From: Methylacidimicrobium sp. B4
Lineage (GTDB): Bacteria; Verrucomicrobiota; Verrucomicrobiia; Methylacidiphilales; Methylacidiphilaceae
DNA length: 64,000 nt
Direction: 5' to 3'
Assembly: GCF_017310545.1 (NCBI RefSeq)
Contig: NZ_CP066203.1
Span: 2,170,001-2,234,000, forward strand
Each line of letters opens with the position of its first letter. The stretch's first letter is position 1. Under the pieces are notes generated by a model. It did no database searches, was not told the origin of the DNA, and was given only the letters and a program-made list of their open reading frames with translations. Below, one piece after another: positions 1 through 64,000 of the stretch. Both the position numbers and the translations under genes were made by a program.

Positions 1-938
1 TGCTCGATTGAAGAATAGCCGAAGAGCCTCTTGATGTCGCGGCGCCGGTAGAACATGAAGGCCGCGAAAAGGACGGAGGCCAGGCCCATGGCGATCAGGA
101 GGGGTCCCGGAGAGAGGACATGGGCGTTGCCCGCGAGGAGGATCTTGAATCGGATCACGGTGTAAAGAGCGACGTTGAGCAGGAGGCCAGAAAGCACGGC
201 CGAAATGGGGGTCGGCCCTTCGGCATGCGCGTCGGGAAGCCATGCGTGAAGCGGAACGAGCCCGACCTTCGTTCCATAGCCCAGGAGCACGAAAAGAAAG
301 GCGAGATTGAGCAGCGAAGGGTCGAGCTCCGCCGCATGCTGGAAGAGCGAGCTCCAGCGCATCGCCTCGGTCCCTTCCCCAAGCGCCTGGCGGGCCGCCA
401 CATAGGTGAGCGTCGTCCCGAAAAGTGCCAGTGCAATCGCCACGCTGCTGAGCATCATATACTTCCAAGAGGCTTCGATCGCCTCGGGCGTCCGGTAGAT
501 CCCAACCATCAGCACGGTGGTAACGGTGGCCATCTCCACGGCGACCCAGAGAAGCCCGATATTGTTGGCAAAGAGGGCAAGCGTCATTCCGAAGAGGAGA
601 ACCTGGTACATGGCATGGTAGAAGCGGAGGAGTCGCGGAGTGAGCCTGCCGGATTCGACCTCGTGCGAAATATATCCCGCGCTGAAGAGGCTCGTGGTAA
701 AGCCGACGAAGGCGTTGAGGACGAGGAAGACCGTGTTGAGATCGTCGACCAGGAGATATCGGCCCGGCGCTTCCCGCGGGATGGTGAAAAGACCGAGCGC
801 CAAGCCGAAGGAGAGGAAGCTCGCCGCGACGTTGATCTGCGCCGCGCGACGCCAGTCTCGCACGAACGCCAGAAGCAGGGCGGCTGCCGCGGGAACCAGA
901 AGCGCCCAGATGGGCGGGCTGAAGGGAATGTGGCTCAT
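1..938 (-). CDS. hyfF: Hydrogenase-4 component F-like membrane subunit (partial)
   Basis: Minus-strand reading frame from ATG at 938 that runs off the left edge, so only the first ~312 residues are present. It is a polytopic membrane protein of the NuoL/M/N antiporter-like family. Visible features are an early acidic segment (LLVDDLN), a membrane glutamate in WVAVEMATV, and the stretch LGYGTKVGLVPLHAWLPDAH, which carries the conserved lysine and histidine of proton-channel subunits. In Hyf-type complexes this subunit belongs to the ion-translocating membrane arm. Its start overlaps the hyfE stop by 4 nt (ATGA), so the two are translationally coupled. The catalytic subunits are not in the window and may lie further left. 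Confidence 0.85.
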   Translation of the reverse strand, partial: MSHIPFSPPIWALLVPAAAALLLAFVRDWRRAAQINVAASFLSFGLALGLFTIPREAPGRYLLVDDLNTVFLVLNAFVGFTTSLFSAGYISHEVESGRLTPRLLRFYHAMYQVLLFGMTLALFANNIGLLWVAVEMATVTTVLMVGIYRTPEAIEASWKYMMLSSVAIALALFGTTLTYVAARQALGEGTEAMRWSSLFQHAAELDPSLLNLAFLFVLLGYGTKVGLVPLHAWLPDAHAEGPTPISAVLSGLLLNVALYTVIRFKILLAGNAHVLSPGPLLIAMGLASVLFAAFMFYRRRDIKRLFGYSSIE

Positions 939-1597
939 CGTCTCTCTCCACGGAATCGCTCGACCACCAGGGTGTCGACCGTGTCGAAGCGCTCTCGGAT
1001 ACGAAAAAGGAAAATGCCGATGACAATGAAGGCGATGAGCACCGCAAACGCCACGCTGATTTCCACGACGAGCGGCATCCCCTTGGCTCCCGCAGCGGCC
1101 AGGATCAGCCCGTTTTCCAAGGACATGAAGCCGATGATCTGACTGATGGCGTTGCGCCGGGTGACGATCATCAGCATGCCCAGAAGAATGACCGCCAGCG
1201 CGAAGGCGAGATCCTCCCGGGAGAGGCGGTCGCCCGCGTGGGTGGTGCGCAGGGTGACCACCAGGGAAAGAGCGACCAGAGCCATCCCGGCCAGCATGGT
1301 GGGGCCGATCCCGCCGACGGTTTCCAAGACCTGGTGAATCCGGAGCTGAACCACGATCCGCCGCAACACGATCGGGATCAGGAGCGCTTTGAAGATCAAG
1401 GCGATCGCCGCCGTGATATAGAGGTGGGGGGCATCCTGCACGAACGCCTGCCAGGCGACCGAAAGAGAAAGGACCAGGGCGTGAAAGGTGAACATGTGGA
1501 GGAGGGCAAACACGCGGTCTTGATAGAGGAGGATGAAGCTGACCAGGACGAGGCTCCCGGAGAGCAAATGAGCGACGTCGAAGCCGATCGTGTTCAT
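935..1597 (-). CDS. hyfE: Hydrogenase-4 component E-like membrane subunit
   Basis: A 220-residue hydrophobic protein with about six to seven membrane segments, matching HyfE of the hydrogenase-4 membrane arm (a relative of NuoK/MrpC). Characteristic regions are the loop IVLRRIVVQLRIHQ after the third segment and LIVTRRNAISQIIGFMSLENG in the middle, where the family has a conserved RRN...Q..G...EN pattern. It sits between hyfC (25 nt upstream) and hyfF (4-nt overlap) in the same orientation, which supports one transcript. It has no redox centre and would only contribute to ion translocation or assembly. Confidence 0.85.
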   Translation of the reverse strand: MNTIGFDVAHLLSGSLVLVSFILLYQDRVFALLHMFTFHALVLSLSVAWQAFVQDAPHLYITAAIALIFKALLIPIVLRRIVVQLRIHQVLETVGGIGPTMLAGMALVALSLVVTLRTTHAGDRLSREDLAFALAVILLGMLMIVTRRNAISQIIGFMSLENGLILAAAGAKGMPLVVEISVAFAVLIAFIVIGIFLFRIRERFDTVDTLVVERFRGERR

Positions 1598-1622
1598 AAG
1601 AAGGAGTAGTGCGCCATGCCGC

Positions 1623-2579
1623 TTATAAGCTGCCGGATACGAAGCGGAGAAGGGTGGCGAGCAGCCCCAGCATGAGAGCCGCCCCGAGAAAATCGGGGAT
1701 GCGGAAGAGACGCATCTTGGCGAGCCCGGTCTCGAAGACCGCCAGCGCGATGGCTCCCGTCCCCATCTTGAGCAGGTAGAACGATCCGCCAGCCAGATAG
1801 GCGGTCAAGGATGCGCCCGGCTTGGCCAATCCCCACGGGACGAAGATCGTGCCGATCAGCGAAAAATAGAGCAGCAGCTTGAGCGAGGCGGCCCACTCGA
1901 GCAGAGCCAGGTGACGGCCCGAGTATTCGAGGATCATGGCTTCATGCACCATGGTGAGCTCGAGGTGCGTTGCCGGATTGTCGATCGGGAGCCGGCTGTT
2001 TTCGGCCAAGGCGATCAGCAGAAGGGCGGCGAGGGCGAGCGCCATCGAGACCCGCAGGCCCGCCGAGGGGGAAAGCAGGAAAGCTGTGATCGCGGAGAGC
2101 TCCGTCGAGCCCGCGACCAGCGCCAAGGTAAAGACCACCAGGAGCATGGCGGGCTCGGCGAGGGAGGCGATCATCACCTCCCGGCTCGCCCCGATGCCAC
2201 CAAAGCTTGTCCCCGCGTCCAGCGCCGAAAGTGCCAGGAAGAATCGGGCGGTGCCGATCATGGCGGTGATGGCGATGAGATCGGCCCAAGGGCCGAACGG
2301 GAGACCCAGGCCGAAGGTGGGAACCAGAGCGGTGGCGAGCCAGATAAAGGCGAAGACGAGATAGGGAACGATGCGGAAGAGCCAGGAGGCGTTCTCTGCC
2401 AGGACGGGGCTCTTGCGGAAGAGCCGCCAGAGATCGCGATAGGGCTGGATGATCGAGGGGCCTTGGCGGCCGAGCAAGCGCGCCTTCAGCTTGCGGACCA
2501 AGCCGGTGAGGCCCGGGGCCACGAGAAGCACCAGGACCATCTGAGCGGCTTGTACCAGAGAGGGGCGGACTAGATCCAT
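1623..2579 (-). CDS. hyfC: Hydrogenase-4 component C-like membrane subunit (NuoH-type)
   Basis: A 318-residue homologue of HyfC/HycD, related to NuoH of complex I; this subunit anchors the peripheral electron-transfer arm to the membrane. Visible family signatures are GRQGPSIIQPYRDLWRLFRK near the N-terminus and LAENSRLPIDNPATHLELTMVHEAM in the middle, the conserved quinone-site-like region. I chose ATG at 2579 because it overlaps the hyfB stop by 10 nt and gives a standard N-terminus. The open frame continues far upstream, but that extension is only a shadow of hyfB. Confidence 0.9.
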   Translation of the reverse strand: MDLVRPSLVQAAQMVLVLLVAPGLTGLVRKLKARLLGRQGPSIIQPYRDLWRLFRKSPVLAENASWLFRIVPYLVFAFIWLATALVPTFGLGLPFGPWADLIAITAMIGTARFFLALSALDAGTSFGGIGASREVMIASLAEPAMLLVVFTLALVAGSTELSAITAFLLSPSAGLRVSMALALAALLLIALAENSRLPIDNPATHLELTMVHEAMILEYSGRHLALLEWAASLKLLLYFSLIGTIFVPWGLAKPGASLTAYLAGGSFYLLKMGTGAIALAVFETGLAKMRLFRIPDFLGAALMLGLLATLLRFVSGSL

Positions 2580-4582
2580 AAGCTCAGCAGAAGCAGCAGG
2601 AAGACCAGAAGGAGGAAGACCAGGAGAAGATACCGGCGGATGGTGAGGAACTGCATGGGATTGAGCTTGTCCGCGAGAAAGGAGACGAGCCTCGCGACGG
2701 GCAGGTAGAGTCCCTCCCACGCGGGGTCCCGCATCCTTACGGAGATTCGGGCCGGGCGGGGATCTCCCGGCGGGGACGATTCGACCGCTTCCCGGGCGCC
2801 GAAGAGGCTCGTGGCATAGACGCGACGGATGGGTTGCGCAAGGCTCGGGCTCGTGTACTGCGTGGCCGGGCTGGGATCGGGATAGCCGCAATCCCAGGCG
2901 GGCGAGCGCCGAATCGGACGGAACCCGATTGCGCGGACCAGCCCCGCGATCGTCAAGCCGGCGAAGGCAATCAGGACGAACAAGAGGAAGGCGTCGTAGG
3001 AGCTGCGATTCTGCGCGATCGGGATCATCGGCTCCCAAAAGGGAAGGCTCTGCCGCGGGAGCGCTTGGCCTGCCAGCTGCTGGACCACCGGCCCAAGGGC
3101 GTTGACGACCTGGCCGGGGAACAAACCGGCCAGCAGGCAGAGGCACGCGTTGGCGAAGAGGGCGGAGAGCGACCAGCGATCGGTCTCCCTCGCTTCCGCG
3201 GCGGCCGCAGTTCTGGGGCGTCCCAGGAAACTCACTCCGAAGGCCTTGACGAAGCAAGCGGCTGCGAGAGCCGCCGATAAGGCCAGGAGCGCCCCGACCG
3301 CGACGATCAGGAATTTGAGCGCCCACTGGGGGAGATTGGGGCTGACCAGGATCGCCTGGAAGGTGAGCCATTCGGAGGCGAAACCATTGAGGGGGGGAAG
3401 GCCCGAGATTGCGACGGAGCCGAGCAGGAAGGCGACCGCCGTGCCGGGCATCCGATGGATCAATCCTCCCAGCTTGTCCATCTCGCGTTCTCCGGTGGCT
3501 TCGAGCACCGAGCCGGAGCCGAGGAAGAGAAGGCTCTTGAACAAGGAGTGGTTGAGCGTGTGGAAGAGGGCAGCCGTCAGGGAAAGAGCGGCCGCCCAGG
3601 GAATCCGGTTCGCCGAGAAGGCGAGCGCCAGCCCGAGGCCGATGAAGATGATTCCGATGTTTTCCACGGTGTGGTAGGCGAGCAGCCGCTTGAGGTCGTG
3701 CTGCATCAGGGCATAAAGCACTCCCAGGACGGCCGTCACCCCGCCCAGGAAGAGGAGGGGGAGACTGCCTTCCCAGGAAGGAGGTCCGAGAAGGTCGAAG
3801 ACGATCCGGACGAAGCCATAGATCGCAACCTTGGTCATGACACCGCTCATGAGCGCCGAGACGTGGCTGGGAGCCGCAGGGTGGGCCAGCGGGAGCCAGG
3901 CATGGAGGGGAAAGAGGCCGGCCTTGGAGCCCGCACCGATCGTTGTCAGGAGAAGGACGGCTCCCGCCAGGCGCGGAGAGAGGGCGCTTGCGCGAATCGA
4001 GGAAAAGAGGTAGCCCCCACCCGCGTTCGCCAGCAGGCCGAAGGCGAGGAGGAGCGTAAAGGCGCCCATGGCCGCCATCGTCAGATAGAGGTGTCCCGCC
4101 CGGATGTTCTCCTCCTCTCGGTGATGGGAGACCACGAGCGCCCAAGAGGCCAGCGACATGATCTCCCATCCGAACAAGAAGACATAGGCGTCATCCGCGA
4201 GAACCACCCAGATCATTCCCGCGAGAAAAAGAGGAAAAAAGGGAAGGATGCGCTCCGGAGAGGATTCGTGGCGACCATAGCCGAGGGCGAAGAGGGAGCT
4301 CGAGGCTCCGCCCCAGCTGACGATCGCCAGGAACAGGGAGGAGAGGGCATCCAACCGGAAATGCGTGCGGAACCAGGGGATCCCCAGGGGAAGGGAGAGG
4401 GTCGGCGAGCCGCTGGAGGAAGCGAGGAGGGCTTCGATCCCGCAGGCCAGGGAGAGGAGGCTCACGGCTAACGTAGCGGCGTAGACGAGCGTACTTCTCC
4501 CCAGGACACGGCGCCCCAAGACAGAGGCTACGCTGATCAGCAGGAGCGCTGCCGAGCAGCCAAGGGCAATGAGCAGCGTCAT
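2570..4582 (-). CDS. hyfB: Hydrogenase-4 component B-like membrane subunit (NuoL/MrpD-type)
   Basis: A 670-residue polytopic protein of the proton-antiporter-like family and the first gene of this Hyf-type cluster. The N-terminal half carries WEIMSLASWALV (membrane Glu), GSKAGLFPLHAWLPLAHPAAPSHVSALMSG (conserved Lys and His) and LAYHTVENIGII. The C-terminus has a long amphipathic stretch and a final membrane helix (LLLVFLLLVFLLLLLSLWI). I chose ATG at 4582 over an upstream start at 4645 because the extra 21 residues are polar and unlike the family. An AGGGA motif lies about 12 nt upstream. Whether the complex is a true hydrogenase cannot be told without the missing large subunit. Confidence 0.88.
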   Translation of the reverse strand: MTLLIALGCSAALLLISVASVLGRRVLGRSTLVYAATLAVSLLSLACGIEALLASSSGSPTLSLPLGIPWFRTHFRLDALSSLFLAIVSWGGASSSLFALGYGRHESSPERILPFFPLFLAGMIWVVLADDAYVFLFGWEIMSLASWALVVSHHREEENIRAGHLYLTMAAMGAFTLLLAFGLLANAGGGYLFSSIRASALSPRLAGAVLLLTTIGAGSKAGLFPLHAWLPLAHPAAPSHVSALMSGVMTKVAIYGFVRIVFDLLGPPSWEGSLPLLFLGGVTAVLGVLYALMQHDLKRLLAYHTVENIGIIFIGLGLALAFSANRIPWAAALSLTAALFHTLNHSLFKSLLFLGSGSVLEATGEREMDKLGGLIHRMPGTAVAFLLGSVAISGLPPLNGFASEWLTFQAILVSPNLPQWALKFLIVAVGALLALSAALAAACFVKAFGVSFLGRPRTAAAAEARETDRWSLSALFANACLCLLAGLFPGQVVNALGPVVQQLAGQALPRQSLPFWEPMIPIAQNRSSYDAFLLFVLIAFAGLTIAGLVRAIGFRPIRRSPAWDCGYPDPSPATQYTSPSLAQPIRRVYATSLFGAREAVESSPPGDPRPARISVRMRDPAWEGLYLPVARLVSFLADKLNPMQFLTIRRYLLLVFLLLVFLLLLLSLWI

Positions 4583-4771
4583 CTCAACAGGTCCCTGCCG
4601 GGTAGACGGATCTGTCGCCCAGCGCCGAACGCGGGCGCGGAGCAACCCGAACGAACCTTGGAGAGCAGGGACATCGCATCGGTCGGCAAAGGAGCCGACA
4701 TGGCCCTGCTTGTACGGAATCCTTTACGCGACCACAAGGCGAAAATCGATCCGGCCAGCGCCGACCGGGGA

Positions 4772-6226
4772 TTACGGCTCGCGGAGCAGCGATTCGAGGA
4801 GCTCGTGAATCCGCTGGGGGTTGGCTTGCCCGCGGGTCTTTTTCATGACAAAGCCCTTGAGCGCGTTGATGGCGGCCGCCTTTCCGGCCTTGTAGTCGGC
4901 GACGCTCTTCGGATTGGCGGAAATGGCCTCTCGGCAGAAGGCGTCGAGCGCCTGCGCGTCCGAAATCTGGGTCAGGCCTCGCTCCCGGGCGATCTCCCTG
5001 GGCGGCCTGTGCGTTTGGAGCAAGATCGCCAGCACCTCCCGTCCCTGCCGGGAGTTGATCTGCCCCTCGGAGACAAGATCCGCCAGCTCGCCCAAGTACT
5101 CCGGGGGAACGGAAGCTGGTCCCGGGGTCTCCGGGCGGAGAGCCAGATAGTCGTTGAGGGTGAGGTTGGCCAAGGCGACCGGATTGCGGGTCGAGCGGGC
5201 CGCCTGCTCGAAGTAGTCGGCCAGAGGAAGGTCGGCGGCGAGCACGCTCGCCTGGTACTCCGAGAGGCCGTAGGTCTGGCAGAGGCGGCTCTTCTTCCGT
5301 TCCGGGAGCTCCGGCAGGCGCCGCTCGGCCTCTCCGCGCAGGTGACCCTGGGTCTGGATCGGAAGCAGGTCGGGGTCGGGAAAATAGCGGTAATCGTGGG
5401 CCTGCTCCTTGGTGCGCATGGGAATCGTCTCCCCGCGCGCATCATCCCACCGCATCGTCTGCTGGACCACCCTCCCTCCGGAGGAGACGAGCTCGATCTG
5501 GGCCTGGATCTCATGCTTGAGCGCCCGCCGGACGGCACTGATGCTATTGAGGTTCTTGATCTCCCGCTTGGTGCCGAAGGCCTCGGTTCCGACCGGCCGC
5601 ACGCTGATGTTGACATCGCAGCGGAGCTGCCCCTTCTCCATATCGACGTCGCTCACCTTCCCGTAGCGAAGGATTTCACGGAGGGTGGTGAGGAGGGCAA
5701 AGGCTTCTTCCGGGGTGGTCAGGTCGGCTTCCGTGACGATCTCCATGAGCGGCGTTCCCGCCCGGTTGAAGTCGATCCCGCTGCATCTCTCCAGATGGAA
5801 CGACTTCCCCACATCCTCCTCCAAATGAATCCGCACGAGCCGAACCTTCTTGTTGGCGAGCGCCTGCGCCTCCTTTTGCGCATCCTTGGGGAAGGAGAGT
5901 GCGGGGAGGATCACCCCTCCTCCCAGGCAGAGCGGCTGGTCGTACTGTGAGATCTGATAGTTCTTCGGCATGTCCGGATAGAAGTAGTTCTTCCGGTCGA
6001 ACTTGGCGCGCGGAGGAATCGTCGATCCGAGCATGAGGCCAGTGAGGATCGTCAAGATCACGGCTTCCTCGTTGGCGACGGGGAGCGCGCCGGGAAGGCC
6101 CAGGCAGATCGGGCAGAGATGGCTGTTCGGCTCCGCCCCGAACTCGTTCCGGCATCCGCAAAAGAGCTTGGTCTGGGTCTTCAGCTGAACATGAACCTCA
6201 AGACCAATGATCGCTTCGTAGGTCAT
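4772..6226 (-). CDS. gatB: Asp-tRNA(Asn)/Glu-tRNA(Gln) amidotransferase subunit B
   Basis: A 484-residue GatB. It binds misacylated Glu-tRNA(Gln) or Asp-tRNA(Asn) and activates the side-chain carboxylate for amidation by ammonia from GatA. Recognisable regions are the N-terminal IIGLEVHVQLKTQTKLFCGC, NYFYPDMPKNYQISQYDQPL, RIHLEEDVGKSFH and DFNRAGTPLMEIVTEADL, plus the YqeY-like C-terminal helical domain. ATG at 6226 is preferred over one 9 nt earlier because GAGG lies 9 nt upstream of it; the earlier ATG has almost no spacing. It is last in the gatC-gatA-gatB operon. No separate glutaminyl-tRNA synthetase is seen here. Confidence 0.96.
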   Translation of the reverse strand: MTYEAIIGLEVHVQLKTQTKLFCGCRNEFGAEPNSHLCPICLGLPGALPVANEEAVILTILTGLMLGSTIPPRAKFDRKNYFYPDMPKNYQISQYDQPLCLGGGVILPALSFPKDAQKEAQALANKKVRLVRIHLEEDVGKSFHLERCSGIDFNRAGTPLMEIVTEADLTTPEEAFALLTTLREILRYGKVSDVDMEKGQLRCDVNISVRPVGTEAFGTKREIKNLNSISAVRRALKHEIQAQIELVSSGGRVVQQTMRWDDARGETIPMRTKEQAHDYRYFPDPDLLPIQTQGHLRGEAERRLPELPERKKSRLCQTYGLSEYQASVLAADLPLADYFEQAARSTRNPVALANLTLNDYLALRPETPGPASVPPEYLGELADLVSEGQINSRQGREVLAILLQTHRPPREIARERGLTQISDAQALDAFCREAISANPKSVADYKAGKAAAINALKGFVMKKTRGQANPQRIHELLESLLREP

Positions 6227-6238
6227 GGCAGGCATCCT

Positions 6239-7681
6239 CTAGCTCAGGGACGGTCGGAGGGTGTGCCAGTCGGTGCTCTGCTCGTAGGCATATCCGACCT
6301 GGAGAATCGTCTCCTCCTGCCGCATCGGACCGATGATCTGGAGGCCAATGGGAAGTCCTGACCGCGTGAAGCCGCAGGGGAGCGAGATCGCGCAGAGCCC
6401 CGCGAGGTTGACCGCAATCGTAAATATGTCTGCCAGGTACATCTGGAGCGGGTCTTCGGCCCGCTCGCCGAGGCGGAAGGCCGGCGTCGGGGAGGTCGGA
6501 GTCACGATCGCCTGGCAGTCGCGAAACGCCGCGAGAAAATCCTCCCGGATCCGCATCCGTACCTTCTGCGCCCGGAGGTAGTAGGCGTCGTAGTAGCCGG
6601 AGCTCAGCGCGTAGGTGCCCAGCAGGATCCGGCGCTTGACCTCCCGGCCGAAGCCTTCGTCGCGCGTCCGCCCGTAGGTTTCGAGGAGATCGTCGCACTC
6701 CTTGGCGCGCCTGCCATAGCGCATGCCATCGAACCGGGCGAGATTGGCCGATGCCTCCGCCGTAGCGACGAGGTAATAGGAGGCGATCGAGTAGGCGGTG
6801 TGGGGAAGAGAAATCTCCCGGAGGGTCGCCCCGAGTCCTTCCAGATGGGAGATCGCCTGCCTGGTCGCATCCTCCACCTCCGGATCGATGCCGCTCACGA
6901 AATACTCCTTCGGGATTCCGAGCGTCATCCCTCGGATCTCTTCTCCGAGCTTGGCCGAAAAGGAAGGGGCTGGCGTCGGGTCGCAGGTATTGTCCCGTGG
7001 ATCGACCCCGGCGATGCTTTCCAGGACCAGGGCTGCGTCGGCGACCGTCTTGGTCAGCGGCCCGATTTGATCCAGGCTCGAAGCAAAGGCGGTCAATCCG
7101 TAGCGGGAGACCCTGCCGTAGGTGGGCTTGAGGCCGACGCAGCCGCAGAAGGAGGCGGGCTGCCGAATCGATCCTCCCGTGTCGCTTCCCAGAGCCGCGA
7201 TCGCTTCGTGAGCCGCCACGGCGGCCGCCGAGCCTCCGCTGCTTCCTCCCGGAACGCGCGAAAGATCCCAGGGGTTGCGCGTCACGCCCCATGCCGAATT
7301 TTCCGTGGAGGAGCCCATCGCGAACTCATCCATGTTGGTCCGACCCAGGAGGATGGCCCCGGCCGCCCGGAGGCGCTCGATGACGGTGGCATCGTAGGGA
7401 GCGATGTACCCTTCGAGAATCCGGGAAGCGCAGGTGCAGGGCTCTCCCCGGACGTTGATCAGATCCTTGATGGCGATCGGCACTCCCCCCAAGGGCAGGG
7501 AGATATCCGCCTTCTGGGCCGATTCGAGCGCGCGTTCGGGGTGGAGATAGTTATAGGCCTTGACCTTGGGATCGACCGAGGAGATGCGATCAAGGAGCGC
7601 CTCGACGAGCTCCCTGGGATGGACTTCCTTCGCGCGGAGCCTCCGGCGCAACTCCTGAATCGTGGCGAAAGCAAGGCTCAC
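6239..7681 (-). CDS. gatA: Asp-tRNA(Asn)/Glu-tRNA(Gln) amidotransferase subunit A
   Basis: A 480-residue amidase-signature protein; it hydrolyses glutamine and channels ammonia to GatB. The Ser-cisSer-Lys triad is visible: Lys in VPIAIKDLIN, and the serines within PGGSSGGSAAAVAA and SDTGGSIRQPASFCG. The start is GTG at 7681, overlapping the gatC stop in a GTGA junction, which gives the usual family length (about 480-490). The open frame continues upstream through gatC, but that is not coding for GatA. Downstream, gatB begins 12 nt after its stop. Confidence 0.96.
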   Translation of the reverse strand: MSLAFATIQELRRRLRAKEVHPRELVEALLDRISSVDPKVKAYNYLHPERALESAQKADISLPLGGVPIAIKDLINVRGEPCTCASRILEGYIAPYDATVIERLRAAGAILLGRTNMDEFAMGSSTENSAWGVTRNPWDLSRVPGGSSGGSAAAVAAHEAIAALGSDTGGSIRQPASFCGCVGLKPTYGRVSRYGLTAFASSLDQIGPLTKTVADAALVLESIAGVDPRDNTCDPTPAPSFSAKLGEEIRGMTLGIPKEYFVSGIDPEVEDATRQAISHLEGLGATLREISLPHTAYSIASYYLVATAEASANLARFDGMRYGRRAKECDDLLETYGRTRDEGFGREVKRRILLGTYALSSGYYDAYYLRAQKVRMRIREDFLAAFRDCQAIVTPTSPTPAFRLGERAEDPLQMYLADIFTIAVNLAGLCAISLPCGFTRSGLPIGLQIIGPMRQEETILQVGYAYEQSTDWHTLRPSLS

Positions 7682-7965
7682 TCGAGGATCCGTGGGACAA
7701 GGAAGAGTCCGCCCGCCGGCTGTGGCGCATTTTCGAGCGCCTCGCCTTGCGTAAGCTCGGGGAGGGGGCGATCGGGGCGCAGGCGATTCTGGAAGCCGCT
7801 CTCCTCCCCGACGAGAGCGACGTCTTGGACGTCGACCTCCTCCAGCTTCTTCACATAGGCGAGGACCTGCTCCAGCTGGTCGCCGAAGGTTTCGATCTCC
7901 TCCGGGGAGAGGCGCAGGCGTGCGAGCTCCGCGACATAGGCGACGTCGATCGCAAGGGTGGGCAC
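7678..7965 (-). CDS. gatC: Asp-tRNA(Asn)/Glu-tRNA(Gln) amidotransferase subunit C
   Basis: A 95-residue GatC, the small stabilising subunit that wraps around GatA/GatB. It shows the family's N-terminal pattern (IDVAYVAELARLRLSPEE), a helix (QLEQVLAYVKKLEEVDV) and a C-terminal segment NRLRPDRPLP. The start is read as GTG at 7965; the in-frame ATGs lie far upstream and would add non-family sequence that overlaps the divergent proS gene. It is the first gene of gatCAB, with a 4-nt overlap into gatA. Confidence 0.9.
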   Translation of the reverse strand: MPTLAIDVAYVAELARLRLSPEEIETFGDQLEQVLAYVKKLEEVDVQDVALVGEESGFQNRLRPDRPLPELTQGEALENAPQPAGGLFLVPRILE

Positions 7966-8071
7966 GAAATATCCATACCGGAAGCCGGCGGTTTCTGGCA
8001 AGAGGGGGAAAGCGCCCCTTTTCCATTGCGCTTGTTCTCCGCAAGAGAAGTGCGCTAGGTAAGGAGACCCT

Positions 8072-9586
8072 ATGACGGAACGGCCAGCGATTGCCCCTAC
8101 GCGCCAGGAAGATTTTCCCGAGTGGTACCAGCAGGTCATCGCTGCGGCGGACCTGGCGGAAAATTCCGAGGTGCGGGGCTGCATGATCATCAAGCCCTGG
8201 GGCTATGCGATCTGGGAGCGGATGCAGCGCGAGCTCGATCGCCGGATCAAGGCGGCGGGCCACCGGAACGCCTACTTTCCGCTCTTCATTCCCTTGAGCT
8301 TTCTCGAAAAAGAGGCGGAGCATGTGGAGGGGTTTGCCAAGGAGTGCGCTGTCGTCACCCACCACCGGCTGGAGGCAAAGGAGGGGCGTCTGGTACCGGG
8401 GGCACCACTCGCCGAGCCCCTGGTTGTGCGCCCCACTTCCGAGACGATCATCGGGGCGGCCTTCGCCCGGTGGATCCAGTCGTATCGCGACCTGCCCTTG
8501 CGGATCAACCAGTGGGCCAACGTGGTGCGCTGGGAGCTACGGCCCCGGCTCTTTTTGCGGACGAGCGAATTCCTCTGGCAGGAGGGTCATACGGCGCACC
8601 AGAGTGCCGAAGAGGCCGAGGCAGAAGCGCTCCGCATGCTGCGGCTCTACGAGGGATTCCTTTGCGAGATGCTCGCCCTCCCGGCGATCGCCGGGGAGAA
8701 GACGCCCCGCGAGCGATTCCCAGGCGCCGTGCGGACCTTGACCCTCGAAGTGCTCGTCCAGGATCGAAAGGCGATCCAAGCCGGCACCTCCCACTTTTTG
8801 GGGCAGAATTTTGCCCGTGCCAACGGCATCACCTTTCTTTCCCCAGAGGGGCGCCAAGAGCATGCCTGGACGACGAGCTGGGGAGTGAGCACCCGGCTGG
8901 TGGGCACCCTGATCATGGCCCACTCGGATGACAACGGACTGGCCCTCCCGCCCCGCGTCGCTCCCACGCAGATCATCCTCTTGCCCCTTATCCGGAAGGA
9001 GGAGGAGCGAGCGGCGGTCGAAGGAGCCTGTGCGCGGCTAGCGATCGAGCTCTCGGAAAAGCGCTATGCTGGGGAGCCTCTCCGCGTGGAGATCGATGCT
9101 CGGCCGCTCGCTGGAGGAGTCAAGAACTGGGAGTGGGTGAAGAAGGGAGTGCCGCTCCGTGTCGAAATCGGCCCGCGGGAGGTAGCGGCGGGAACGCTCT
9201 CGGTCATTCGACGGGATCGGCCCCCGCGGGAACGGCTCTCCGTGTCGGCGCCGCAGTTCGTCGCCAACGTCGAGCAGACCCTGGCGGAGATGCAGCAGGG
9301 CTTCTGGGAGCGGGCGCTTGCCTTTCAGAAGAGCCATACACGGCGGATCGGATCCCGCGAGGAGTTCCTCGAGTTCTTTACCCCGGAAGACTCGGAAAAG
9401 CCAGAGATCCACGGGGGGTTCGCCGAGGTCCCCTGGGCCGGTGATACGGCCCTGGAGGAGAAGATCCACGAGGAGCAGAAGGTCACGATCCGCTGCATTC
9501 CTTTGGAGCAGGAGCCTCTATCCGGAACCTGCCCCTTCTCCGGAAAGCCCGGGAAGCAGTGGGTCCTTTTCGGAAAGGCCTATTGA
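8072..9586 (+). CDS. proS: Prolyl-tRNA synthetase, archaeal/eukaryote type
   Basis: A 504-residue class II synthetase that charges tRNA(Pro). Motif 2 (VVRWELRP...FLRTSEFLWQEGHTAH), the TXE loop (RPTSETIIGAAFARW), GTSHFLGQNFA and motif 3 (GTLIMAHSDDNGLALPPRVAP) are all visible. The insertion (INS) editing domain of bacterial-type ProRS is absent. A C-terminal domain ending in FGKAY is present instead, which is the archaeal-type layout with a terminal tyrosine. AAGGAG lies just upstream of ATG. It is divergent from gatC across 106 nt. A minority of bacteria carry this type, so it is a lineage marker rather than proof of recent transfer. Confidence 0.95.
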   Translation: MTERPAIAPTRQEDFPEWYQQVIAAADLAENSEVRGCMIIKPWGYAIWERMQRELDRRIKAAGHRNAYFPLFIPLSFLEKEAEHVEGFAKECAVVTHHRLEAKEGRLVPGAPLAEPLVVRPTSETIIGAAFARWIQSYRDLPLRINQWANVVRWELRPRLFLRTSEFLWQEGHTAHQSAEEAEAEALRMLRLYEGFLCEMLALPAIAGEKTPRERFPGAVRTLTLEVLVQDRKAIQAGTSHFLGQNFARANGITFLSPEGRQEHAWTTSWGVSTRLVGTLIMAHSDDNGLALPPRVAPTQIILLPLIRKEEERAAVEGACARLAIELSEKRYAGEPLRVEIDARPLAGGVKNWEWVKKGVPLRVEIGPREVAAGTLSVIRRDRPPRERLSVSAPQFVANVEQTLAEMQQGFWERALAFQKSHTRRIGSREEFLEFFTPEDSEKPEIHGGFAEVPWAGDTALEEKIHEEQKVTIRCIPLEQEPLSGTCPFSGKPGKQWVLFGKAY

Positions 9587-9704
9587 GCTTTGGCTCCTCC
9601 TTGCCCGTCTTCCTGGGAGCAGCGCGGTGCTTGGGCGGCGCGCCGAAGCCGGCCTTGGCAAAGCAGAGGGAAAGGATGACCGCCGGGCGCGCAGAACGGT
9701 GACG

Positions 9705-9965
9705 ATGCCGACAGTAAGCGTTTTCTATGGCATCTTGATTCAGATGTTCTTTGAGGATCACGCCCCTCCTCACTTCCATGCACGCTATGCGGAGCATCGG
9801 GCTCAGATCAATATTGCAACGCTGGAGATCATGAGTGGGAGCTTGCCCCGCACTGCAATGTCGTTAGTCCGGCAGTGGGGAGAAGGGCATCGCGACGAAC
9901 TGATGGAGAACTGGCAGCTATGTGTGCAAATGCGCCCGCCGAAGAAGATCACGCCGCTGTCCTAG
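9705..9965 (+). CDS. DUF4160 family protein
   Basis: An 86-residue protein that matches DUF4160 from the motif FYGILIQMFFEDHAPPHFHARYAEHRAQI, in which the family's DH.PPHFHA core is conserved. The biochemical role is unknown. Genes of this family are regularly followed by a DUF2442 gene, and the pair is often annotated as toxin-antitoxin-like. Here the following DUF2442 frame begins inside this one (46-nt overlap), which fits coupled translation. The ATG at 9705 was chosen because the family starts with a short MP.V..F/YG segment. The upstream in-frame sequence is a shadow of the proS 3' end. Confidence 0.85.
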   Translation: MPTVSVFYGILIQMFFEDHAPPHFHARYAEHRAQINIATLEIMSGSLPRTAMSLVRQWGEGHRDELMENWQLCVQMRPPKKITPLS

Positions 9966-10252
9966 TGCCCCCGATTCGTGCCGAGGCACCCGACGACGTG
10001 CGCGACGTGATCCCCTTGCCCGGCTACCGCTTGGCCGTGCGGTTCGTGGACGGGACGAGTGGAACCGTGGACCTATCGGCTCGCGTGGCCTCGCCGAAGG
10101 CTGGAGTGTTCGCAAGGCTGCGCGATCCAGAGATGTTTGCGCGAGTCTATGTGGAGCACGGGGCCGTCACTTGGCCGGGTGAAATCGATCTTGCCCCGGA
10201 TGTGATGCATGCCGCATTGCAGCGTGCGGGTGAATGGAAATTGGAAGGCTAG
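9920..10252 (+). CDS. DUF2442 family protein
   Basis: A 110-residue protein with a DUF2442 core (DVIPLPGYRLAVRFVDGTSGTVDLS ... FARLRDPEMFARVYVEHGAVTWPGEIDLAPDVMHAAL). DUF2442 proteins are small, sometimes DNA-binding, and commonly encoded next to DUF4160. The start at 9920 lies inside the preceding gene; an upstream in-frame ATG at 9875 is possible but would add only sequence shadowed by DUF4160. Function as an antitoxin or regulator is an inference from pairing alone. Confidence 0.85.
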   Translation: MCANAPAEEDHAAVLVPPIRAEAPDDVRDVIPLPGYRLAVRFVDGTSGTVDLSARVASPKAGVFARLRDPEMFARVYVEHGAVTWPGEIDLAPDVMHAALQRAGEWKLEG

Positions 10253-10545
10253 AGGAGAGACAGGCTCTCTCATAGCGCCTCCTCCGCCGTGCTCTGTGTG
10301 TTCAGGCCGCTACCCATCCAGGCGGCGGCTTTCGATACGCGGTTCGACAGCCTCAATGCGGACGTCTGACGCTGCGGACGGAGGAGGGAAAGACGATCCG
10401 CCGACGGGCTGCCTCCGCCATCCGGCCGTTCCGGGAGCTAACCTTCCGCTTGCTCTGCACGCCTCTCCACCGCTTGAAGCAGAAGGGAACGATCCCCTCC
10501 GCGGACTTGCTTTGCGCACCACGAGCTTCCGGTCCAGGTTGCTCT
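10253..10545. other. Intergenic stretch without a supported gene
   Basis: About 290 nt between the DUF2442 gene and the methyltransferase gene. Open frames cross it on both strands, but they are arginine/serine/proline-rich, have no recognisable motif and no convincing ribosome binding site. I see no clear promoter or terminator. The methyltransferase frame is open from 10450, so its true start could lie in the last 100 nt of this stretch. Confidence 0.4.
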
Positions 10546-11415
10546 ATGAAGGCGCTCGCTTGCTGGCTACCTATCGCGTATGCACTCGGTTGCGCGGGTG
10601 CGCTCACTGCCGTTCCGGCCCCCCCTCCCGCCAGGGAATCCGCGGAACTCGCCGCCCAATATGAGGCCGTGAGCCGCCCGCAGTTCATCCAGGGGAAAAA
10701 GCTCGTCTCGCTGCTTTCGATCGAAGCCGGCGACTCCGTCCTGGATCTAGGATGCGGGACCGGGAAGCTTGCCGAATACGTGGCGAAGCTCGTGGGTCCG
10801 AAGGGGAGGGTGATTGGGCTCGATCCTTCTCCGGAGCGAATCGCCATTGCCGAGAAGAGGGAAGCGGGATGTCTTTCGTTCCGAGTGGCGGGCTCTGACG
10901 ACCTCTCTTCCTTCCCGAGCGGCTCCTTCGATCGGATCTACCTCAACTACGTCTTTCACTGGATCGACAAGCAGGCCGAAACTCTGCGGCAGATCGATCG
11001 GCTCTTGAAGCCCGGTGGACGGGTCGGGATCAGCACGGGCTCCAAGGATCAGCCGTCCAGGCTCCGGAAGCTGATCCGGGAATCGGTTCGGGAGGCCCTG
11101 GGAAAGGTGCCTCCCGGCCTCTTCTTGTCTCCCTTCCGCATCCGCGCGCAGGAGCTCCGAGCGCTCGCCGAGCAGGCCGGATTCCGGATCGTCGCCTTGC
11201 AGGTTCTCCCCTTCTCGGATTACGTGAAGGACCCGGCCGGCGTCGTCGCCTTCCTCGACGCCAGCAGCTCAGGAAGATTCCTTTCCGGGGTAGGGGAAGA
11301 GAAACGTGCGCGAATCATCGCTGTCCTCCAGAGGAAGCTGGCCAGGCTCCAAACCCGGCGCGGAATCAAGATGGAGCACCCGGCGATCTTTCTCGTCGCC
11401 GAGAAGCCAAAATAG
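10546..11415 (+). CDS. Class I SAM-dependent methyltransferase with hydrophobic leader
   Basis: A 289-residue methyltransferase. Motif I is SVLDLGCGTGKLAEYVAKLVG (around residues 64-84) with the acidic motif II residue in VIGLDPSPERI. YLNYVFHWIDKQAETLRQIDRLLKPGGRVGIS is a typical ubiE/arsenite-methyltransferase-like 'LKPGG' region. From ATG at 10546 the protein begins MKALACWLPIAYALGCAGA, which resembles a signal or lipoprotein leader (C16 in a LGC context). A cytosolic enzyme should not need this. The frame is open to 10450, so a longer start is possible. The substrate cannot be told from sequence. Confidence 0.8.
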   Translation: MKALACWLPIAYALGCAGALTAVPAPPPARESAELAAQYEAVSRPQFIQGKKLVSLLSIEAGDSVLDLGCGTGKLAEYVAKLVGPKGRVIGLDPSPERIAIAEKREAGCLSFRVAGSDDLSSFPSGSFDRIYLNYVFHWIDKQAETLRQIDRLLKPGGRVGISTGSKDQPSRLRKLIRESVREALGKVPPGLFLSPFRIRAQELRALAEQAGFRIVALQVLPFSDYVKDPAGVVAFLDASSSGRFLSGVGEEKRARIIAVLQRKLARLQTRRGIKMEHPAIFLVAEKPK

Positions 11416-11490
11416 GGAAGCACCGGTGCGGCGGGCTGCTTCCGGGCACCCGGCCGCGGATAAGCCGCCGGCGCCCGGAGCGTCCAACCA

Positions 11491-12573
11491 TCAGCCGAGC
11501 TCGTCCAGGCACTCGTCGAGCCATCCCAGCAGCTGTCGGACCGTCTGCGGCGTCTCGTCTCCCATGTGAGAGATACGGAAGGTTTGTCCTTTGAGCTTCC
11601 CGTACCCTCCGTCGATCACGCAGTGGAACCGGTTCCGCAGGAGCTGGATCCATTTGGCTACGTCAATCTTCCGCGTGTTCGAGGCGCAGGTGAGGGAGAG
11701 CGAGGCGAATTGCTCCTTCGGGAAGAGAGAAAATCCCTTCTCCTTCACCCAGGAGCGAACGATCTCGGCATTCTGCCGATGGCGGGCGTAGCGGTTCTCG
11801 ATCCCCTCCGCGGCGATTTCCGCAAGCTTCTGCCGGAGGGCGTAGAGGTGGCCGATCGAAGGGGTGCTCGGCGTCATGTTCTTCTCGTGGTTCTTTTGGA
11901 ACTCGAGGAAGTCGAAATAGTAGCCGCGCCCGGACACGGTGGCCGCCTTGGCGAGCGCCCGCTCAGAAACCGCGAAAAGAGCCGCTCCCGGAGGAAGCGC
12001 CAGGGCCTTCTGGGTGCCAGTCAACATCACGTCGATTCCCAGCTCCTCGAAGGGGATCTTGAGCACGCTGAAGGAAGAGACCGTGTCGACGATGAAGGAA
12101 ACATCGGGAAAGTCCCGCAGGACCGCAGCGATTTCCCAGAGCGGATTCATGAGGCCGGTGGAGGTCTCGTTGTGGATCAGGGTGAGCGCATCGAACTCGC
12201 CCGTTGCGAGCTTCTGACGGACCGCTTCCGGATCGATCGCGCTGCCCCAGGGGACTGCGAGTAGCTCGGCGGCCTTTCCGCTACGGAGGGAGACGTCATG
12301 CCATTTATCGGAGAAGGCACCGTTGGCGCAGCAGAGCACCTTCTTGTTGACGAGGTTGCGGACAGCAGCCTCCATGACGCCCCAAGCGGAGCTGGTGCTG
12401 AAGTAGACGGGTCCTTTCGTATAGAAGAGCGCCTGCAACTTGGGCTGGAGATCAGCGTAGAGCTCCTGGAAGCCCTTGCTCCGGTGTCCGATCATCGGCG
12501 AAGCAAACGCCTGGAGCGTTTGAGGGGAAACTTCCGTGGGACCCGGGATAAAAAGTTTTACGTGAGATGTCAT
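11491..12573 (-). CDS. Class V aminotransferase, serine-glyoxylate / alanine-glyoxylate type
   Basis: A 360-residue PLP enzyme of aminotransferase class V. The N-terminus FIPGPTEVSPQTLQAFASPMIGHRS is the AGT/SGAT signature. Asp163 in FIVDTVSS and Lys189 in LTGTQKALALPPGAAL are the cofactor-contacting Asp and Schiff-base lysine. The family uses serine or alanine with glyoxylate or pyruvate, and is also related to phosphonate and aspartate aminotransferases, so the substrate is not certain. If the organism is a methylotroph, serine-glyoxylate transamination (serine cycle or glycolate salvage) is a plausible role. It is transcribed divergently from the secreted protein at 12594, with only 20 nt between their starts. 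Confidence 0.88.
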   Translation of the reverse strand: MTSHVKLFIPGPTEVSPQTLQAFASPMIGHRSKGFQELYADLQPKLQALFYTKGPVYFSTSSAWGVMEAAVRNLVNKKVLCCANGAFSDKWHDVSLRSGKAAELLAVPWGSAIDPEAVRQKLATGEFDALTLIHNETSTGLMNPLWEIAAVLRDFPDVSFIVDTVSSFSVLKIPFEELGIDVMLTGTQKALALPPGAALFAVSERALAKAATVSGRGYYFDFLEFQKNHEKNMTPSTPSIGHLYALRQKLAEIAAEGIENRYARHRQNAEIVRSWVKEKGFSLFPKEQFASLSLTCASNTRKIDVAKWIQLLRNRFHCVIDGGYGKLKGQTFRISHMGDETPQTVRQLLGWLDECLDELG

Positions 12574-12593
12574 TCTGGGAGGATAGGGGCCGC

Positions 12594-13352
12594 ATGCGCA
12601 AAAGGCAATGGGTTCTCCTAGGCGCGATTTGCCTCCTGGCCTTTCGAGCCATTGCCGACCCGGCGCTGGAGGAGATTCTACGGGAGGTGGTTGCCCGGGA
12701 CGACGAGGCGAAGCAGCTCTTGCTCCGGCTCGAGTATCTGCAGGAGATCCGCACCGATCAGCTCGACGGTCGGGGAAACCTCAAAAGGTCGGATGAGATC
12801 CGGATGGTGGTGAAGCCGGGGGAAGGCCTGCTGCTGGTGCCAAATTCGTCTGCGGGAACGGTCTCGGTGCAAAAGTTGAGCAGTCAGCAGCTCCGGGAAG
12901 CCCGGGCGGCGCAGCAGGTGAGCGATTTCCTGGCGATGCGCAACCTGGTTCCCCGTTACGCGATCGTGCTCGAGGGGGAAAGCGCCTGGAATGGTCAGCG
13001 GGCCTATCTGCTCCATTTTGAGCCCAAGCCCGATGCCCCCTGCCACTCCCGCGCCGATCGGGTGATCAATGCTCTCCAAGGAAGGCTTTGGGTCCGAAAA
13101 AAGGATTGCTCGATCCTGCATGTCCAGGCGAACCTGACCCATCCGGTCCCGATCGCCTGGATCTTCGCCTCTGTCGATCAATTGGACATCTGGTACGAAG
13201 CGGCCATGGCTGAGCCGGATCTGGGGGTCCTCCCCGCCAACGGGTCGGTGGAATATCGAGTCGGCACCTGGTTTGGCAGTAACCACGCGAAGCAGCAGGT
13301 AGTCATGCGGAACTATCACCGCGGAGAGCTGACAGCGGGTTCCGAGCCTTGA
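12594..13352 (+). CDS. Secreted protein, outer-membrane lipoprotein carrier-like fold suspected
   Basis: A 252-residue protein with a clear signal peptide (MRKRQWVLLGAICLLAFRAIA, probable cleavage after AIA). The mature part has YLQEIRTDQLDGRGNLKRSDE, a region ending in YAIVLEGESAWNGQRAYLLHFEPKP, and LQGRLWVRKKDCSILHVQANL. These are features of periplasmic LolA/LolB-like half-barrel proteins that sense or carry lipoproteins. I do not recognise a specific family. ATG at 12594 follows GGGAGG with good spacing; a start at 12567 would overlap the divergent aminotransferase gene. The intergenic space is too short to place both promoters with confidence. Confidence 0.65.
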   Translation: MRKRQWVLLGAICLLAFRAIADPALEEILREVVARDDEAKQLLLRLEYLQEIRTDQLDGRGNLKRSDEIRMVVKPGEGLLLVPNSSAGTVSVQKLSSQQLREARAAQQVSDFLAMRNLVPRYAIVLEGESAWNGQRAYLLHFEPKPDAPCHSRADRVINALQGRLWVRKKDCSILHVQANLTHPVPIAWIFASVDQLDIWYEAAMAEPDLGVLPANGSVEYRVGTWFGSNHAKQQVVMRNYHRGELTAGSEP

Positions 13353-13641
13353 TCTTGGTCGGTTTCAACGGCCGGGGCGTCGCCAGGGAGAGCAGCATTC
13401 CGCCGGAAGGCGACCGAAAAGATTGCTCCTCTGGTAGGAGGAATCCTCGGCAAAAAGCTTGCTGACCCGAGATGCCTCGTCTATAAGGAATCCAGCGGTT
13501 TCGTGCCCTGCGAAGTCAGAGGAAACGCTTATCCTTGGATACCGGCTTCCAGATGGGAACCCCATTTCGCGCCCCTCGGCGGGAAGACCGCCGAGGGGGT
13601 GCCTGAGTCGGTGAGGCAGCCGCCCGGCTCCCCCGGCCGAT
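13353..13641. other. Gene-free stretch with several predicted hairpins
   Basis: About 290 nt without a supported gene, upstream of the promoter of the duplicated locus. It holds three successive inverted repeats: ATGGG/CCCAT near 13553-13565, a perfect 11-bp stem at 13572-13598, and GCCTGAGTCGGTGAGGC near 13601-13617. The 11-bp stem has no T-run after it, so it is not a classical terminator. I cannot match the region to a known riboswitch or small RNA. Confidence 0.4.
13572..13598. repeat. Perfect 11-bp inverted repeat (hairpin)
   Basis: Arms CCCCTCGGCGG (13572-13582) and CCGCCGAGGGG (13588-13598) pair perfectly around a GAAGA loop. No poly-T tract follows. It could act in RNA as part of a structured leader or as an attenuator, or be a bidirectional processing hairpin. 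The role is unknown. Confidence 0.6.
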
Positions 13642-13643
13642 TC

Positions 13644-13672
13644 TTGACAGTAAAAAAACCGTCCGATAGCCT
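13644..13672 (+). promoter_or_regulatory. Candidate sigma-70-type promoter of duplicated locus, copy 1
   Basis: TTGACA at 13644-13649 matches the -35 consensus exactly. A weaker -10 candidate, TAGCCT (13667-13672), follows a 17-nt spacer. The leader to the ATG at 13694 would be only about 15 nt, with no good Shine-Dalgarno sequence. The TTGACA element is preserved in copy 2, which supports a functional role. Confidence 0.55.
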
Positions 13673-13693
13673 AAGGCCACTCTTCTCCAGCCG

Positions 13694-14452
13694 ATGGCAT
13701 CCGTCCGTTCCCCGAAGTGGCTCTGGATGGTGGGGGGCATGGGGCTTCTGGCGGCCGCCCTTCTGGGTGCCTATTGGGTCACTCATCCGCCGAGGGAGAT
13801 GATCTCGATCGAACGCGTCCACGAAATCTTCTCGGGCCGAGGAGCGCCCATGACGCCCGACGACTTCTTTGATTGGATTGAGCTCCTGCGCCAGAAGCGG
13901 CCCTTAAGCCTGGAAGCGGTGGAAAAGATCCTTGGCTTCCGACTGCGCCGGCTCACTCCCAAGGAGGAATTTATCCGTGAAGAGGGGATCGAGGAGCTCA
14001 AGCGCCAAGGGCCGCTGATGGAAAAGCGGATGGATGCGGATGCAAAGGTGAAGGAGGTTGGCGTGGTCGAATGGCCCTCGGGTCCCTGGAAGGAAATCGT
14101 CTGTGACCACTACCGGGATTTTGAGGCTGTGCGGATTCGATTTGCCCTTCGGCCCGAGGTGGTGCCGATCCGCAAGAGCGCAATGCTCCACCATCTTGGG
14201 CGCTTCCCGGGCGTGCTTTGGGATTCTTCGCCGCTTTCGGTCAAGGATGGGAAGCTCTACTACCCCCAAGGGATCACGGCCAAGAATCCCATCTTTGTCT
14301 ACGAAAGGGAGAAAGATGAGGTCGAGCTCTATTTTGGAGATCCGGAGCTTAGGGAGATCACCTTCCCCCGCCCGCTGGTCGGCGGCAGCGTTGAGATATC
14401 CGCATCGCCCTTCGCTAAAGATGAAGATGATCCATCCATCCGAACATGGTAA
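13694..14452 (+). CDS. Membrane-anchored protein of unknown function, copy 1
   Basis: A 252-residue protein with one N-terminal membrane segment (WLWMVGGMGLLAAALLGAYWV, about residues 9-29) and a soluble remainder expected outside the cytoplasm. The soluble part contains PDDFFDWIELLRQKRPLSLEAVEKILGFRLRRL, a charged helix and a C-terminal half with YPQGITAKNPIFVYEREKDEVELYFG. I do not recognise the family. It is about 90% identical by eye to the protein at 14943-15671. In both copies it directly precedes a HELGH metallopeptidase gene with overlapping ends. That fixed pairing suggests it may regulate, chaperone or neutralise the peptidase. Confidence 0.75.
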   Translation: MASVRSPKWLWMVGGMGLLAAALLGAYWVTHPPREMISIERVHEIFSGRGAPMTPDDFFDWIELLRQKRPLSLEAVEKILGFRLRRLTPKEEFIREEGIEELKRQGPLMEKRMDADAKVKEVGVVEWPSGPWKEIVCDHYRDFEAVRIRFALRPEVVPIRKSAMLHHLGRFPGVLWDSSPLSVKDGKLYYPQGITAKNPIFVYEREKDEVELYFGDPELREITFPRPLVGGSVEISASPFAKDEDDPSIRTW

Positions 14453-15051
14453 GGACGAAGTTTGGGGAAGAGGTCGATGAGATCGTGAACCTTTCTCCGC
14501 ATGGCCGGTGGCTTTTTCGGCAGGCCCATAAGTACAAGATCGGCTGGGGTGTGCCGGGAGGCGGGAGCTACACGGATCGCGATAGATTCGTGATTGCGAT
14601 CGACCCCGAGCTCAAGGGGAATCCCGCAGCGGTCGTCGCCGCTCTCTTTCATGAGCTGGGCCATGCCACCTATCACCCGCCTCGGGTCGACGGGGATCTC
14701 GCGCATGAGCTCGAGCGATTGGAGATCCAGGCGCCCAAGGAGGTGGGCCGCTGGGTAGGGAACCTGGTCGGCAAGGGGAAGGAGGGGGCCGAGCTGGGGA
14801 AGAGGTTGGGCTTCGGGATCGAGAAGGCGACAGAGGATGGCTGTGTTGCTACTCCTTTTTGGGGCCCGTGTCGCCTGGCGCGGCAATGGTGTCTTGACAA
14901 TAAGAAGACATTCCTTAGCCTAAGGCCACTCTTCTCCAGCCGATGGCATCCGTCCGTTCCCCGAAGTGGCTCTGGATGGTGGGGGGCATGGGGCTTCTGG
15001 CGGCCGCCCTTCTGGGTGCCTATTGGGTCACTCATCCGCCGAGGAAGATGA
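14446..15051 (+). pseudogene. Truncated metallopeptidase, copy 1
   Basis: The first ~134 codons match the intact peptidase at 15668-16579, including the zinc motif FHELGHATYHPP. After ATEDGCVA the sequence switches abruptly to unrelated sequence and runs into the promoter and, in another frame, the coding region of copy 2. About 170 C-terminal residues are therefore lost. One extra base relative to copy 2 just before the start breaks the ATGA overlap seen there, leaving ATG at 14446 as the likely start. The HExxH helix survives, but the downstream part, which may carry the third zinc ligand, is missing, so activity is unlikely. Confidence 0.75.
14894..14921 (+). promoter_or_regulatory. Candidate promoter of duplicated locus, copy 2
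   Basis: TTGACA (14894-14899) is followed after 16 nt by TAGCCT (14916-14921). The element is conserved with copy 1, although the spacer between them has diverged. The -10 match is weak. Confidence 0.5.
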
Positions 15052-15671
15052 TCTCGATCGAACGCGTCCACGAAATCTTCTCGGGCCGAGGAGCGCCCAT
15101 GACGGCCGACGACTTCTTTGATTGGATTGAGCTCCTGCGCCAGAAGCGGCCCTTAAGCCTGGAAGCGGTGGAAAAGATCCTTGGCGTCCGACTCCGCCGG
15201 CTCACTCCCAAGGAGGAATTTATCCGTAAAAGGGGGATCGAGGAGCTCAAGCGCCAAGGACCGCTGATGGAAAAGGGGATGGATGAGGATGCAAAGGTAA
15301 AGGAGGTTGGCGTGGTCGAATGGCCCTCGGGTCCCTGGAAGGAAATCGTCTGTGACTACCACCGGAATTTTGAGACACTCTGGATCCGATTTGTCCTTCG
15401 GCCCGAGGTGCTGCCGATCCGCAAAAGCGCAATGCTCCACCATCTTGGGCGCTTCCCGGGCGTGCTTTGGGATTCTTCGCCGATTTCGGTCAAGGATGGA
15501 AAGCTCTACTATCCCCAAGGGATCACGGCCAAGAATCCCTGTTTTGTCTACGAAAGGGAGAAAGATGAGGTCGAGCTCTATTTTGGAGACCCGGAGCTTA
15601 GGGAGGTCACCTTCCCCCGCCCGCTGGTCAGTGGCTATCTTGGGATATCAGCAATGCCCTTCGCCAAATGA
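14943..15671 (+). CDS. Membrane-anchored protein of unknown function, copy 2
   Basis: A 242-residue paralogue of the protein at 13694-14452 with the same N-terminal anchor and soluble domain. Differences are scattered (for example REM/RKM, FREEG/RKRG, HYRDFEAVRIRF/YHRNFETLWIRF), and the C-terminus is shorter (ISAMPFAK). Its TGA stop overlaps the ATG of the peptidase gene in an ATGA junction, so the two are probably translated together. No known family is recognised. The anchor places the soluble domain in the periplasm, or on the outside of the cytoplasmic membrane. Confidence 0.75.
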   Translation: MASVRSPKWLWMVGGMGLLAAALLGAYWVTHPPRKMISIERVHEIFSGRGAPMTADDFFDWIELLRQKRPLSLEAVEKILGVRLRRLTPKEEFIRKRGIEELKRQGPLMEKGMDEDAKVKEVGVVEWPSGPWKEIVCDYHRNFETLWIRFVLRPEVLPIRKSAMLHHLGRFPGVLWDSSPISVKDGKLYYPQGITAKNPCFVYEREKDEVELYFGDPELREVTFPRPLVSGYLGISAMPFAK

Positions 15672-16579
15672 TCCATCCATCCGAGCAGGTAAGGACGAAG
15701 TTTGGGGAAGCGGTCGATGAGATCGTGAACCTCTCTCCGCATGGCCGGTGGCTTTTCCAACAGGCCGATAAGTACGAAATCGACTGGGGTGTGCCGGGAG
15801 GCGGGAGCTACACCATTCGCCATGGCGACCGAGGGGTGATTGCGATCGACCCCGAGCTCAAGGGGAATCCCGCAGCGGTCGCCGCGGCTCTCTTTCATGA
15901 GCTGGGCCATGCCACCTATCACCCGCCTCGGGTCGACGGGGATCTCGCGCATGAGCTGGAGCGATTGGAGATCGAGGCGCCCAAGGAGGTGGGCCGCTGG
16001 GTAGGGAACCTGGTCGGCAAGGGGAAGGAGGGGGCCGAGCTGGGGAAGAGGTTGGGCTTCGGGATCGAGAAGGCGACAGAGGATGGCTGTGTTGCCTGGA
16101 ATGTCAACCAGGACTTGACCGACGAGGGCCATGCCGAGATGACGCGGATCATCTGCTGCCGTCAGGCCAAGAGTGCCGCCAAGCAGCGGGGAGACCGGCG
16201 GCTGGAGGCGGAGGCAGACGAAGCGCTCCGCTTCCTTGGGAACGAGGTGGTGCAGAGGGGAAATCGCTCCTGGGAGCAGATGCAAAAGGTGATGATCACA
16301 AGGCAAGGCGCAGACTTCCAGCTTGGCCAATGGATCGGGGATCATCTCCACCCGAGCACCGATCCCAACAGCACCTACCGTGACTACTATGAGAAGGGGG
16401 AGTGGGCGAACGTAGCGCTCTCGTTTGAGGAAAAGGAGCGGCTTGAGGAGGAGCCGGCGCCCGGCGGGTTTGATGGGAACTTTATCCGGCCAAGCGAGCT
16501 TAGCCCCTATCAGCCCTGGGTGCAGAGCTCTTGTCGGGTCGATCCATCCCGTTACCGGGATCGAGGCCGAGGCCGGTAG
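15668..16579 (+). CDS. Putative zinc metallopeptidase (HELGH), intact copy
   Basis: A 303-residue protein with AALFHELGHATYHPP (HExxH at about residues 78-82). Downstream is a long helical region rich in Glu (LAHELERLEIEAPKEVGRWVGNL) and then KATEDGCVAWNVNQDLTDEGHAEMTRI, from which a third zinc ligand could come. No signal peptide is seen. I do not recognise a named family. The size, HExxH motif and obligate upstream partner would suit a toxin-type or regulatory peptidase. It ends in a basic tail (DPSRYRDRGRGR). The gene converges on rpe. Confidence 0.7.
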   Translation: MIHPSEQVRTKFGEAVDEIVNLSPHGRWLFQQADKYEIDWGVPGGGSYTIRHGDRGVIAIDPELKGNPAAVAAALFHELGHATYHPPRVDGDLAHELERLEIEAPKEVGRWVGNLVGKGKEGAELGKRLGFGIEKATEDGCVAWNVNQDLTDEGHAEMTRIICCRQAKSAAKQRGDRRLEAEADEALRFLGNEVVQRGNRSWEQMQKVMITRQGADFQLGQWIGDHLHPSTDPNSTYRDYYEKGEWANVALSFEEKERLEEEPAPGGFDGNFIRPSELSPYQPWVQSSCRVDPSRYRDRGRGR

Positions 16580-16635
16580 CCAAAGCCGCTCCTTCGCCTC
16601 CGGATGGATCGGTTCAGGCGCAAGAGCTTTTGCTT

Positions 16636-17355
16636 TTAAACCGCGTGCGCCGTGGCGACCGCGCTCAAGAGGCGCTCGACGTTGGCGGCCGTCTTGCCTT
16701 TGAACACCGCGGAACCCGCGACCAGGACGTCTGCTCCCGCCTGGACGATCTCTCCCGCGTTTTCGGGCTTCACGCCGCCATCGACCTCGAGCCAGGCGTC
16801 GGAGCCGATCTCATCGAGCATCCGGCGCAGCCGGCGGATCTTGTCCGTGCTGGTGGGAATGTATTGCTGCCCTCCAAAGCCCGGGTTCACGGACATGATG
16901 AGCACCAGGTCCACGTAGCGGAGGATCTCCTCGAGAGCAACCAGGGGCGTGGCCGGGTTGAGGGTGACCCCCGCCTTCACTCCTGATTCGTGGATCGCCT
17001 GCACCGTCCGGTGGAGATGGGGGCAGGTTTCGACATGCACCGTGATGATGTCGGCCCCCGCGCGAGCAAAGTCGGCCAGGTACCGCTCCGGCTTCTCGAT
17101 CATGAGGTGGACATCCAAAAAAGCTCCGGTCTCGGCCCGTAGAGGGCGGAGGGCCTCCACGATGAGGGGGCCAATCGTGATGTTCGGGACGAAATGTCCG
17201 TCCATGACATCGATGTGGAGCCAGTCGGCTCCCGCTTCGAGCGCCTCGCGGGCATGGGCTTCCAAGCGGGCAAAATCGGCGGACAGAATCGATGGAGCCA
17301 GCTTCACGAGGTGGTCTCCTTTGCCCTGCCGTCCCGCTTCCCCTGATGGTGTCAT
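16636..17355 (-). CDS. rpe: Ribulose-phosphate 3-epimerase
   Basis: A 239-residue TIM-barrel enzyme that interconverts ribulose-5-phosphate and xylulose-5-phosphate. The family motifs are [57 protein letters not shown] and LEVDGGV. These carry the metal-binding His and Asp residues. ATG at 17355 is preceded by a strong AAGGAGG; an upstream in-frame ATG has no support. The start gives about 15 residues before the usual beginning of the family. It fits the Calvin, pentose-phosphate or ribulose-monophosphate pathways. Confidence 0.95.
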
Positions 17356-17534
17356 CTCGTTCCTCCTTAGGGCATCCGAGCGGATGCGTGAAAATGCCAA
17401 CAGTAGCAGCTCTTCTGCGTTGGAGAATAGCTCTTTCTTGAGCCACCAGCGAGAGACATTCGGGGAAAGCGCCTGCATCGCCTATCCCACCCTTGCGCTT
17501 TCGCGACCGGCCTGCGCATGTTGATCGAGGAGCC

Positions 17535-19670
17535 GTGGATAGCGAATTCGCCATCGGGACGCCGAAGAAGCTCATGGAAGACCAGGCCCTGGTCCTGAAG
17601 CGAGGCGATACCTTTGGGGTGTTCAGTCCCGCGGGAGATGCCGAGGCCCGGATGCGGCCGGCCGAAGGTCTCTTCCGCGGGGATACCCGTTTCCTCTCCC
17701 GCTTCCGGTTCCTGCTGGGACGAGGAGAGCCCCTGCTGCTCAGCTCCCACGTGGGCGGGCTCGAGGCCGGGGCCAGCATCGACCTGACCAATGTCGACCT
17801 TCACGAGGAGGACGGACGACTCGTCCTCCCGAGCCGGACGATCCATGTGCTTCGGAGGAAGCGGATCTACGATGGGGGCTTCCGAGAGGAGCTCTGGCTT
17901 CACAATTATGGCGCTGCTTCGGTTACGCTTGATTGCGATCTGCTTTTTGAAGCCGATTTTGCCGATGTCTTCGAGGTAAGGGGGAAGAACCGTTCGCGGC
18001 GGGGGAGGCTGAGCAAGCCCCGGATTCGCGGCTCGGCGGTGATCCTGGGATATCAGGGGGTTGACCATGTCGAGCGGACGACCCGTCTCACCTTCACCCC
18101 CTCGCCGACGGAGCTGGGGGCGAAGATTGCCCGTTATCGACTTCCCTTGCGGGCGGGCGAGGAGCGGAAGCTCGAGGTGGAAGTGGAGTGCTTCGCCGAG
18201 CCAGAGCCGAAGCTCTTCATCCGGAGCATGCCGAGCCCTGCCCGCAAGAGGGCCGGACGCTTGCGCCGCTATCTGGGCTGTGCGGGAGTCCGGACGACCG
18301 ATCAGCATATCCAGGACTGGATCGATCAGGCCCGCGCCGATCTCGAGATGCTGGTGACTCCGACGCGCGAAGGGCTCTATCCCTTTGCGGGAGTGCCCTG
18401 GTTCAGTACTGTCTTCGGACGTGACGGAATCCTCACGGCCTTGCAGTACCTCTGGCTCGATCCGCACCTCGCGCAGGGAGTCCTTCGCTTTTTAGCGGCG
18501 CATCAGGCGACGGGGGAGGAGGAGGGGAAGATCCTGCACGAGATGCGGCAGGGGGAGATGGCGGCGATCGGGGATGTCCCCTTCGGCCTCTATTACGGGA
18601 GCATCGACGCGACGCCTCTCTTCATTTTGCTGGCGGGGGCTTTCTATGCACGGACGGGGGACAAGCCGCTGATCGAACGGCTCTGGCCGCACATCGAGCT
18701 TGCGTTGCGCTGGATGGAGAGGCGGGGCGATCGGGACGGAGATGGTTTTCTCGAGTATCCGAGGCCTCCGAAGGGACAGGGACTTTGGAATCAAGGCTGG
18801 AAGGATAGCGACGATGCGGTTTTTCATGCGGACGGGACGCTCGCCGAAGGGCCGATCGCTCTTTGCGAGGTGCAAGGCTACGCCTATGCGGCATGGATGA
18901 GTGCTGCTGACTTGGCGCACGTCTTGGGAAAAGGGGAGTCAGCCCAGGAGATGCGGCGGAAGGCGGAGCGCCTGCGGGAGCGCTTCGAAGAGGCTTTCTG
19001 GTGCGAGGATCTCGGCACCTATGCCCTGGCCTTGGACGGAAAGAAGGAACCCTGCCGCGTTGCCGCTTCCAATGCGGGTCATGCCCTCTTTTCCGGAATC
19101 GCCTCTCCCCCCCGGGCTCGTCGCGTAGCGGAGCTGCTGCTCGGGCCCACCTTTTTCAGTGGCTGGGGGATCCGCACGCTGGCCGAGGGCGCTCCCCGCT
19201 ACAACCCGATGTCCTATCACAATGGTTCGGTCTGGCCGCACGACAATAGCCTCATCGCGCTCGGCTTGGCCCGCTATGGCTTTTCGGCCGAGCTGCGCAA
19301 GCTGGCAGAGGGTCTCTTCTGCACGCTCGACTACTTGGAAGATCACCGTCTCCCGGAGCTTTTTTGCGGCTTTCCCCGGCGGCCGGCTTCCCCGCCGGTA
19401 CGGTATCCGATCGCCTGCCGTCCCCAGGGTTGGGCCAGTGGGAGCCTCTTCGCGCTCCTGGCGGCCTGCCTGGGGATCGGATTCGATGCCGAAGGAGGGG
19501 AGATTCGATTTGCCAAGCCGGTTCTTCCGGATCAGGTGGAAGATCTCCTTCTCCACGGTCTTCTCCTGAAGAAGGCTTCCGTCGACGTGCTTTTTCGTTC
19601 CCACATTCGGGACGTGGCGATGAATGTCGTCCGCCGGCGAGGCAGCGTGTCGGTCGTCCTCGTGAACTAG
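17535..19670 (+). CDS. Glycogen debranching enzyme-like protein (amylo-alpha-1,6-glucosidase type)
   Basis: A ~711-residue protein with two parts. The N-terminal beta-rich domain (GDTFGVFSPAGDAEARMRPAEGLFRGDTRFLSRFRFLL) is typical of glycogen-debranching N-domains. The C-terminal (alpha/alpha)6 glucosidase domain has YPFAGVPWFSTVFGRDGILTALQYLWLDP, NQGWKDSDDAVFHADG and YNPMSYHNGSVWPHDNSLIALGL. Aspartates in the FGRDG and KDSDD segments and the later glutamates are catalytic candidates. The start is uncertain: GTG at 17535, TTG at 17493 and ATG at 17574 are all in frame. Together with the phosphorylase at 58.6 kb it suggests glycogen or trehalose/maltodextrin turnover. Confidence 0.85.
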   Translation: MDSEFAIGTPKKLMEDQALVLKRGDTFGVFSPAGDAEARMRPAEGLFRGDTRFLSRFRFLLGRGEPLLLSSHVGGLEAGASIDLTNVDLHEEDGRLVLPSRTIHVLRRKRIYDGGFREELWLHNYGAASVTLDCDLLFEADFADVFEVRGKNRSRRGRLSKPRIRGSAVILGYQGVDHVERTTRLTFTPSPTELGAKIARYRLPLRAGEERKLEVEVECFAEPEPKLFIRSMPSPARKRAGRLRRYLGCAGVRTTDQHIQDWIDQARADLEMLVTPTREGLYPFAGVPWFSTVFGRDGILTALQYLWLDPHLAQGVLRFLAAHQATGEEEGKILHEMRQGEMAAIGDVPFGLYYGSIDATPLFILLAGAFYARTGDKPLIERLWPHIELALRWMERRGDRDGDGFLEYPRPPKGQGLWNQGWKDSDDAVFHADGTLAEGPIALCEVQGYAYAAWMSAADLAHVLGKGESAQEMRRKAERLRERFEEAFWCEDLGTYALALDGKKEPCRVAASNAGHALFSGIASPPRARRVAELLLGPTFFSGWGIRTLAEGAPRYNPMSYHNGSVWPHDNSLIALGLARYGFSAELRKLAEGLFCTLDYLEDHRLPELFCGFPRRPASPPVRYPIACRPQGWASGSLFALLAACLGIGFDAEGGEIRFAKPVLPDQVEDLLLHGLLLKKASVDVLFRSHIRDVAMNVVRRRGSVSVVLVN

Positions 19671-19800
19671 CTCGGAAGGAAGTGCATCGCTGGGCTGGGC
19701 TCATCCGAGTGGGAGAAAAAAGCTGGCGAGCGGGAGGCGAATGGTGAGATAGAGCCAAAACAGCGCAGCGGAGCCGCGAGGAATTATTGCAAACGGTCGG

Positions 19801-20922
19801 ATGAGCAGCGATCGGTCGGTCTGGATCGAGGAAAGGAGTGCGACCGGAGGAGCGCGTCTCGGCTGTGTCGTGCTGCATCCGTCGTCATCGCTCAACGCCC
19901 TTTCTCTGGAGAGCGCCGAGCTTCTCGACACGGCCCTTTCCGGGTGGGCCGATGATCCGGGGATTGCCTGCATCGTGCTCTCCGGCAGCGGAGAGCGGGC
20001 GTTTTGCGCGGGAGGGGATCTTCGGAGAATCTATCAGGCAATCCGGTCGGGGGACGCGGGCTACGCCGGCCGGTTCTTCATCCGGGAATACCGCGTCGTC
20101 GCGAAGATCCATGGCTACCCCAAGCCGATTCTCTGCTGGGGTGATGGGATCGCGTATGGCGGCGGGCTCGGGCTTCTGGCCGGGGCGAGTCACCGCGTGG
20201 TGACCGAGAAGAGCCGCCTGGCGATGCCGGAGATCTCGATCGGGCTCTTTCCCGACGTGGGCGGAAGCTGGTTCCTGGGCAGGATGCCCGGCCGGATCGG
20301 CCTCTTCCTGGCCCTCACCGGACTCCCCGTTCAGGCGGGCGATGCGCTCTTCCTCAAGCTGGCCGATGCCTTTCTGCCCGCCGAGCAGCGAGCATCGGTC
20401 TTGGAGGAAAGACTCCCGAACCTTCCCTGGACCGGGCGAGCCGATGAGGACCGCCTGCTTCTCTCCCGATCGCTCCGGGAATGGGCGCGTCCTTGGCGGG
20501 GCTCGATCCCTCCCGCGCGGACCCGGCTCGACTTCGATCGGATTCAATCTCTTACCGATGGGGAGACCTTGCAAGAGATTGCCGGCAAGATCGCGTATGG
20601 GCCGGTGTCGACCGATCCCTGGTTTACCCAGGGCGCGGAAAATCTTGCGGAGGGCTGTCCGGTTTCCGCCTGGCTGATCTGGGAGCTTTCCCGCAGGACG
20701 ACCCGGATGTCTCTCCAGGAGGTGATCCGGCTGGAGACGACCGTCGCGTGCCAGTGCGCGATGCGTTCTGACTTTCCGGAAGGGATTCGCGCCCTCTTGA
20801 TTGACAAGGACCGGAAGCCTCAGTGGAGCGACGGGAGCATCGGGGAGGTTTCGCCGCACAAGGTGGAAGAGCACTTCGAGGCGCCTTGGCGCCCGGAAGA
20901 GCACCCCATGAGAGATCTCTGA
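19801..20922 (+). CDS. Enoyl-CoA hydratase/isomerase family, 3-hydroxyisobutyryl-CoA hydrolase-like
   Basis: A 373-residue crotonase-fold protein. The oxyanion-hole segments are GERAFCAGGDLRRI and DGIAYGGGLGLLAGASHRVV, and MPEISIGLFPDVGGSWFLGRMPG carries the Glu and Asp residues characteristic of 3-hydroxyisobutyryl-CoA hydrolases (valine catabolism). The length (about 370) also fits that subgroup better than short enoyl-CoA hydratases. The rest of the valine pathway is not in the window, so the real thioester substrate is open. There is no clear Shine-Dalgarno before ATG at 19801. Confidence 0.82.
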   Translation: MSSDRSVWIEERSATGGARLGCVVLHPSSSLNALSLESAELLDTALSGWADDPGIACIVLSGSGERAFCAGGDLRRIYQAIRSGDAGYAGRFFIREYRVVAKIHGYPKPILCWGDGIAYGGGLGLLAGASHRVVTEKSRLAMPEISIGLFPDVGGSWFLGRMPGRIGLFLALTGLPVQAGDALFLKLADAFLPAEQRASVLEERLPNLPWTGRADEDRLLLSRSLREWARPWRGSIPPARTRLDFDRIQSLTDGETLQEIAGKIAYGPVSTDPWFTQGAENLAEGCPVSAWLIWELSRRTTRMSLQEVIRLETTVACQCAMRSDFPEGIRALLIDKDRKPQWSDGSIGEVSPHKVEEHFEAPWRPEEHPMRDL

Positions 20923-20945
20923 AATTCCCCTCCCGAGGCGGAATC

Positions 20946-21290
20946 CTATTTTCCTTGCCTCCTGCCCGGATCGAGCGCATCCAGGATCCCGAGAAAGGCC
21001 CCGCAACCCAGAAGCACCACCGGGATGAGGCTGAACGCGTTGAAGCCCAACAGCCAGAGGAAGACTCCGGCGGCCGCTCCCATGAGCAATCCGCCGAGCA
21101 GAGGCCTCGCCACAACCATCCCGGCCCCGATCAGCGCTGCGATTGGCACGACGATGCTCAGGATCTTCACCCCCGTGGCGGAGGCGGGATAGCCCGATTC
21201 GGCGAGGCAGGCCAAGCCGTAGCCGAGCAGGCCGTAGGCGACAGAGGTGAGTCCGCCGAGGAGGCCGACGATGAGGGCTCCGATTCTCAT
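20946..21290 (-). CDS. Small four-helix membrane protein
   Basis: A 114-residue hydrophobic protein with about four membrane segments (MRIGALIVGLLGGLTSVAYGLLGYGL, VKILSIVVPIAALIGAGMVVA, PLLGGLLMGAAAGVFLWLLGF and SLIPVVLLGCGAFLGILDAL) and a short basic tail. It resembles uncharacterised DUF4064/YtxH-like small membrane proteins, but I do not assign a family. ATG at 21290 is chosen because the open frame further upstream encodes polar, proline-rich sequence. It converges with the hydrolase gene and is divergent from aroA-cmk. Confidence 0.7.
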   Translation of the reverse strand: MRIGALIVGLLGGLTSVAYGLLGYGLACLAESGYPASATGVKILSIVVPIAALIGAGMVVARPLLGGLLMGAAAGVFLWLLGFNAFSLIPVVLLGCGAFLGILDALDPGRRQGK

Positions 21291-21621
21291 GGGTTCGGAT
21301 TCCGCTGCGGACGGATCAACGAATGCAGGCGGCCGGGCTCCGAAGATGGCGCAAAACGCACCGGGGAAGGCAAGGGAAAAGACGAAGCGGTGAACGAAAT
21401 CTCCTCTTGCGGCTCGCTCTTCGGCCGGACCCCCGGGGGGATCGGCTCCAGGCATCGGCAGGACCGGCGGTGCTTTTGTTGTTGACCACGCTTTGGAGCC
21501 GCCAGTAAAGCGGGTGCAGGCCCGAGCGTGGGGTGGCGCGAGCTGGGTCCCCCGGATGGTCGTTTGCCGCGATTGCGGAGGGAAGGGAACAGGGTTTGCG
21601 GGAAGAAGGAAGCAATGAGGG
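21291..21621. other. Divergent intergenic region
   Basis: 331 nt between two divergent genes. Open frames exist on both strands but look like shadows. A possible promoter toward aroA-cmk is TTGACC (21482-21487), an 18-nt spacer and TAAAGC (21506-21511). The -10 match is poor, and the leader to the ATG would be about 110 nt. Confidence 0.35.
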
Positions 21622-23658
21622 ATGAAGAGCTTTTCGGTTGAGCCGGCCGCACGATTGGCCGGGGAGATTGCGGTGCCCGGGGACAAGAGCATCTCTCATC
21701 GGGCCGTGATGTTGGCTTCGCTCGCCCACGGACCGACGGAGGTGACAGGCTTCCTTCCTTCCGAGGATTGCCTCTGCACCCTGCGCGCCTTTCAGGCTCT
21801 TGGCGTCGATATCGAGGTTCAGGAGCCGAGCACTCTCTCGATCGAAAACCGCACGCACCGCCTCTCTCCGGCCCGAGAAGCGATCGATTGTGGCAACTCC
21901 GGGACGATGATGCGTCTGATCGCCGGAATTCTTGCCGGGCAATCGTTCCGCTCCCGGCTCTTGGGGGATGCTTCTCTCTCGAGGCGTCCGATGGGGAGGA
22001 TAATCGAACCCCTGGAGCGGATGGGAGCGCAGATCCGGGCGGAGGGAGAGAAGGGAACCCCGCCCTTGGCCTTGGAGCCCGCAAGGCTTCACGGGATCGA
22101 CTACGAGCTGCCCGTGGCCAGCGCCCAGGTAAAATCCTGCCTCCTACTGGCCGGGTTGATGGCGGAAGGGATGACGCGGGTCGTGGAACCGAGCCCGACG
22201 CGGGATCACACGGAGCGCTTGCTCGCGCATTTCGGGCTCCGCCCCCTGCGGGAGGGGCGGGCGATTCTCGTGCAAGGGGGCCTGTCCTTGGAAGGACGCG
22301 ATCTGGTCATCCCCGGCGATTTCTCTTCCGCCGCCTTTTGGATCGCTGGTGCGGCGGCGATTCCCGGGTCAGAGGTCCGGATCCGGGGCGTGGGCTTGAA
22401 TCCCACGCGGACCGGTCTCCTCAAGGTGCTCTTGCGCATGGGTGCGCAGATCGAGGAGAGCGTGGTCGACGCCCCGGGGGACGGGGAGCCGAGAGGCTCG
22501 CTTCTGATTCGAGGAGAGAAGCTGCGGGGCACTCGGATCGAAAGAGAGGAGATCCCGAATCTCATCGACGAGCTGCCGGTCCTGGCGGCCATCGCCGGGC
22601 TGGCCGAGGGGGAGACCTACATCCGCGGGGCCGAAGAGCTTCGTGTCAAGGAATGCGACCGGATCCGGTGCATGGTGGAGAACCTTCGGCGGTTCGGAGT
22701 TCCAGTGGATGAGCTCCCCGACGGCATGGTCGTGGAGGGCGGGCATCCCATCCGCGCGGCGCGCGTCCAGTCCTTCGGAGATCATCGCGTGGCGATGGCC
22801 TGCTCGATCCTGGCCCTCCGGGCCGATGAGCGGAGCCGCATCGATGATGTGGGATGCGTCGATACCTCATATCCCGGCTTTGCCCGGCACCTGGAAAAGC
22901 TGAGCCAGGCCGCTTCCCCGGCCGCGACTGACTGGAAGGGCTATCTGCCGTGGATGCAGTCTCGTTCCGAACGGAACGCGCCCGAGGGCGCCCCGCAGCA
23001 CCCCGTGGTTGCAATCGACGGTCCCTCCGCTTCCGGGAAGAGTACGGTGGCCAAAGCGCTCGCGCAGGTTCTGGGGATCGCCTATTGCAACAGCGGACTG
23101 GTCTACCGGGCGATCACTTGGAGCCTGGTCCGTAAAGGGCTGGAGCTCGATCGCGAGTCGGCGTTCAAGACGGCTGTACGGCAGATGAAGATCGAGTGCC
23201 GGATCGACGAAAACGAGCTCCATGTCCAGGTCGATGGGAAGGAGCCGGGCGAGGAGGTGCGGAGCCCGGCTGTCAATGCCGCGGTCTCCCGTGTTGCCGC
23301 CTCCTCGTGGCTCAGGGAAAGGCTTCTTCCGGTCTTCCGCCGTTTGGCCGAGGACCGGTCGCTCGTGATGGAGGGCCGAGATATTGGAACGGCCGTCTTT
23401 CCGGCCACCCGGTTCAAGTTTTACGTCGACGCGGATCCGAAGATTCGCGAGCAGCGGAGGCAGAATCAGGGAGAGACCGATTCGATCGAGGAGCGGGACT
23501 GGGAAGACCGCTCTCGGGAGGCGGCTCCGCTGCGGCGGGCGGCGGATGCCGTGCTCCTCGATTCGAGCGAGATGACCGTAGAAGAGGTGGTCCGCCGGAT
23601 GCTCGACGAGCTGCGCAAGCGGGGATTTCCGGTGCCGGAAGGCGCCTCCGTTCCATGA
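21622..23658 (+). CDS. aroA-cmk: Fused 3-phosphoshikimate 1-carboxyvinyltransferase / cytidylate kinase
   Basis: A 678-residue fusion. Residues 1 to about 435 are EPSP synthase (shikimate pathway): VPGDKSISHRAVMLASLAHG, DCGNSGTMMRLIAGILAG, LPVASAQVKSCLLLAGL and YIRGAEELRVKECDRI. Residues about 460-678 are CMP kinase: the P-loop AIDGPSASGKSTVA (Lys about 473), YCNSGLVYRAITW, then VMEGRDIGTAVFP and the lid segment RDWEDRSREAAPLRRA. The linker is about 25 residues. Both halves keep their substrate signatures, so both activities are expected. The two genes are neighbours in many bacteria, so fusion of adjacent genes is the simple origin. PlsC follows 19 nt downstream. Confidence 0.95.
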   Translation: MKSFSVEPAARLAGEIAVPGDKSISHRAVMLASLAHGPTEVTGFLPSEDCLCTLRAFQALGVDIEVQEPSTLSIENRTHRLSPAREAIDCGNSGTMMRLIAGILAGQSFRSRLLGDASLSRRPMGRIIEPLERMGAQIRAEGEKGTPPLALEPARLHGIDYELPVASAQVKSCLLLAGLMAEGMTRVVEPSPTRDHTERLLAHFGLRPLREGRAILVQGGLSLEGRDLVIPGDFSSAAFWIAGAAAIPGSEVRIRGVGLNPTRTGLLKVLLRMGAQIEESVVDAPGDGEPRGSLLIRGEKLRGTRIEREEIPNLIDELPVLAAIAGLAEGETYIRGAEELRVKECDRIRCMVENLRRFGVPVDELPDGMVVEGGHPIRAARVQSFGDHRVAMACSILALRADERSRIDDVGCVDTSYPGFARHLEKLSQAASPAATDWKGYLPWMQSRSERNAPEGAPQHPVVAIDGPSASGKSTVAKALAQVLGIAYCNSGLVYRAITWSLVRKGLELDRESAFKTAVRQMKIECRIDENELHVQVDGKEPGEEVRSPAVNAAVSRVAASSWLRERLLPVFRRLAEDRSLVMEGRDIGTAVFPATRFKFYVDADPKIREQRRQNQGETDSIEERDWEDRSREAAPLRRAADAVLLDSSEMTVEEVVRRMLDELRKRGFPVPEGASVP

Positions 23659-23677
23659 TCGGCACACCCTCTTGCCC

Positions 23678-24280
23678 ATGAGGCCTTGGTATGCCGCTGC
23701 GCGGGCGATGGTGAAAGCCTGCCTGCGACTCTTCTTCCGGTTGCGGGGGGAGGGCGTGGAACGGGTGCCCTCGGGCGGACTTCTTCTCGTTTCGAATCAC
23801 GCGAGCTACCTCGACCCGGTGGCCGTGGGGTCCGTGGTGCCGCGGGAGATCTACTACCTGGCCCGGCGCTCGCTCTTCCGGGGCCCGATGGCGGCGCTTC
23901 TGACCAGCGTGAACACCATTCCCACCGCGCGGGAGCGCCCGGAACCCGCCGCCCTCCGCAAGATTCTCGGTCTTTTGGCTGCGGGCCAGGGCGTACTGAT
24001 CTTTCCAGAGGGGACGAGAAGCACCGATGGAAGCTTACAGGCGGCGGAACCGGGAGCCGGCTTCCTTGCGGCTCAGGCCGGGGTCCCCATTTTGCCCGTG
24101 CGCGTCTTTGGCTCCTTCGAAGCCTTGCCCCGTTCTTCCCGCTTCCCGCGCCTGGTTCCAATCCGTGTCGTCATCGGATCCCCCTATCCGCCCCGACCGA
24201 TCGACGAGGGAGAAGCGAAAAAGGACTACTACCGCTCTCTTGCGGACGAGATGATCCGACGAATCGGCGAGCTCCGCTAG
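23678..24280 (+). CDS. plsC: 1-acyl-sn-glycerol-3-phosphate acyltransferase
   Basis: A 200-residue PlsC-type acyltransferase that makes phosphatidic acid from lysophosphatidate and acyl-CoA or acyl-ACP. The catalytic NHASYLD (HX4D), RGPMAALLTSVNTIPTAR and FPEGTRSTDG motifs are all present, as is the VPILPVRVFGS block. One N-terminal hydrophobic helix would attach it to the inner face of the membrane. ATG at 23678 is preferred to TTG at 23672. It follows the cytidylate kinase domain directly, a common order (cmk-plsC-rpsA) in bacteria. Here rpsA lies 3 kb further on, with the feo genes in between. Confidence 0.92.
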   Translation: MRPWYAAARAMVKACLRLFFRLRGEGVERVPSGGLLLVSNHASYLDPVAVGSVVPREIYYLARRSLFRGPMAALLTSVNTIPTARERPEPAALRKILGLLAAGQGVLIFPEGTRSTDGSLQAAEPGAGFLAAQAGVPILPVRVFGSFEALPRSSRFPRLVPIRVVIGSPYPPRPIDEGEAKKDYYRSLADEMIRRIGELR

Positions 24281-24353
24281 AAGGTGGCGGAATCGGGGTC
24301 CTTGGCGGGGAAAGGAGTCGGGACCAGGCGCGGGAGCCCGGTTGGAATTTCAC

Positions 24354-24381
24354 TTGAGAAGAAAAGGTGAGGGCTTAGATT
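24354..24381 (+). promoter_or_regulatory. Candidate promoter of feo operon
   Basis: TTGAGA (24354-24359), a 16-nt spacer and TAGATT (24376-24381) give a moderate sigma-70-like match. Transcription would begin at about 24388, almost exactly at the ATG of feoA at 24389, implying a leaderless transcript. No Shine-Dalgarno precedes that ATG. I see no convincing Fur box. Confidence 0.35.
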
Positions 24382-24388
24382 GTTCGCA

Positions 24389-24778
24389 ATGAGCTTGCCT
24401 CCCGAACAACCACTGGAGGTCGTACCGCAGGCATTTCCCTTGTCAGAAGCGTCGGTCGGCGCCCAACTCTGGATCCATTCGGTGGCGGGTAGTCCGTGCG
24501 AGTCGTACCGGCTCCACGAGATGGGCTTCTGCCAGCGGGCGGAGCTCGTAAAGCTATCCCATGGTACGATGACCGTCTGCCTGGTCTGCGGCGCGCGCGT
24601 CGGCCTGAGCGCGGCCCTGGCGCAGCGGATCTTCGTCACTGTAGCTCCTGGAGAATCGAGGAAGGAGGACGGGTCCTCCGGGATCGATCCCTGCCACTCT
24701 CCTTTTGGGGAAGGGACATTGTTCTGCCGGATCCTGAACCGCTTTCTCCGAAAGAGAGGCGGCGGAGCCGTCGGATAG
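24389..24778 (+). CDS. feoA: FeoA family protein
   Basis: A 129-residue protein with an SH3-like FeoA domain: the central part (GAQLWIHSVAGSPCESYRLHEMGFCQRAELVKLSH) has the family's 'L..mG...G..v' pattern. It continues about 45 residues past the usual end, with a Cys-containing tail. FeoA works with FeoB in Fe2+ uptake at the membrane. It ends 3 nt before feoB, so the two are co-transcribed. ATG at 24389 is chosen over TTG at 24380. Confidence 0.85.
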   Translation: MSLPPEQPLEVVPQAFPLSEASVGAQLWIHSVAGSPCESYRLHEMGFCQRAELVKLSHGTMTVCLVCGARVGLSAALAQRIFVTVAPGESRKEDGSSGIDPCHSPFGEGTLFCRILNRFLRKRGGGAVG

Positions 24779-24781
24779 GGG

Positions 24782-26890
24782 ATGAAGCCCGCACCCGGAG
24801 CTAGAGAGCCTGCTCGGCTCGCCGAGCCGACGAACATAGCGCTGGTGGGAAACCCGAACAGCGGCAAGTCGACAATCTTTAATGCACTGACCGGGCTGAG
24901 GCAGAAGGTCGCCAATTATCCCGGCGTGACGATCGAGAAGAAGATCGGGTTTTTCTTCGACCTCCACGGCCGGAAGTGCCAGCTGATCGATCTTCCGGGC
25001 ACCTATTCGCTGCTGCCGAGCGCTCCGGATGAAGAGATCACCTGCGAAGTTCTCTTCGGAGCGCGGCCCGACACCCCTGTGCCGGACGCGGTGATCTGTG
25101 TCATCGACGCGACGCATCTGGAGAGGAGCCTCTACCTGGTCGCGCAGGTCCTCGACTTGGGTCTTCCTGCGGTCGTCGCGCTCAACATGATGGATCTGCT
25201 CGAGGAAGGGGGGGATCGCCTCGATGTTGCCGCTCTCTCGGCAAGGTTGGGGTGCCCGGTGGTTCCGTGCCAGGCATCGAGGCGAAGAGGCTTGATCGAG
25301 CTTCGCGCCGCCCTCTCGCGCCAGATCGCTCCGAGCCGTTCCATCTGCCGGCGGTTTCCGGAGGCGGTCGAGGAGTCTCTCTCGCGCATTACTCTCGACT
25401 TTCCGGCGGAGAAGGCGGAGCGGAGGGCGCTCTGCGCGCTGGTCCTGGGTGCCCCAGATCCCCAGCGGCTGGCCGAGCTCCTGGCCGTTACCCATCTCCT
25501 GCCTTCGTTGCGAGAGGAACAGCAAAGGCTGGAACGGCAGCTGCCGGATTGGCGCCAGCAAACCATCGCGACGCGGCAACGGGAGATCCGCGCGCTCACC
25601 GCGGGCGTCTTCCAAAAATCGCCGGTGATGGCCAAGAGCGTCGCCGACTGGCTCGATCGCTGGGTGACCCATCCTTTCTGGGGCTGGCTCATCTTCCTCG
25701 GGATCATGGCAACCATGTTCCTCGCCGTCTTTCAGATGGGTGCGGGCCCGAAGGATGCCATCAACAGCCTCTTCTTGGCCTTGGCCGCGAAAATCGAGAA
25801 GCTCTTGCCGGCCGGAGATCTGCGCGACTTGCTGGCCAATGGGGTCATTGGCGGAGCCGGAAACGTCATCGTGTTTCTCCCGCAAATCCTCGTCCTCTTC
25901 TTTTTCCTGGGCCTGCTGGAAGAGAGCGGCTACATGGCGCGCGCCGCCTTTCTCATGGACAAGGTGATGAGCCGGGTCGGGCTACAAGGCAGAGCGTTCA
26001 TCCCGCTGCTCGCGAGCCATGCGTGCGCGATTCCCGGCATTCTGTCTGCCCGAACGCTCTCCGATCCTCGGGATCGGATGGTCACCATCCTGGTCGCTCC
26101 CTTTGCCAGTTGCTCCGCGCGGCTTCCTGTCTATGTGCTGATGATCGCCGCGTTCTTTGGAGGGCGCCGAGGCGCCGGAGTCGCCGAGGCGGGCATCGTG
26201 ATGGTGCTCTATCTCCTGGGATTGGCGGCCGCTTTCGGGTTCGCCTGGCTTTTCAAGAAGAGCCTCTTCCGGAGCCGACCGACCCCTCTGGTCCTGGAGC
26301 TGCCTCCCTATCGCCGGCCTTCGCTCCGAACGATCGCGGCGCAGATGCTCTCCCGAGCGGGCGCCTTTCTCCGCCGGGCGGGGACCACGATCGTCGCCAT
26401 CTCGGTGATCCTTTGGTGGCTGACCGCCTATCCCAAACGCTCGGACGGAGACCGATCGGCGCAGCTCGCGGGGAGCTTCGCCGGGCAGATCGGCCATTGC
26501 ATCGAACCGGCCATTCGGCCTCTGGGGTTCAACTGGAAGATCGGCATCGGATTGATCAGCGCACAGGCTGCCCGGGAGAACTTTGTCAGCACGATGGGAG
26601 TTCTCTACGCGGGCCAATCGGATGGGGAGGGCAAGGCCCGGCCGGTGACGCTCTCGCAGGCGTTGCTGGCCGATCGTTGGCCGGATGGACGCCCCGTTTT
26701 CACGCAGCTGGTCTGCGTGACGATTCTGCTCTTCTTCGTCTTTTCCCTTCAGTGCCTCAGCACCGTGGTGGCCGTCCGCCGGGAGACCGGTTCCTGGAGG
26801 TGGGCATTTTTTCAATTTGGCTATATGACCCTCTTTGCTTATGTTGTATGTCTGGCCGTTTATCAGGCGGGCCGGGCAATCGGCCTCTAG
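24782..26890 (+). CDS. feoB: Ferrous iron transporter B
   Basis: A 702-residue FeoB. The N-terminal G-domain has GNPNSGKST (about residues 23-31), YPGVTIEKK, the G3 motif DLPGTYSL and G4 motif NMMDL. About eight to ten membrane helices follow, with two gate regions (FLPQILVLFFFLGLLEESGYMARAAFLMD and ILVAPFASCSARLPVYVLM). The conserved Cys in the second gate is present. It imports Fe2+ across the cytoplasmic membrane. The segment connecting the G-domain to the membrane is a GDI-like helical region with several Arg/Glu residues. Confidence 0.96.
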   Translation: MKPAPGAREPARLAEPTNIALVGNPNSGKSTIFNALTGLRQKVANYPGVTIEKKIGFFFDLHGRKCQLIDLPGTYSLLPSAPDEEITCEVLFGARPDTPVPDAVICVIDATHLERSLYLVAQVLDLGLPAVVALNMMDLLEEGGDRLDVAALSARLGCPVVPCQASRRRGLIELRAALSRQIAPSRSICRRFPEAVEESLSRITLDFPAEKAERRALCALVLGAPDPQRLAELLAVTHLLPSLREEQQRLERQLPDWRQQTIATRQREIRALTAGVFQKSPVMAKSVADWLDRWVTHPFWGWLIFLGIMATMFLAVFQMGAGPKDAINSLFLALAAKIEKLLPAGDLRDLLANGVIGGAGNVIVFLPQILVLFFFLGLLEESGYMARAAFLMDKVMSRVGLQGRAFIPLLASHACAIPGILSARTLSDPRDRMVTILVAPFASCSARLPVYVLMIAAFFGGRRGAGVAEAGIVMVLYLLGLAAAFGFAWLFKKSLFRSRPTPLVLELPPYRRPSLRTIAAQMLSRAGAFLRRAGTTIVAISVILWWLTAYPKRSDGDRSAQLAGSFAGQIGHCIEPAIRPLGFNWKIGIGLISAQAARENFVSTMGVLYAGQSDGEGKARPVTLSQALLADRWPDGRPVFTQLVCVTILLFFVFSLQCLSTVVAVRRETGSWRWAFFQFGYMTLFAYVVCLAVYQAGRAIGL

Positions 26891-26938
26891 CTTGGATCTG
26901 CGGTGGCCGTTGGGCGAGAGGGACGACAGGAAAGAAAG

Positions 26939-27100
26939 GTGGAAGGAAACTGGCAGCAGTGGGTGGCGTTGCTCCTGGTTGGAGCCAGCCTCCTCTATGT
27001 AGCGCGGGATCTCGTGCGCGGTATGCGGAGGCGGAAGAACTGCTGCGGCTCCTGCTCGCCCGCCCAGCCGGCAGAAAAGCCGGGATCGGAAAAGGCATAG
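26939..27100 (+). CDS. FeoB-associated Cys-rich membrane protein
   Basis: A 53-residue protein starting at GTG 26939, preceded by AGGAAAGAAAG. It has one membrane helix (WVALLLVGASLLYVARDLV), then a basic stretch and CCGSC. That layout (short helix, then clustered cysteines) is the FeoB-associated Cys-rich protein often encoded after feoB, thought to help with or replace FeoC. A longer start at 26903 is possible but adds only polar sequence. Confidence 0.7.
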   Translation: MEGNWQQWVALLLVGASLLYVARDLVRGMRRRKNCCGSCSPAQPAEKPGSEKA

Positions 27101-27184
27101 CCCGCGGATCTCAAGCATCGCCGGCGGCGGGAGCTACCCTGTCCGGATTCACGAAGGTTTTTTAAGACAAGGAAATTGGAAGCT

Positions 27185-28858
27185 ATGGAGCACGGAGTAT
27201 TGGCATCTCTTCCGGTATATGCGGAAGGAAGTCTGGTAAAGGGTCGGGTCGTCGAAAAGAGCCCAAAGACGGTTTTGATCGATATCGGCTACAAGTCGGA
27301 AGGAATCGTCCCGCTGGAAGAGTTCGAAGACCCGGCGGCGGTTCAGGTCGGTGACGAGGTGGAGGTGCTTCTCGAGCAGCTCGAGGACGAGGACGGGAAC
27401 GTCGTTCTTTCCAAGCAGAAGGCCGCTCAGAAGCAGAATTGGGACAAGGTCGTCAAGATCTTCCAGGCTGGCGGCACGGTCGACGGGAAGGTTCGTGGAA
27501 TCGTCAAAGGCGGGCTGATGCTCAACGTCGGGGTGGAAGCCTTTCTCCCTTCCTCCCAGATCGATATCACCCCTCCCAGGAACCTGCGCGACTTCGACGG
27601 GCAGACCTTGACGTGCAAGATTGTCAAGCTGAACGAAGAACGGCGCAATGTCGTCCTTTCCCGCCGGGAGCTGGTGGAAGCGGAAAGGGCGGAAAAGCGC
27701 GCCCGATTTCTTGAAACGGTGGAAAAGGGCCAAGTGGTCAAGGGAACCGTCAAGAACCTCACCGATTTCGGGGCGTTCATCGACCTGGACGGGATCGACG
27801 GCCTTCTGCACATCACCGACATGAGCTGGCGACGTCTCTCCCACCCCTCGGAGCTCTTGTCCGTGGGGCAGGAGATCGAGGTGATGGTCATCGATGTCGA
27901 CCGGGAAAAGGAAAGAATCTCCTTGGGTCTCAAGCAGAAGTCCGAAAATCCCTGGGAGAAGATCGCCGAGAAGTTCCCGATCCAATCGAAGATCCAGGGG
28001 AAGGTGACGAACTTGACGGCCTACGGCGCGTTCGTCGAGCTTGAGCCCGGGATCGAGGGACTGGTCCACGTCTCGGAGATGTCCTGGACGAAACGGATTA
28101 CCCGCCCGGCCGAGCTTCTTTCCGTCGGGCAGGAAGTCGAGGTCGTCGTCCTGGACGTCAATCGGGAGGAGCAGAAGATTTCCTTGAGCCTGCGGGCCTT
28201 GGAGACCAATCCCTGGGAGAAGATTGCCGATCAATATCCGGTCGGATCGACGGTGAAGGGGACCGTTCGCACCTTCACGGCGTACGGGATCTTCGTCGAG
28301 CTCCAGGAAGGAATCGACGGATTCGTCCATGTCAATGACCTCTCCTGGACGCGAAAGATCAATCACCCTTCCGAGGTCTACAAGAAGGGGGATCCGGTCG
28401 AGGCGAAGGTGCTGGAGATCGACTGGCCGAATCAAAAGATCCTTCTCGGGGTCAAGCAGCTCTCCGAAGATCCCTGGAAGAGCCTCGCCTCCCGATACAA
28501 GGTCGGGGAGGTCGTCACCGGAAAGGTGAGCAAGATCGCCAGCTTTGGCGCTTTCGTCCAATTGGATGGCGAGATCGACGGCCTGGTTCACATTTCGCAG
28601 ATCAGCAACGACCGGATCGCCAAGGTGAAGGATGTCCTGAAGGTGGGGCAGGAGGTCCAGGCCCGCATCATCAAGATCGAGCAGGAGGAAAGGCGGATCG
28701 GTCTTTCCATCAAGGCGCTGGCCTATTCGGATGAGCAGCTCGAGAAGGAGCGGGAGAGAATGGATCTTTCTCGTTCTGGTGAGGAGCTCGGTTCGATGGA
28801 GGATGCTTTCTCGCGCGCCGAGGAGGACTATCGCCCCGGCGATTCCCGGCGAAGCTGA
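27185..28858 (+). CDS. rpsA: 30S ribosomal protein S1
   Basis: A 557-residue protein with six S1 (OB-fold) repeats. The repeat pattern G.V..(I/L)...GAFV.L..GI.GLVH.S..SW is clearly seen from about residue 190 onward, and two divergent N-terminal repeats bind the ribosome. S1 unwinds and delivers mRNA to the 30S subunit and is essential for initiation on weakly structured or weak-SD messages. This fits the many genes here with poor Shine-Dalgarno sequences. ATG at 27185 has GGAAG 3-7 nt upstream; another in-frame ATG lies 9 nt earlier. The C-terminus is acidic and serine-rich. Confidence 0.95.
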   Translation: MEHGVLASLPVYAEGSLVKGRVVEKSPKTVLIDIGYKSEGIVPLEEFEDPAAVQVGDEVEVLLEQLEDEDGNVVLSKQKAAQKQNWDKVVKIFQAGGTVDGKVRGIVKGGLMLNVGVEAFLPSSQIDITPPRNLRDFDGQTLTCKIVKLNEERRNVVLSRRELVEAERAEKRARFLETVEKGQVVKGTVKNLTDFGAFIDLDGIDGLLHITDMSWRRLSHPSELLSVGQEIEVMVIDVDREKERISLGLKQKSENPWEKIAEKFPIQSKIQGKVTNLTAYGAFVELEPGIEGLVHVSEMSWTKRITRPAELLSVGQEVEVVVLDVNREEQKISLSLRALETNPWEKIADQYPVGSTVKGTVRTFTAYGIFVELQEGIDGFVHVNDLSWTRKINHPSEVYKKGDPVEAKVLEIDWPNQKILLGVKQLSEDPWKSLASRYKVGEVVTGKVSKIASFGAFVQLDGEIDGLVHISQISNDRIAKVKDVLKVGQEVQARIIKIEQEERRIGLSIKALAYSDEQLEKERERMDLSRSGEELGSMEDAFSRAEEDYRPGDSRRS

Positions 28859-29026
28859 AGCGTTCCGGGAAGCGTTCGCCCGGAGCCAGTGAGCCCTGAG
28901 GTCGGAGATTCTCATCGCGGAGGATGCTCCCGCGTCCGGCCGCAAGCGAAGCGCCAGAGCAAGCTGTAGCGGGGGTGGGTAATCTTTGTGCTTGTTCACT
29001 CTTCCCGGTTGTACTAACATGCCTTC

Positions 29027-29290
29027 ATGCCGGAGCACGCGGTGCGCGAAGGGCAGAAGGAGGGCAGGCTCGTCGGGGTCTTGGTCCTGTTTTTGCTGGT
29101 AACGGCGCCCGTCGTGTTCTGGGGATGGGGATTTCTCAACGCCTTTCTGGAAGCCCGGGGCGGGCTTGGCACCGGGATCGGCTCGCTTCTCTGCTTGGGA
29201 TTTTTCCTCCTTTTGGCCGGCCTCTTCGGCCGGTTCCTTCTTCGATACTCGGAGGCCAGCGATGAACCAGGACGAAGCGGAGAAGGCTAA
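29027..29290 (+). CDS. Small membrane protein at head of ba3-type oxidase operon
   Basis: An 87-residue protein with two membrane segments (VGVLVLFLLVTAPVVFWGWGF and GSLLCLGFFLLLAGLFGRFLL) and charged termini. I do not recognise the family. Its end overlaps the start of the next small gene by 29 nt, and it is the first gene of a cytochrome oxidase operon, so it probably assists assembly or is an accessory subunit. The 168 nt upstream hold no gene; a TTGTGC/TGTACT promoter-like pair occurs just before the ATG but is weak. Confidence 0.7.
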   Translation: MPEHAVREGQKEGRLVGVLVLFLLVTAPVVFWGWGFLNAFLEARGGLGTGIGSLLCLGFFLLLAGLFGRFLLRYSEASDEPGRSGEG

Positions 29291-29405
29291 GGCGATGCCA
29301 GAGGAGGTCCCGCCTCCCCTGGGTACCATGTTCGTTCTCATTCTCTTTCTAGTAGTGCTCGCAGGCATGTGGGCCTACCTCTACAAGGAAATGGTGACGC
29401 GCTAG
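29262..29405 (+). CDS. Cytochrome oxidase subunit IIa-like small protein
   Basis: A 47-residue protein with an acidic/proline-rich N-terminus (EEVPPPLGTMF) and a single membrane helix (VLILFLVVLAGMWAYLYKEM). This matches the size and layout of the single-helix subunit IIa (CbaD) of ba3-type oxidases, which supplies the helix missing from subunit II. It lies directly before the subunit II gene (9 nt), overlapping the preceding small gene. Confidence 0.7.
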   Translation: MNQDEAEKAKAMPEEVPPPLGTMFVLILFLVVLAGMWAYLYKEMVTR

Positions 29406-29414
29406 GAGGGCCGC

Positions 29415-29909
29415 ATGGAGACGCTCGCCCAGAGGCTGGAAAAAGGATACATCTGGCTGTCAGTCATCGTGCTCGTCTCGTTCATTGCAGCCATCGCCTA
29501 TTCCTCGGTGGTCCTGGCGATCGTGGTGCCGGGCAATGATGGGCAGATCGTCCCCAAGAAGGGGGAGACGCTCTTTGCCGCCGTCGCCCGGACCAAGCCG
29601 TTCGACCAGCCAGGCGTGCGCCAGACGGGGCCCAACCGCTACGACGTGGTGCTGCTGGGGCAGGCCTGGATGTTCAATCCGGGTGCGATCGAGCTGCCGG
29701 TCGGCGCGGAGGTCACCTTTTGGGGAACCTCGATCGATATCGACCATGGCCTCTACATCCCCGGGACGACCGTCAACCTCATGCTCCTGCCCGGCCAGAT
29801 CGGGAAGCAGCAGTACCGATTCTCCCGCCCGGGGGAGTATCGAATGATCTGCCATGAGTATTGCGGAATGCTCCACCACCAGATGACTGGGACGCTCACA
29901 GTCAAGTAA
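29415..29909 (+). CDS. cbaB: Cytochrome c oxidase subunit II, ba3 type
   Basis: A 164-residue subunit II with one N-terminal membrane helix (YIWLSVIVLVSFIAAIAYSSVVLAIVV) and a periplasmic cupredoxin domain. The CuA ligands are visible: His in SIDIDHGLYIPG, then CHEYCGMLHHQM, i.e. the C-x3-C-x3-H-x2-M pattern. This centre takes electrons from cytochrome c or another carrier. It is short, as usual for B-family (ba3) oxidases. A strong GGAGGG lies before ATG at 29415. Subunit I follows 12 nt downstream. Confidence 0.94.
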   Translation: METLAQRLEKGYIWLSVIVLVSFIAAIAYSSVVLAIVVPGNDGQIVPKKGETLFAAVARTKPFDQPGVRQTGPNRYDVVLLGQAWMFNPGAIELPVGAEVTFWGTSIDIDHGLYIPGTTVNLMLLPGQIGKQQYRFSRPGEYRMICHEYCGMLHHQMTGTLTVK

Positions 29910-29921
29910 GGAGAGATCGCC

Positions 29922-31604
29922 ATGCCCCTGACCGAGGCCAGAGTAACGATTGTGGAGGACCCTTCGGGATACACCCTGCCGGAGAGTCATCGGCGGTACC
30001 TCCTGTGGAGCATCCTCTTCGGTTTCGCGGCACTCGCGGTGGGCGTCTTCCAGGGTTTCGTCCAGGGACTCAATTACGGGGGGATCAACATCTTCAGCAA
30101 CCTTCCCGGGATGCGTACCTACTATCAAGGGCTCACCCTTCACGCGGTGCTCAACGTCTTTGTCTTCCCCTTCGCGGCGGCAAACAGCTGGCTCGCTCTG
30201 ACGGTCGCCCGCAGCTTGGGAAGGCACCTGAACGGCTTCTTGCTGGCGCTCTCCTTCTGGCTGCTTGTGGCGGGCAGCGTCCTGGGTGGGTACTCGATCC
30301 TCGCCGGGAAGGCGAGCGTGCTCTACACCTTCTATCCTCCGCTTCGGGCAGAGTGGACCTTCTACGCTGGGGCGGTGCTGCTCGTCTTGAGCACCTGGGT
30401 GATCTCGGCCGCGCAGCTTCTGGCTCTTTCGGCGTGGAAGAAGGAGCACCGGGGAGAGCGGATTCCCCTGCTGGCCTTCGTCTCGATTGCCACCTACGTG
30501 ATGTGGGACATCGCCTCCATGGGGGTCGCAATCGAGGTGCTCGGCCTCCTCCTCCCGTGGTCCCTCAACCTTCTTCCGGGATCCGACCCGCTGTTGAGCC
30601 GCGCCCTCTTCTGGTTCACCGGCCACCAGATCGTCTACTACTGGCTCCTCCCGCTCTACGTTTCCTGGTACACGATGATCCCCCGGCAAGTCGGCGGGAA
30701 GCTCTTCAGCGACACGCTTGCGCGGATCGCGTTCATTCTGTTTATCGTGCTGATGCCGGTCGGCTTCCATCACCAGTATGTCGATCCCGGCATCTCCGGA
30801 TATTTCAAATGGAGTGCCGGTATTCTCACCTTCGCGATCTTTTTTCCCAGCCTGCTGACGGCTTTCTCGGTAATGTACGCCTTGGAGATCGGCGGGCGGG
30901 CGCGAGGGGGGAAAGGGATGCTCGGCTGGCTCTGGCACCTGCCGTGGGGAGATCCGTCGGTGAGTGCCCAGGTGCTTGCGATGATCACCTTCCTGCCGGG
31001 CGGGATCACCGGGCTCATGAATGCGAGCGTGGACATGAACCGGATGATCCACAATACGACCTTCGTTCCTGGCCATTTCCACATGACCGTCGGGAGTGCC
31101 GTCGCCCTCTCCTATTTCGGGCTCGCCTACTGGCTCATCCCCTACCTGACCGGTCGGGAGCTCTGGGGCAGGAAGCTGGCTATCGGGCAATCCTGGCTCT
31201 ATTTCGTCGGAGTGCTGATCTTTGCGCGAGGAGAAATTTCAGGGGGGTTGCTGGGAATGCCCCGGCGGACGGCGATCTCGCTGATCAACTACGCCCCCTT
31301 GCCCGGATGGAAGCTCGCGGGGGCCTTGACGGCGATCGGCGGCACCCTGATGTTCGTGGCCGCCGCTCTCTTCTTCGTTGTTCTGGGGATGACCCTGCTG
31401 ACCGGCCGGAAGACTCGCTCGGTGATCGATCTGCCGTTCACCTCGACCGTGCAAGGCGCCGCCCCCATGGGAAATCAGCTCATCCTCGACAAGATCTCCT
31501 ATTGGGTGTTTCTCTCGCTGGTCCTGGTAGCGCTCGTCTACGGGCCGTTCCTCCTGACCCATTTCCCCCCCACGCTCAGCGCTCCCCCCTTTATGGGGTA
31601 TTGA
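29922..31604 (+). CDS. cbaA: Cytochrome c oxidase subunit I, ba3 type
   Basis: A 560-residue haem-copper oxidase subunit with about 13 membrane helices. Expected ligands are present: low-spin haem His in LTLHAVLNVFVFP, the CuB His plus cross-linked Tyr pattern in GHQIVYYWLLPLYVSW (HxxxY), the CuB His pair in FHHQYVDPGI, and haem ligands in VPGHFHMTVGSAVALSYFG. The sequence belongs to the B (ba3) family, which pumps with a single K-type channel and has high oxygen affinity. It is the last gene in the operon. Confidence 0.95.
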   Translation: MPLTEARVTIVEDPSGYTLPESHRRYLLWSILFGFAALAVGVFQGFVQGLNYGGINIFSNLPGMRTYYQGLTLHAVLNVFVFPFAAANSWLALTVARSLGRHLNGFLLALSFWLLVAGSVLGGYSILAGKASVLYTFYPPLRAEWTFYAGAVLLVLSTWVISAAQLLALSAWKKEHRGERIPLLAFVSIATYVMWDIASMGVAIEVLGLLLPWSLNLLPGSDPLLSRALFWFTGHQIVYYWLLPLYVSWYTMIPRQVGGKLFSDTLARIAFILFIVLMPVGFHHQYVDPGISGYFKWSAGILTFAIFFPSLLTAFSVMYALEIGGRARGGKGMLGWLWHLPWGDPSVSAQVLAMITFLPGGITGLMNASVDMNRMIHNTTFVPGHFHMTVGSAVALSYFGLAYWLIPYLTGRELWGRKLAIGQSWLYFVGVLIFARGEISGGLLGMPRRTAISLINYAPLPGWKLAGALTAIGGTLMFVAAALFFVVLGMTLLTGRKTRSVIDLPFTSTVQGAAPMGNQLILDKISYWVFLSLVLVALVYGPFLLTHFPPTLSAPPFMGY

Positions 31605-31655
31605 TCGCGAGACTGCCGGAGGCTGGTGCGTGCTCCTGTTGAGTCAGAAAAAGCA

Positions 31656-31673
31656 CCGTCACAGAAATGTCAC
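31656..31673 (+). promoter_or_regulatory. Pho-box-like direct repeat
   Basis: CCGTCAC-AGAA-ATGTCAC forms two 7-bp direct repeats separated by 4 nt, close to the PhoB box layout (CTGTCAT-N4-CTGTCAC). It lies about 95 nt upstream of the outer-membrane protein gene. The nearest -10 candidate (TAAAGT at 31709) is too far for the classical arrangement, so function is uncertain. Confidence 0.35.
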
Positions 31674-31767
31674 AGAGTCCCCGCTTGTCTTACCCTGCGC
31701 AGAACCGCTAAAGTGCGCGCGGTTTTCTTAGGTTAGGGGACGAGCAGGCAAGGAAAGGAGGAGGGAG

Positions 31768-32829
31768 ATGACTCAAGTTCGAGGGACCGGAACCGAGAGT
31801 TCTGCGGAGAGCACGAGACGAAGGAAGGCGTGGGTTGGCTCGCTGGCGATGTTTGGCCTTTTCGGGCTCTGGTGGAATGGGCCGATCGCGGCATGGGCGG
31901 ACGAACCTGCGTCGCCCGAATCGGAGCTGGCCCAGGCAGGTGACACCCAAGCAGAGCCGTCGGGGAGCGCCACCGCGCAAGCGGAAGGGGCCCTCGCATC
32001 CGCTTCGTCGGAGCCCGCCGCCTCGGGAGCTTCGACCGGCGCTTCGCCCACGGCGGCGGCTCCCGCCGGGCAAAAGGACGGGGAGACCGGGACCGAAGAG
32101 ATTGGCGGCAAGGAAGGGATGAAGGAGGCGATGGGACCGTCGGCGAAGGAAGCGCTCGGGCCCAAGACCGGCCTCTACTTCGGAATCTTCGGCGGTGCGG
32201 CCTTCGGCATGAGCAACGGCGTGAGTGCCCTCGATTCGCCGCCGCTCTTCTCCGCGGGCGGACGGGCTACTCCCGGGACGGCTGCCGTGGGGGGTCTGGA
32301 AGTGGGCTACAACTTTCGCAGCTACGCCCTTGATTCCGGGAAGAGCTACTGGCTCCAGCCCGCGGCTCAGTTCGAAGCGTTTTATCTCGGCCAGGCGACG
32401 GAAAGCGGCAGCTTGACCGGAGGAGTGGCGGGAACGCCCGGCATCTCTTCCTACCAGTTCGGGTCGAACCTGAACATGGGGGTGTTCCTCGTCGATGGAG
32501 TGGCGAAGCTTGTGACCCCGATCGGCCTCGTTCCCTACATCGGGGGTGGGATTGGCGGCGCCTACCTGGCTTCGTCTGGAACGAGCTTCGTAGGACCCGC
32601 GGGCAATCTGCTCTCGTCTGGCAGCTATGCCCAAGGGGCCTTTGCGGGCCAAGGGCTGGCTGGGCTGCAGTATAACCTGAACGAGCACTGGAGCATTTTT
32701 GCGGAGTACAAGATCCTCTACATCAAAGAGACCCAGTTTTCCTACGGGATGACCACTGGCAATACGATGCTGATCAAGTACCCGGAGTACTACAACATCG
32801 CGATTGCGGGCCTCCGCTTCAATTTCTAG
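31768..32829 (+). CDS. Outer-membrane beta-barrel protein
   Basis: A 353-residue protein. A long basic N-region and hydrophobic core (WVGSLAMFGLFGLWWNGPIAAWA) form a signal peptide. An Ala/Gly/Ser/Pro-rich linker of about 90 residues with low-complexity repeats follows. The C-terminal part from about residue 130 (TGLYFGIFGGAAFGMS...GLEVGYNF...SYWLQPAAQFEAFYLG...LVPYIGGGIGGAYL...HWSIFAEYKILYI...YYNIAIAGLRFNF) alternates aromatic and small residues and ends in Phe, typical of an OmpA/OmpW-like eight-strand barrel. The strong Shine-Dalgarno AAAGGAGGAGGGAG precedes ATG. The linker may span the periplasm or cell wall. No substrate can be assigned. Confidence 0.8.
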   Translation: MTQVRGTGTESSAESTRRRKAWVGSLAMFGLFGLWWNGPIAAWADEPASPESELAQAGDTQAEPSGSATAQAEGALASASSEPAASGASTGASPTAAAPAGQKDGETGTEEIGGKEGMKEAMGPSAKEALGPKTGLYFGIFGGAAFGMSNGVSALDSPPLFSAGGRATPGTAAVGGLEVGYNFRSYALDSGKSYWLQPAAQFEAFYLGQATESGSLTGGVAGTPGISSYQFGSNLNMGVFLVDGVAKLVTPIGLVPYIGGGIGGAYLASSGTSFVGPAGNLLSSGSYAQGAFAGQGLAGLQYNLNEHWSIFAEYKILYIKETQFSYGMTTGNTMLIKYPEYYNIAIAGLRFNF

Positions 32830-32923
32830 CCGCTTTGCTCGAGAATCAAAGGTTGGAGGCAGTCCAGTCCTGGGAAGAGGCTTCCGGCTGTCGGTGAAGG
32901 AATCGTCTGGCCGCTCCCCCTGC

Positions 32924-34210
32924 TCAACGCTCGGCGTCTCTTTCGTAGGTGATCCGATAGAGAAAGCCGTTGGCGTCGTCAGAGAAGAGAAGGCTCCCAT
33001 CCGGTAGGAAGAGGAGGCCAACTGGCCGCCCCCACGTCTTGGGGTGCTCTCCCTCGCTCAGGAAACCGGTCAGGAAGTCTTCGTAGAAGCCTTGGGGGCG
33101 GTGGTCGTTCCCAAAGGGAACGAAGACGATCTTGTAGCCGGTGGGCTCACTACGATTCCAGGAGCCGTGCAAGGCTACGAAAGCTCCGTGAAGGTATCGT
33201 TCCGGAAATTGCGGCCGGCCCGAGGGGAAAGCCAGCCCTAGCGGAGCCGAATGCGCCTGGAAGAGCACGTCCGGAGTGCGCGTGGTATCGACCAAGTTGG
33301 GCTTTTGCACATGATGATGGACAAGAAGCCTGGGGTCAAGGAGATGAGGGGAAAGATAGGCATACGGCCAACCGAAGAAGTCCCCTTGTCGGACTCGCGC
33401 CAGATAGTCAGGCACTAGGTCATCGCCGAGTTGGTCGCGTTCATTGACGACCGTGTAGAGGATGCCCGTATTCGGCTCGAAGGCGAGGCCGACCGGGTTG
33501 CGCAGGCCCGATGCAAAGGGTTCCACTTTCCCTTTCGGCAGGGGAATCCGCACGATCGAAGCTCGCGGAGCCGGCTCGACGTCAGCATTGGTCCGGGAGC
33601 CGATCGAGACATACAACCGACGCTCGTCGGGGGAGAGGGCGAGAGCCCGGGTCCAGTGTCCGCCTCCCGGGAGCGGGGCGATGCGTTCGCCACGGCCTCC
33701 CAACCGGCGCTGGCCCCTCTGGTAGGAGAAGGCGAGGATCGCATCGGTGTTCGCCACGAAAAACCGGCCCTGGGCAAAAGCCATCCCGAAGGGGAGATTG
33801 AGGCCATTCTCCGGAGTGGCGAAAACCGAGCCGCGTTCGGCGCTCCCATCCTCGCGCAATCCTTCCAGGAGGCGGATTCGGCCGGCTGCGGATTCGGTCA
33901 CGAGGATTCCTCCTTCCGGGGTCAGGGCAAGCCACCTCGGCTCCTCCAGGTCACGAGCAAACACGGAAACCTGAAAGCCCGCCGGCAGGCGGAGCGAAGG
34001 TTGTGCCGGTGGGGGCACCACGGGAGGTTCGTAGCTGGCGCTGGGTGTGGAGAAGGGCTTGGGGAGATCGGCCAGGTTGATGGAAATCGGGGTGGGCGTG
34101 AAGGCTTCCGTAAAGATTTCCGTGGCCCGAGCCGGAAGGGCGACGGGGATCGAAAGGCAGACGGCCGCGGTGAAGAGCCAGTGGAGGGGTCGGGAAGGGA
34201 TGCGGATCAT
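32924..34210 (-). CDS. PQQ-type sugar dehydrogenase (L-sorbosone dehydrogenase-like)
   Basis: A 428-residue exported beta-propeller. After the signal peptide (LHWLFTAAVCLSIPVALPARA) it carries the family blocks LRLPAGFQVSVFARDLEEPRWLALTPEGGILVTES, NLPFGMAFA, GGHWTRALALSPDERRLYVSIGS, GLRNPVGLAFEPNTG, FFGWPYAY and GAFVALHGSWNRSEPTGYKIVFVPF. Such enzymes oxidise aldoses or sorbosone in the periplasm with PQQ; the cofactor and substrate are inferred from the family. ATG at 34210 is preferred over GTG at 34231 because it gives a compact signal peptide. Confidence 0.85.
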   Translation of the reverse strand: MIRIPSRPLHWLFTAAVCLSIPVALPARATEIFTEAFTPTPISINLADLPKPFSTPSASYEPPVVPPPAQPSLRLPAGFQVSVFARDLEEPRWLALTPEGGILVTESAAGRIRLLEGLREDGSAERGSVFATPENGLNLPFGMAFAQGRFFVANTDAILAFSYQRGQRRLGGRGERIAPLPGGGHWTRALALSPDERRLYVSIGSRTNADVEPAPRASIVRIPLPKGKVEPFASGLRNPVGLAFEPNTGILYTVVNERDQLGDDLVPDYLARVRQGDFFGWPYAYLSPHLLDPRLLVHHHVQKPNLVDTTRTPDVLFQAHSAPLGLAFPSGRPQFPERYLHGAFVALHGSWNRSEPTGYKIVFVPFGNDHRPQGFYEDFLTGFLSEGEHPKTWGRPVGLLFLPDGSLLFSDDANGFLYRITYERDAER

Positions 34211-34254
34211 CGGGACGATCGGGGCGCGCACGTGCGGGGGAGGGGCGTGCCACT

Positions 34255-34767
34255 TCAGTGGCCGCAGGCCGCGAAGGTGCCCATCAAGTCGGCTTCCGCG
34301 AGAAGGTGTCCTCTCATTGCCTGTTCCAAGGCTCGGCGCTCCACGCCCGCAGGAAGGGCGAGCGGCTGGTCAAGGGCGAAGCACCGAAAGAAGTAGTGGT
34401 GGGTGCCGCTCGGGGGCGCTGGCCCGTCATAGCGGTCGTTCCCAAACTGGTTGCGTCCGACGCGGGCTCCTGGTGGCAGCTTGCCCGGAAGGAGCTTCGC
34501 AGTGGACGGAGGAAGATTCCAGACCAGCCAGTGAACGAAAGAGCCCCCGGGGGCATCGGGATCGTCCATGATGAGGGAGAGCGAACGTGTGCCGGCGGGG
34601 ATCTCTGCGATGAGCAGCTCGGGATTCCGATTCCCCTGGCGATAGCCGCAGTCGCGAGGGAGCGGCTGACCGTTGGCAAAGGAAGGCGAGGTGATTTTCA
34701 TTGAGAATGCAGCGAAGGGGCAGAGGGCAAGCAGCACAAGAAGAGCGATGAGAAGCCGAGCGGACAT
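34255..34767 (-). CDS. YbhB/YbcL-type phosphatidylethanolamine-binding protein, exported
   Basis: A 170-residue PEBP-family protein with a signal peptide (MSARLLIALLVLLALCPFAAFS). The family core is present: SLSLIMDDPDAPGGSFVHWLVWNLP, GRNQFGNDRYDGPAPPSGTHHYFFRCFALDQPLALP and AMRGHLLAEADLMGTF. These cover the DPDxP and GxHRY-like ligand-pocket motifs. The biological ligand of bacterial members is not known. It is co-oriented with the sugar dehydrogenase 44 nt downstream. An alternative start at 34779 exists. Confidence 0.88.
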   Translation of the reverse strand: MSARLLIALLVLLALCPFAAFSMKITSPSFANGQPLPRDCGYRQGNRNPELLIAEIPAGTRSLSLIMDDPDAPGGSFVHWLVWNLPPSTAKLLPGKLPPGARVGRNQFGNDRYDGPAPPSGTHHYFFRCFALDQPLALPAGVERRALEQAMRGHLLAEADLMGTFAACGH

Positions 34768-34930
34768 CGCACAGACCATCTTGGAGGAAACGGTCTCGGA
34801 AGGCAATGGGCGATCACGATCCCGGGGGGGGGGCACCTTCTCCGTGCCGGGCAGAGCAAAGCTCGATTTTGATCCTTGTGCCGCTCCCTCGATGGACGAT
34901 ACTCTGGCGAACCTTCCTTGGAGCAGAGAG

Positions 34931-35242
34931 ATGCGATGCTATGGATGCGTGATTCTTCTCTTGGCCCTGGCGTGCTCACCGGAGCTTCTCGCAGGGATCA
35001 TCCAGACTTCGAAGGGAACGCGGCTCTCCATCCTGGCTCCGTCGTCCGCGGAAGATCCGAAACAGGACGCCCGCGATCGAGCGGTTGCGGAGAAGAGCGC
35101 GAAGGAGAAGGCAAAGCCCGGACTCCTCGCAAAGAAGGAGGCTCCGAAGGGTAAGGTCAAGGTCCGATCGGTCGCCAGCAGCAGGGCGAAAAAGACGGAT
35201 CGGCCGGCGCCGCACGTGAGCCCGGAGACCGCACGCAAATAG
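34931..35242 (+). CDS. Small basic secreted protein, paralogue A
   Basis: A 103-residue protein with a signal peptide (CVILLLALACSPELLAG) and a Lys/Ala/Arg-rich mature part. Its core TSKGTRLSILA and PKGKVKVRSVAS match TTKGMRLTILP and PKGKVRVESVAV in the protein at 41341-41634, so the two are paralogues. I know no named family. The mature protein is predicted to be strongly positively charged and mostly disordered. Together with its paralogue it brackets the accessory stretch at 35-41 kb. Confidence 0.7.
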   Translation: MRCYGCVILLLALACSPELLAGIIQTSKGTRLSILAPSSAEDPKQDARDRAVAEKSAKEKAKPGLLAKKEAPKGKVKVRSVASSRAKKTDRPAPHVSPETARK

Positions 35243-35264
35243 TCGGCATTCCCGCTTGAGGCGG

Positions 35265-35678
35265 ATGCCTCTTCCAGGCAAAGGGACCCTCGAGGCGGGA
35301 GCGGCTCGCTCCCCGCAAGCGAGAAGCCCGGCGGAGTTCTACTGGCACCCGGCCTCGGTGATCGGGCCCAGGTCGGCTGCCAACGAGCAGGGGTGGCCCA
35401 GCTCGGAAATTCCGTTCTCGATGCAGGCTCTGGCCCGATCCATTGGGCGGCGCGGCCTGCCGCAGGCTCCGGCGAGGAACGGACTCATGCCGGAGCCGGC
35501 GAACTCGGTGGCGGCCAGGGAGAGGGGGCTTCGGTCGTCGCCGGAAATCAGCCATCGCGACCCGCAGCCCAAAAAGGCGTCTGGATCGGAGGCGAAAAGG
35601 AAGGCCCTATCCAAGAAGGAGCAGGAAGCTCGCAAGAGGAAGGCCGCCCAGAGGAAGAAGCACGGCTTCTGGTGGTGA
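35265..35678 (+). CDS. Possible lysine-rich small protein
   Basis: A 137-codon frame from ATG 35265, 22 nt after the preceding small secreted protein. It has an irregular, proline/serine-rich N-terminal part and a basic tail (SEAKRKALSKKEQEARKRKAAQ) ending KKHGFWW. No signal peptide and no known domain. Antisense frames are equally open, so coding status is uncertain; the lysine-rich tail and position argue weakly for it. Nothing else is seen between 35243 and 35736. Confidence 0.35.
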   Translation: MPLPGKGTLEAGAARSPQARSPAEFYWHPASVIGPRSAANEQGWPSSEIPFSMQALARSIGRRGLPQAPARNGLMPEPANSVAARERGLRSSPEISHRDPQPKKASGSEAKRKALSKKEQEARKRKAAQRKKHGFWW

Positions 35679-35736
35679 GAGCGCCGCTGGCTCACGAGCC
35701 GTTGCGCAAGCGCGCGAGTCGACGCATACTGATGAC

Positions 35737-36567
35737 ATGAGCGTTGAGATCCGATCCACCGACGACATCCTGGCCGCCCTGGACAGTCATCCGGACTGGG
35801 CGGACGCCGTCATCGACTCCATCCTGGCCGATGAGCGGCGAGTGGAGAGGATTCGACGGAGGATCCTGACCGACGATCTTGTGCGCCTGCCGGAGGAATT
35901 CCAAAAGGCAAGGGATGAGTGGCGGGAGGACCGGCAAGCGACATGGGAGGCGATCGAAAAACTAACCAATGGGATTGGCGAGCTTCGGGAACAGGTATCC
36001 AAGCTCACCATGGAGATGAGCGAGCTTCGGGGGCAGGTCTCCAAGCTCACCGATGAAATGGGCGAGCTTCGGGGACAGGTCTCCAAGCTCACCGGTGTGG
36101 TCGGGAGGCACGATGGGCACATTGCCCGGCTTCGCGGCACGGCTCTAGAGCAACTGATAGCCAACGATCCGGAGAAGTACGTCGGCGACATCGCGGACGA
36201 TGTGGAGCGCGTTTCGACGGGCGACCTCAAGGCCATTCTCGCCAAGGCGTCCAACGCGCTGACGCCGAGCGAGGCCAGGATGGTGAGGCGGCTGGATTTC
36301 TGCCTCAGGGGAAGGCGCGGGGACAGGGCTGTCTTCCTCGCGGTCGAGGCTTCCTGCGCGGTTGGCGTGGACGACGTGGAGCGAGTCATGCAACGGTCCG
36401 GCTATTTGGCGAGGGCGATGGCCGCTGACGCCAAGCTGCGGCGCGTGCCCGTGCTTCCCGTCGTCGTCGGTGACGAGATTTCCAGCGACGCCATGGATCT
36501 CGCGCTAGCCAACAAGGTGCTGACTGTGGTGGACGAGCGCCTGGAAACGCATCTGGAAGGCCGATGA
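35737..36567 (+). CDS. Coiled-coil protein with nuclease-like C-terminus, paralogue A
   Basis: A 276-residue protein. The N-terminal segment MSVEIRSTDDILAALDSHPDWADAV is shared almost word-for-word with the protein at 40420. Then comes a long coiled coil, with three exact-length 14-residue repeats (ELRxQVSKLTxEM) at about residues 81-122. The C-terminal domain has ALTPSEARMVRRLDFCLRG and VFLAVEASCAVGVDDVERVMQR, a D...ExS arrangement like the degenerate PD-(D/E)XK domain of the DUF3782-type family. DNA cleavage is not demonstrated for this family, and the catalytic Lys is replaced by Ser. There is no convincing Shine-Dalgarno. Confidence 0.75.
   Translation: MSVEIRSTDDILAALDSHPDWADAVIDSILADERRVERIRRRILTDDLVRLPEEFQKARDEWREDRQATWEAIEKLTNGIGELREQVSKLTMEMSELRGQVSKLTDEMGELRGQVSKLTGVVGRHDGHIARLRGTALEQLIANDPEKYVGDIADDVERVSTGDLKAILAKASNALTPSEARMVRRLDFCLRGRRGDRAVFLAVEASCAVGVDDVERVMQRSGYLARAMAADAKLRRVPVLPVVVGDEISSDAMDLALANKVLTVVDERLETHLEGR
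35977..36102 (+). repeat. 42-bp in-frame tandem repeat (3 units)
   Basis: Three 42-bp units begin at 35977, 36019 and 36061, each encoding a 14-residue coiled-coil heptad pair with the core ELRxQVSKLT. The third unit diverges at its end. Copy number in such repeats can change by slippage and would lengthen or shorten the coiled coil. Confidence 0.85.
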
Positions 36568-36814
36568 TCCATGCCCAAGCCAGGGAATGGCCTTCGCGGC
36601 CGGTCCGTGGCCCAGCCTTGCGGCCTCAAAGCGAGCGCGGATGACGCGGCGGATCCACGGAGATGACCCGTCGATGCGGAGAAGCGTAATTGTGTGGAGC
36701 AGGCTTTCCGCATCGTCGTGTTTGCGTGCGCTTGCATCGTTCCCGGCGCGGAATCGGCTTGACGATCGCGGGCCAGGGAGCGCGCAATACTTTCCGCAAT
36801 AGGAGGCCACGACC

Positions 36815-37369
36815 ATGCGAATCCTGATGCTTCCCATACTGCTCGCCGTTGGTCTGCCGACCTGCTCATCGAACTGGAACGGAGTGGTCAACGCGCCGCG
36901 GCAACAGCAGGGCGGTCAATCGGCCGCGCCGCCAGCCGGGACGGCAAGCGGCGGGCTATTCGGGTTTATTCCGGGCGGCTGTCCCCCAATCACCGAGCAG
37001 ACGAGGGTGGAGGTCGCAAACCTGATCTATGCCGCACTGCACGAAAAGGGCATCAACACGAGCCCTGGCGCGGACTCTAGCATCGTGCCGAACGTCCTCT
37101 TGACGTCACTCGCAGTCGCGCCTGGGCGCGACTGCTCCATCGCCGCAACCTGGACTGCGAGTTTCCGATTCGACCGTTTCACGCAGTCTATCCCCGGTGC
37201 CACGTCGCTTAGGCAACTCCCTGGCGGAGCCGTTGACATGAACTACCTTGCGGGCCTCCAGGCCTGGGCGCAGATCGTGGACACGGACTATTGGTCGCGC
37301 GACCTCGCTCAGCTCAACGCCGAGCGATGGGCTGAAATTCAGTCAGCAATGCGTCGCGGTCATCCGTGA
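36815..37369 (+). CDS. Putative lipoprotein of accessory cluster
   Basis: A 184-residue protein with an N-terminal hydrophobic stretch ending in Cys17 (MRILMLPILLAVGLPTCSSN), which resembles but does not perfectly match a lipobox. A Gln/Pro/Ala-rich linker follows, then a domain with CPPITEQTRVEVANLIYAALHEKG and a C-terminal region YWSRDLAQLNAERWAEIQ. No family is recognised. AGGAGG lies 8 nt before ATG at 36815, an unusually strong Shine-Dalgarno for this stretch. It ends 10 nt inside the convergent small membrane-protein gene. Confidence 0.65.
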   Translation: MRILMLPILLAVGLPTCSSNWNGVVNAPRQQQGGQSAAPPAGTASGGLFGFIPGGCPPITEQTRVEVANLIYAALHEKGINTSPGADSSIVPNVLLTSLAVAPGRDCSIAATWTASFRFDRFTQSIPGATSLRQLPGGAVDMNYLAGLQAWAQIVDTDYWSRDLAQLNAERWAEIQSAMRRGHP

Positions 37370-37695
37370 CCGCGCCGCGAGCTTTCGCGCAGCCGCGACC
37401 TGAGCGACTCATCGAACCCAAGAAGCAGCGCGACAAGCTTCTCCCGCAGCCACCACGCAGCTATTAGCACAGCTGTCACGGCGAGCAGCGACACAATATC
37501 AGCCGCAACCCGCGAGCCCGTAGCCCGGCAGACGGTACTTGGCAGCGCCGCCAGCGCGGCTTGCCACCGCTCAGCGTGAGCAGGATCAACGAACGCCCAG
37601 TAGTCCAGCCCGATCACAAGGAAAGGCACCGCCAGCAACATCAGCGCGGGCATGCCGCCGCCCGGGCGCACCCCATTCGCCCTCCCCGCACTCAT
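37360..37695 (-). CDS. Small two-helix membrane protein of accessory cluster
   Basis: A 111-residue protein with two membrane segments (MPALMLLAVPFLVIGLDYWAF and IVSLLAVTAVLIAAWWLREKLVALLL) and a basic C-terminus. No family is recognised. Its ATG overlaps the stop of the TrbL/VirB6-like gene (ATGA), so the two are coupled and likely act together at the membrane. By position it resembles small partners of polytopic secretion-channel proteins. Confidence 0.65.
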   Translation of the reverse strand: MSAGRANGVRPGGGMPALMLLAVPFLVIGLDYWAFVDPAHAERWQAALAALPSTVCRATGSRVAADIVSLLAVTAVLIAAWWLREKLVALLLGFDESLRSRLRESSRRGHG

Positions 37696-39167
37696 CGCCG
37701 CCTCCAGTTGCTCAGGAAGTCGCCCACCTGTTGCGTCAGCCCTCCGGCGACGTGCCCGACCCCGCTGCCGATCGAGCTCCCGATGCGATCAATCGAATCG
37801 CGATGCGCTCCGATCCACGCCGCCGCAGCGTCCGAAAACGCCCTAGTCCACGAGAACGCGATCTGCACAGACGTCACTGCAACCGTCGTCGCAAGCGCGA
37901 CGAACGCCGCAACCATGGCGACGCCAGCGGTATACCGCAAGAAAAAGCCCGACCAATGAAAGGTCCACAAAAGGAACTGGGTCAGGTTGAAGCCTCCTCC
38001 AGATGTCGGGCCTTGGCCCGGGCTCGGGAGCTGAAGCCCCTGTAGGTTCAGTATGGAATTAATCACCTGCCATATCTGGCTATACATGCCATTCGTCGCC
38101 CACACGACCGCACCACGCACGAAATTGCCCACGCTCCCGCCAGCCGGATTTGCGAACACGCTCTGATAGAGCCCCGCCGTGAGTGCAATCCCGATCCCGG
38201 ACATTAACCAGAAAAGGGAGGGCATGATCGCCAGCGCGACGAGCGTCGTGAGATAATGACGCCAGTAATCCCTTCCGATTCCAAGATAGATCAATGGGAC
38301 CAGCAGCATGCCGAGCGGAATGTACAAGTTCCACGCCAGCTCCCCTCCTCCTAGAACGAAAAGCTGCGTCAGCCCGAACCCGAGCACGGACACGATTGCC
38401 GTTAAGTACACAAACAGAAGAGTCGCGAATAATGAGCCAAGGCCAAATAAGAAGCCCGTCCACATCCCTATCGCCCATGACAACCCGGAGTCAGCCGCTT
38501 TTTGGAGATCTTGCGTGACCGTATGACTCTCCGCGCTCAGCGTCCCCCAGTCCGGTACGTGCCATAGAACATTCTCAATGTAATACATAGAGAACTTACA
38601 GCTCGAATTGTTGCCGAACACATCAAGCCCTCCGCTCGCGGGCACAACCCCGCCATTGAGCCAACTCATGAGCCATTGCGTTGGCGTCGTTCCGCCCACG
38701 CCCGGGCCGAGATGTGCGATCTGATTCCCCAGTTGAGTCGCCGACGGAAGCAGCGACGAGCGCAGCGTGCCGAGGAGCGTTTGCGGCCACATTGCCACGC
38801 AAAAAACCCAGACGATCGCGGACAGAACGCAGACCTCAACGAACACGGTGGCGAGCGGCCTTCCCCGACTGCCGAATGCCAAGCCGAGGCCGCCTACGGC
38901 GAGCATGCATTCGAGGGCGTAGGAGCCGACGACCCGCAAGCACGGCACGATCGCGTTGTAGATTGCCGTCCCGATCTGGCCGAACATCGCTTGCAATTGC
39001 GCAAGCTCGACGGTCGGATCCGGGAGGGGGAGCGTCGCCCCTCCGCTGGCGCCGGGCATCGCCGCGCTTCCTCCGCTAGCAGGTGGCGAAGCGGCCAACG
39101 CCGACGAGGCGAAAAAGCAGAGCGGCAACAGGACAAGGCACGCGGCCACGAAGATGCGGATGCGCAT
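37692..39167 (-). CDS. TrbL/VirB6-like polytopic membrane protein
   Basis: A 491-residue protein with a signal-like N-terminus (MRIRIFVAACLVLLPLCFFASSALA), an Ala/Gly/Pro-rich stretch, and about seven to eight membrane helices, including a large polar loop near residues 150-210. The central region (LFVYLTAIVSVLGFGLTQLFVLGG...YIPLGMLLVPLIYLGIGRDYWRHYLTTLVALAIMPSLFWLMSGIGIALT) has the look of TrbL/VirB6 inner-membrane subunits of type IV secretion systems. The C-terminus is soluble, Gly/Ser-rich. I assign only superfamily resemblance. No VirB4, VirB10, VirD4 or relaxase gene lies nearby. ATG at 39167 is 40 nt from the divergent RDD gene. Confidence 0.6.
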   Translation of the reverse strand: MRIRIFVAACLVLLPLCFFASSALAASPPASGGSAAMPGASGGATLPLPDPTVELAQLQAMFGQIGTAIYNAIVPCLRVVGSYALECMLAVGGLGLAFGSRGRPLATVFVEVCVLSAIVWVFCVAMWPQTLLGTLRSSLLPSATQLGNQIAHLGPGVGGTTPTQWLMSWLNGGVVPASGGLDVFGNNSSCKFSMYYIENVLWHVPDWGTLSAESHTVTQDLQKAADSGLSWAIGMWTGFLFGLGSLFATLLFVYLTAIVSVLGFGLTQLFVLGGGELAWNLYIPLGMLLVPLIYLGIGRDYWRHYLTTLVALAIMPSLFWLMSGIGIALTAGLYQSVFANPAGGSVGNFVRGAVVWATNGMYSQIWQVINSILNLQGLQLPSPGQGPTSGGGFNLTQFLLWTFHWSGFFLRYTAGVAMVAAFVALATTVAVTSVQIAFSWTRAFSDAAAAWIGAHRDSIDRIGSSIGSGVGHVAGGLTQQVGDFLSNWRRR

Positions 39168-39207
39168 GCGACGGCATGCGCCGATCCGATCGACGCACCA
39201 TCCGCGC

Positions 39208-40056
39208 ATGGCCGAGGAACCATCCGCCGACGTCGATCTCGCGCTCTGGAAGCGACTTGTGGTTGGCCTGGTCGACATGGCGGTCGCTTGCGCGTTATTG
39301 CCGCCAGCGTTCTTCCTGTGCGCGGAGATCTTGCTGCTGGCCATCCCGGAGATGGCCGGAGCATCCAGTTCCGCAATGCGGTCGGCCTGCTCCCTGTTCA
39401 GCGTGGCGGTCCTGGCTCTGTGGGCCGTGGTCGCTGCGGTCTATTACGGCCAGCCGGACACCATCGGCTGCCGCGCGATGCGCGTCGCATGGTTGGATTT
39501 CGGCTTTCCGGACCAAAGGCGGGAACGGACGATCCGCGGCGCGGCGCTCGCGCTGGCGCTTCCATTTGCGTTCTTTCTCAACTGCGTTCTCGTGGAGCGC
39601 GTCCTGGATGAAAGGCTGGCGCCGGTAGCGGAAGGCTGGAGATGGCCGCGGCGCGCTCCGCATTGGAGGCGGATCGCGGCCGGATTGGCGGATGGCGTTC
39701 TGCTGTTCGGCGGATTGGCGATGGCGTCCTCCGCCTTAAATCCGGGAACGAAGGCCGCCTGGAGGCTCTTGTGCCTGATTCCGTTCGCGTGGTTGGCCTA
39801 CGGAGCGTGCGCCGAGCGCTGGCTTGGAGGCTCCCTCGGCCATTTCCTCTTTGGCCTGCGCGTCGTCGAGGCGCAAACCGGCGATCCCATCGGCCTGGCA
39901 CGGGCGATCAAGCGGAACGCCTCCAAGATGCTCGGCTTGAGCATCGCCGTGGCGGATTCCTGCGACGCGGCCGTGGTCACCCGGCGGCAGATGGCGGCAA
40001 TGCGGGAATCCGCCAGGGAGCCAAGCCAACCGGATGGGCGCATAGCCAAGGCATGA
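39208..40056 (+). CDS. RDD-family membrane protein
   Basis: A 282-residue protein with two RDD-like halves. Each begins with a conserved Arg and Asp in the first helix (LWKRLVVGLVDMAVACALLPP and HWRRIAAGLADGVLLFGGLAM) and ends with a segment such as GCRAMRVAWLDFG or GGSLGHFLFGLRVVEAQTGDP. RDD proteins are poorly understood membrane proteins, sometimes implicated in ion transport. ATG at 39208 is chosen over one at 39154, which would overlap the divergent gene. Its stop overlaps the start of the next lipoprotein gene (ATGA). Confidence 0.75.
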   Translation: MAEEPSADVDLALWKRLVVGLVDMAVACALLPPAFFLCAEILLLAIPEMAGASSSAMRSACSLFSVAVLALWAVVAAVYYGQPDTIGCRAMRVAWLDFGFPDQRRERTIRGAALALALPFAFFLNCVLVERVLDERLAPVAEGWRWPRRAPHWRRIAAGLADGVLLFGGLAMASSALNPGTKAAWRLLCLIPFAWLAYGACAERWLGGSLGHFLFGLRVVEAQTGDPIGLARAIKRNASKMLGLSIAVADSCDAAVVTRRQMAAMRESAREPSQPDGRIAKA

Positions 40057-40397
40057 GACGCTTGGCCATCCTTCCCTTGATCATCGCCTTTGTCGGCTGC
40101 GCCCATGCTCCGGATCCGGTCCAGTACACGAGCGAAAACCCGGCCGTTCCGCCGTATGACCATCCGGAGTGCGATCCAAAGGTCGCAAAGTACCGGAAGT
40201 GGATCGAGATGGGCCGTAACGAGGCGAGGAGCGGACTCCTCAACGAGGGATGGGACAAGATCGCCAAGAACGGCAACGGTTCGACCGCGCAGCAGCCGGG
40301 ACAGATCCAGTGGCGCACCAGCTACGTGCCGAAGTACACGATCGGCGGAGTCGAGTACGGCGGCCAATACGAGTCAATTCCAGTGGCGAGCCCCTGA
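40053..40397 (+). CDS. Small lipoprotein of accessory cluster
   Basis: A 114-residue protein with a good lipobox (MRRLAILPLIIAFVGCAHAP; Cys16), so it is predicted to be lipid-anchored. The mature part contains YDHPECDPKVAKYRKWIEMGRNEARSG and ends with GGVEYGGQYESIPVASP. Not a known family. The ATG overlaps the RDD stop by 4 nt, so it is translationally coupled. The next gene, the second coiled-coil protein, starts 23 nt downstream, suggesting a transcript RDD-lipoprotein-coiled-coil. Confidence 0.7.
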   Translation: MRRLAILPLIIAFVGCAHAPDPVQYTSENPAVPPYDHPECDPKVAKYRKWIEMGRNEARSGLLNEGWDKIAKNGNGSTAQQPGQIQWRTSYVPKYTIGGVEYGGQYESIPVASP

Positions 40398-40419
40398 GCG
40401 TTCGGCTAATGTTAGGTGC

Positions 40420-41202
40420 ATGAGCGTAGTCATTAAATCCACGGACGACATTCTGGCGGCGCTGCGGGGGCAGCCGGAGTGGAGGGAAGCGGTCCGCCGG
40501 GAGATCCTGACGGAGGAACTCCTGGGTTTGCCCGCGCTCGTTGCCGAGAACGGCCGTCAGATCGCCAAATTGGTTGAGCGAGTTGATAAGCTGACGACCG
40601 ACGTCGCCCAATTGGTTGACCAAGTGGGTCAGCTGACCGCTGCACAGGAAAGAACCAATAGCCAGATCGCCAAGCTTACGGAATCCGTTGATAAAATACA
40701 CGTGAAAATGGCGGAGCACGAGGGCAAGATCATAGAACGGGACGCGAGGGAGAAGCTGGACAACTACATCAACCACTCGGTCGGCGGTCTGGAGGTTCTG
40801 GAGCGTCGGTTGGTCAGCAAGCTTCTGGACACGGCGAAAAACGCGCGGCAATTGTCCGATGAGGAGCGAGCTGACGTGGGTGAGGCCGACGCATTGGCGG
40901 TCGGTGAGGACAACCAGACTGGGAATCCGGCGTGCGTGGCGGCGGAGATTGCGGCGAAGGTTGACATTGAGGATGTGAAACGGGCGCGCAGGCGCTCAGA
41001 CCTATTCCTCAAGGCGGCCAAGGCGACCGTTGGCAAAAAGCCCGAGCAATGGAGGAAGCTTTTCCCCACCGCTCCGCTAAAGGCTTATGCAATTGTGATC
41101 GGCCGCGAAATCACGAACGACGCCAAGCGCGAGGCGGAAGCCAAGGACGTGATCTTCGCCATGTTCCACAACGGGCGTGGCATCGACATCGACGGTCCCT
41201 AG
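40420..41202 (+). CDS. Coiled-coil protein with nuclease-like C-terminus, paralogue B
   Basis: A 260-residue paralogue of the protein at 35737. The N-terminus MSVVIKSTDDILAALRGQPEWREAV repeats the shared signature, followed by a coiled coil (AKLVERVDKLTTDVAQLVDQVGQLTAAQ...) without the 14-residue exact repeats. The C-terminal domain has SDEERADVGEADALAVGEDN and VAAEIAAKVDIEDVKRARRRSDLFLKA, the more conserved form of the PD-(D/E)XK-like fold seen in this family. The catalytic pattern is E...ExA, so nuclease activity is uncertain. Confidence 0.75.
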   Translation: MSVVIKSTDDILAALRGQPEWREAVRREILTEELLGLPALVAENGRQIAKLVERVDKLTTDVAQLVDQVGQLTAAQERTNSQIAKLTESVDKIHVKMAEHEGKIIERDAREKLDNYINHSVGGLEVLERRLVSKLLDTAKNARQLSDEERADVGEADALAVGEDNQTGNPACVAAEIAAKVDIEDVKRARRRSDLFLKAAKATVGKKPEQWRKLFPTAPLKAYAIVIGREITNDAKREAEAKDVIFAMFHNGRGIDIDGP

Positions 41203-41293
41203 ATCGAATCCTCGCCTGCCCGCTTGCCCGCTAGCCGCCATGAAGGCGAGATCTGGGCGTTGGATGCCAGCCAGGATCGGGTGCAAAGGCCGA

Positions 41294-41322
41294 TTGCGTT
41301 CTTCACATCCGAGGCGTAAACT
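41294..41322 (+). promoter_or_regulatory. Candidate promoter of small basic secreted protein B
   Basis: TTGCGT (41294-41299), a 17-nt spacer and TAAACT (41317-41322) lie just before the gene at 41341. The predicted start is about 12 nt upstream of the ATG, and the short leader holds AAGGGCG. Matches are moderate (4 of 6 each). Confidence 0.4.
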
Positions 41323-41340
41323 TAGCCGCAAGGGCGAAAA

Positions 41341-41634
41341 ATGAGAAAGCTAGTGACCGCACTTGCGCTCGCCTTGGCCATCGGGCTTCCGGGGGCCGTC
41401 GCCGAGGTATCGGTGATGAACACCACGAAGGGGATGCGGTTGACCATCCTTCCTGTGATGGGAGCGACTCGGGAGGAGGCACCGGCGCCGAAGGGCAAGG
41501 TTCGCGTCGAATCGGTAGCAGTTCACAAGGCCATCCCAGGAAAGCCGGTCGCTCATGGCGCCAAGGGCTCGAAGACGCGTCAGACGTCTACGCGGAGCAA
41601 GGCGGCTAAGCCGAGCGGGCGGAATAAGGGCTGA
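41341..41634 (+). CDS. Small basic secreted protein, paralogue B
   Basis: A 97-residue protein with a clear signal peptide (MRKLVTALALALAIGLPGAVA). The mature part has TTKGMRLTILPVMG and PKGKVRVESVAV, matching the core of the protein at 34931, and a Lys/Ser/Arg-rich tail. It is predicted to be exported, cationic and largely unstructured. The 3' end overlaps the convergent DUF4242 gene by 29 nt. Together with its paralogue it marks the two ends of the accessory stretch. Confidence 0.7.
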   Translation: MRKLVTALALALAIGLPGAVAEVSVMNTTKGMRLTILPVMGATREEAPAPKGKVRVESVAVHKAIPGKPVAHGAKGSKTRQTSTRSKAAKPSGRNKG

Positions 41635-41884
41635 TCAGATCCCGAATTTCGCAGATGCGATTCGCGGGGAAGCCCCCCTTTTGGGCATGTTCGCGGATCG
41701 CCTGCTCGTTGGGGGCCAGATAGACGCAATAGATCTTGTCGTCGGTGACGTAACTGTGCAGCCACTGGATTTGCGGGCCCATCGCATCCAGGACCGAGCA
41801 TGATTTTTCGGAAATTCCGGCGAGTTCCCGGGGAGAGAGTTTTCCGGCCCCGGGGATCTCTCGCTCAATGATATAACGTGGCAT
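41606..41884 (-). CDS. DUF4242 family protein
   Basis: A 92-residue protein matching DUF4242: MPRYIIEREIPGAGKLSPRELAGISEKS and QWLHSYVTDDKIYCVYLAPNEQAIREHAQKGGFPANRICEI. One structurally characterised relative is a nickel-binding ferredoxin-fold protein, but the family's role is not settled. ATG at 41884 matches the family start exactly; longer upstream readings are rejected. It is divergent from the ammonium transporter region. Confidence 0.88.
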   Translation of the reverse strand: MPRYIIEREIPGAGKLSPRELAGISEKSCSVLDAMGPQIQWLHSYVTDDKIYCVYLAPNEQAIREHAQKGGFPANRICEIRDLISPYSARSA

Positions 41885-42021
41885 GATGTCGCAATCCCCT
41901 GTTGAGTCTTTCCCGCCTTCGTCCGAAGGTCGTGGGCCTACACTGTAGCGCCCCGGTGCCGTTGCTGGGCAAGCGCATTCTTGGCAGGGCGAAGGAAAGC
42001 GGAGCTCCGGATCGTCCATAT

Positions 42022-42035
42022 GGGAGCGAGCTCCC
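42022..42035. promoter_or_regulatory. 14-bp palindrome upstream of sigma-54 promoter
   Basis: GGGAGC-GA-GCTCCC lies about 100 nt upstream of the sigma-54 element at 42134. This is the distance and symmetry expected of a binding site for an activator of the NtrC type. The sequence does not match the enteric NtrC consensus, so the activator is unknown. Between 41885 and 42133 no gene is supported. Confidence 0.4.
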
Positions 42036-42133
42036 GTGCCTGGGCCGCCCGAGGATGTCCCCGGAGTTGCTTCCTCGGGATCTCCCCACCACCTCCCGCG
42101 CGTGAGTGGCGCGCATGAAAAAATCCATTCGTT

Positions 42134-42150
42134 CTGGCACGCCGTTTGCT
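42134..42150 (+). promoter_or_regulatory. Sigma-54 promoter upstream of amt
   Basis: CTGGCACGCCGTTTGCT fits the sigma-54 consensus YTGGCACG-N4-TTGCW at every fixed position, with GG at -24 (42136-42137) and GC at -12 (42148-42149). Transcription would start near 42161. This is the expected promoter type for nitrogen-regulated ammonium uptake. Confidence 0.8.
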
Positions 42151-42177
42151 TTGAATGGAGCCGCAGGAGGAAACGGG

Positions 42178-42429
42178 ATGAGGGGTTCGAGCAGGGGAGG
42201 AGTTGAGACTTTCTTGGCCCGACCAACCGAGGGCGTTCGTGGAGCCGCCCATTCGGCTGGACGGGTAGACCGAGAGGTCCCCATCGCATGGAAAAAGGGA
42301 CGTCGTGCTTTCGCTTGGCGCGAGCCGCGCTTCCTTCGGATTGGCTTTGGGACTTCCCCGCATCCGTCCGGCAGGAAGAGAAAACCGCATGCGGGCCTGG
42401 CCCCCGGGATCGCACCGCAGAAGGCGTAG
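42178..42429 (+). CDS. Possible small basic protein between sigma-54 promoter and amt
   Basis: An 83-codon frame whose ATG has AGGAGG 7 nt upstream (42165-42170) and lies just 17 nt after the predicted sigma-54 start site. It ends 27 nt before amt. The protein would be basic (RGGVETFLARPTEG..., KKGRRAFAWREPRF, GRKRKPHAG) with no membrane helix and no known domain. The signals are excellent, but the composition is not clearly protein-like. It could be a leader peptide or a new small gene. The usual partner of amt at this position, glnK, is not here. Confidence 0.4.
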   Translation: MRGSSRGGVETFLARPTEGVRGAAHSAGRVDREVPIAWKKGRRAFAWREPRFLRIGFGTSPHPSGRKRKPHAGLAPGIAPQKA

Positions 42430-42456
42430 CTCCCACAAGCAAAGGAGATGATCAGA

Positions 42457-43989
42457 ATGGTTGTCACTCGATTCAAACGCTGGTTGCTCATGCTCATTGC
42501 CTGTCTGGCGATGGGCGGTGCTCTGCAGTCCGAAGCAAGAGCGGCGATGCCCATGATGGGTGGCGAGATCCTCAATTGGGCGTCATGGCAAGGAACGCCC
42601 TTCTTCGCTGCCGAAGAGCCCAGCATGGAAGCGCGGGTTGCGGGGCTCGAGGCCTACATCCTCAACGGGGATCCTTCGGGAAGCAAGGTGAGTGGGGTGC
42701 CGGGACCGGGGCACAACGCCTGGCTGATGACTTCCTCAGCGTTGGTGCTCTTCATGACCCTGCCGGGCCTCGCCCTCTTTTACGGGGGTCTCGTTCGCTC
42801 CCGGAATGTGCTGTCGGTCCTGGCGCAATGCTTGGGGATCGCGGGGCTGGTAACGATTCTCTGGTGGGCGGTGGGCTATAGCCTTGTCTTCGGCACGAGC
42901 TTTGGCTCAAGCGCACTCGGGCCCTTTTTGGGGGGGAGCGAGTTCTTCTTCCTCAAGGGGGTGGACTCGGTTCCCAACGCTGGCTATTCAATCTGGGTTT
43001 CGCAGAACGTCTACTGCATGTTCCAGCTGATGTTCGCCATCATTACCCCGGCCCTGATCCTGGGAGCGATCGCGGAGAGGATGAATTACGGGGCGTTGCT
43101 GCTTTTTCTCACGTTTTGGATGCTCTTCGTCTACTTTCCCCTCGCCCATATGGTCTGGGGAGGCACCGGCTTGATGAACGGCGCCTTCAACGCGGCGGCT
43201 CGGATCCCCGCAGTGGACTTCGCCGGCGGCACCGTGGTGCACATGTCGTCGGGTTGGTCGGGATTGATTCTCTGCCTGCTGCTCGGCCGGAGGATCGGGT
43301 ACGGGAAGGAGCCGATCCTGCCGCATAGCATGGTCCTCTGCATGGTAGGGGCCAGCATGCTCTGGATCGGCTGGTACGGCTTCAATGCGGGAAGCGCCGG
43401 AGCCGCGGACGTAATCGCCGCCAACGCGTTCACTACGACGACGCTGGCCACCGCAGTGGCTTCGTTCACCTGGGGGATGCTCGAATACGCCCTGAAAGGG
43501 AAGCCAAGTGTGCTGGGGTTCAGCACCGGAGCGGTCGCGGGCTTAGTCTGCATTACGCCGGCCTGCGGATTCGTCGATTCGACGGGATCGGTGATCATCG
43601 GGGTGCTGGCTGCTGTGGTCCCCTACTTGGCTTGCGTGAAGCTCAAGAAGGCTTTGGGGTATGACGACGCGCTCGATACCTTCGGAGTGCACGGGGTAGG
43701 GGGGACGCTGGGGGCGTTTCTGACCGGAGTCCTGGCCACGGCCAAGGTCAACGGCAACCTGAGCAACGGAGCCGTGGCCGGAAAGAACGGACTAGCAGCA
43801 CTCGTTAGTCATCACACGCTCTACTGGGCACAGCTCAAGGCGATCGTCATCACGATCGGGTTGTCGGTGAGCGTGACCGTAGTCCTGGCTCTGCTCGTGA
43901 AGCTCTTTGTCAGCTTGCGGGTGCCGGCCGAGGTGGAAACGCAGGGCCTCGATACGGTACAGCACGGCGAGGAAGGTTACGCAATCTAA
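42457..43989 (+). CDS. amt: Ammonium transporter
   Basis: A 510-residue Amt/Mep protein with a signal-like first helix and eleven further helices. The pore signatures are present: LFYGGLVRSRNVLSV, the twin-His first His in DFAGGTVVHMSSGWSGL, WIGWYGFNAGSAG and GVHGVGGTLGAFLTG (second conserved His). It conducts NH4+/NH3 into the cell. The ATG at 42457 has GGAG 9 nt upstream; the ATG 9 nt earlier has no spacing. The long leader with a sigma-54 promoter implies nitrogen control. A strong terminator follows. Confidence 0.95.
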   Translation: MVVTRFKRWLLMLIACLAMGGALQSEARAAMPMMGGEILNWASWQGTPFFAAEEPSMEARVAGLEAYILNGDPSGSKVSGVPGPGHNAWLMTSSALVLFMTLPGLALFYGGLVRSRNVLSVLAQCLGIAGLVTILWWAVGYSLVFGTSFGSSALGPFLGGSEFFFLKGVDSVPNAGYSIWVSQNVYCMFQLMFAIITPALILGAIAERMNYGALLLFLTFWMLFVYFPLAHMVWGGTGLMNGAFNAAARIPAVDFAGGTVVHMSSGWSGLILCLLLGRRIGYGKEPILPHSMVLCMVGASMLWIGWYGFNAGSAGAADVIAANAFTTTTLATAVASFTWGMLEYALKGKPSVLGFSTGAVAGLVCITPACGFVDSTGSVIIGVLAAVVPYLACVKLKKALGYDDALDTFGVHGVGGTLGAFLTGVLATAKVNGNLSNGAVAGKNGLAALVSHHTLYWAQLKAIVITIGLSVSVTVVLALLVKLFVSLRVPAEVETQGLDTVQHGEEGYAI

Positions 43990-44019
43990 TCCGCGCAGGA
44001 CCGCGCTGCGAAGAAGAAG

Positions 44020-44049
44020 CCGCCGGGTCGATCCCGGCGGTTTTTTTTT
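44020..44049 (+). terminator. Rho-independent terminator after amt
   Basis: A perfect 8-bp GC stem (CCGCCGGG at 44020-44027, CCCGGCGG at 44033-44040) with a 5-nt loop is followed by nine T residues. This is the clearest intrinsic terminator in the window. The rest of 43990-44199 holds no gene. Confidence 0.92.
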
Positions 44050-44199
44050 GAAGGGATCCGCTCGGATTGGCAGGACAGAGGCAGCTTCCCCCTCGGGCGT
44101 ATTCCTTGATAAAGGGGATTGCGAAAGGCGCTGGGATTGTGATTATACTTATGGATATATATGGAGCCCTCTCTCGCGCGAAAAAGATTGCGAAAGAGA

Positions 44200-44229
44200 T
44201 TGACTCGGCAGGGTCAGAATCGGCTTAAT
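44200..44229 (+). promoter_or_regulatory. Candidate promoter of nrdAB
   Basis: TTGACT (44200-44205) and CTTAAT (44224-44229), 18 nt apart, lie so that transcription would begin at about 44236, inside the first NrdR box. A second upstream -10-like TATACT (44144-44149) is also possible. Positions fit repression by a protein bound at the start site. Confidence 0.5.
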
Positions 44230-44230
44230 C

Positions 44231-44277
44231 GCACAATATCTTGTGTCCTGTTCTCATTTGGACACAACATCTAGAAC
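44231..44277 (+). promoter_or_regulatory. Tandem NrdR boxes
   Basis: Box 1 GCACAATATCTTGTGT (44231-44246) closely fits the NrdR consensus acaCwAtATaTwGtgt. Box 2 ACACAACATCTAGAAC (44262-44277) is a weaker match. Their starts are 31 bp apart, about three helical turns, the classical spacing for cooperative NrdR binding. The AGGAGA Shine-Dalgarno of nrdA follows immediately. Confidence 0.85.
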
Positions 44278-44291
44278 ATCAGGAGAGAACC

Positions 44292-47147
44292 ATGATTTCC
44301 CTGGAAGATGCTCGACAGATGGAGCTTGTCGGCATGGATCCGCTTTCGACCAAGACCTTTACGGTCCAGAAGCGGAATGGCACGGTCGTCGGGTTTGAGC
44401 CGAAACGAATCTCCTGGGCCGTCGAACGAGCGTTTCGGGCCGAGCACGGGGTCCCGATGGAGATGGCGCTTGCCGAGGATCTCGGCAGGGCGGTCGAGGA
44501 GGTAACGCGAGCCGTGGTGCGGCGGGCCGTTGGCGCGGCTGTCGGCGGAGAGGCGCTCGAAGTCGAGCGCATCCAGGATTGGGTGGAAACCGCACTGATG
44601 GAAGCGGGCTACCACTCGGTCGCCCGGCGCTACATCCTCTACCGGGCGGAGCGTCGGCGGGCGCGGACATTGCGCGCCGCGACCCGGTCCGGAACGGCTC
44701 CCCTCTCCTTCGTGCTGCGATGCGGGGAACGGGTTCCGCTCGATCCGGAAGGACTCGGGCGGGAGATCGAGGAGGCGTGCCGCGGCCTTGAGGATCGCTG
44801 CTCGTGGAGGAGCTTGGCCGAAGAGACCTTGCGGAGCCTTTACGACGGTGTCGCCGAGGAGGAGATCGACCAGGCGATGATCCTTGCGGCCCGTTCGCGG
44901 GTGGAGAAGGAGCCGGCCTACAGCTATGTCGCGGCGCGGATCCTTTTAGCCAAGCTCTACCGTGAAGTGCTGCCCGAGATTCGCGGACGGGAAGAGCTCG
45001 GAACGGTGCATCGGAACTTTTTTCCGATCTCCATTCGCCACGGCGTAGATGTCGGGCGCCTTTCGCCCGATCTATTGAGCTTCGATCTCGAGAAGCTCGC
45101 TGACGCCCTCCAGTTCGAGAGAGATCGAGATTTTACCTACATGGGCCTGCAGACCGTCTACGATCGTTACCTGCTCCACCATGAAGAGCGAAGAATCGAG
45201 ACGCCCCAATACTTCTGGATGCGGGTGGCGATGGGCTTGGCCCTCGCAGAGAAGGAGAATCGAGAAGCGCATGCCATCGAGTTTTACGAGCTTCTCTCCT
45301 CGTTTTTCTTCCTCTGCTCGACTCCGACCCTCTTCAATTCGGGAACAAGGCATCCCCAGCTTTCTTCCTGCTATTTGCTGACCGTGTCGGACGATCTTGA
45401 CGGAATCTTTCAGGTGATCTCCGATAATGCCCGGCTTTCGAAGTGGGCCGGAGGGTTGGGAAACGACTGGACCAACGTCCGGGCCACCGGCTCCCTGATT
45501 CGGGGGACCAACGGGAGGAGTCAGGGGGTCATTCCCTTCTTGAAGGTCGCCAACGACACGGCGGTCGCCGTCAATCAAGGCGGGAAGAGGAAAGGGGCGC
45601 TCTGTGCCTACCTGGAAACCTGGCATCTCGACATCGAGGACTTCCTCGAGCTCCGAAGGAACACGGGCGATGAGCGGCGCCGAACGCCCGACATGAATAC
45701 GGCCAACTGGATTCCTGACCTGTTCATGAAGCGTGTCATCGAAGGAGGGAACTGGACGCTCTTCAGCCCGAGTGACGTTCCGGATCTTCACGATCTCTAT
45801 GGCAGGGCCTTCGAGCGCCGCTATTGCGAGTATGAGGCGATGGCGGATCGGGGGGAGATTCGCAACTTCCGGCGCGTTGCGGCATCGACTCTCTGGAGGA
45901 AGATGCTCACGATGCTCTTCGAGACCGGCCATCCCTGGATCACTTTCAAGGATCCGTCCAATGTCCGGTCTCCGCAGGATCACGTCGGCGTGATTCACAA
46001 CTCCAATCTTTGCACCGAGATCACGTTAAATACCTCGACGGAGGAAACCGCGGTCTGCAACCTGGGCTCGATCAATCTGGCTGCCCATGTGAGGGACGGA
46101 GTTCTCGACGAGGAGCGGCTGGCGAGGACGATTCGGGTAGCGGTCCGGATGCTCGACAACGTCGTCGACATCAATTTCTATCCGACTCCGGCAGCCAGGA
46201 ACGCCAACTTGCGGCATCGCCCGATCGGTCTCGGACTGATGGGCTTCCAGGACGCGCTCTACCGCCTGAAGATCTCCTACGGGAGCCGGGAGGCGGTAGA
46301 ATTCGCGGATCGGACGATGGAGAGCATTGCCTACTACGCGCTGCTGGCTTCCTCGGACCTGGCGGAGGAACGAGGCGCCTATTCCACCTTCCGCGGCTCG
46401 AAATGGGATCGGGGCCTCCTGCCCATCGACACCCTCTCGCTGCTGGAGGAGGAGCGCGGGGGAAATCTCGAAGTGGATCGAACGGTAAGGAAGGATTGGG
46501 AGGTGGTCCGAAAGGCGATTCGGCGGCACGGCTTGAGGAACAGCAACCTGCTCGCGATCGCTCCTACCGCAACGATTTCGAACATCAGCGGAGTCTCTCA
46601 ATCGATCGAGCCGACCTATAAGAACCTTTTCGTGAAATCAAACCTCTCTGGCGACTTCACGACGGTCAACAGCTACCTGGTCGAGGAGTTGAAGCAGGCA
46701 GGGCTGTGGGACCAGGAGATGGTCGATGATCTTAAGTTCTACGATGGTTCGGTTCTTTCCATCGAGCGGATTCCCCGGGAGATCAAGGAGAGATATGTCA
46801 GCGCCTTTGAGCTCGATCCGCACTGGTTGATCGAGTGCGCCAGCCGCCGGCAGAAATGGATCGATATGGCGCAGTCGCTCAATCTCTACATCGCCGAGCC
46901 CAACGGGAAGAAGCTTTCCGATATGTACCTTCTGGCTTGGCGAAAAGGTCTCAAGACGACCTACTACCTTCGGGCCGTGGCGGCGACCTCCGTGGAAAAA
47001 TCGACCCTGGACATCAATGCCAGAGGGCTCCAGCCGCGGTGGATGAAAAGTGTGAGCCCCTCGTCGCGCGTCCGTGTCGATCGGCCCGAGGAGCGGAACG
47101 GGAGCAGTTGCTCTCTCGATAATCCGGAATGCGAGAGTTGCCAATGA
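44292..47147 (+). CDS. nrdA: Ribonucleoside-diphosphate reductase, alpha subunit (class I)
   Basis: A 951-residue large subunit. The N-terminus holds an ATP-cone ([26 protein letters not shown]) and then what looks like a second, degenerate cone ([24 protein letters not shown]...). The catalytic barrel includes [16 protein letters not shown] (catalytic Cys), the active-site loop [19 protein letters not shown], and [27 protein letters not shown]. The C-terminal tail ends in CESCQ, the redox-shuttle Cys pair. The ATP-cones confer allosteric dATP inhibition. It is the first gene of nrdA-nrdB, with NrdR boxes upstream. Confidence 0.95.
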
Positions 47148-47268
47148 CCGGTGGCCGTTTCCGACTCTCTCGGCCACGCAGTGCCTGACCCCGTTCGATC
47201 AGACCGGCTCCAGGGACGAAGGCCGGTGGGTCGGCGGAAGAAAAGGAAACAGAAAGAAAGGAGAGACC

Positions 47269-48330
<1,062 letters not shown>

Positions 48331-48334
48331 GCTA

Positions 48335-49723
48335 ATGCACCGCTTCCGCTATCAGGGGGACGCCCTTTACGTCGAGGAGGTATCGGCTGCTGTCCTGGCC
48401 GAAACCTATGGCACCCCGCTCTATGTCTATTCGGCCGGCACCATCCTCGATCACTACGAGCGGCTCTCTTCGGCGCTGCGGCCCCTCGACCCGCTGGTCT
48501 GCTATGCCGTCAAAGCCAATTCCAATCTGGCTCTCCTTCGCCTGCTTGCGTCCCGTGGCTGTGGCTTCGATCTGGTGAGCGGGGGCGAGCTTTATCGAGT
48601 GCTTCGGGCCGGTGGGGATCCCGCCCGGTCTACGTTTGCCGGTGTGGCCAAGACGACCCGGGAAATCGAGGAAGCCTTGGAAGCGGGCATTTACAGCTTC
48701 GTCGCGGAGAGCCGGGAAGAGCTGGGGACCATCGATGGCGTGGCTGCTCGCTTGGGCAAGCGGGCTCCGATCGCACTCCGGATCAATCCCGATGTGGGCG
48801 CGCAGACTCATGCCAAGGTGAAGACAGGGGTAGCGGAGAGCAAATTCGGCATCCCGGCTGAGGAGATCGAGGATCTCTATCAGGCGCTTCCCCGCTTTTC
48901 CCACCTCTGGCTACGAGGAATGCAAATCCATATCGGCTCGCAGATCCGGGACGTCGAGCCCTTCGAAGAGGCGGTCCGCCGGGTGATTCCCTTGGTGAGG
49001 ATTGCGCGTGACCGGTTCGGTGCGGAGTTCTTCGACATCGGGGGAGGATTGGGAATCGCTTATGAGGAGGCCCTGCAGAGCGGCGATCCCGGCTGGTGGG
49101 AGAGCAAGGGCGGGTGGGCTACGCCCGCCCGCTATGCGGAGCGGCTGCTTCCCTTGCTGGGTCCGCTCGGGCTCCGCATCGTCGTGGAGCCAGGGAGGCT
49201 GCTCGTCGGAAATGCGGGGATTCTTCTCACGAAGGTCCTCTATCGGAAGGATCGGCCGAAGAAGAAGTTCGTGATCGTCGACGCGGGGATGAACGACCTC
49301 ATCCGCCCGGCGCTCTATGGATCCTTTCACCAGATCGTGCCACTAGCTCGTCGCGAGGGGGAGCTGATCGAGGCGGATGTCGTCGGACCCGTCTGCGAGT
49401 CGGGCGACTGCTTCGCTAGCTCGCGGCGGATGCCTTCGGTAGGGGCGGGGGATCTGCTGGCGATCTTCAGCGCCGGGGCGTATGGATTCTCCATGGCTTC
49501 GCAATACAACTCTCGCCCGAGGCCGGCCGAGGTCCTGGTCGAAGGAGCCAACCACCGGCTCATTCGACGGCGGGAACGCTACGAGGATCTGGTGCGCGGC
49601 GAGTCGACCGGCGGGGGAGAAAGAGGCTTGGAGGACGCAGAAGAAGCGGCGGGAGATCAAAGGCGGACGGGTGAGGGCGAGAATGGGAAACGCGACCCAG
49701 CGGGTCGGAAGGAGGAGTCATGA
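48335..49723 (+). CDS. lysA: Diaminopimelate decarboxylase
   Basis: A 462-residue PLP enzyme (alanine racemase-like TIM barrel), the last step of lysine synthesis. Visible motifs are CYAVKANSNLALLRLLASRGCGFDLVSGGEL (Schiff-base Lys in VKAN), HIGSQIRDVEPF, FDIGGGLGIAY, VVEPGRLLVGNAG and VVGPVCESGDCFA (CESGD contributes the second-subunit active site). The C-terminus runs about 40 residues beyond the family norm, with a charged low-complexity tail (GGGERGLEDAEEAAGDQRRTG). Its start is 4 nt after the nrdB stop, so it may be read from the nrd promoter. The next gene overlaps by 4 nt. Confidence 0.94.
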   Translation: MHRFRYQGDALYVEEVSAAVLAETYGTPLYVYSAGTILDHYERLSSALRPLDPLVCYAVKANSNLALLRLLASRGCGFDLVSGGELYRVLRAGGDPARSTFAGVAKTTREIEEALEAGIYSFVAESREELGTIDGVAARLGKRAPIALRINPDVGAQTHAKVKTGVAESKFGIPAEEIEDLYQALPRFSHLWLRGMQIHIGSQIRDVEPFEEAVRRVIPLVRIARDRFGAEFFDIGGGLGIAYEEALQSGDPGWWESKGGWATPARYAERLLPLLGPLGLRIVVEPGRLLVGNAGILLTKVLYRKDRPKKKFVIVDAGMNDLIRPALYGSFHQIVPLARREGELIEADVVGPVCESGDCFASSRRMPSVGAGDLLAIFSAGAYGFSMASQYNSRPRPAEVLVEGANHRLIRRRERYEDLVRGESTGGGERGLEDAEEAAGDQRRTGEGENGKRDPAGRKEES

Positions 49724-50253
49724 GCTGGCGAATCAATGGTCAGAAGACGGCAATTGTTCTGGTGGATGTTCAAGAGCGGCTGTGCGCCGCCGTCGCCGGT
49801 GCGGAGAGGATCCTTGCCAGGATCGATCGCCTTCTCGAAATCGGAAAGCTCTTCTCGATTCCGGTTCACCTGACGGAGCTGGCTCCGCAGAGATTCGGCC
49901 CTATCTCCTCGCCCATTCTTCAAAAGCTCGGGGAGGGTGGCTCGCGCTCTGCGCGAAATGTCCTTTCGGCGGGCTCCGCGTTGCCGAAAGAGCTGCCGCA
50001 ATTTCTCCTCGTCGCGGGAATGGAAACGCATGCGGCGGTCCGACAAGCAATCTACGATCTCCGGGAGCGAGGGCATGCGGTTTATCTGCTGGCCGATGCC
50101 GTCGGCTCGCGCAATGCTTGCGATCACCAAGTCGCCCTGGACGAGATGCGACAAGACCGCATCGTGGTGACGACGCTCGAAGCGGCGGCTTACGAGCTCG
50201 GAGCCGAGGCGGATGAGCCGCTTTGGGACAGGCTGCTTCCTCCGCTATCGTAG
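49720..50253 (+). CDS. Isochorismatase-like hydrolase, catalytic Cys absent
   Basis: A 177-residue Rossmann-like protein of the isochorismatase/nicotinamidase superfamily. The first aspartate is in AIVLVDVQERL, and FLLVAGMETHAAVRQAIYDLRERGHAVYLLADAVGSR matches the usual GxExHxCVxxTA block. The family's nucleophilic Cys is replaced by Ala (ETHAAV). That argues against nicotinamidase-type chemistry and for either an isochorismatase-like mechanism or a non-catalytic role. ATG overlaps the lysA stop (ATGA). Confidence 0.85.
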   Translation: MSWRINGQKTAIVLVDVQERLCAAVAGAERILARIDRLLEIGKLFSIPVHLTELAPQRFGPISSPILQKLGEGGSRSARNVLSAGSALPKELPQFLLVAGMETHAAVRQAIYDLRERGHAVYLLADAVGSRNACDHQVALDEMRQDRIVVTTLEAAAYELGAEADEPLWDRLLPPLS

Positions 50254-50685
50254 CGATTGCGCGGCCTCCGCCCGCAGTTTCAGCGGTCCATCCGAGAGCT
50301 CGGCTGCCCTGGCCGACTTTTCGCGGGGAGGGTCGATCGAGATGACGCGAAGAACGGGGCTGAGAAGAATCCGATCCTGCGGGTCTCGGACGCGGGCTTT
50401 CCGGAGAATCGTCTTTACCGCCGCAGGGACCAGATCGACCGGAAGGATCAGCTCGATCTTCGTTTGAGGCAAGAAGTCCGGGAGATAATCCTTGCCGAGG
50501 TAGCGTTCTACCTCCTCCGGCGCCTTTTCGAACCGTTTCACGCGACTCACCAGGGCTCCTTCGATCCCCCGATCGGCGAGCGCATCGCGGAGGTCGCCGA
50601 GGCAAAACCGGGGAATGACGGCCTCCACCTTTTGAAACAGTCGGGTGGAAAGGACCGGACCGTGCGTCGTGGGCTGATCCTCCAT
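50245..50685 (-). CDS. Divergent P-II (GlnB-like) family protein
   Basis: A 146-residue protein. VEAVIPRFCLGDLRDALADRGIEGALVSRVKRF matches the P-II N-terminus; the T-loop region is EKAPEEVERYLGKDY, with Tyr at the position of the modifiable Tyr51. IELILPVDLVPAAVKTILRKARVRDPQDRILLSPVLRVISI matches the C-terminal half. The ATP-binding B-loop (usually TGKxGDGKIF) has lost its glycines, so ATP/2-oxoglutarate sensing may be altered. It has an extra N-terminal segment and is not next to amt, unlike typical glnK. It ends 9 nt inside the convergent hydrolase gene. Confidence 0.75.
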   Translation of the reverse strand: MEDQPTTHGPVLSTRLFQKVEAVIPRFCLGDLRDALADRGIEGALVSRVKRFEKAPEEVERYLGKDYLPDFLPQTKIELILPVDLVPAAVKTILRKARVRDPQDRILLSPVLRVISIDPPREKSARAAELSDGPLKLRAEAAQSLR

Positions 50686-50803
50686 GCTTCTTTCGAGCAA
50701 GCAGCTTGCGTGCCATTCCCGCAAGCGGGGAAGGACCGGCTTCGTCGACCTTGCGGAGCCGCCGGTTTTCGGGCAAGCTTGAGGGTATCCAAGTCGATTT
50801 CCT

Positions 50804-51034
50804 ATGATTACCTATCTGTACGAGACGGTTCCCACCCGCAATGGGGAAGAGCCCAAGGTCTACGAAATCCGGCAGCCCATGGGGGCGCCGGCACTGACGC
50901 ATCATCCGGAAAGTGGAGAGCCGCTACGCCGCATCATCTCGGGTGGAGTCGGAGTTCAGACGTCTCGGAAGGGGGCCTCCTCTCCGCCCCCCAGCTCCTG
51001 CGGTTGCGGGCATGGCGGCTGCGGTTGCCATTGA
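50804..51034 (+). CDS. FmdB-like small protein, zinc-ribbon cysteines partly lost
   Basis: A 76-residue protein resembling FmdB-family putative regulators: ITYLYETVPTRNGEEPKVYEIRQPMGAPALTHHPESGEPLRRIISGGVGV follows their 'Y.Y.C..C...FE..Q.m...l..CP.CG....Rvisgg.g' outline. The paired Cys residues of the zinc ribbon are replaced (TVPTRNG, HHPESGE). Instead, five Cys/His-rich residues occur at the C-terminus (SCGCGHGGCGCH). It may bind metal there. ATG at 50804. Confidence 0.7.
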   Translation: MITYLYETVPTRNGEEPKVYEIRQPMGAPALTHHPESGEPLRRIISGGVGVQTSRKGASSPPPSSCGCGHGGCGCH

Positions 51035-51045
51035 GCGCAACGCGC

Positions 51046-51507
51046 TCAGGAAGCCGATCCGTCCGCAAACTCAAGGGAAGCCGAAAGGCTGACGCTGCTG
51101 GAAAGCGATGCCGTGATCAGGCAATGCTCCTCTGCCTTATGGAGGAGATGCTCGGCCTTTTTTGCGTCGGCCCCCTTGGGCAGCTGGAGGGTAGGACGCA
51201 AGAAGAAGCGCGTGAAGCGACGTTTCCCGTCTGCGAGCTCGAGGATGCCTTCGGTGGGGCAGGCGATCTCAATCCAAGGCAGGCGGGAGAGCTCGGCAAT
51301 GGTATCGAAGGTGAGGATGAAGCAGCTCGCCACCGCGGCCACCAGGAGAGCCTCGGGGGACCAGACATTTCCCGGGCCACCGAATTGAGGCGGAGCCGTT
51401 GCTTCCAGGGTTGGGAGGTTCGCGGCCTCGATCGAGAGAAGACCGGTCGGCCCTCCGCGGGCGACCACGTCGTACCGGTGCGGAAGAGGGTGCATGGCAC
51501 CGACCAC
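51046..51507 (-). CDS. OsmC/Ohr family protein
   Basis: A 153-residue OsmC-fold protein, which reduces organic hydroperoxides with two cysteines. Both are visible: LLVAAVASCFILTF and EEHCLITASLSSS. The pattern GGPGNVWSPEALLVAAVASC is typical of the family. A second in-frame ATG 12 nt in (51495) is a possible start. It converges on the FmdB-like gene and is in the same orientation as murB downstream of it in the window. Confidence 0.88.
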   Translation of the reverse strand: MVGAMHPLPHRYDVVARGGPTGLLSIEAANLPTLEATAPPQFGGPGNVWSPEALLVAAVASCFILTFDTIAELSRLPWIEIACPTEGILELADGKRRFTRFFLRPTLQLPKGADAKKAEHLLHKAEEHCLITASLSSSVSLSASLEFADGSAS

Positions 51508-51576
51508 TACCCTTTTCGGTATGTTATGACAAGAGAGATCACCATCTCCGGATCTCCGGCTTGAAAGATGAAGCGG

Positions 51577-52632
51577 TCATGGAGTGTCGAATCCGACGAA
51601 CACCGGTTCCGGCTGGAGTCGGATCGCAAAGGTCGCCTCGACGGTGCGCTTGATCTCTTCCATGAAGGCGACGATTTCCCCGGCGGTCGCCCCACCGCGA
51701 TTGACGATCGCAAGCGCATGCCGCCGGGAGATTCCCACAGAACCTCGATGCAGCCCCTTCGGAAACCCGGAATTTTCGAGAAGCCAGGCGGCCGGGACCT
51801 TCCGCTGCCCATCATCCGCCGGGTAGGATGGAGGAACGAGTCCCAGCTTTTCCGCGCGCCTCTGCAGCTCGACCCATGCCGCGGGCTCGAGAACGGGATT
51901 CTTGAAGAAGGAGCCGGCGCTTCGCGAGTCTTCCTCGTCCGCCAGGACGACCATCGCCTTCGCTCGGCGAATCCGGAGAACCTCCTCCCGAATCTCGGGC
52001 AGGGATGGCGGACCTCCTCTTCGGGAAAAGAAGGAGCGCAGGTCGGGATAGCCAAGCTCCGGATTTTCCTCTTTGGAAAGCGAGTAGCAGACGGCCAGGA
52101 GAAGATAGCGTCCGTTCTTCTCCGTATTGAAGATGCTCCTTCGATAGCCGAACGAGCAGGCTGCGGCGGGAATCTCGACGATGCAGCCATCCCGCCGATC
52201 GATCGCGCGGACCGCCCGGATCGAGGTCGCGACCTCGGCTCCATAAGCCCCTACGTTCTGGATCGGTGTGCCGCCGACCGTTCCTGGGATTCCGCTCAGG
52301 AGGACCAAGCCAGCGAAGCCCTCGGCAACGGTCCGCGCGACGAAGGGATCCCAGGGTTCTCCGGCCCCGACCCAAAAAAGGCGATCTCCCTTCTCCCACT
52401 CCTCTTCGAGGCCGCGGATCGACATCTTGAGGACGAGGCCCGCGAAGCCCCGATCTCCGATCACGACGTTGCTGCCTCCTCCCAGGATGAAAAGAGGGAG
52501 GTTTCGTTCGGAGGCCAGGGAGAGCGCTTCGCGCGCCTCCGGCTCTGACCGCACCTCAACAAGGTATCGGGCATTTCCCCCGACTCCGAGCGTGGTCAGC
52601 GGAGCCAGGGGGACGTTTTCCTGAATCTGCAT
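51577..52632 (-). CDS. murB: UDP-N-acetylenolpyruvoylglucosamine reductase
   Basis: A 351-residue FAD enzyme of peptidoglycan precursor synthesis, reducing UDP-GlcNAc-enolpyruvate to UDP-MurNAc. Motifs: PLTTLGVGGNARYLVEV, LFILGGGSNVVIGD (FAD), GLVLLSGIPGTVGGTPIQNVGAYGAEV and SAGSFFKNPVL (catalytic Ser region), then GLHRGSVGISRRHALAIVNRGGATA. The longer C-terminal half and the Tyr-containing FGYRRSIF suggest a type I enzyme. Upstream lies a 212-nt divergent region to the Mla operon. Confidence 0.96.
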   Translation of the reverse strand: MQIQENVPLAPLTTLGVGGNARYLVEVRSEPEAREALSLASERNLPLFILGGGSNVVIGDRGFAGLVLKMSIRGLEEEWEKGDRLFWVGAGEPWDPFVARTVAEGFAGLVLLSGIPGTVGGTPIQNVGAYGAEVATSIRAVRAIDRRDGCIVEIPAAACSFGYRRSIFNTEKNGRYLLLAVCYSLSKEENPELGYPDLRSFFSRRGGPPSLPEIREEVLRIRRAKAMVVLADEEDSRSAGSFFKNPVLEPAAWVELQRRAEKLGLVPPSYPADDGQRKVPAAWLLENSGFPKGLHRGSVGISRRHALAIVNRGGATAGEIVAFMEEIKRTVEATFAIRLQPEPVFVGFDTP

Positions 52633-52844
52633 GGGAGGAGCATTCTATCCAATCCGACGGGGAAAGGGAGTCGCATGACGGGAGCCGGATTGCGAGGAAT
52701 GGATCGGTCGGCGAGGAAAGGCGCCGGGGGGCGTTCCGCTGCGCGGAAAAGGTTTGCTTGTTGCCGGAGCCATTGGTTTTGATGTGGGCGGTCGACCCTG
52801 GGGTCTGCGGGGATCTTCCCTGTGCTTCCCGAGATCAGATCCGC

Positions 52845-53627
52845 ATGAATCTTCTTCGGCATTTCGCAAAAGGGTGGGTGGGGATGTTCGAAACCGCCGG
52901 TGCCATCTACTATTTGTTCGCGGACGTCGTCTATAGTATTTTCCGCTATCGCCTCCGTTGGGAGCTCTTTTTGGAGCAGATCGTTCGCATCGGAATCCGT
53001 TCCCAAGGGATCGTCCTGATCACCGGGGCCTTTACCGGTGCGGTCTTCGCCGCGCAGACTCAATTCCGCTTCGGCAAGTTCGGACTCTCCTCGGCCACGG
53101 GGCCGGTCGTTTCGATTGCCATGCTGCGGGAGCTCGGACCGGTGCTCTGCGCGCTCATGCTTTCGGGACGGGTCGGGTCCGCAATGGCCGCGGAGCTCTC
53201 GACGATGCGGGTCACCGAGCAGATCGACGCGCTCCGGGCGCTTGCGGTCTACCCGACCCAATATCTGGTCGTGCCCCGGTTCCTTGGAATGCTGGTTTCG
53301 ATGCCCTTTCTGGTCGCATTGACGAGCGGAACCGGCATTCTCCTGGGCTATGGCGTCTCGGTCTTCCTGCTGGGCGTCGATCCGACGTTCTACTGGGAAA
53401 ACACGATCAAGTTTACGGGGGCAAAGGATATCTGGATGGGAGAGATCAAAGCTCTCTTTTTTGCCATCATCATCGTCTTGATCAGCTGCCATCGCGGCCT
53501 TCGTTGCCAGATGAACGCCGAAGGGGTGGGCATCGCCGCGACGGAAGCCATGGTCTTCTCGGCGATCACTGTATTGATTTCGAACTTCTTTTTTAGTTTT
53601 CTCATGAACCTCATCTTGTCTTCGTAA
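52845..53627 (+). CDS. mlaE: MlaE-type ABC permease
   Basis: A 260-residue integral membrane protein of the MlaE/YrbE/TTG2 family with five to six helices. The core VLITGAFTGAVFAAQTQFRFGKFG, ELGPVLCALMLSGRVGSAMAAELSTMRVTEQIDALRAL and ATEAMVFSAITVLISNFFFSF is diagnostic. It forms the transmembrane part of a phospholipid/MCE transporter that maintains outer-membrane lipid asymmetry. ATG at 52845 was chosen; an in-frame ATG at 52884 (MFETAG) is a possible alternative. The stop codon overlaps mlaF by 1 nt. Confidence 0.93.
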   Translation: MNLLRHFAKGWVGMFETAGAIYYLFADVVYSIFRYRLRWELFLEQIVRIGIRSQGIVLITGAFTGAVFAAQTQFRFGKFGLSSATGPVVSIAMLRELGPVLCALMLSGRVGSAMAAELSTMRVTEQIDALRALAVYPTQYLVVPRFLGMLVSMPFLVALTSGTGILLGYGVSVFLLGVDPTFYWENTIKFTGAKDIWMGEIKALFFAIIIVLISCHRGLRCQMNAEGVGIAATEAMVFSAITVLISNFFFSFLMNLILSS

Positions 53628-54376
53628 TGGTGCTCCGCCTCGTTGAACTGACCAAAGCGCTCGGGAACCAGCGGGTATTGGAAGGAGTATCGCTGGAAGT
53701 CGAGCCGCACGAGCGCCTCTGCATTGTGGGGCGGAGCGGAGCGGGGAAGAGCGTCCTCTTGCGATTGATCCTGGGCCTGATCAAGCCCGATTCCGGGGAA
53801 ATCTGGTATGGAGAGACCAACTTGGTCCCGCTCTCGGAGCGCGATCTGGCGCCGCTGCGGAGCGAGATGGGAATGGTCTTTCAGAACGGAGCGCTTTTTG
53901 ATTTCATGACCGTCGAGGAGAACGTGGCCTTCGTCTTGCGGGAGAGGAGGCTTCCAGAAAATGAAATCCGCCAGCGGGTCTCGCGCATTCTTGAGCGACT
54001 CTTCCTCCAGGGGCACGAAAAGAAGATGCCGGCGGAGCTTAGCGGCGGGATGCGGAAACGGGTAGCGCTGGCGCGAGCGATCATCTGCCGGCCGAAGCTC
54101 GTTCTTTACGATGAGCCCACCGCCGGGCTCGATCCGATCGGCTCCACGGAGATCACGGACTTGATCCGGTGCCTGAACGAGGAATTTGGCGCGACGACGG
54201 TCGTCGTCACGCACGACATGCGGAGTGTCGAGCAGATCGCGCATCAGGTCGCCTTTCTCCATGCGGGGCGGATCTACAAGATATGCTCCCCGGAAGAGTT
54301 CCTCTCCTCGAAGGAGCCGGTGGTAAGGGCGTTTGTCCATGGGCTGGTCGAGGAGCCCGCCGTCGGGACTTGTTAA
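53627..54376 (+). CDS. mlaF: MlaF-type ABC ATPase
   Basis: A 249-residue ATPase. Walker A is GRSGAGKSVLL, the signature is LSGGMRKRVALARA and Walker B is LVLYDEPTAGLDPIGS, followed by VVVTHDMRSVEQIAHQVAFLHAGRI. It drives lipid transport with MlaE. It begins at the last base of mlaE and is followed 3 nt later by mlaD, a standard Mla operon order. No MlaB STAS or MlaC-like gene is seen. Confidence 0.95.
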   Translation: MVLRLVELTKALGNQRVLEGVSLEVEPHERLCIVGRSGAGKSVLLRLILGLIKPDSGEIWYGETNLVPLSERDLAPLRSEMGMVFQNGALFDFMTVEENVAFVLRERRLPENEIRQRVSRILERLFLQGHEKKMPAELSGGMRKRVALARAIICRPKLVLYDEPTAGLDPIGSTEITDLIRCLNEEFGATTVVVTHDMRSVEQIAHQVAFLHAGRIYKICSPEEFLSSKEPVVRAFVHGLVEEPAVGTC

Positions 54377-54379
54377 ACT

Positions 54380-55198
54380 ATGGCGACCAAACATGCGGAG
54401 TTCCAGGTCGGCGTCTTTCTTCTCACGGGGCTGGCCGTGATCGGCGTCCTCGTCGTCCTGCTCGGACGGTATGGGGAAAAATTTCGGTCGGCCTATGAGA
54501 TCACCGTCGAATTTCCCAACGCCTACGGGCTCGTGAAGGGGGCACCGGTTCAATTTGCGGGAGCGCCTGTCGGCCGGGTGGCCAATAGCCCCTATCCGAT
54601 TCGCGAGGGGAAAGCGGTCGAGGTGCCTCTCAAGATGTACGCAGACACCAAGATCCGAAAGGATGCCCTCTTTCAGATCGTCGATGTCGGCATGCTCGGC
54701 GACAAGACGATCGAGATTACGCCCCGGGGAACCTCGGCGCCCTTCCTCAAAGGGGGCGATCATGTTCGCGGGAGTCGTCAGACGACGATTGTCGATCTGG
54801 CCGGTGAGTTTCGGCCGGTGGCCGAATCGGCGGGCAAGGTGGCGGACGAGATCGGAATCCTGATCGGACGGGTCAACGAGGAGGTTCTCACGGCGGATGT
54901 GGCGGCGGAGATCCGCGCGACGATCAAGGATCTCCATAGCGTCATCCTGCGAACCGACCACATTCTGGAAGAGGCGCAATATGGCCGAGGCCCGATCTCC
55001 CGCCTGTTGAACGATCCTGCGCTCGCGACCGATCTGCGGGACTTCATCTACAACCTTCGGAGAAAGGGGGTTCTCTTCTATTCGGATGTGGCGGCCCATC
55101 AGGAACAGGAGGGCAAGCCGTTGCCAGCCCCGGTCGCGCGGCCGGTCAGTGCCGAGAGGGTAGTTCCGCGAGCGCCCGCTCCGCAGAAGCATCCCTGA
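54380..55198 (+). CDS. mlaD: MlaD-type MCE-domain protein
   Basis: A 272-residue protein with one N-terminal membrane helix (VGVFLLTGLAVIGVLVVLLGRYG) and an MCE domain (YEITVEFPNAYGLVKGAPVQFAGAPVGRV ... RKDALFQIVDVGMLGDKTIEITPRG). A long helical/C-terminal tail ends in proline-rich sequence. It forms the periplasmic lipid-binding ring of the transporter. It ends 2 nt before ispD. Confidence 0.93.
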   Translation: MATKHAEFQVGVFLLTGLAVIGVLVVLLGRYGEKFRSAYEITVEFPNAYGLVKGAPVQFAGAPVGRVANSPYPIREGKAVEVPLKMYADTKIRKDALFQIVDVGMLGDKTIEITPRGTSAPFLKGGDHVRGSRQTTIVDLAGEFRPVAESAGKVADEIGILIGRVNEEVLTADVAAEIRATIKDLHSVILRTDHILEEAQYGRGPISRLLNDPALATDLRDFIYNLRRKGVLFYSDVAAHQEQEGKPLPAPVARPVSAERVVPRAPAPQKHP

Positions 55199-55200
55199 GC

Positions 55201-55920
55201 ATGCGCGAGCGAGAGTCAAGCGGGGGGGAGGTGCGAATCGTCGGAGCGATACTCGTCGCGGCAGGGCAGAGCCGGAGGATGGGCTTTGACAAGATTTTCC
55301 GTCCCTTGACCACGCGAAGCGCGCTCGAGCTCTGCCTGGAAAGGGTCTCGGCATTCCCACGCATCCGAGAGATCGTGGTCGTCGTCGCTCGCGAGCGCCT
55401 CGAAGACGCTTCTCGACTCCTCTCTGGATGCGCGCTTCCCGTGCCTGTCCGGATTGTGGAAGGGGGGGCGGAGCGGCAGGACTCGGTCGCGGCGGGCCTC
55501 GAGGTGCTCGCTCCGAGATCAGAATTTGCGCTCGTTCATGATGCGGCACGTCCCTTTGCGACCGGAGAGTTGATGGAAGCGATCTTTCAGGTGGCTCAGC
55601 GGGAAGGTGCGGCGGCCTGCGGAAATCCGAGCTCGGACACCGTGAAGGAGGCGGACGAGCAAGGGAAGGTGGTGGCGACGCTCGACCGGCGGAGGGTCTG
55701 GAATGTGCAGACGCCCCAGATTTTTCGGCGAGAGCTGCTGCGGGAGGCCTATCGAAAGTTGCGGGAAGGCGGAAAGATCGCCACCGATGATGCCGCCGCG
55801 GTAGAAGCGATCGGCCATCCGGTCCGCCTGGTTGCCTACAGCGGTTTCAACGGGAAGATGACTCGGCCGGACGACTGGGAGCTGGCACGCCAGCTCTTGC
55901 TCGGGAAGCGGGACTTGTAA
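55201..55920 (+). CDS. ispD: 2-C-methyl-D-erythritol 4-phosphate cytidylyltransferase
   Basis: A 239-residue nucleotidyltransferase of the MEP isoprenoid pathway. GAILVAAGQSRRMGFDKIFRPL is the CTP-binding loop (conserved Arg/Lys), and EFALVHDAARPFAT plus VWNVQTPQIFRRELLREAY are family motifs. It follows mlaD directly, so it shares its transcript; this gene order is also lineage information. The N-terminal 12 residues are charged and may be dispensable. Confidence 0.94.
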   Translation: MRERESSGGEVRIVGAILVAAGQSRRMGFDKIFRPLTTRSALELCLERVSAFPRIREIVVVVARERLEDASRLLSGCALPVPVRIVEGGAERQDSVAAGLEVLAPRSEFALVHDAARPFATGELMEAIFQVAQREGAAACGNPSSDTVKEADEQGKVVATLDRRRVWNVQTPQIFRRELLREAYRKLREGGKIATDDAAAVEAIGHPVRLVAYSGFNGKMTRPDDWELARQLLLGKRDL

Positions 55921-55964
55921 GGGGAGAACCGAACGCGGCCGGAGCGAGCGGTCGGGACGAAGGC

Positions 55965-56132
55965 CTACTTGATCTCCCGATGGAGAGTGTACCGGCGCAG
56001 GAACGGGTTGAACTTCCGAAGCTCCACGCGGCTCGGTTGGAGCTTCTTGTTCCTGGTTCCGAAGTAGCGCGACGCAGGCTTCTTTTCCGCTTTGGCTTCC
56101 GTGCACTCCAAAATGACTTGTTCCCTGGGCAT
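55965..56132 (-). CDS. rpmG: 50S ribosomal protein L33
   Basis: A 55-residue protein read on the minus strand: it begins [18 protein letters not shown], contains [23 protein letters not shown] and ends [11 protein letters not shown]. That is L33 without the zinc-binding Cys pairs: only Cys10 remains where zinc-type L33 has CxxC, and FNPF replaces the second Cys site. It lies alone between convergent ispD and the divergent CHAD gene. Confidence 0.95.
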
Positions 56133-56169
56133 TGTCGGAAAAGATTAGGGGCGGAGTGGATGCCTGTCA

Positions 56170-57045
56170 ATGCGGTTCCACGGCGCCATGAGAAAGCCGA
56201 CCGGCAGACCGAGGAGAGGGAGGGGGGCGGAGAAGGAGGCCTCCGGGCGAAGGTGGGAAGCGGCGGTGCGGAGCCGGACCCGCGTCGCGGACAGCGCCTC
56301 CTTGGTCGAGGAGGTTCACCAGATTCGCGTGCTCGCCAAGAAGCTTCGCGCCTATCTCCGGCTCCTTCGAGGAACCTTGCCGGAAAAGCTTCTCGAACGC
56401 GAGGAGAGGCGCATCCAGCGGATCGCGGCCGGCCTCAGCCCGGCTCGGGATGCGGCGATCTGTCGCCAGATCCTGCGCTGGCTGGTGGCAAAGGAGGGGA
56501 AGGAGATTCGTCGGGAACGGCTACGGGCCGCGCTGGCGCATTTTCCCGAGGCCGTCGGTGGGAATGTGGACCCGAGGGCGATCGCGCGGGCAAGAGCGGG
56601 GATCGAGGCCAGGCGGCGGCGGCTTCTGAAGCTGATCGACGAGCATCCGCCGCAAGAGCAGAAGCTCGAAAAGCTCCTGCGCAGCGAGTACGGGAAGAGT
56701 CGGCAACGGATGCGGGAAGCGCTCCGGGAAGGCAGCCCGGATGCCTTTCATCAATGGAGGAAGCGTGTGAAGCGGCTCGGCTACCAGACCGAAATTTTTT
56801 GCACCTCCTCCCGGCGAAGCCTCGCCCGCCTGGAAGCGAAGTTGGTCCGGCTCGGCAAGCTCCTGGGGAAGCTCCAGGATCTGCGCGTTTTAAAAAATCG
56901 GATCGAAGCGCATGCCGCGTCCGCAGAGCAAAAGCTCCTTCCGCTCCTCGAGGACTGGATGGCCCACTACCGGAAAGAGGTCGAGCGGGAAGGAGAGGAC
57001 TGCTTTCGCCTGGGAAAGGGGAAGTTTCGCACGCTCCTGGAATAG
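56170..57045 (+). CDS. CHAD-domain protein
   Basis: A 291-residue helical protein with a CHAD domain: VEEVHQIRVLAKKLRAYLRLLRG near the start and PDAFHQWRKRVKRLGYQTEIF in the second half are the two conserved His-containing helical repeats. CHAD domains bind polyphosphate, and in some bacteria are found with polyphosphate granules. This fits the PPK2-type gene 3.5 kb away. A basic N-terminus precedes the domain. Start at 56170 or 56188. Confidence 0.88.
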   Translation: MRFHGAMRKPTGRPRRGRGAEKEASGRRWEAAVRSRTRVADSASLVEEVHQIRVLAKKLRAYLRLLRGTLPEKLLEREERRIQRIAAGLSPARDAAICRQILRWLVAKEGKEIRRERLRAALAHFPEAVGGNVDPRAIARARAGIEARRRRLLKLIDEHPPQEQKLEKLLRSEYGKSRQRMREALREGSPDAFHQWRKRVKRLGYQTEIFCTSSRRSLARLEAKLVRLGKLLGKLQDLRVLKNRIEAHAASAEQKLLPLLEDWMAHYRKEVEREGEDCFRLGKGKFRTLLE

Positions 57046-57084
57046 GCGCCGGACCGCAGCAGCCGCGGTCCCTCCCCTGATCTC

Positions 57085-58437
57085 CTATTCGTCGCCCGCC
57101 GATACCGGTGTTGCGCGCGGATAGTGCGGCCCGCGCTCGGCCGGTGGGAGGTCCGGATAGAGGAGATCGGGCTGGCGCGCCAGGGCAAAGGCCCGCTCGG
57201 AACCACGCCACTGCGCGGCGATTTGCCTCACGCTCTGATGCCGATTCAGCTCCGTCAGGATCGAGGAGCTTCCATAGAGCTTGCAGAGCATCTCCTTGCC
57301 ATTTGCCGACGCTTTGCGCAAGAGCGGCGGATGGGAGGCTTGGTTCAGCCGGGAGGCCAGATAGATCGCCAGAGCGGTGAGATTGGCGCTCGTCCGCGGG
57401 TTGATCTCCAAGCGCACCACCCCACCGTGTCCACCCTCGGGGACGGCCTGAACGCCGGCGAAGCCGAGCCGATCGATCTCCTGAGCCAGCGCAAAGGCGT
57501 CCAAGCCGCGGCCGGACACATATTGGAAGGGGTAGGGGGACCAGCCGATTCCCGCGTCGGCACCGAGATCTCCCAGGAAACCGGTCACCACGTAGTAGAG
57601 CGGGGAGGTCGCCCAAGGGATGTTGGGCGAAGTGCGAATCCAAGGCAGATCGGTATCTTCCCAAACCATGTCCCGCCGCCAGCCTTCCATCGCGACGACC
57701 TGAAGGGCGCAGGGATGGCGGACCCAGCCTCTCCGGTTGGCCATCCGAGCGATCTCGCCCGCGGTCATTCCATGGACATAGGGGACCGGGATGCGTCCGA
57801 CGAAGGACTGCCAGGCCGGTTGGACGAGCGGCCCTTCGATCCTGCGGCCTCCCAGCGGATTGGGCCGATCGAGGACGAAGAAGGGGATGCCGAGCTCGCC
57901 CGCCGCGTCCATGGCCTCCACCATCGTGCTGATGTAGGTATAGCTGCGGCAGCCAATATCCTGGAGCTCGAAGACGAGCGCGTCGAGCCCCGCGAGCATG
58001 GATCGAGTCGGGTGGCGTGTCTCCCCATAGAGGGGATGGACGGGAAGGCCGGTCAGCCGGTCATGAAGGAAGGAGACGTGCTTTCCCGCGCCGATCTCTC
58101 CGGAAATGCCATGCTCCGGAGCAAAGAGGGCGACGAGCCGGACGCCGGAGGCGTGCTTGAGAACGAGCCGGGTCGGTCTCCCGGCCGAGTCGACGCTCGC
58201 CTGATTGGTGATGAGGCCGACGCGTTTCCCTTTCAAGGCGGCGAACTGCGTGCGTTCGAGCACGTCGATCCCGAGCAGGACCGATCGGGCCTGCGCCCGC
58301 GCGAGCCAGGAGCCGATGAGGAAGAGGACCAGGAGGAGCCCCGCAGGCTTGACAGAGGAGGAGAGGGCGCGATAGGCTCGCCGCGCTTCTGCTTGCGGGA
58401 AGCGCGCACGATGATTGCTCCCGGGAAGCCGTCTCAT
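57085..58437 (-). CDS. Exo-beta-N-acetylmuramidase NamZ-like (DUF1343)
   Basis: A 450-residue exported protein; a hydrophobic segment (GLLLVLFLIGSWLARAQA) follows a basic N-region of about 30 residues. The DUF1343 core is unmistakable: KGKRVGLITNQASVDSAGRPT, LVALFAPEHGISGEIGAG, LVFELQDIGCRSYTYISTMVEAM, FFVLDRPNPLGG and LPWIRTSPNIPWATSPLYYVVTGFLGDLG. This family (NamZ) releases MurNAc from peptidoglycan ends. ATG at 58437 is chosen; ATG at 58446 also fits. The long open frame upstream of these is not coding for it. Confidence 0.88.
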   Translation of the reverse strand: MRRLPGSNHRARFPQAEARRAYRALSSSVKPAGLLLVLFLIGSWLARAQARSVLLGIDVLERTQFAALKGKRVGLITNQASVDSAGRPTRLVLKHASGVRLVALFAPEHGISGEIGAGKHVSFLHDRLTGLPVHPLYGETRHPTRSMLAGLDALVFELQDIGCRSYTYISTMVEAMDAAGELGIPFFVLDRPNPLGGRRIEGPLVQPAWQSFVGRIPVPYVHGMTAGEIARMANRRGWVRHPCALQVVAMEGWRRDMVWEDTDLPWIRTSPNIPWATSPLYYVVTGFLGDLGADAGIGWSPYPFQYVSGRGLDAFALAQEIDRLGFAGVQAVPEGGHGGVVRLEINPRTSANLTALAIYLASRLNQASHPPLLRKASANGKEMLCKLYGSSSILTELNRHQSVRQIAAQWRGSERAFALARQPDLLYPDLPPAERGPHYPRATPVSAGDE

Positions 58438-58647
58438 CGAGGACATCTTCTGTTCGTTCGGCCGCCTCCGCAAAGGACGATCGGGGAGCAAAACGCGCCG
58501 CCTTCTCGCCGGGGTGTCGGCGAATGGAGCCATCCTACCTCGTAAGGTCCCAGTGAGCCAGCGCAACTTTGGTCTTTCCCAGAACGACCGGACCGAACCC
58601 CGCTCTCCGTCGAAATCCGATCCCTTGGCGGCCGCGGATTCCGTCCG

Positions 58648-60411
58648 ATGACGACAATCCCACCCCCCAAGCCGGATGGACCGCCGGTGCCGGCTGGCGC
58701 ACCACTTCGAGGGAAGCTCTCTGCCAAGGTCGCCTACTTTTCGATGGAGATCGCGGTGGACGAGAAGATTCCCAGCTACAGCGGAGGGCTGGGCGTTTTG
58801 GCGGCCGACACGCTCCGTGCGGCTGCCGGCTCGCTTCTTCCCATGGTCGGCGTCACCCTGCTCTATCGGCGGGGTTATTTCTTTCAACGGTTCGACGCCC
58901 AAGGGTGGCAGCGGGAAGAAGGGGTCGTCTGGTCTCCGGATAGGGTCTTATGCGAGCTCGGCGAGCGCGTGTCGGTCCTTCTCGAGGGGAGGACCGTGCA
59001 GCTGCGCTCGTGGCTCTTTTGGATTCGCGACGCAGGCGAAGGAAGGACTCCAATCCTCTTTCTCGACAGCGATCTCCCCGAGAACTCCGAATGGGATCGC
59101 ACCCTTTCGCATTATCTCTATGGGGGGGATAGCCGCTACCGGCTCTGCCAGGAGGCGATCCTGGGCATCGGCGGGGTCCGCATGCTGCGCAAGCTCGGGT
59201 TTGCTCAGGTCGAGCTCTTTCACATGAACGAGGGGCACTCGAGCCTCCTCATCCTGGAACTTTTGGAGGAGGAGGCGAGGCGCTCCGGACGAACGGAGCC
59301 TGTGGCGGAAGACGTGGAAGCGGTGCGGCGCAAATGCGCGTTCACGACCCACACGCCGGTCTCAGCGGGGCACGACCGCTTTCCACTGGAAATGGTGCGG
59401 AGGACGATCCGTCTGCCTGCGATCGCCGATAGCGAATACCGGGGCCGATTCTGCTGCGCGGGTGAGGTGAACCTCACCCATCTCGCCTTTCAATTCAGCC
59501 ATTACATCAATGGGGTTGCCAAGCGGCACTCCGAGGTCTCGAGGGCTCTCTTCTACCCTGCACGAATCGATTCGATCACCAACGGCATCCATGTTCCCTA
59601 CTGGACGAGCCCTCCCATGCAGGAGCTCTTCGATCGGCATATCCCCGGCTGGCGCGCCGATGCCTTCAGCATCCGGTATGCCATTGCGATTTCCCTGGAG
59701 GAGATTCGGCGAGCGCACGAGGCGAGCAAGGCCGCCCTTCTGGAGCATGTGAACCGGGAGACCAACGCCGGGATGAGCATGGAAGCCCTGACCATCGGGT
59801 TTGCTCGCCGGGCGACCGCGTATAAGAGAGCGGAGCTGATTCTGACTGACATCGAGCGGCTCAAGCGGATGGCTCGGGAGAAGGGGCCGATTCAGCTCCT
59901 CTTCGCCGGCAAGGCCCATCCGCAAGACGACGAAGGGAAGCGGACGATCCAAAGGATCATCCAAGCCCAACCCCTCCTTCTGCCGGATATCCGGATGGTC
60001 TATCTCGCCGAGTACGACCTGGCGCTCGCCCGCCTTCTCGTTGCCGGAGTCGATCTCTGGCTCAACACTCCGCAGCCCCCAATGGAGGCTTCCGGCACGA
60101 GCGGAATGAAAGCAGCCGTCAATGGAGTGCCGAGCCTCTCGGTCCTCGACGGCTGGTGGATTGAAGGATGCATCGAGGGGGTTACGGGCTGGTCGGTCGG
60201 GCCGGACCATTATCAACGCAACGAAAGCTCCGATGTCCGGCGGGATGCCGCCGATCTCTACGCCAAGCTCGAAGGCGTGATCGTGCCGCTCTTCTACGGG
60301 GACGCGGACGGCTTTGCGCGCGTCATGCGGCAGGGAATTGCGCTCAACGCTTCCTTCTTTAACGCGCAGAGAATGTTGCAGCAGTACGTGCTCAAGGCCT
60401 ATTTTGCGTAG
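58648..60411 (+). CDS. glgP: Alpha-glucan (glycogen/maltodextrin) phosphorylase
   Basis: A 587-residue phosphorylase of the shorter (bacterial/archaeal) type. Motifs: VAYFSMEIAVDEKIPSYSGGLGVLAADTLRAAA, HMNEGHSS, TTHTPVSAGHDRF, ITNGIHVPYW, GFARRATAYKRAEL, FAGKAHPQDDEGK, and MEASGTSGMKAAVNGVPSLSVLDGWWIEG (PLP-binding Lys). It releases glucose-1-phosphate from glycogen. It pairs with the debranching enzyme at 17.5 kb and probably works with polyphosphate metabolism downstream. Divergent from namZ across 210 nt. Confidence 0.94.
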   Translation: MTTIPPPKPDGPPVPAGAPLRGKLSAKVAYFSMEIAVDEKIPSYSGGLGVLAADTLRAAAGSLLPMVGVTLLYRRGYFFQRFDAQGWQREEGVVWSPDRVLCELGERVSVLLEGRTVQLRSWLFWIRDAGEGRTPILFLDSDLPENSEWDRTLSHYLYGGDSRYRLCQEAILGIGGVRMLRKLGFAQVELFHMNEGHSSLLILELLEEEARRSGRTEPVAEDVEAVRRKCAFTTHTPVSAGHDRFPLEMVRRTIRLPAIADSEYRGRFCCAGEVNLTHLAFQFSHYINGVAKRHSEVSRALFYPARIDSITNGIHVPYWTSPPMQELFDRHIPGWRADAFSIRYAIAISLEEIRRAHEASKAALLEHVNRETNAGMSMEALTIGFARRATAYKRAELILTDIERLKRMAREKGPIQLLFAGKAHPQDDEGKRTIQRIIQAQPLLLPDIRMVYLAEYDLALARLLVAGVDLWLNTPQPPMEASGTSGMKAAVNGVPSLSVLDGWWIEGCIEGVTGWSVGPDHYQRNESSDVRRDAADLYAKLEGVIVPLFYGDADGFARVMRQGIALNASFFNAQRMLQQYVLKAYFA

Positions 60412-60494
60412 GCGCCCCATCGCAAGACCCGGAGCCGCGACCCATTCGTATGGGTTGTTCCGATTCCGGGAAGAGAGAGCAGGCGCGGACGAAG

Positions 60495-61367
60495 ATGCGT
60501 GCTTCGGATTTTGCAGTCGCCGGGAAAGAGGCGAATCCATTGCGTGGGAGGGATCCCAGCGACACGGCGGGATTCCGTTCGAAGGAAGAGGCCAGGGAGA
60601 AGCTCGAATCGGATGTCAGCAAGCTCGCAGAGCGGCAAGAGGTCTTCTTTGCCGCTCGGTCGTTCGCTCTGTTGGTCGTCCTCCAAGGCATGGACTCTTC
60701 GGGCAAGGACAGTCTGATCCGGCATGTTCTCTCGGGGCTCAATCCGCAAGGGGTCGAGGTAGCGAGCTTTCGCCAGCCGACCGACGAAGAGGTGGCTCAT
60801 GACTACCTTTGGCGCTGCCAGAGACGGCTTCCAGAAAGGGGCAGGATCGGGATCTTCAATCGTTCCTACTATGAGGAGGTGCTCGTCGTCCGGGTCCATC
60901 CGGACCTTTTGCCGACCGAGGGCATGCGAAAGCGGGCGACCAGCCCGGCCTTCTGGTCCGAACGGTACGAGGACATCCTGTCCTTTGAGCGGCATCTCTT
61001 TCGCTCGAGCACGATCCTCGTCAAATTTTTTCTCCATCTTTCCCGAAGAGAGCAGGCCAAGCGTCTCCTTGACCGAATCGACCGACCCGAGAAGCGGTGG
61101 AAGTTTTCCCTGGCGGACGTCCAGGAACGAGAACGCTGGCCCGAGTATGAAAGGGCCTACGAAGAGATGCTTGCGGCCACGAGCGTGGCGCACGCTCCTT
61201 GGTACGTCCTTCCCGCGGATCACAAGTGGGTTACGCAGCTGGCGGCGGCGAGCATCCTGCTCGAACGGTTGGAGGAGCTGAAGCTGCGCTATCCGGAGCC
61301 ACGATCGGAGATCGAGGCGGAGGCGAGCCAGGCAAAGGAGATCTTGAAGCGTGAGCTCGACCAGTGA
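60495..61367 (+). CDS. Polyphosphate kinase 2 family protein
   Basis: A 290-residue PPK2. Walker A-like [105 protein letters not shown] and [19 protein letters not shown] are typical. The usual DAAGKDG is DSSGKDS here. PPK2 moves phosphate between polyphosphate and nucleotides; whether it favours NMP, NDP or NTP cannot be seen. Start taken as ATG 60495; 60450 is the other possibility. The next gene follows at once. Confidence 0.9.
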
Positions 61368-61389
61368 GCGTGCAGTGACGGAAGCTCCG

Positions 61390-62784
61390 ATGCGGCAGGA
61401 GACGGACAGCCTGGGATCGATCGCCGTTCCGGCCGATCGCTATTACGGGGCGCAGACGGCGCGCTCGCTCGTTCATTTTGCGATCGGGGCGGAGCGGATG
61501 CCGATCGAGGTGATTCGGGCGCTTGCGATGCTGAAGAAGGCGGCGGCACTGGTCAACCAGGGTCTGGGAGTCCTTTCCGGGGAGAGAGCCAGATGGATCG
61601 TCGCGGCCGCAGAGGAGGTGCTGGCGGGAAAGTTTGACGACGAGTTTCCCCTGCGGGTCTGGCAGACCGGGAGCGGCACGCAATCGAACATGAATTGCAA
61701 CGAGGTGATCGCGGGCCGCGCCAATGAGTTGGCCGCAGGGAGACGGGGAGGGAAGGCTCCGATCCACCCCAACGACGATGTCAATCGGTCGCAGTCCTCC
61801 AACGATGCTTTCCCTTCTGCCATGCATCTGGCGGTCGGTCTTGCGCTCCACCAGCGACTCTGTCCGGAATTGGAGCGGATGGTCGATTGCCTGCGGCGGC
61901 GGAGTCGGGAGTTCTCGGGGATCGTAAAGATCGGCCGGACCCACCTGATGGATGCGGTGCCGCTCACGCTCGGGCAGGAGTTCGGGGGGTACGTGGGGCA
62001 GCTCGAGCTGGCGCTAGCCGACCTCCGCGGCCGGATGCCTCCTCTTTACGGGTTGGCGATCGGCGGCACGGCTGTGGGGACGGGGCTCAACGCGCCCGCC
62101 GGCTTTGCGGAGGGAGTCTGCGCCAAGCTGGCGGAGTGGACGGGATTGCCCTTCTTCTCCGCTCCCAACAAGTTTGCCGCCTTGGCTTCCCATGAGCCTC
62201 TTTTGGCCGTCAGCTCTTCCCTGCGCAATCTGGCGGCTGCGCTTCTCAAGCTGGCCAACGACATCCGCTGGATGGGCTCGGGTCCGCGCTGCGGCCTCTC
62301 CGAGCTCCACCTGCCGGAAAACGAGCCGGGATCGTCCATCATGCCGGGAAAGGTCAATCCGACGCAATCGGAGGCGCTGGCCATGGTCTGCATCCAGGTC
62401 ATGGGCGCAGATGCGGCGGTCGGGTTTGCGGGCTCGCAGGGGAATTTCGAGCTCAACGTGTTCAAGCCGATGATCGTGTTCAACGTCCTGAGCGCGATTC
62501 GCCTTTTGGGCGATTCCTGCCGGTCTTTCCGGGTCTTTTGCCTCGAAGGGCTGCAGCCGAATTCAGACGTGCTCCGCAGCGAGGTGGAGCGGTCGCTGAT
62601 GCTCGTGACCGCACTCACCCCGCGGCTGGGTTACGACCGGGCGGCGAAGATCGCGCAGCGGGCTTATCACGAGCGGAAGACCATTCGGGAGGTTTGCCTA
62701 GGGGAGGGGTATCTGTCCATGGAGGAGTTTGATGCGCTGATCCGGCCGGAAGCAATGGTCGGCAACGGAGGAGCAGGGGGGTGA
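61390..62784 (+). CDS. fumC: Fumarate hydratase, class II
   Basis: A 464-residue iron-free fumarase of the TCA cycle. [82 protein letters not shown] and [17 protein letters not shown] (fumarase/aspartase signature with the SS loop) are all seen. ATG at 61390 is preferred; a GTG at 61351 overlaps the preceding gene and adds 13 residues not typical of the family. It overlaps the next gene region by a few bases. Confidence 0.95.
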
Positions 62785-62786
62785 GG

Positions 62787-63263
62787 ATGGGTACGTCTCG
62801 ATTCGTCCCGATGACCGAGGTTCCTCACAGGCGAACGGAGCTCGAGGGGAAAAGGATCGTGGTGACCAATGGGTGCTTCGACCTGCTGCACGTTGGCCAT
62901 CTCCGCTGCCTCGCCTTCGCTCGATCGCTCGGCGACCTGCTCTGGGTCGGGATCAACGACGACCAATCGGTGCGATCGCAGAAAGGGGAGCATCGGCCGA
63001 TTCATCCGGCGTCGGAAAGAGCGGAGCTCCTTGCCGGTCTGCGTCCAGTCGATCTCGTGACGGTCTTCTCGGGCAGGCGGGCGACCCCGTTTCTCCAGGC
63101 GGCTCGGCCGTCGGTCTACGTCAAAGGGGGCGACTACCGGCGGGAGACACTCGATGCCGAGGAGCGGCAAGCCTTGGAAAGCATGGAGGTCGAGATTCAA
63201 TTTTTCCCCCTGGTCGAGGGAAGGTCGACCAGTGCGGCCTGGGAGGCGTGGCAAAAGGGATGA
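62787..63263 (+). CDS. Heptose-1-phosphate adenylyltransferase domain protein (RfaE2/HldE-C)
   Basis: A 158-residue nucleotidyltransferase. VVTNGCFDLLHVGHLRCLAFARSLGDLLWVGINDDQSVRSQKGEHRPIHPASERAELLAGLRPVDLV is the classical CTP-transferase pattern (HxGH; ISSTMTK-like end RSTSAAW). It belongs to the HldE C-terminal / RfaE2 group that makes ADP-heptose for LPS. It is a stand-alone domain here, so the kinase half must be elsewhere. ATG at 62787 or GTG at 62781 (overlapping fumC). Confidence 0.9.
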   Translation: MGTSRFVPMTEVPHRRTELEGKRIVVTNGCFDLLHVGHLRCLAFARSLGDLLWVGINDDQSVRSQKGEHRPIHPASERAELLAGLRPVDLVTVFSGRRATPFLQAARPSVYVKGGDYRRETLDAEERQALESMEVEIQFFPLVEGRSTSAAWEAWQKG

Positions 63264-63871
63264 GTTCCGAGCGCAAGGTGACGCTGGGTGTCCTCGGCTC
63301 GGGGCGCGGAACCAACTTTGCCGCGATCCGGGACGCCATTGCCGCGGGACGGCTTGCCGCATCGATTTCCGTCGTGATCAGCGATCGTGAGGATGCCCCG
63401 ATCCTGGAGCTGGCGCGTGAAGGGAAGATCCCAACGGCGGTCTTGCGGAAGGGAAGTTTCCGCACCTGGCTCGAGCCGGACATTGAAGAAGAGCTCGCCC
63501 AGTGTCTTCGGCGGTTCCGGGTCGACCTGGTGGTTCTCGCCGGGTTCATGCGGGTTCTCAAGGGACCGCTCCTGGCTGCGTATCGGGGCAGAATCCTCAA
63601 TATTCATCCTTCGCTTCTCCCAGCCTTCAAAGGGAAGGAGGCCTGGAGGCAGGCCCTGGAGGCGGGAGCCACCGAGGCGGGATGTACGGTCCACTGGGTG
63701 GAACCCGAGGTCGACAGCGGGCCGATCCTCGGCCAGGCGCGGGTTCCCATCCTGTCCGGAGATACGCCCGAACGCTTGCACGCGCGCATTCAGGAGGCCG
63801 AGCACCGCCTCTACCCGGAGGTCATTCAGAGCGTGATCGATCGAAAGTTATGGCTGGGGATCCACTCATAG
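63260..63871 (+). CDS. purN: Phosphoribosylglycinamide formyltransferase
   Basis: A 203-residue GAR transformylase of purine synthesis. LGVLGSGRGTNFAAIRDAI, VISDREDAPILELA, LVVLAGFMRVL, ILNIHPSLLPAFKGKEAWRQALEAGATEAGCTVHWVEPEVDSGPIL hold the catalytic Asn, His and Asp (N-x-H-P; D-x-G-P-I). It starts inside the preceding gene with an ATGA overlap, so co-translated. The following xseA overlaps its 3' end by about 22 nt. Confidence 0.95.
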   Translation: MSSERKVTLGVLGSGRGTNFAAIRDAIAAGRLAASISVVISDREDAPILELAREGKIPTAVLRKGSFRTWLEPDIEEELAQCLRRFRVDLVVLAGFMRVLKGPLLAAYRGRILNIHPSLLPAFKGKEAWRQALEAGATEAGCTVHWVEPEVDSGPILGQARVPILSGDTPERLHARIQEAEHRLYPEVIQSVIDRKLWLGIHS

Positions 63872-64000
63872 AAGAGCAGGAGCTCGACTTCTGGGGGCAG
63901 ACGAGGGCGGAGAGCGCAGCCGCCGGGGAGAGCGCCCAGAAGCCTCTTTCGGTCAGCGAGCTCAACCGGCGGGTACGCTCCCTTCTGGAGGCGGGCTTTC
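63850..64000 (+). CDS. xseA: Exodeoxyribonuclease VII large subunit (partial)
   Basis: The first 50 residues run to the right edge: MAGDPLIEEQELDFWGQTRA, then a linker and LSVSELNRRVRSLLEAGF. The last part is the conserved start of the XseA N-terminal OB-fold domain. The protein degrades single-stranded DNA together with XseB. The start overlaps purN by 22 nt. The remainder is outside the window. Confidence 0.75.
   Translation, partial: MAGDPLIEEQELDFWGQTRAESAAAGESAQKPLSVSELNRRVRSLLEAGF

Follow-up and report, generated by a model that had tools for sequence, protein, structure and literature searches.

The ammonium transporter gene amt of a Methylacidimicrobium genome (an acidophilic methanotroph of the Verrucomicrobia; a single contig of 2.37 Mb) is preceded, as judged from conservation among relatives, by a sigma-54 promoter and by a leader that retains a Shine-Dalgarno sequence and an ATG at its 5' end, while the open frame of 83 codons that begins at this ATG is lost in relatives. 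An earlier note on this DNA had described the frame as a possible new small gene; it is probably not a gene. Where DNA is G+C-rich, strong local signals (promoter, Shine-Dalgarno sequence, ATG and open frame) are not enough to establish a gene. What is left is an oddity and, it appears, a modest puzzle: a ribosome-binding site that is kept before a drifting frame, without a conserved peptide. The explanation favoured here, with confidence slightly better than even, is that amt is expressed from a sigma-54-driven mRNA whose leader of 250-300 nt keeps a ribosome entry site at its 5' end while the encoded peptide drifts. The features concerned are listed in Table 1, with positions in the window, that is, the whole stretch of 64,000 nucleotides analysed.

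Table 1. Features of the amt upstream region and of amt, in window coordinates
Feature	Position	Strand	Evidence
Candidate enhancer palindrome TTGCTGGGCAA	41962..41972	.	173 nt upstream of promoter; TTGC-N3-GCAA
Sigma-54 (-24/-12) promoter of amt	42134..42150	+	CTGGCACGCCGTTTGCT; TGGCACGC-N-G-N2-TGCTTT common to 5/5 readable Methylacidimicrobium loci
Predicted transcription start	42159..42161	+	Predicted from spacing, about 12 nt past the -12 C (42149)
Invariant 13-nt block CCGCAGGAGGAAA with Shine-Dalgarno AGGAGG	42161..42173	+	Identical in 5/5 leaders
83-codon open frame, not conserved as protein	42178..42429	+	Intact only here and in LP2A; without coding composition
amt ribosome-binding region (AAAGGAGATGATCAGA)	42439..42456	+	AAAGGAGA(TG)NTNAGAATGG near-invariant in 5/5 leaders
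amt, ammonium transporter with N-terminal signal-like segment	42457..43989	+	Pfam PF00909, E 1.6e-107; TIGR00836 above cut-off

The sigma-54 promoter of amt

The genus sample comprised seven genomes. One of these (G001) has no amt match and in another (G003) amt is interrupted by a contig end; readable amt upstream regions were available for five, namely the genome under study, Verrucomicrobia bacterium LP2A (96% amt identity), the Methylacidiphilaceae MAG STB_62 (86%), Methylacidimicrobium tartarophylax (85%) and G005. The sequence TGGCACG-N4-TTGCT at 42135 fits the -24/-12 sigma-54 consensus used for comparison (GG, GC and fixed spacing), as the earlier note had proposed. The element TTCTGGCACGC-N-G-N2-TGCTTT is found at the same position in all five readable loci of the genus (4/4 readable relatives), and TGGCAT-N5-TTGCT lies upstream of amt in 5/5 Methylacidiphilum loci (L011-L015). 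Because of this conservation, the promoter is considered, on sequence grounds, to be genuine; it is ordinary and well supported. In the family's third genus (L016), a -24/-12 element was looked for before amt and none was found. Genome-wide (2.37 Mb), the pattern TGGCACRNNNNTTGCW has five matches, compared to none for a reversed-pattern control, so that the promoter exceeds what chance would give; one of the other sites lies before a nifB-like gene and one before a porin-like gene, both named by eye. Of 13 family genomes, 12 carry the sigma factor gene rpoN, which is missing only from the 83%-complete G003. Additionally, five strong sigma-54 activator domains are encoded in the genome under study. 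A palindrome of the form TTGC-N3-GCAA occurs upstream of the promoter in four of the five genus loci, at -123 to -173, and is a candidate activator site at which binding is presumed.

In the glnK-amtB system of Proteobacteria, amtB promoters are sigma-54-dependent and activated by NtrC. The amt locus resembles this system in that an ammonium transporter gene follows a -24/-12 promoter and the genome encodes sigma-54 and activators. It differs in that no glnK stands between the promoter and amt, where a long leader is found instead, and in that the activator is only presumed to be of the NtrC type. In the related Methylacidiphilum fumariolicum SolV, expression of amtB is reported to be three- to fourfold higher in cells that fix N2 (PMC3404531). 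The conserved elements document a link of sigma-54 to amt across methanotrophic Verrucomicrobia.

Fate of the 83-codon frame in relatives

The coordinates in the earlier note are correct: AGGAGG (42165-42170) is followed 7 nt later by the ATG at 42178, the frame ends with TAG at 42427-42429, and the amt ATG (42457) is 27 nt further on. Likewise, the 83-aa product has no match in Pfam or NCBIfam, in agreement with the statement that it carries no known domain. The further suggestion of a small nitrogen-responsive protein is not supported by the comparison, since the frame is intact in only one of four relatives and is disrupted, with the promoter kept, in the other three, an outcome that the earlier note had itself given as grounds for refuting the gene. 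In LP2A, the frame has 83 codons, the same stop and 88% amino acid identity. In STB_62, the ATG is 3 nt later and the frame stops after 42 codons, 85 nt short of amt. In M. tartarophylax and G005, the frame meets no stop and, after 73 and 80 codons, respectively, joins amt in the same reading frame. Additionally, a 2-nt indel between M. tartarophylax and STB_62 shifts the frame inside a stretch of similar DNA.

Among 62 genomes of the order, LP2A alone has a full-length relative of the frame. Weak matches to the 83-aa product in its own genome (best E 0.01) and in G006 and G012 (E 0.004 and 0.007) cover short stretches and were taken as chance, as was a short match in G056 (E 3.5e-4) that contains an internal stop. 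The G006 match sits approximately 540 nt upstream of the amt gene of that genome, outside the leader. As far as titles and the opening parts of abstracts go, no paper found in the literature describes a frame in the amt leader of these bacteria.

A ribosome-binding site is retained at the start of the leader

Behind AGGAGG, an ATG is present in all five leaders, at a distance of 7 nt in four genomes and 10 nt in STB_62. Between CCGCAGGAGGAAA and the amt ribosome-binding site, which forms the other conserved end of the leader, approximately 52 of approximately 260 positions are invariant (gapped columns being counted as variable), and it is against this background that CCGCAGGAGGAAA stands out. 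The block occurs once each in the genomes of the studied strain, LP2A and G005, twice in M. tartarophylax and three times in STB_62; the three extra copies (L150, L153 and L154) are not in amt leaders.

In the favoured explanation, an NtrC-type enhancer-binding protein would activate sigma-54 RNA polymerase under nitrogen limitation. Sigma-54-dependent transcription begins approximately 12 nt past the -12 C, and a start near 42160 would place about 250-300 nt of leader ahead of amt on the mRNA. At its 5' end this leader would carry a strong ribosome-binding site, kept by selection, and an ATG, at which ribosomes would probably load at once. The act of translation would be the selected property, be it through ribosome loading, through protection of the leader against Rho or RNases, or through feeding of amt. 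Since the peptide is not conserved, any function of the leader would have to lie in this act and not in an 83-residue protein. A regulatory leader or uORF at amt is possible, because the ribosome-binding site and the ATG behind it are kept in all five leaders. A further version, in which amt output during nitrogen stress is set by translating an upstream frame whose sequence does not matter, for instance because this shields the long G+C-rich leader from Rho, is tentative and rather doubtful.

An alternative origin of the Shine-Dalgarno sequence and ATG is suggested by Methylacidiphilum, whose amt shares 70-72% identity with that of the studied strain and has a sigma-54-like element in common with it. 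Unlike in Methylacidimicrobium, however, these genes have no Shine-Dalgarno sequence or leader: the ATG is only 13 nt after the -12 C in 5/5 loci (L011-L015, spacing judged by eye), so that the transcript is predicted to be practically leaderless. The leader ATG of Methylacidimicrobium is in frame with amt in four of five genomes, with no intervening stop in two. Therefore, amt, or an N-terminal extension of it, may once have started near the promoter, leaving a remnant start and a decaying sequence behind it. This is unlikely, as 13 invariant bases are not expected of a relic while approximately 80% of leader columns vary, and amt has a conserved ribosome-binding site of its own. Slightly less probable again is that CCGCAGGAGGAAA works as a DNA or RNA element, be it an initial transcribed region or a protein or small-RNA site, and not via ribosomes. 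Its location directly at the predicted start and the drift of the peptide behind it would agree with such a role; however, each of the five leaders has a complete AGGAGG and, 7-10 nt further on, an ATG, the four other sigma-54 motif sites of the genome lack the block, and the genome has a single copy of it.

The favoured explanation, translation of the leader without a conserved product, was also compared with known types of leader. An example of a bacterial regulatory uORF or leader peptide is toiL, located before topAI (PMC12121999). As in such elements, a long 5' leader ahead of the gene to be regulated contains a short frame that looks translated; unlike them, the amt leader shows neither a conserved peptide nor a supported RNA structure nor a known stalling signal. 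For an attenuator-type leader, conserved control codons or a conserved peptide were looked for and not found, the peptides diverging across the leaders; nor were alternative RNA structures or a terminator found in the leader. A riboswitch or other structured leader was rejected: the whole window gave no Rfam match at gathering thresholds, the leader folds no better than its shuffles (z +1.27), 89 out of 100 of which were equally or more stable, and the covariation term of a five-sequence consensus fold was unfavourable (+1.55). A structured RNA switch is therefore not supported.

Coding signature of the frame

The G+C content at codon positions 1, 2 and 3 of the frame is flat (0.66/0.65/0.63), compared to 0.59/0.48/0.79 in amt and 0.61/0.44/0.75 in the gene downstream of amt, which, named by eye, we take to encode a ribonucleotide reductase. 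Its codon score (log-odds per codon) is -0.13. The lowest score among 44 segments of window genes is -0.10 (median 0.23), and the median of 88 wrong-frame segments is -0.36, with a 95th percentile of -0.19; the frame thus falls between the two, under every gene segment and over the 95th percentile of wrong frames. At least 82 codons were open after the ATG in 26% of dinucleotide shuffles (23% in a second run), so the openness of the frame is no more than expected by chance (P ~0.25). When the frames of the studied strain, M. tartarophylax, STB_62 and G005 were combined, with LP2A excluded as a near-duplicate, selection keeping them open was not significant (P 0.20); LP2A alone gave P 0.107.

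Comparison with LP2A gives a mixed picture. Divergence is 7.5% in the frame region, similar to amt (7.0%) and half that of the upstream intergenic DNA (14.2%), and is 2.3% in the promoter plus 5' end. The 19 differences within the frame fall 6/2/11 on codon positions 1/2/3, a third-position excess with P 0.02, and no stop has been gained between the two frames, although one was gained in 40% of simulations. However, 10 codons are changed in meaning against 6 changed silently, and amino acid changes are not significantly low (P 0.10). By the NG86 method, dN is 0.057 and dS 0.151 for the frame, compared to 0.019 and 0.264 for amt; dN/dS is 0.38 (NG86) or 0.66 (YN00) for the frame and 0.07 or 0.06 for amt. 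That the frame encodes a genuine small protein of recent origin, limited to the studied strain and LP2A and co-transcribed with amt, would suit its intact state, shared stop, third-position excess and amt-like divergence in this pair, but is improbable, the least likely of the alternatives, given these amino acid changes, the absence of a codon-position signal in its composition and the loss of the frame in three relatives.

PII genes and neighbouring genes

The earlier note had placed the frame in the position normally taken by glnK. A PII gene adjoining amt, as in a glnK-amtB operon, was looked for at the locus and not found, and the frame itself has no P-II match. Two PII-like genes are present elsewhere in the genome (window 50245-50721, minus strand, and G000:C1:404114), and a replacement for PII at amt is therefore not needed. 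P-II genes are present in 13/13 family genomes. The PII-like gene in the window, approximately 6 kb downstream of amt, is divergent: it matches NCBIfam PRK10858 below the cut-off (E 1.2e-18), and its Pfam P-II score of 22.6 bits is under the cut-off of 25. Several relatives have a similar divergent PII gene approximately 6-9 kb from amt.

Additional observations concern amt and its surroundings. An alternative ATG start of amt lies at 42448. The amt gene of G005 (L010 and L018; G005:C1:694275-695809) is broken across two frames near residues 417-428, reflecting either a frameshift in the gene itself or an error in the sequence. In one Methylacidiphilum genome, a second, partial amt match (L019; G008:C1:1259035-1259307) lies approximately 3 kb away from the complete gene. 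On the upstream side of the sigma-54 promoter, a small divergent gene (MPRYIIEREIPGAGK...; 41606-41884, minus strand), which presumably resembles those of DUF4242-type proteins, has its start 250 nt from the promoter.
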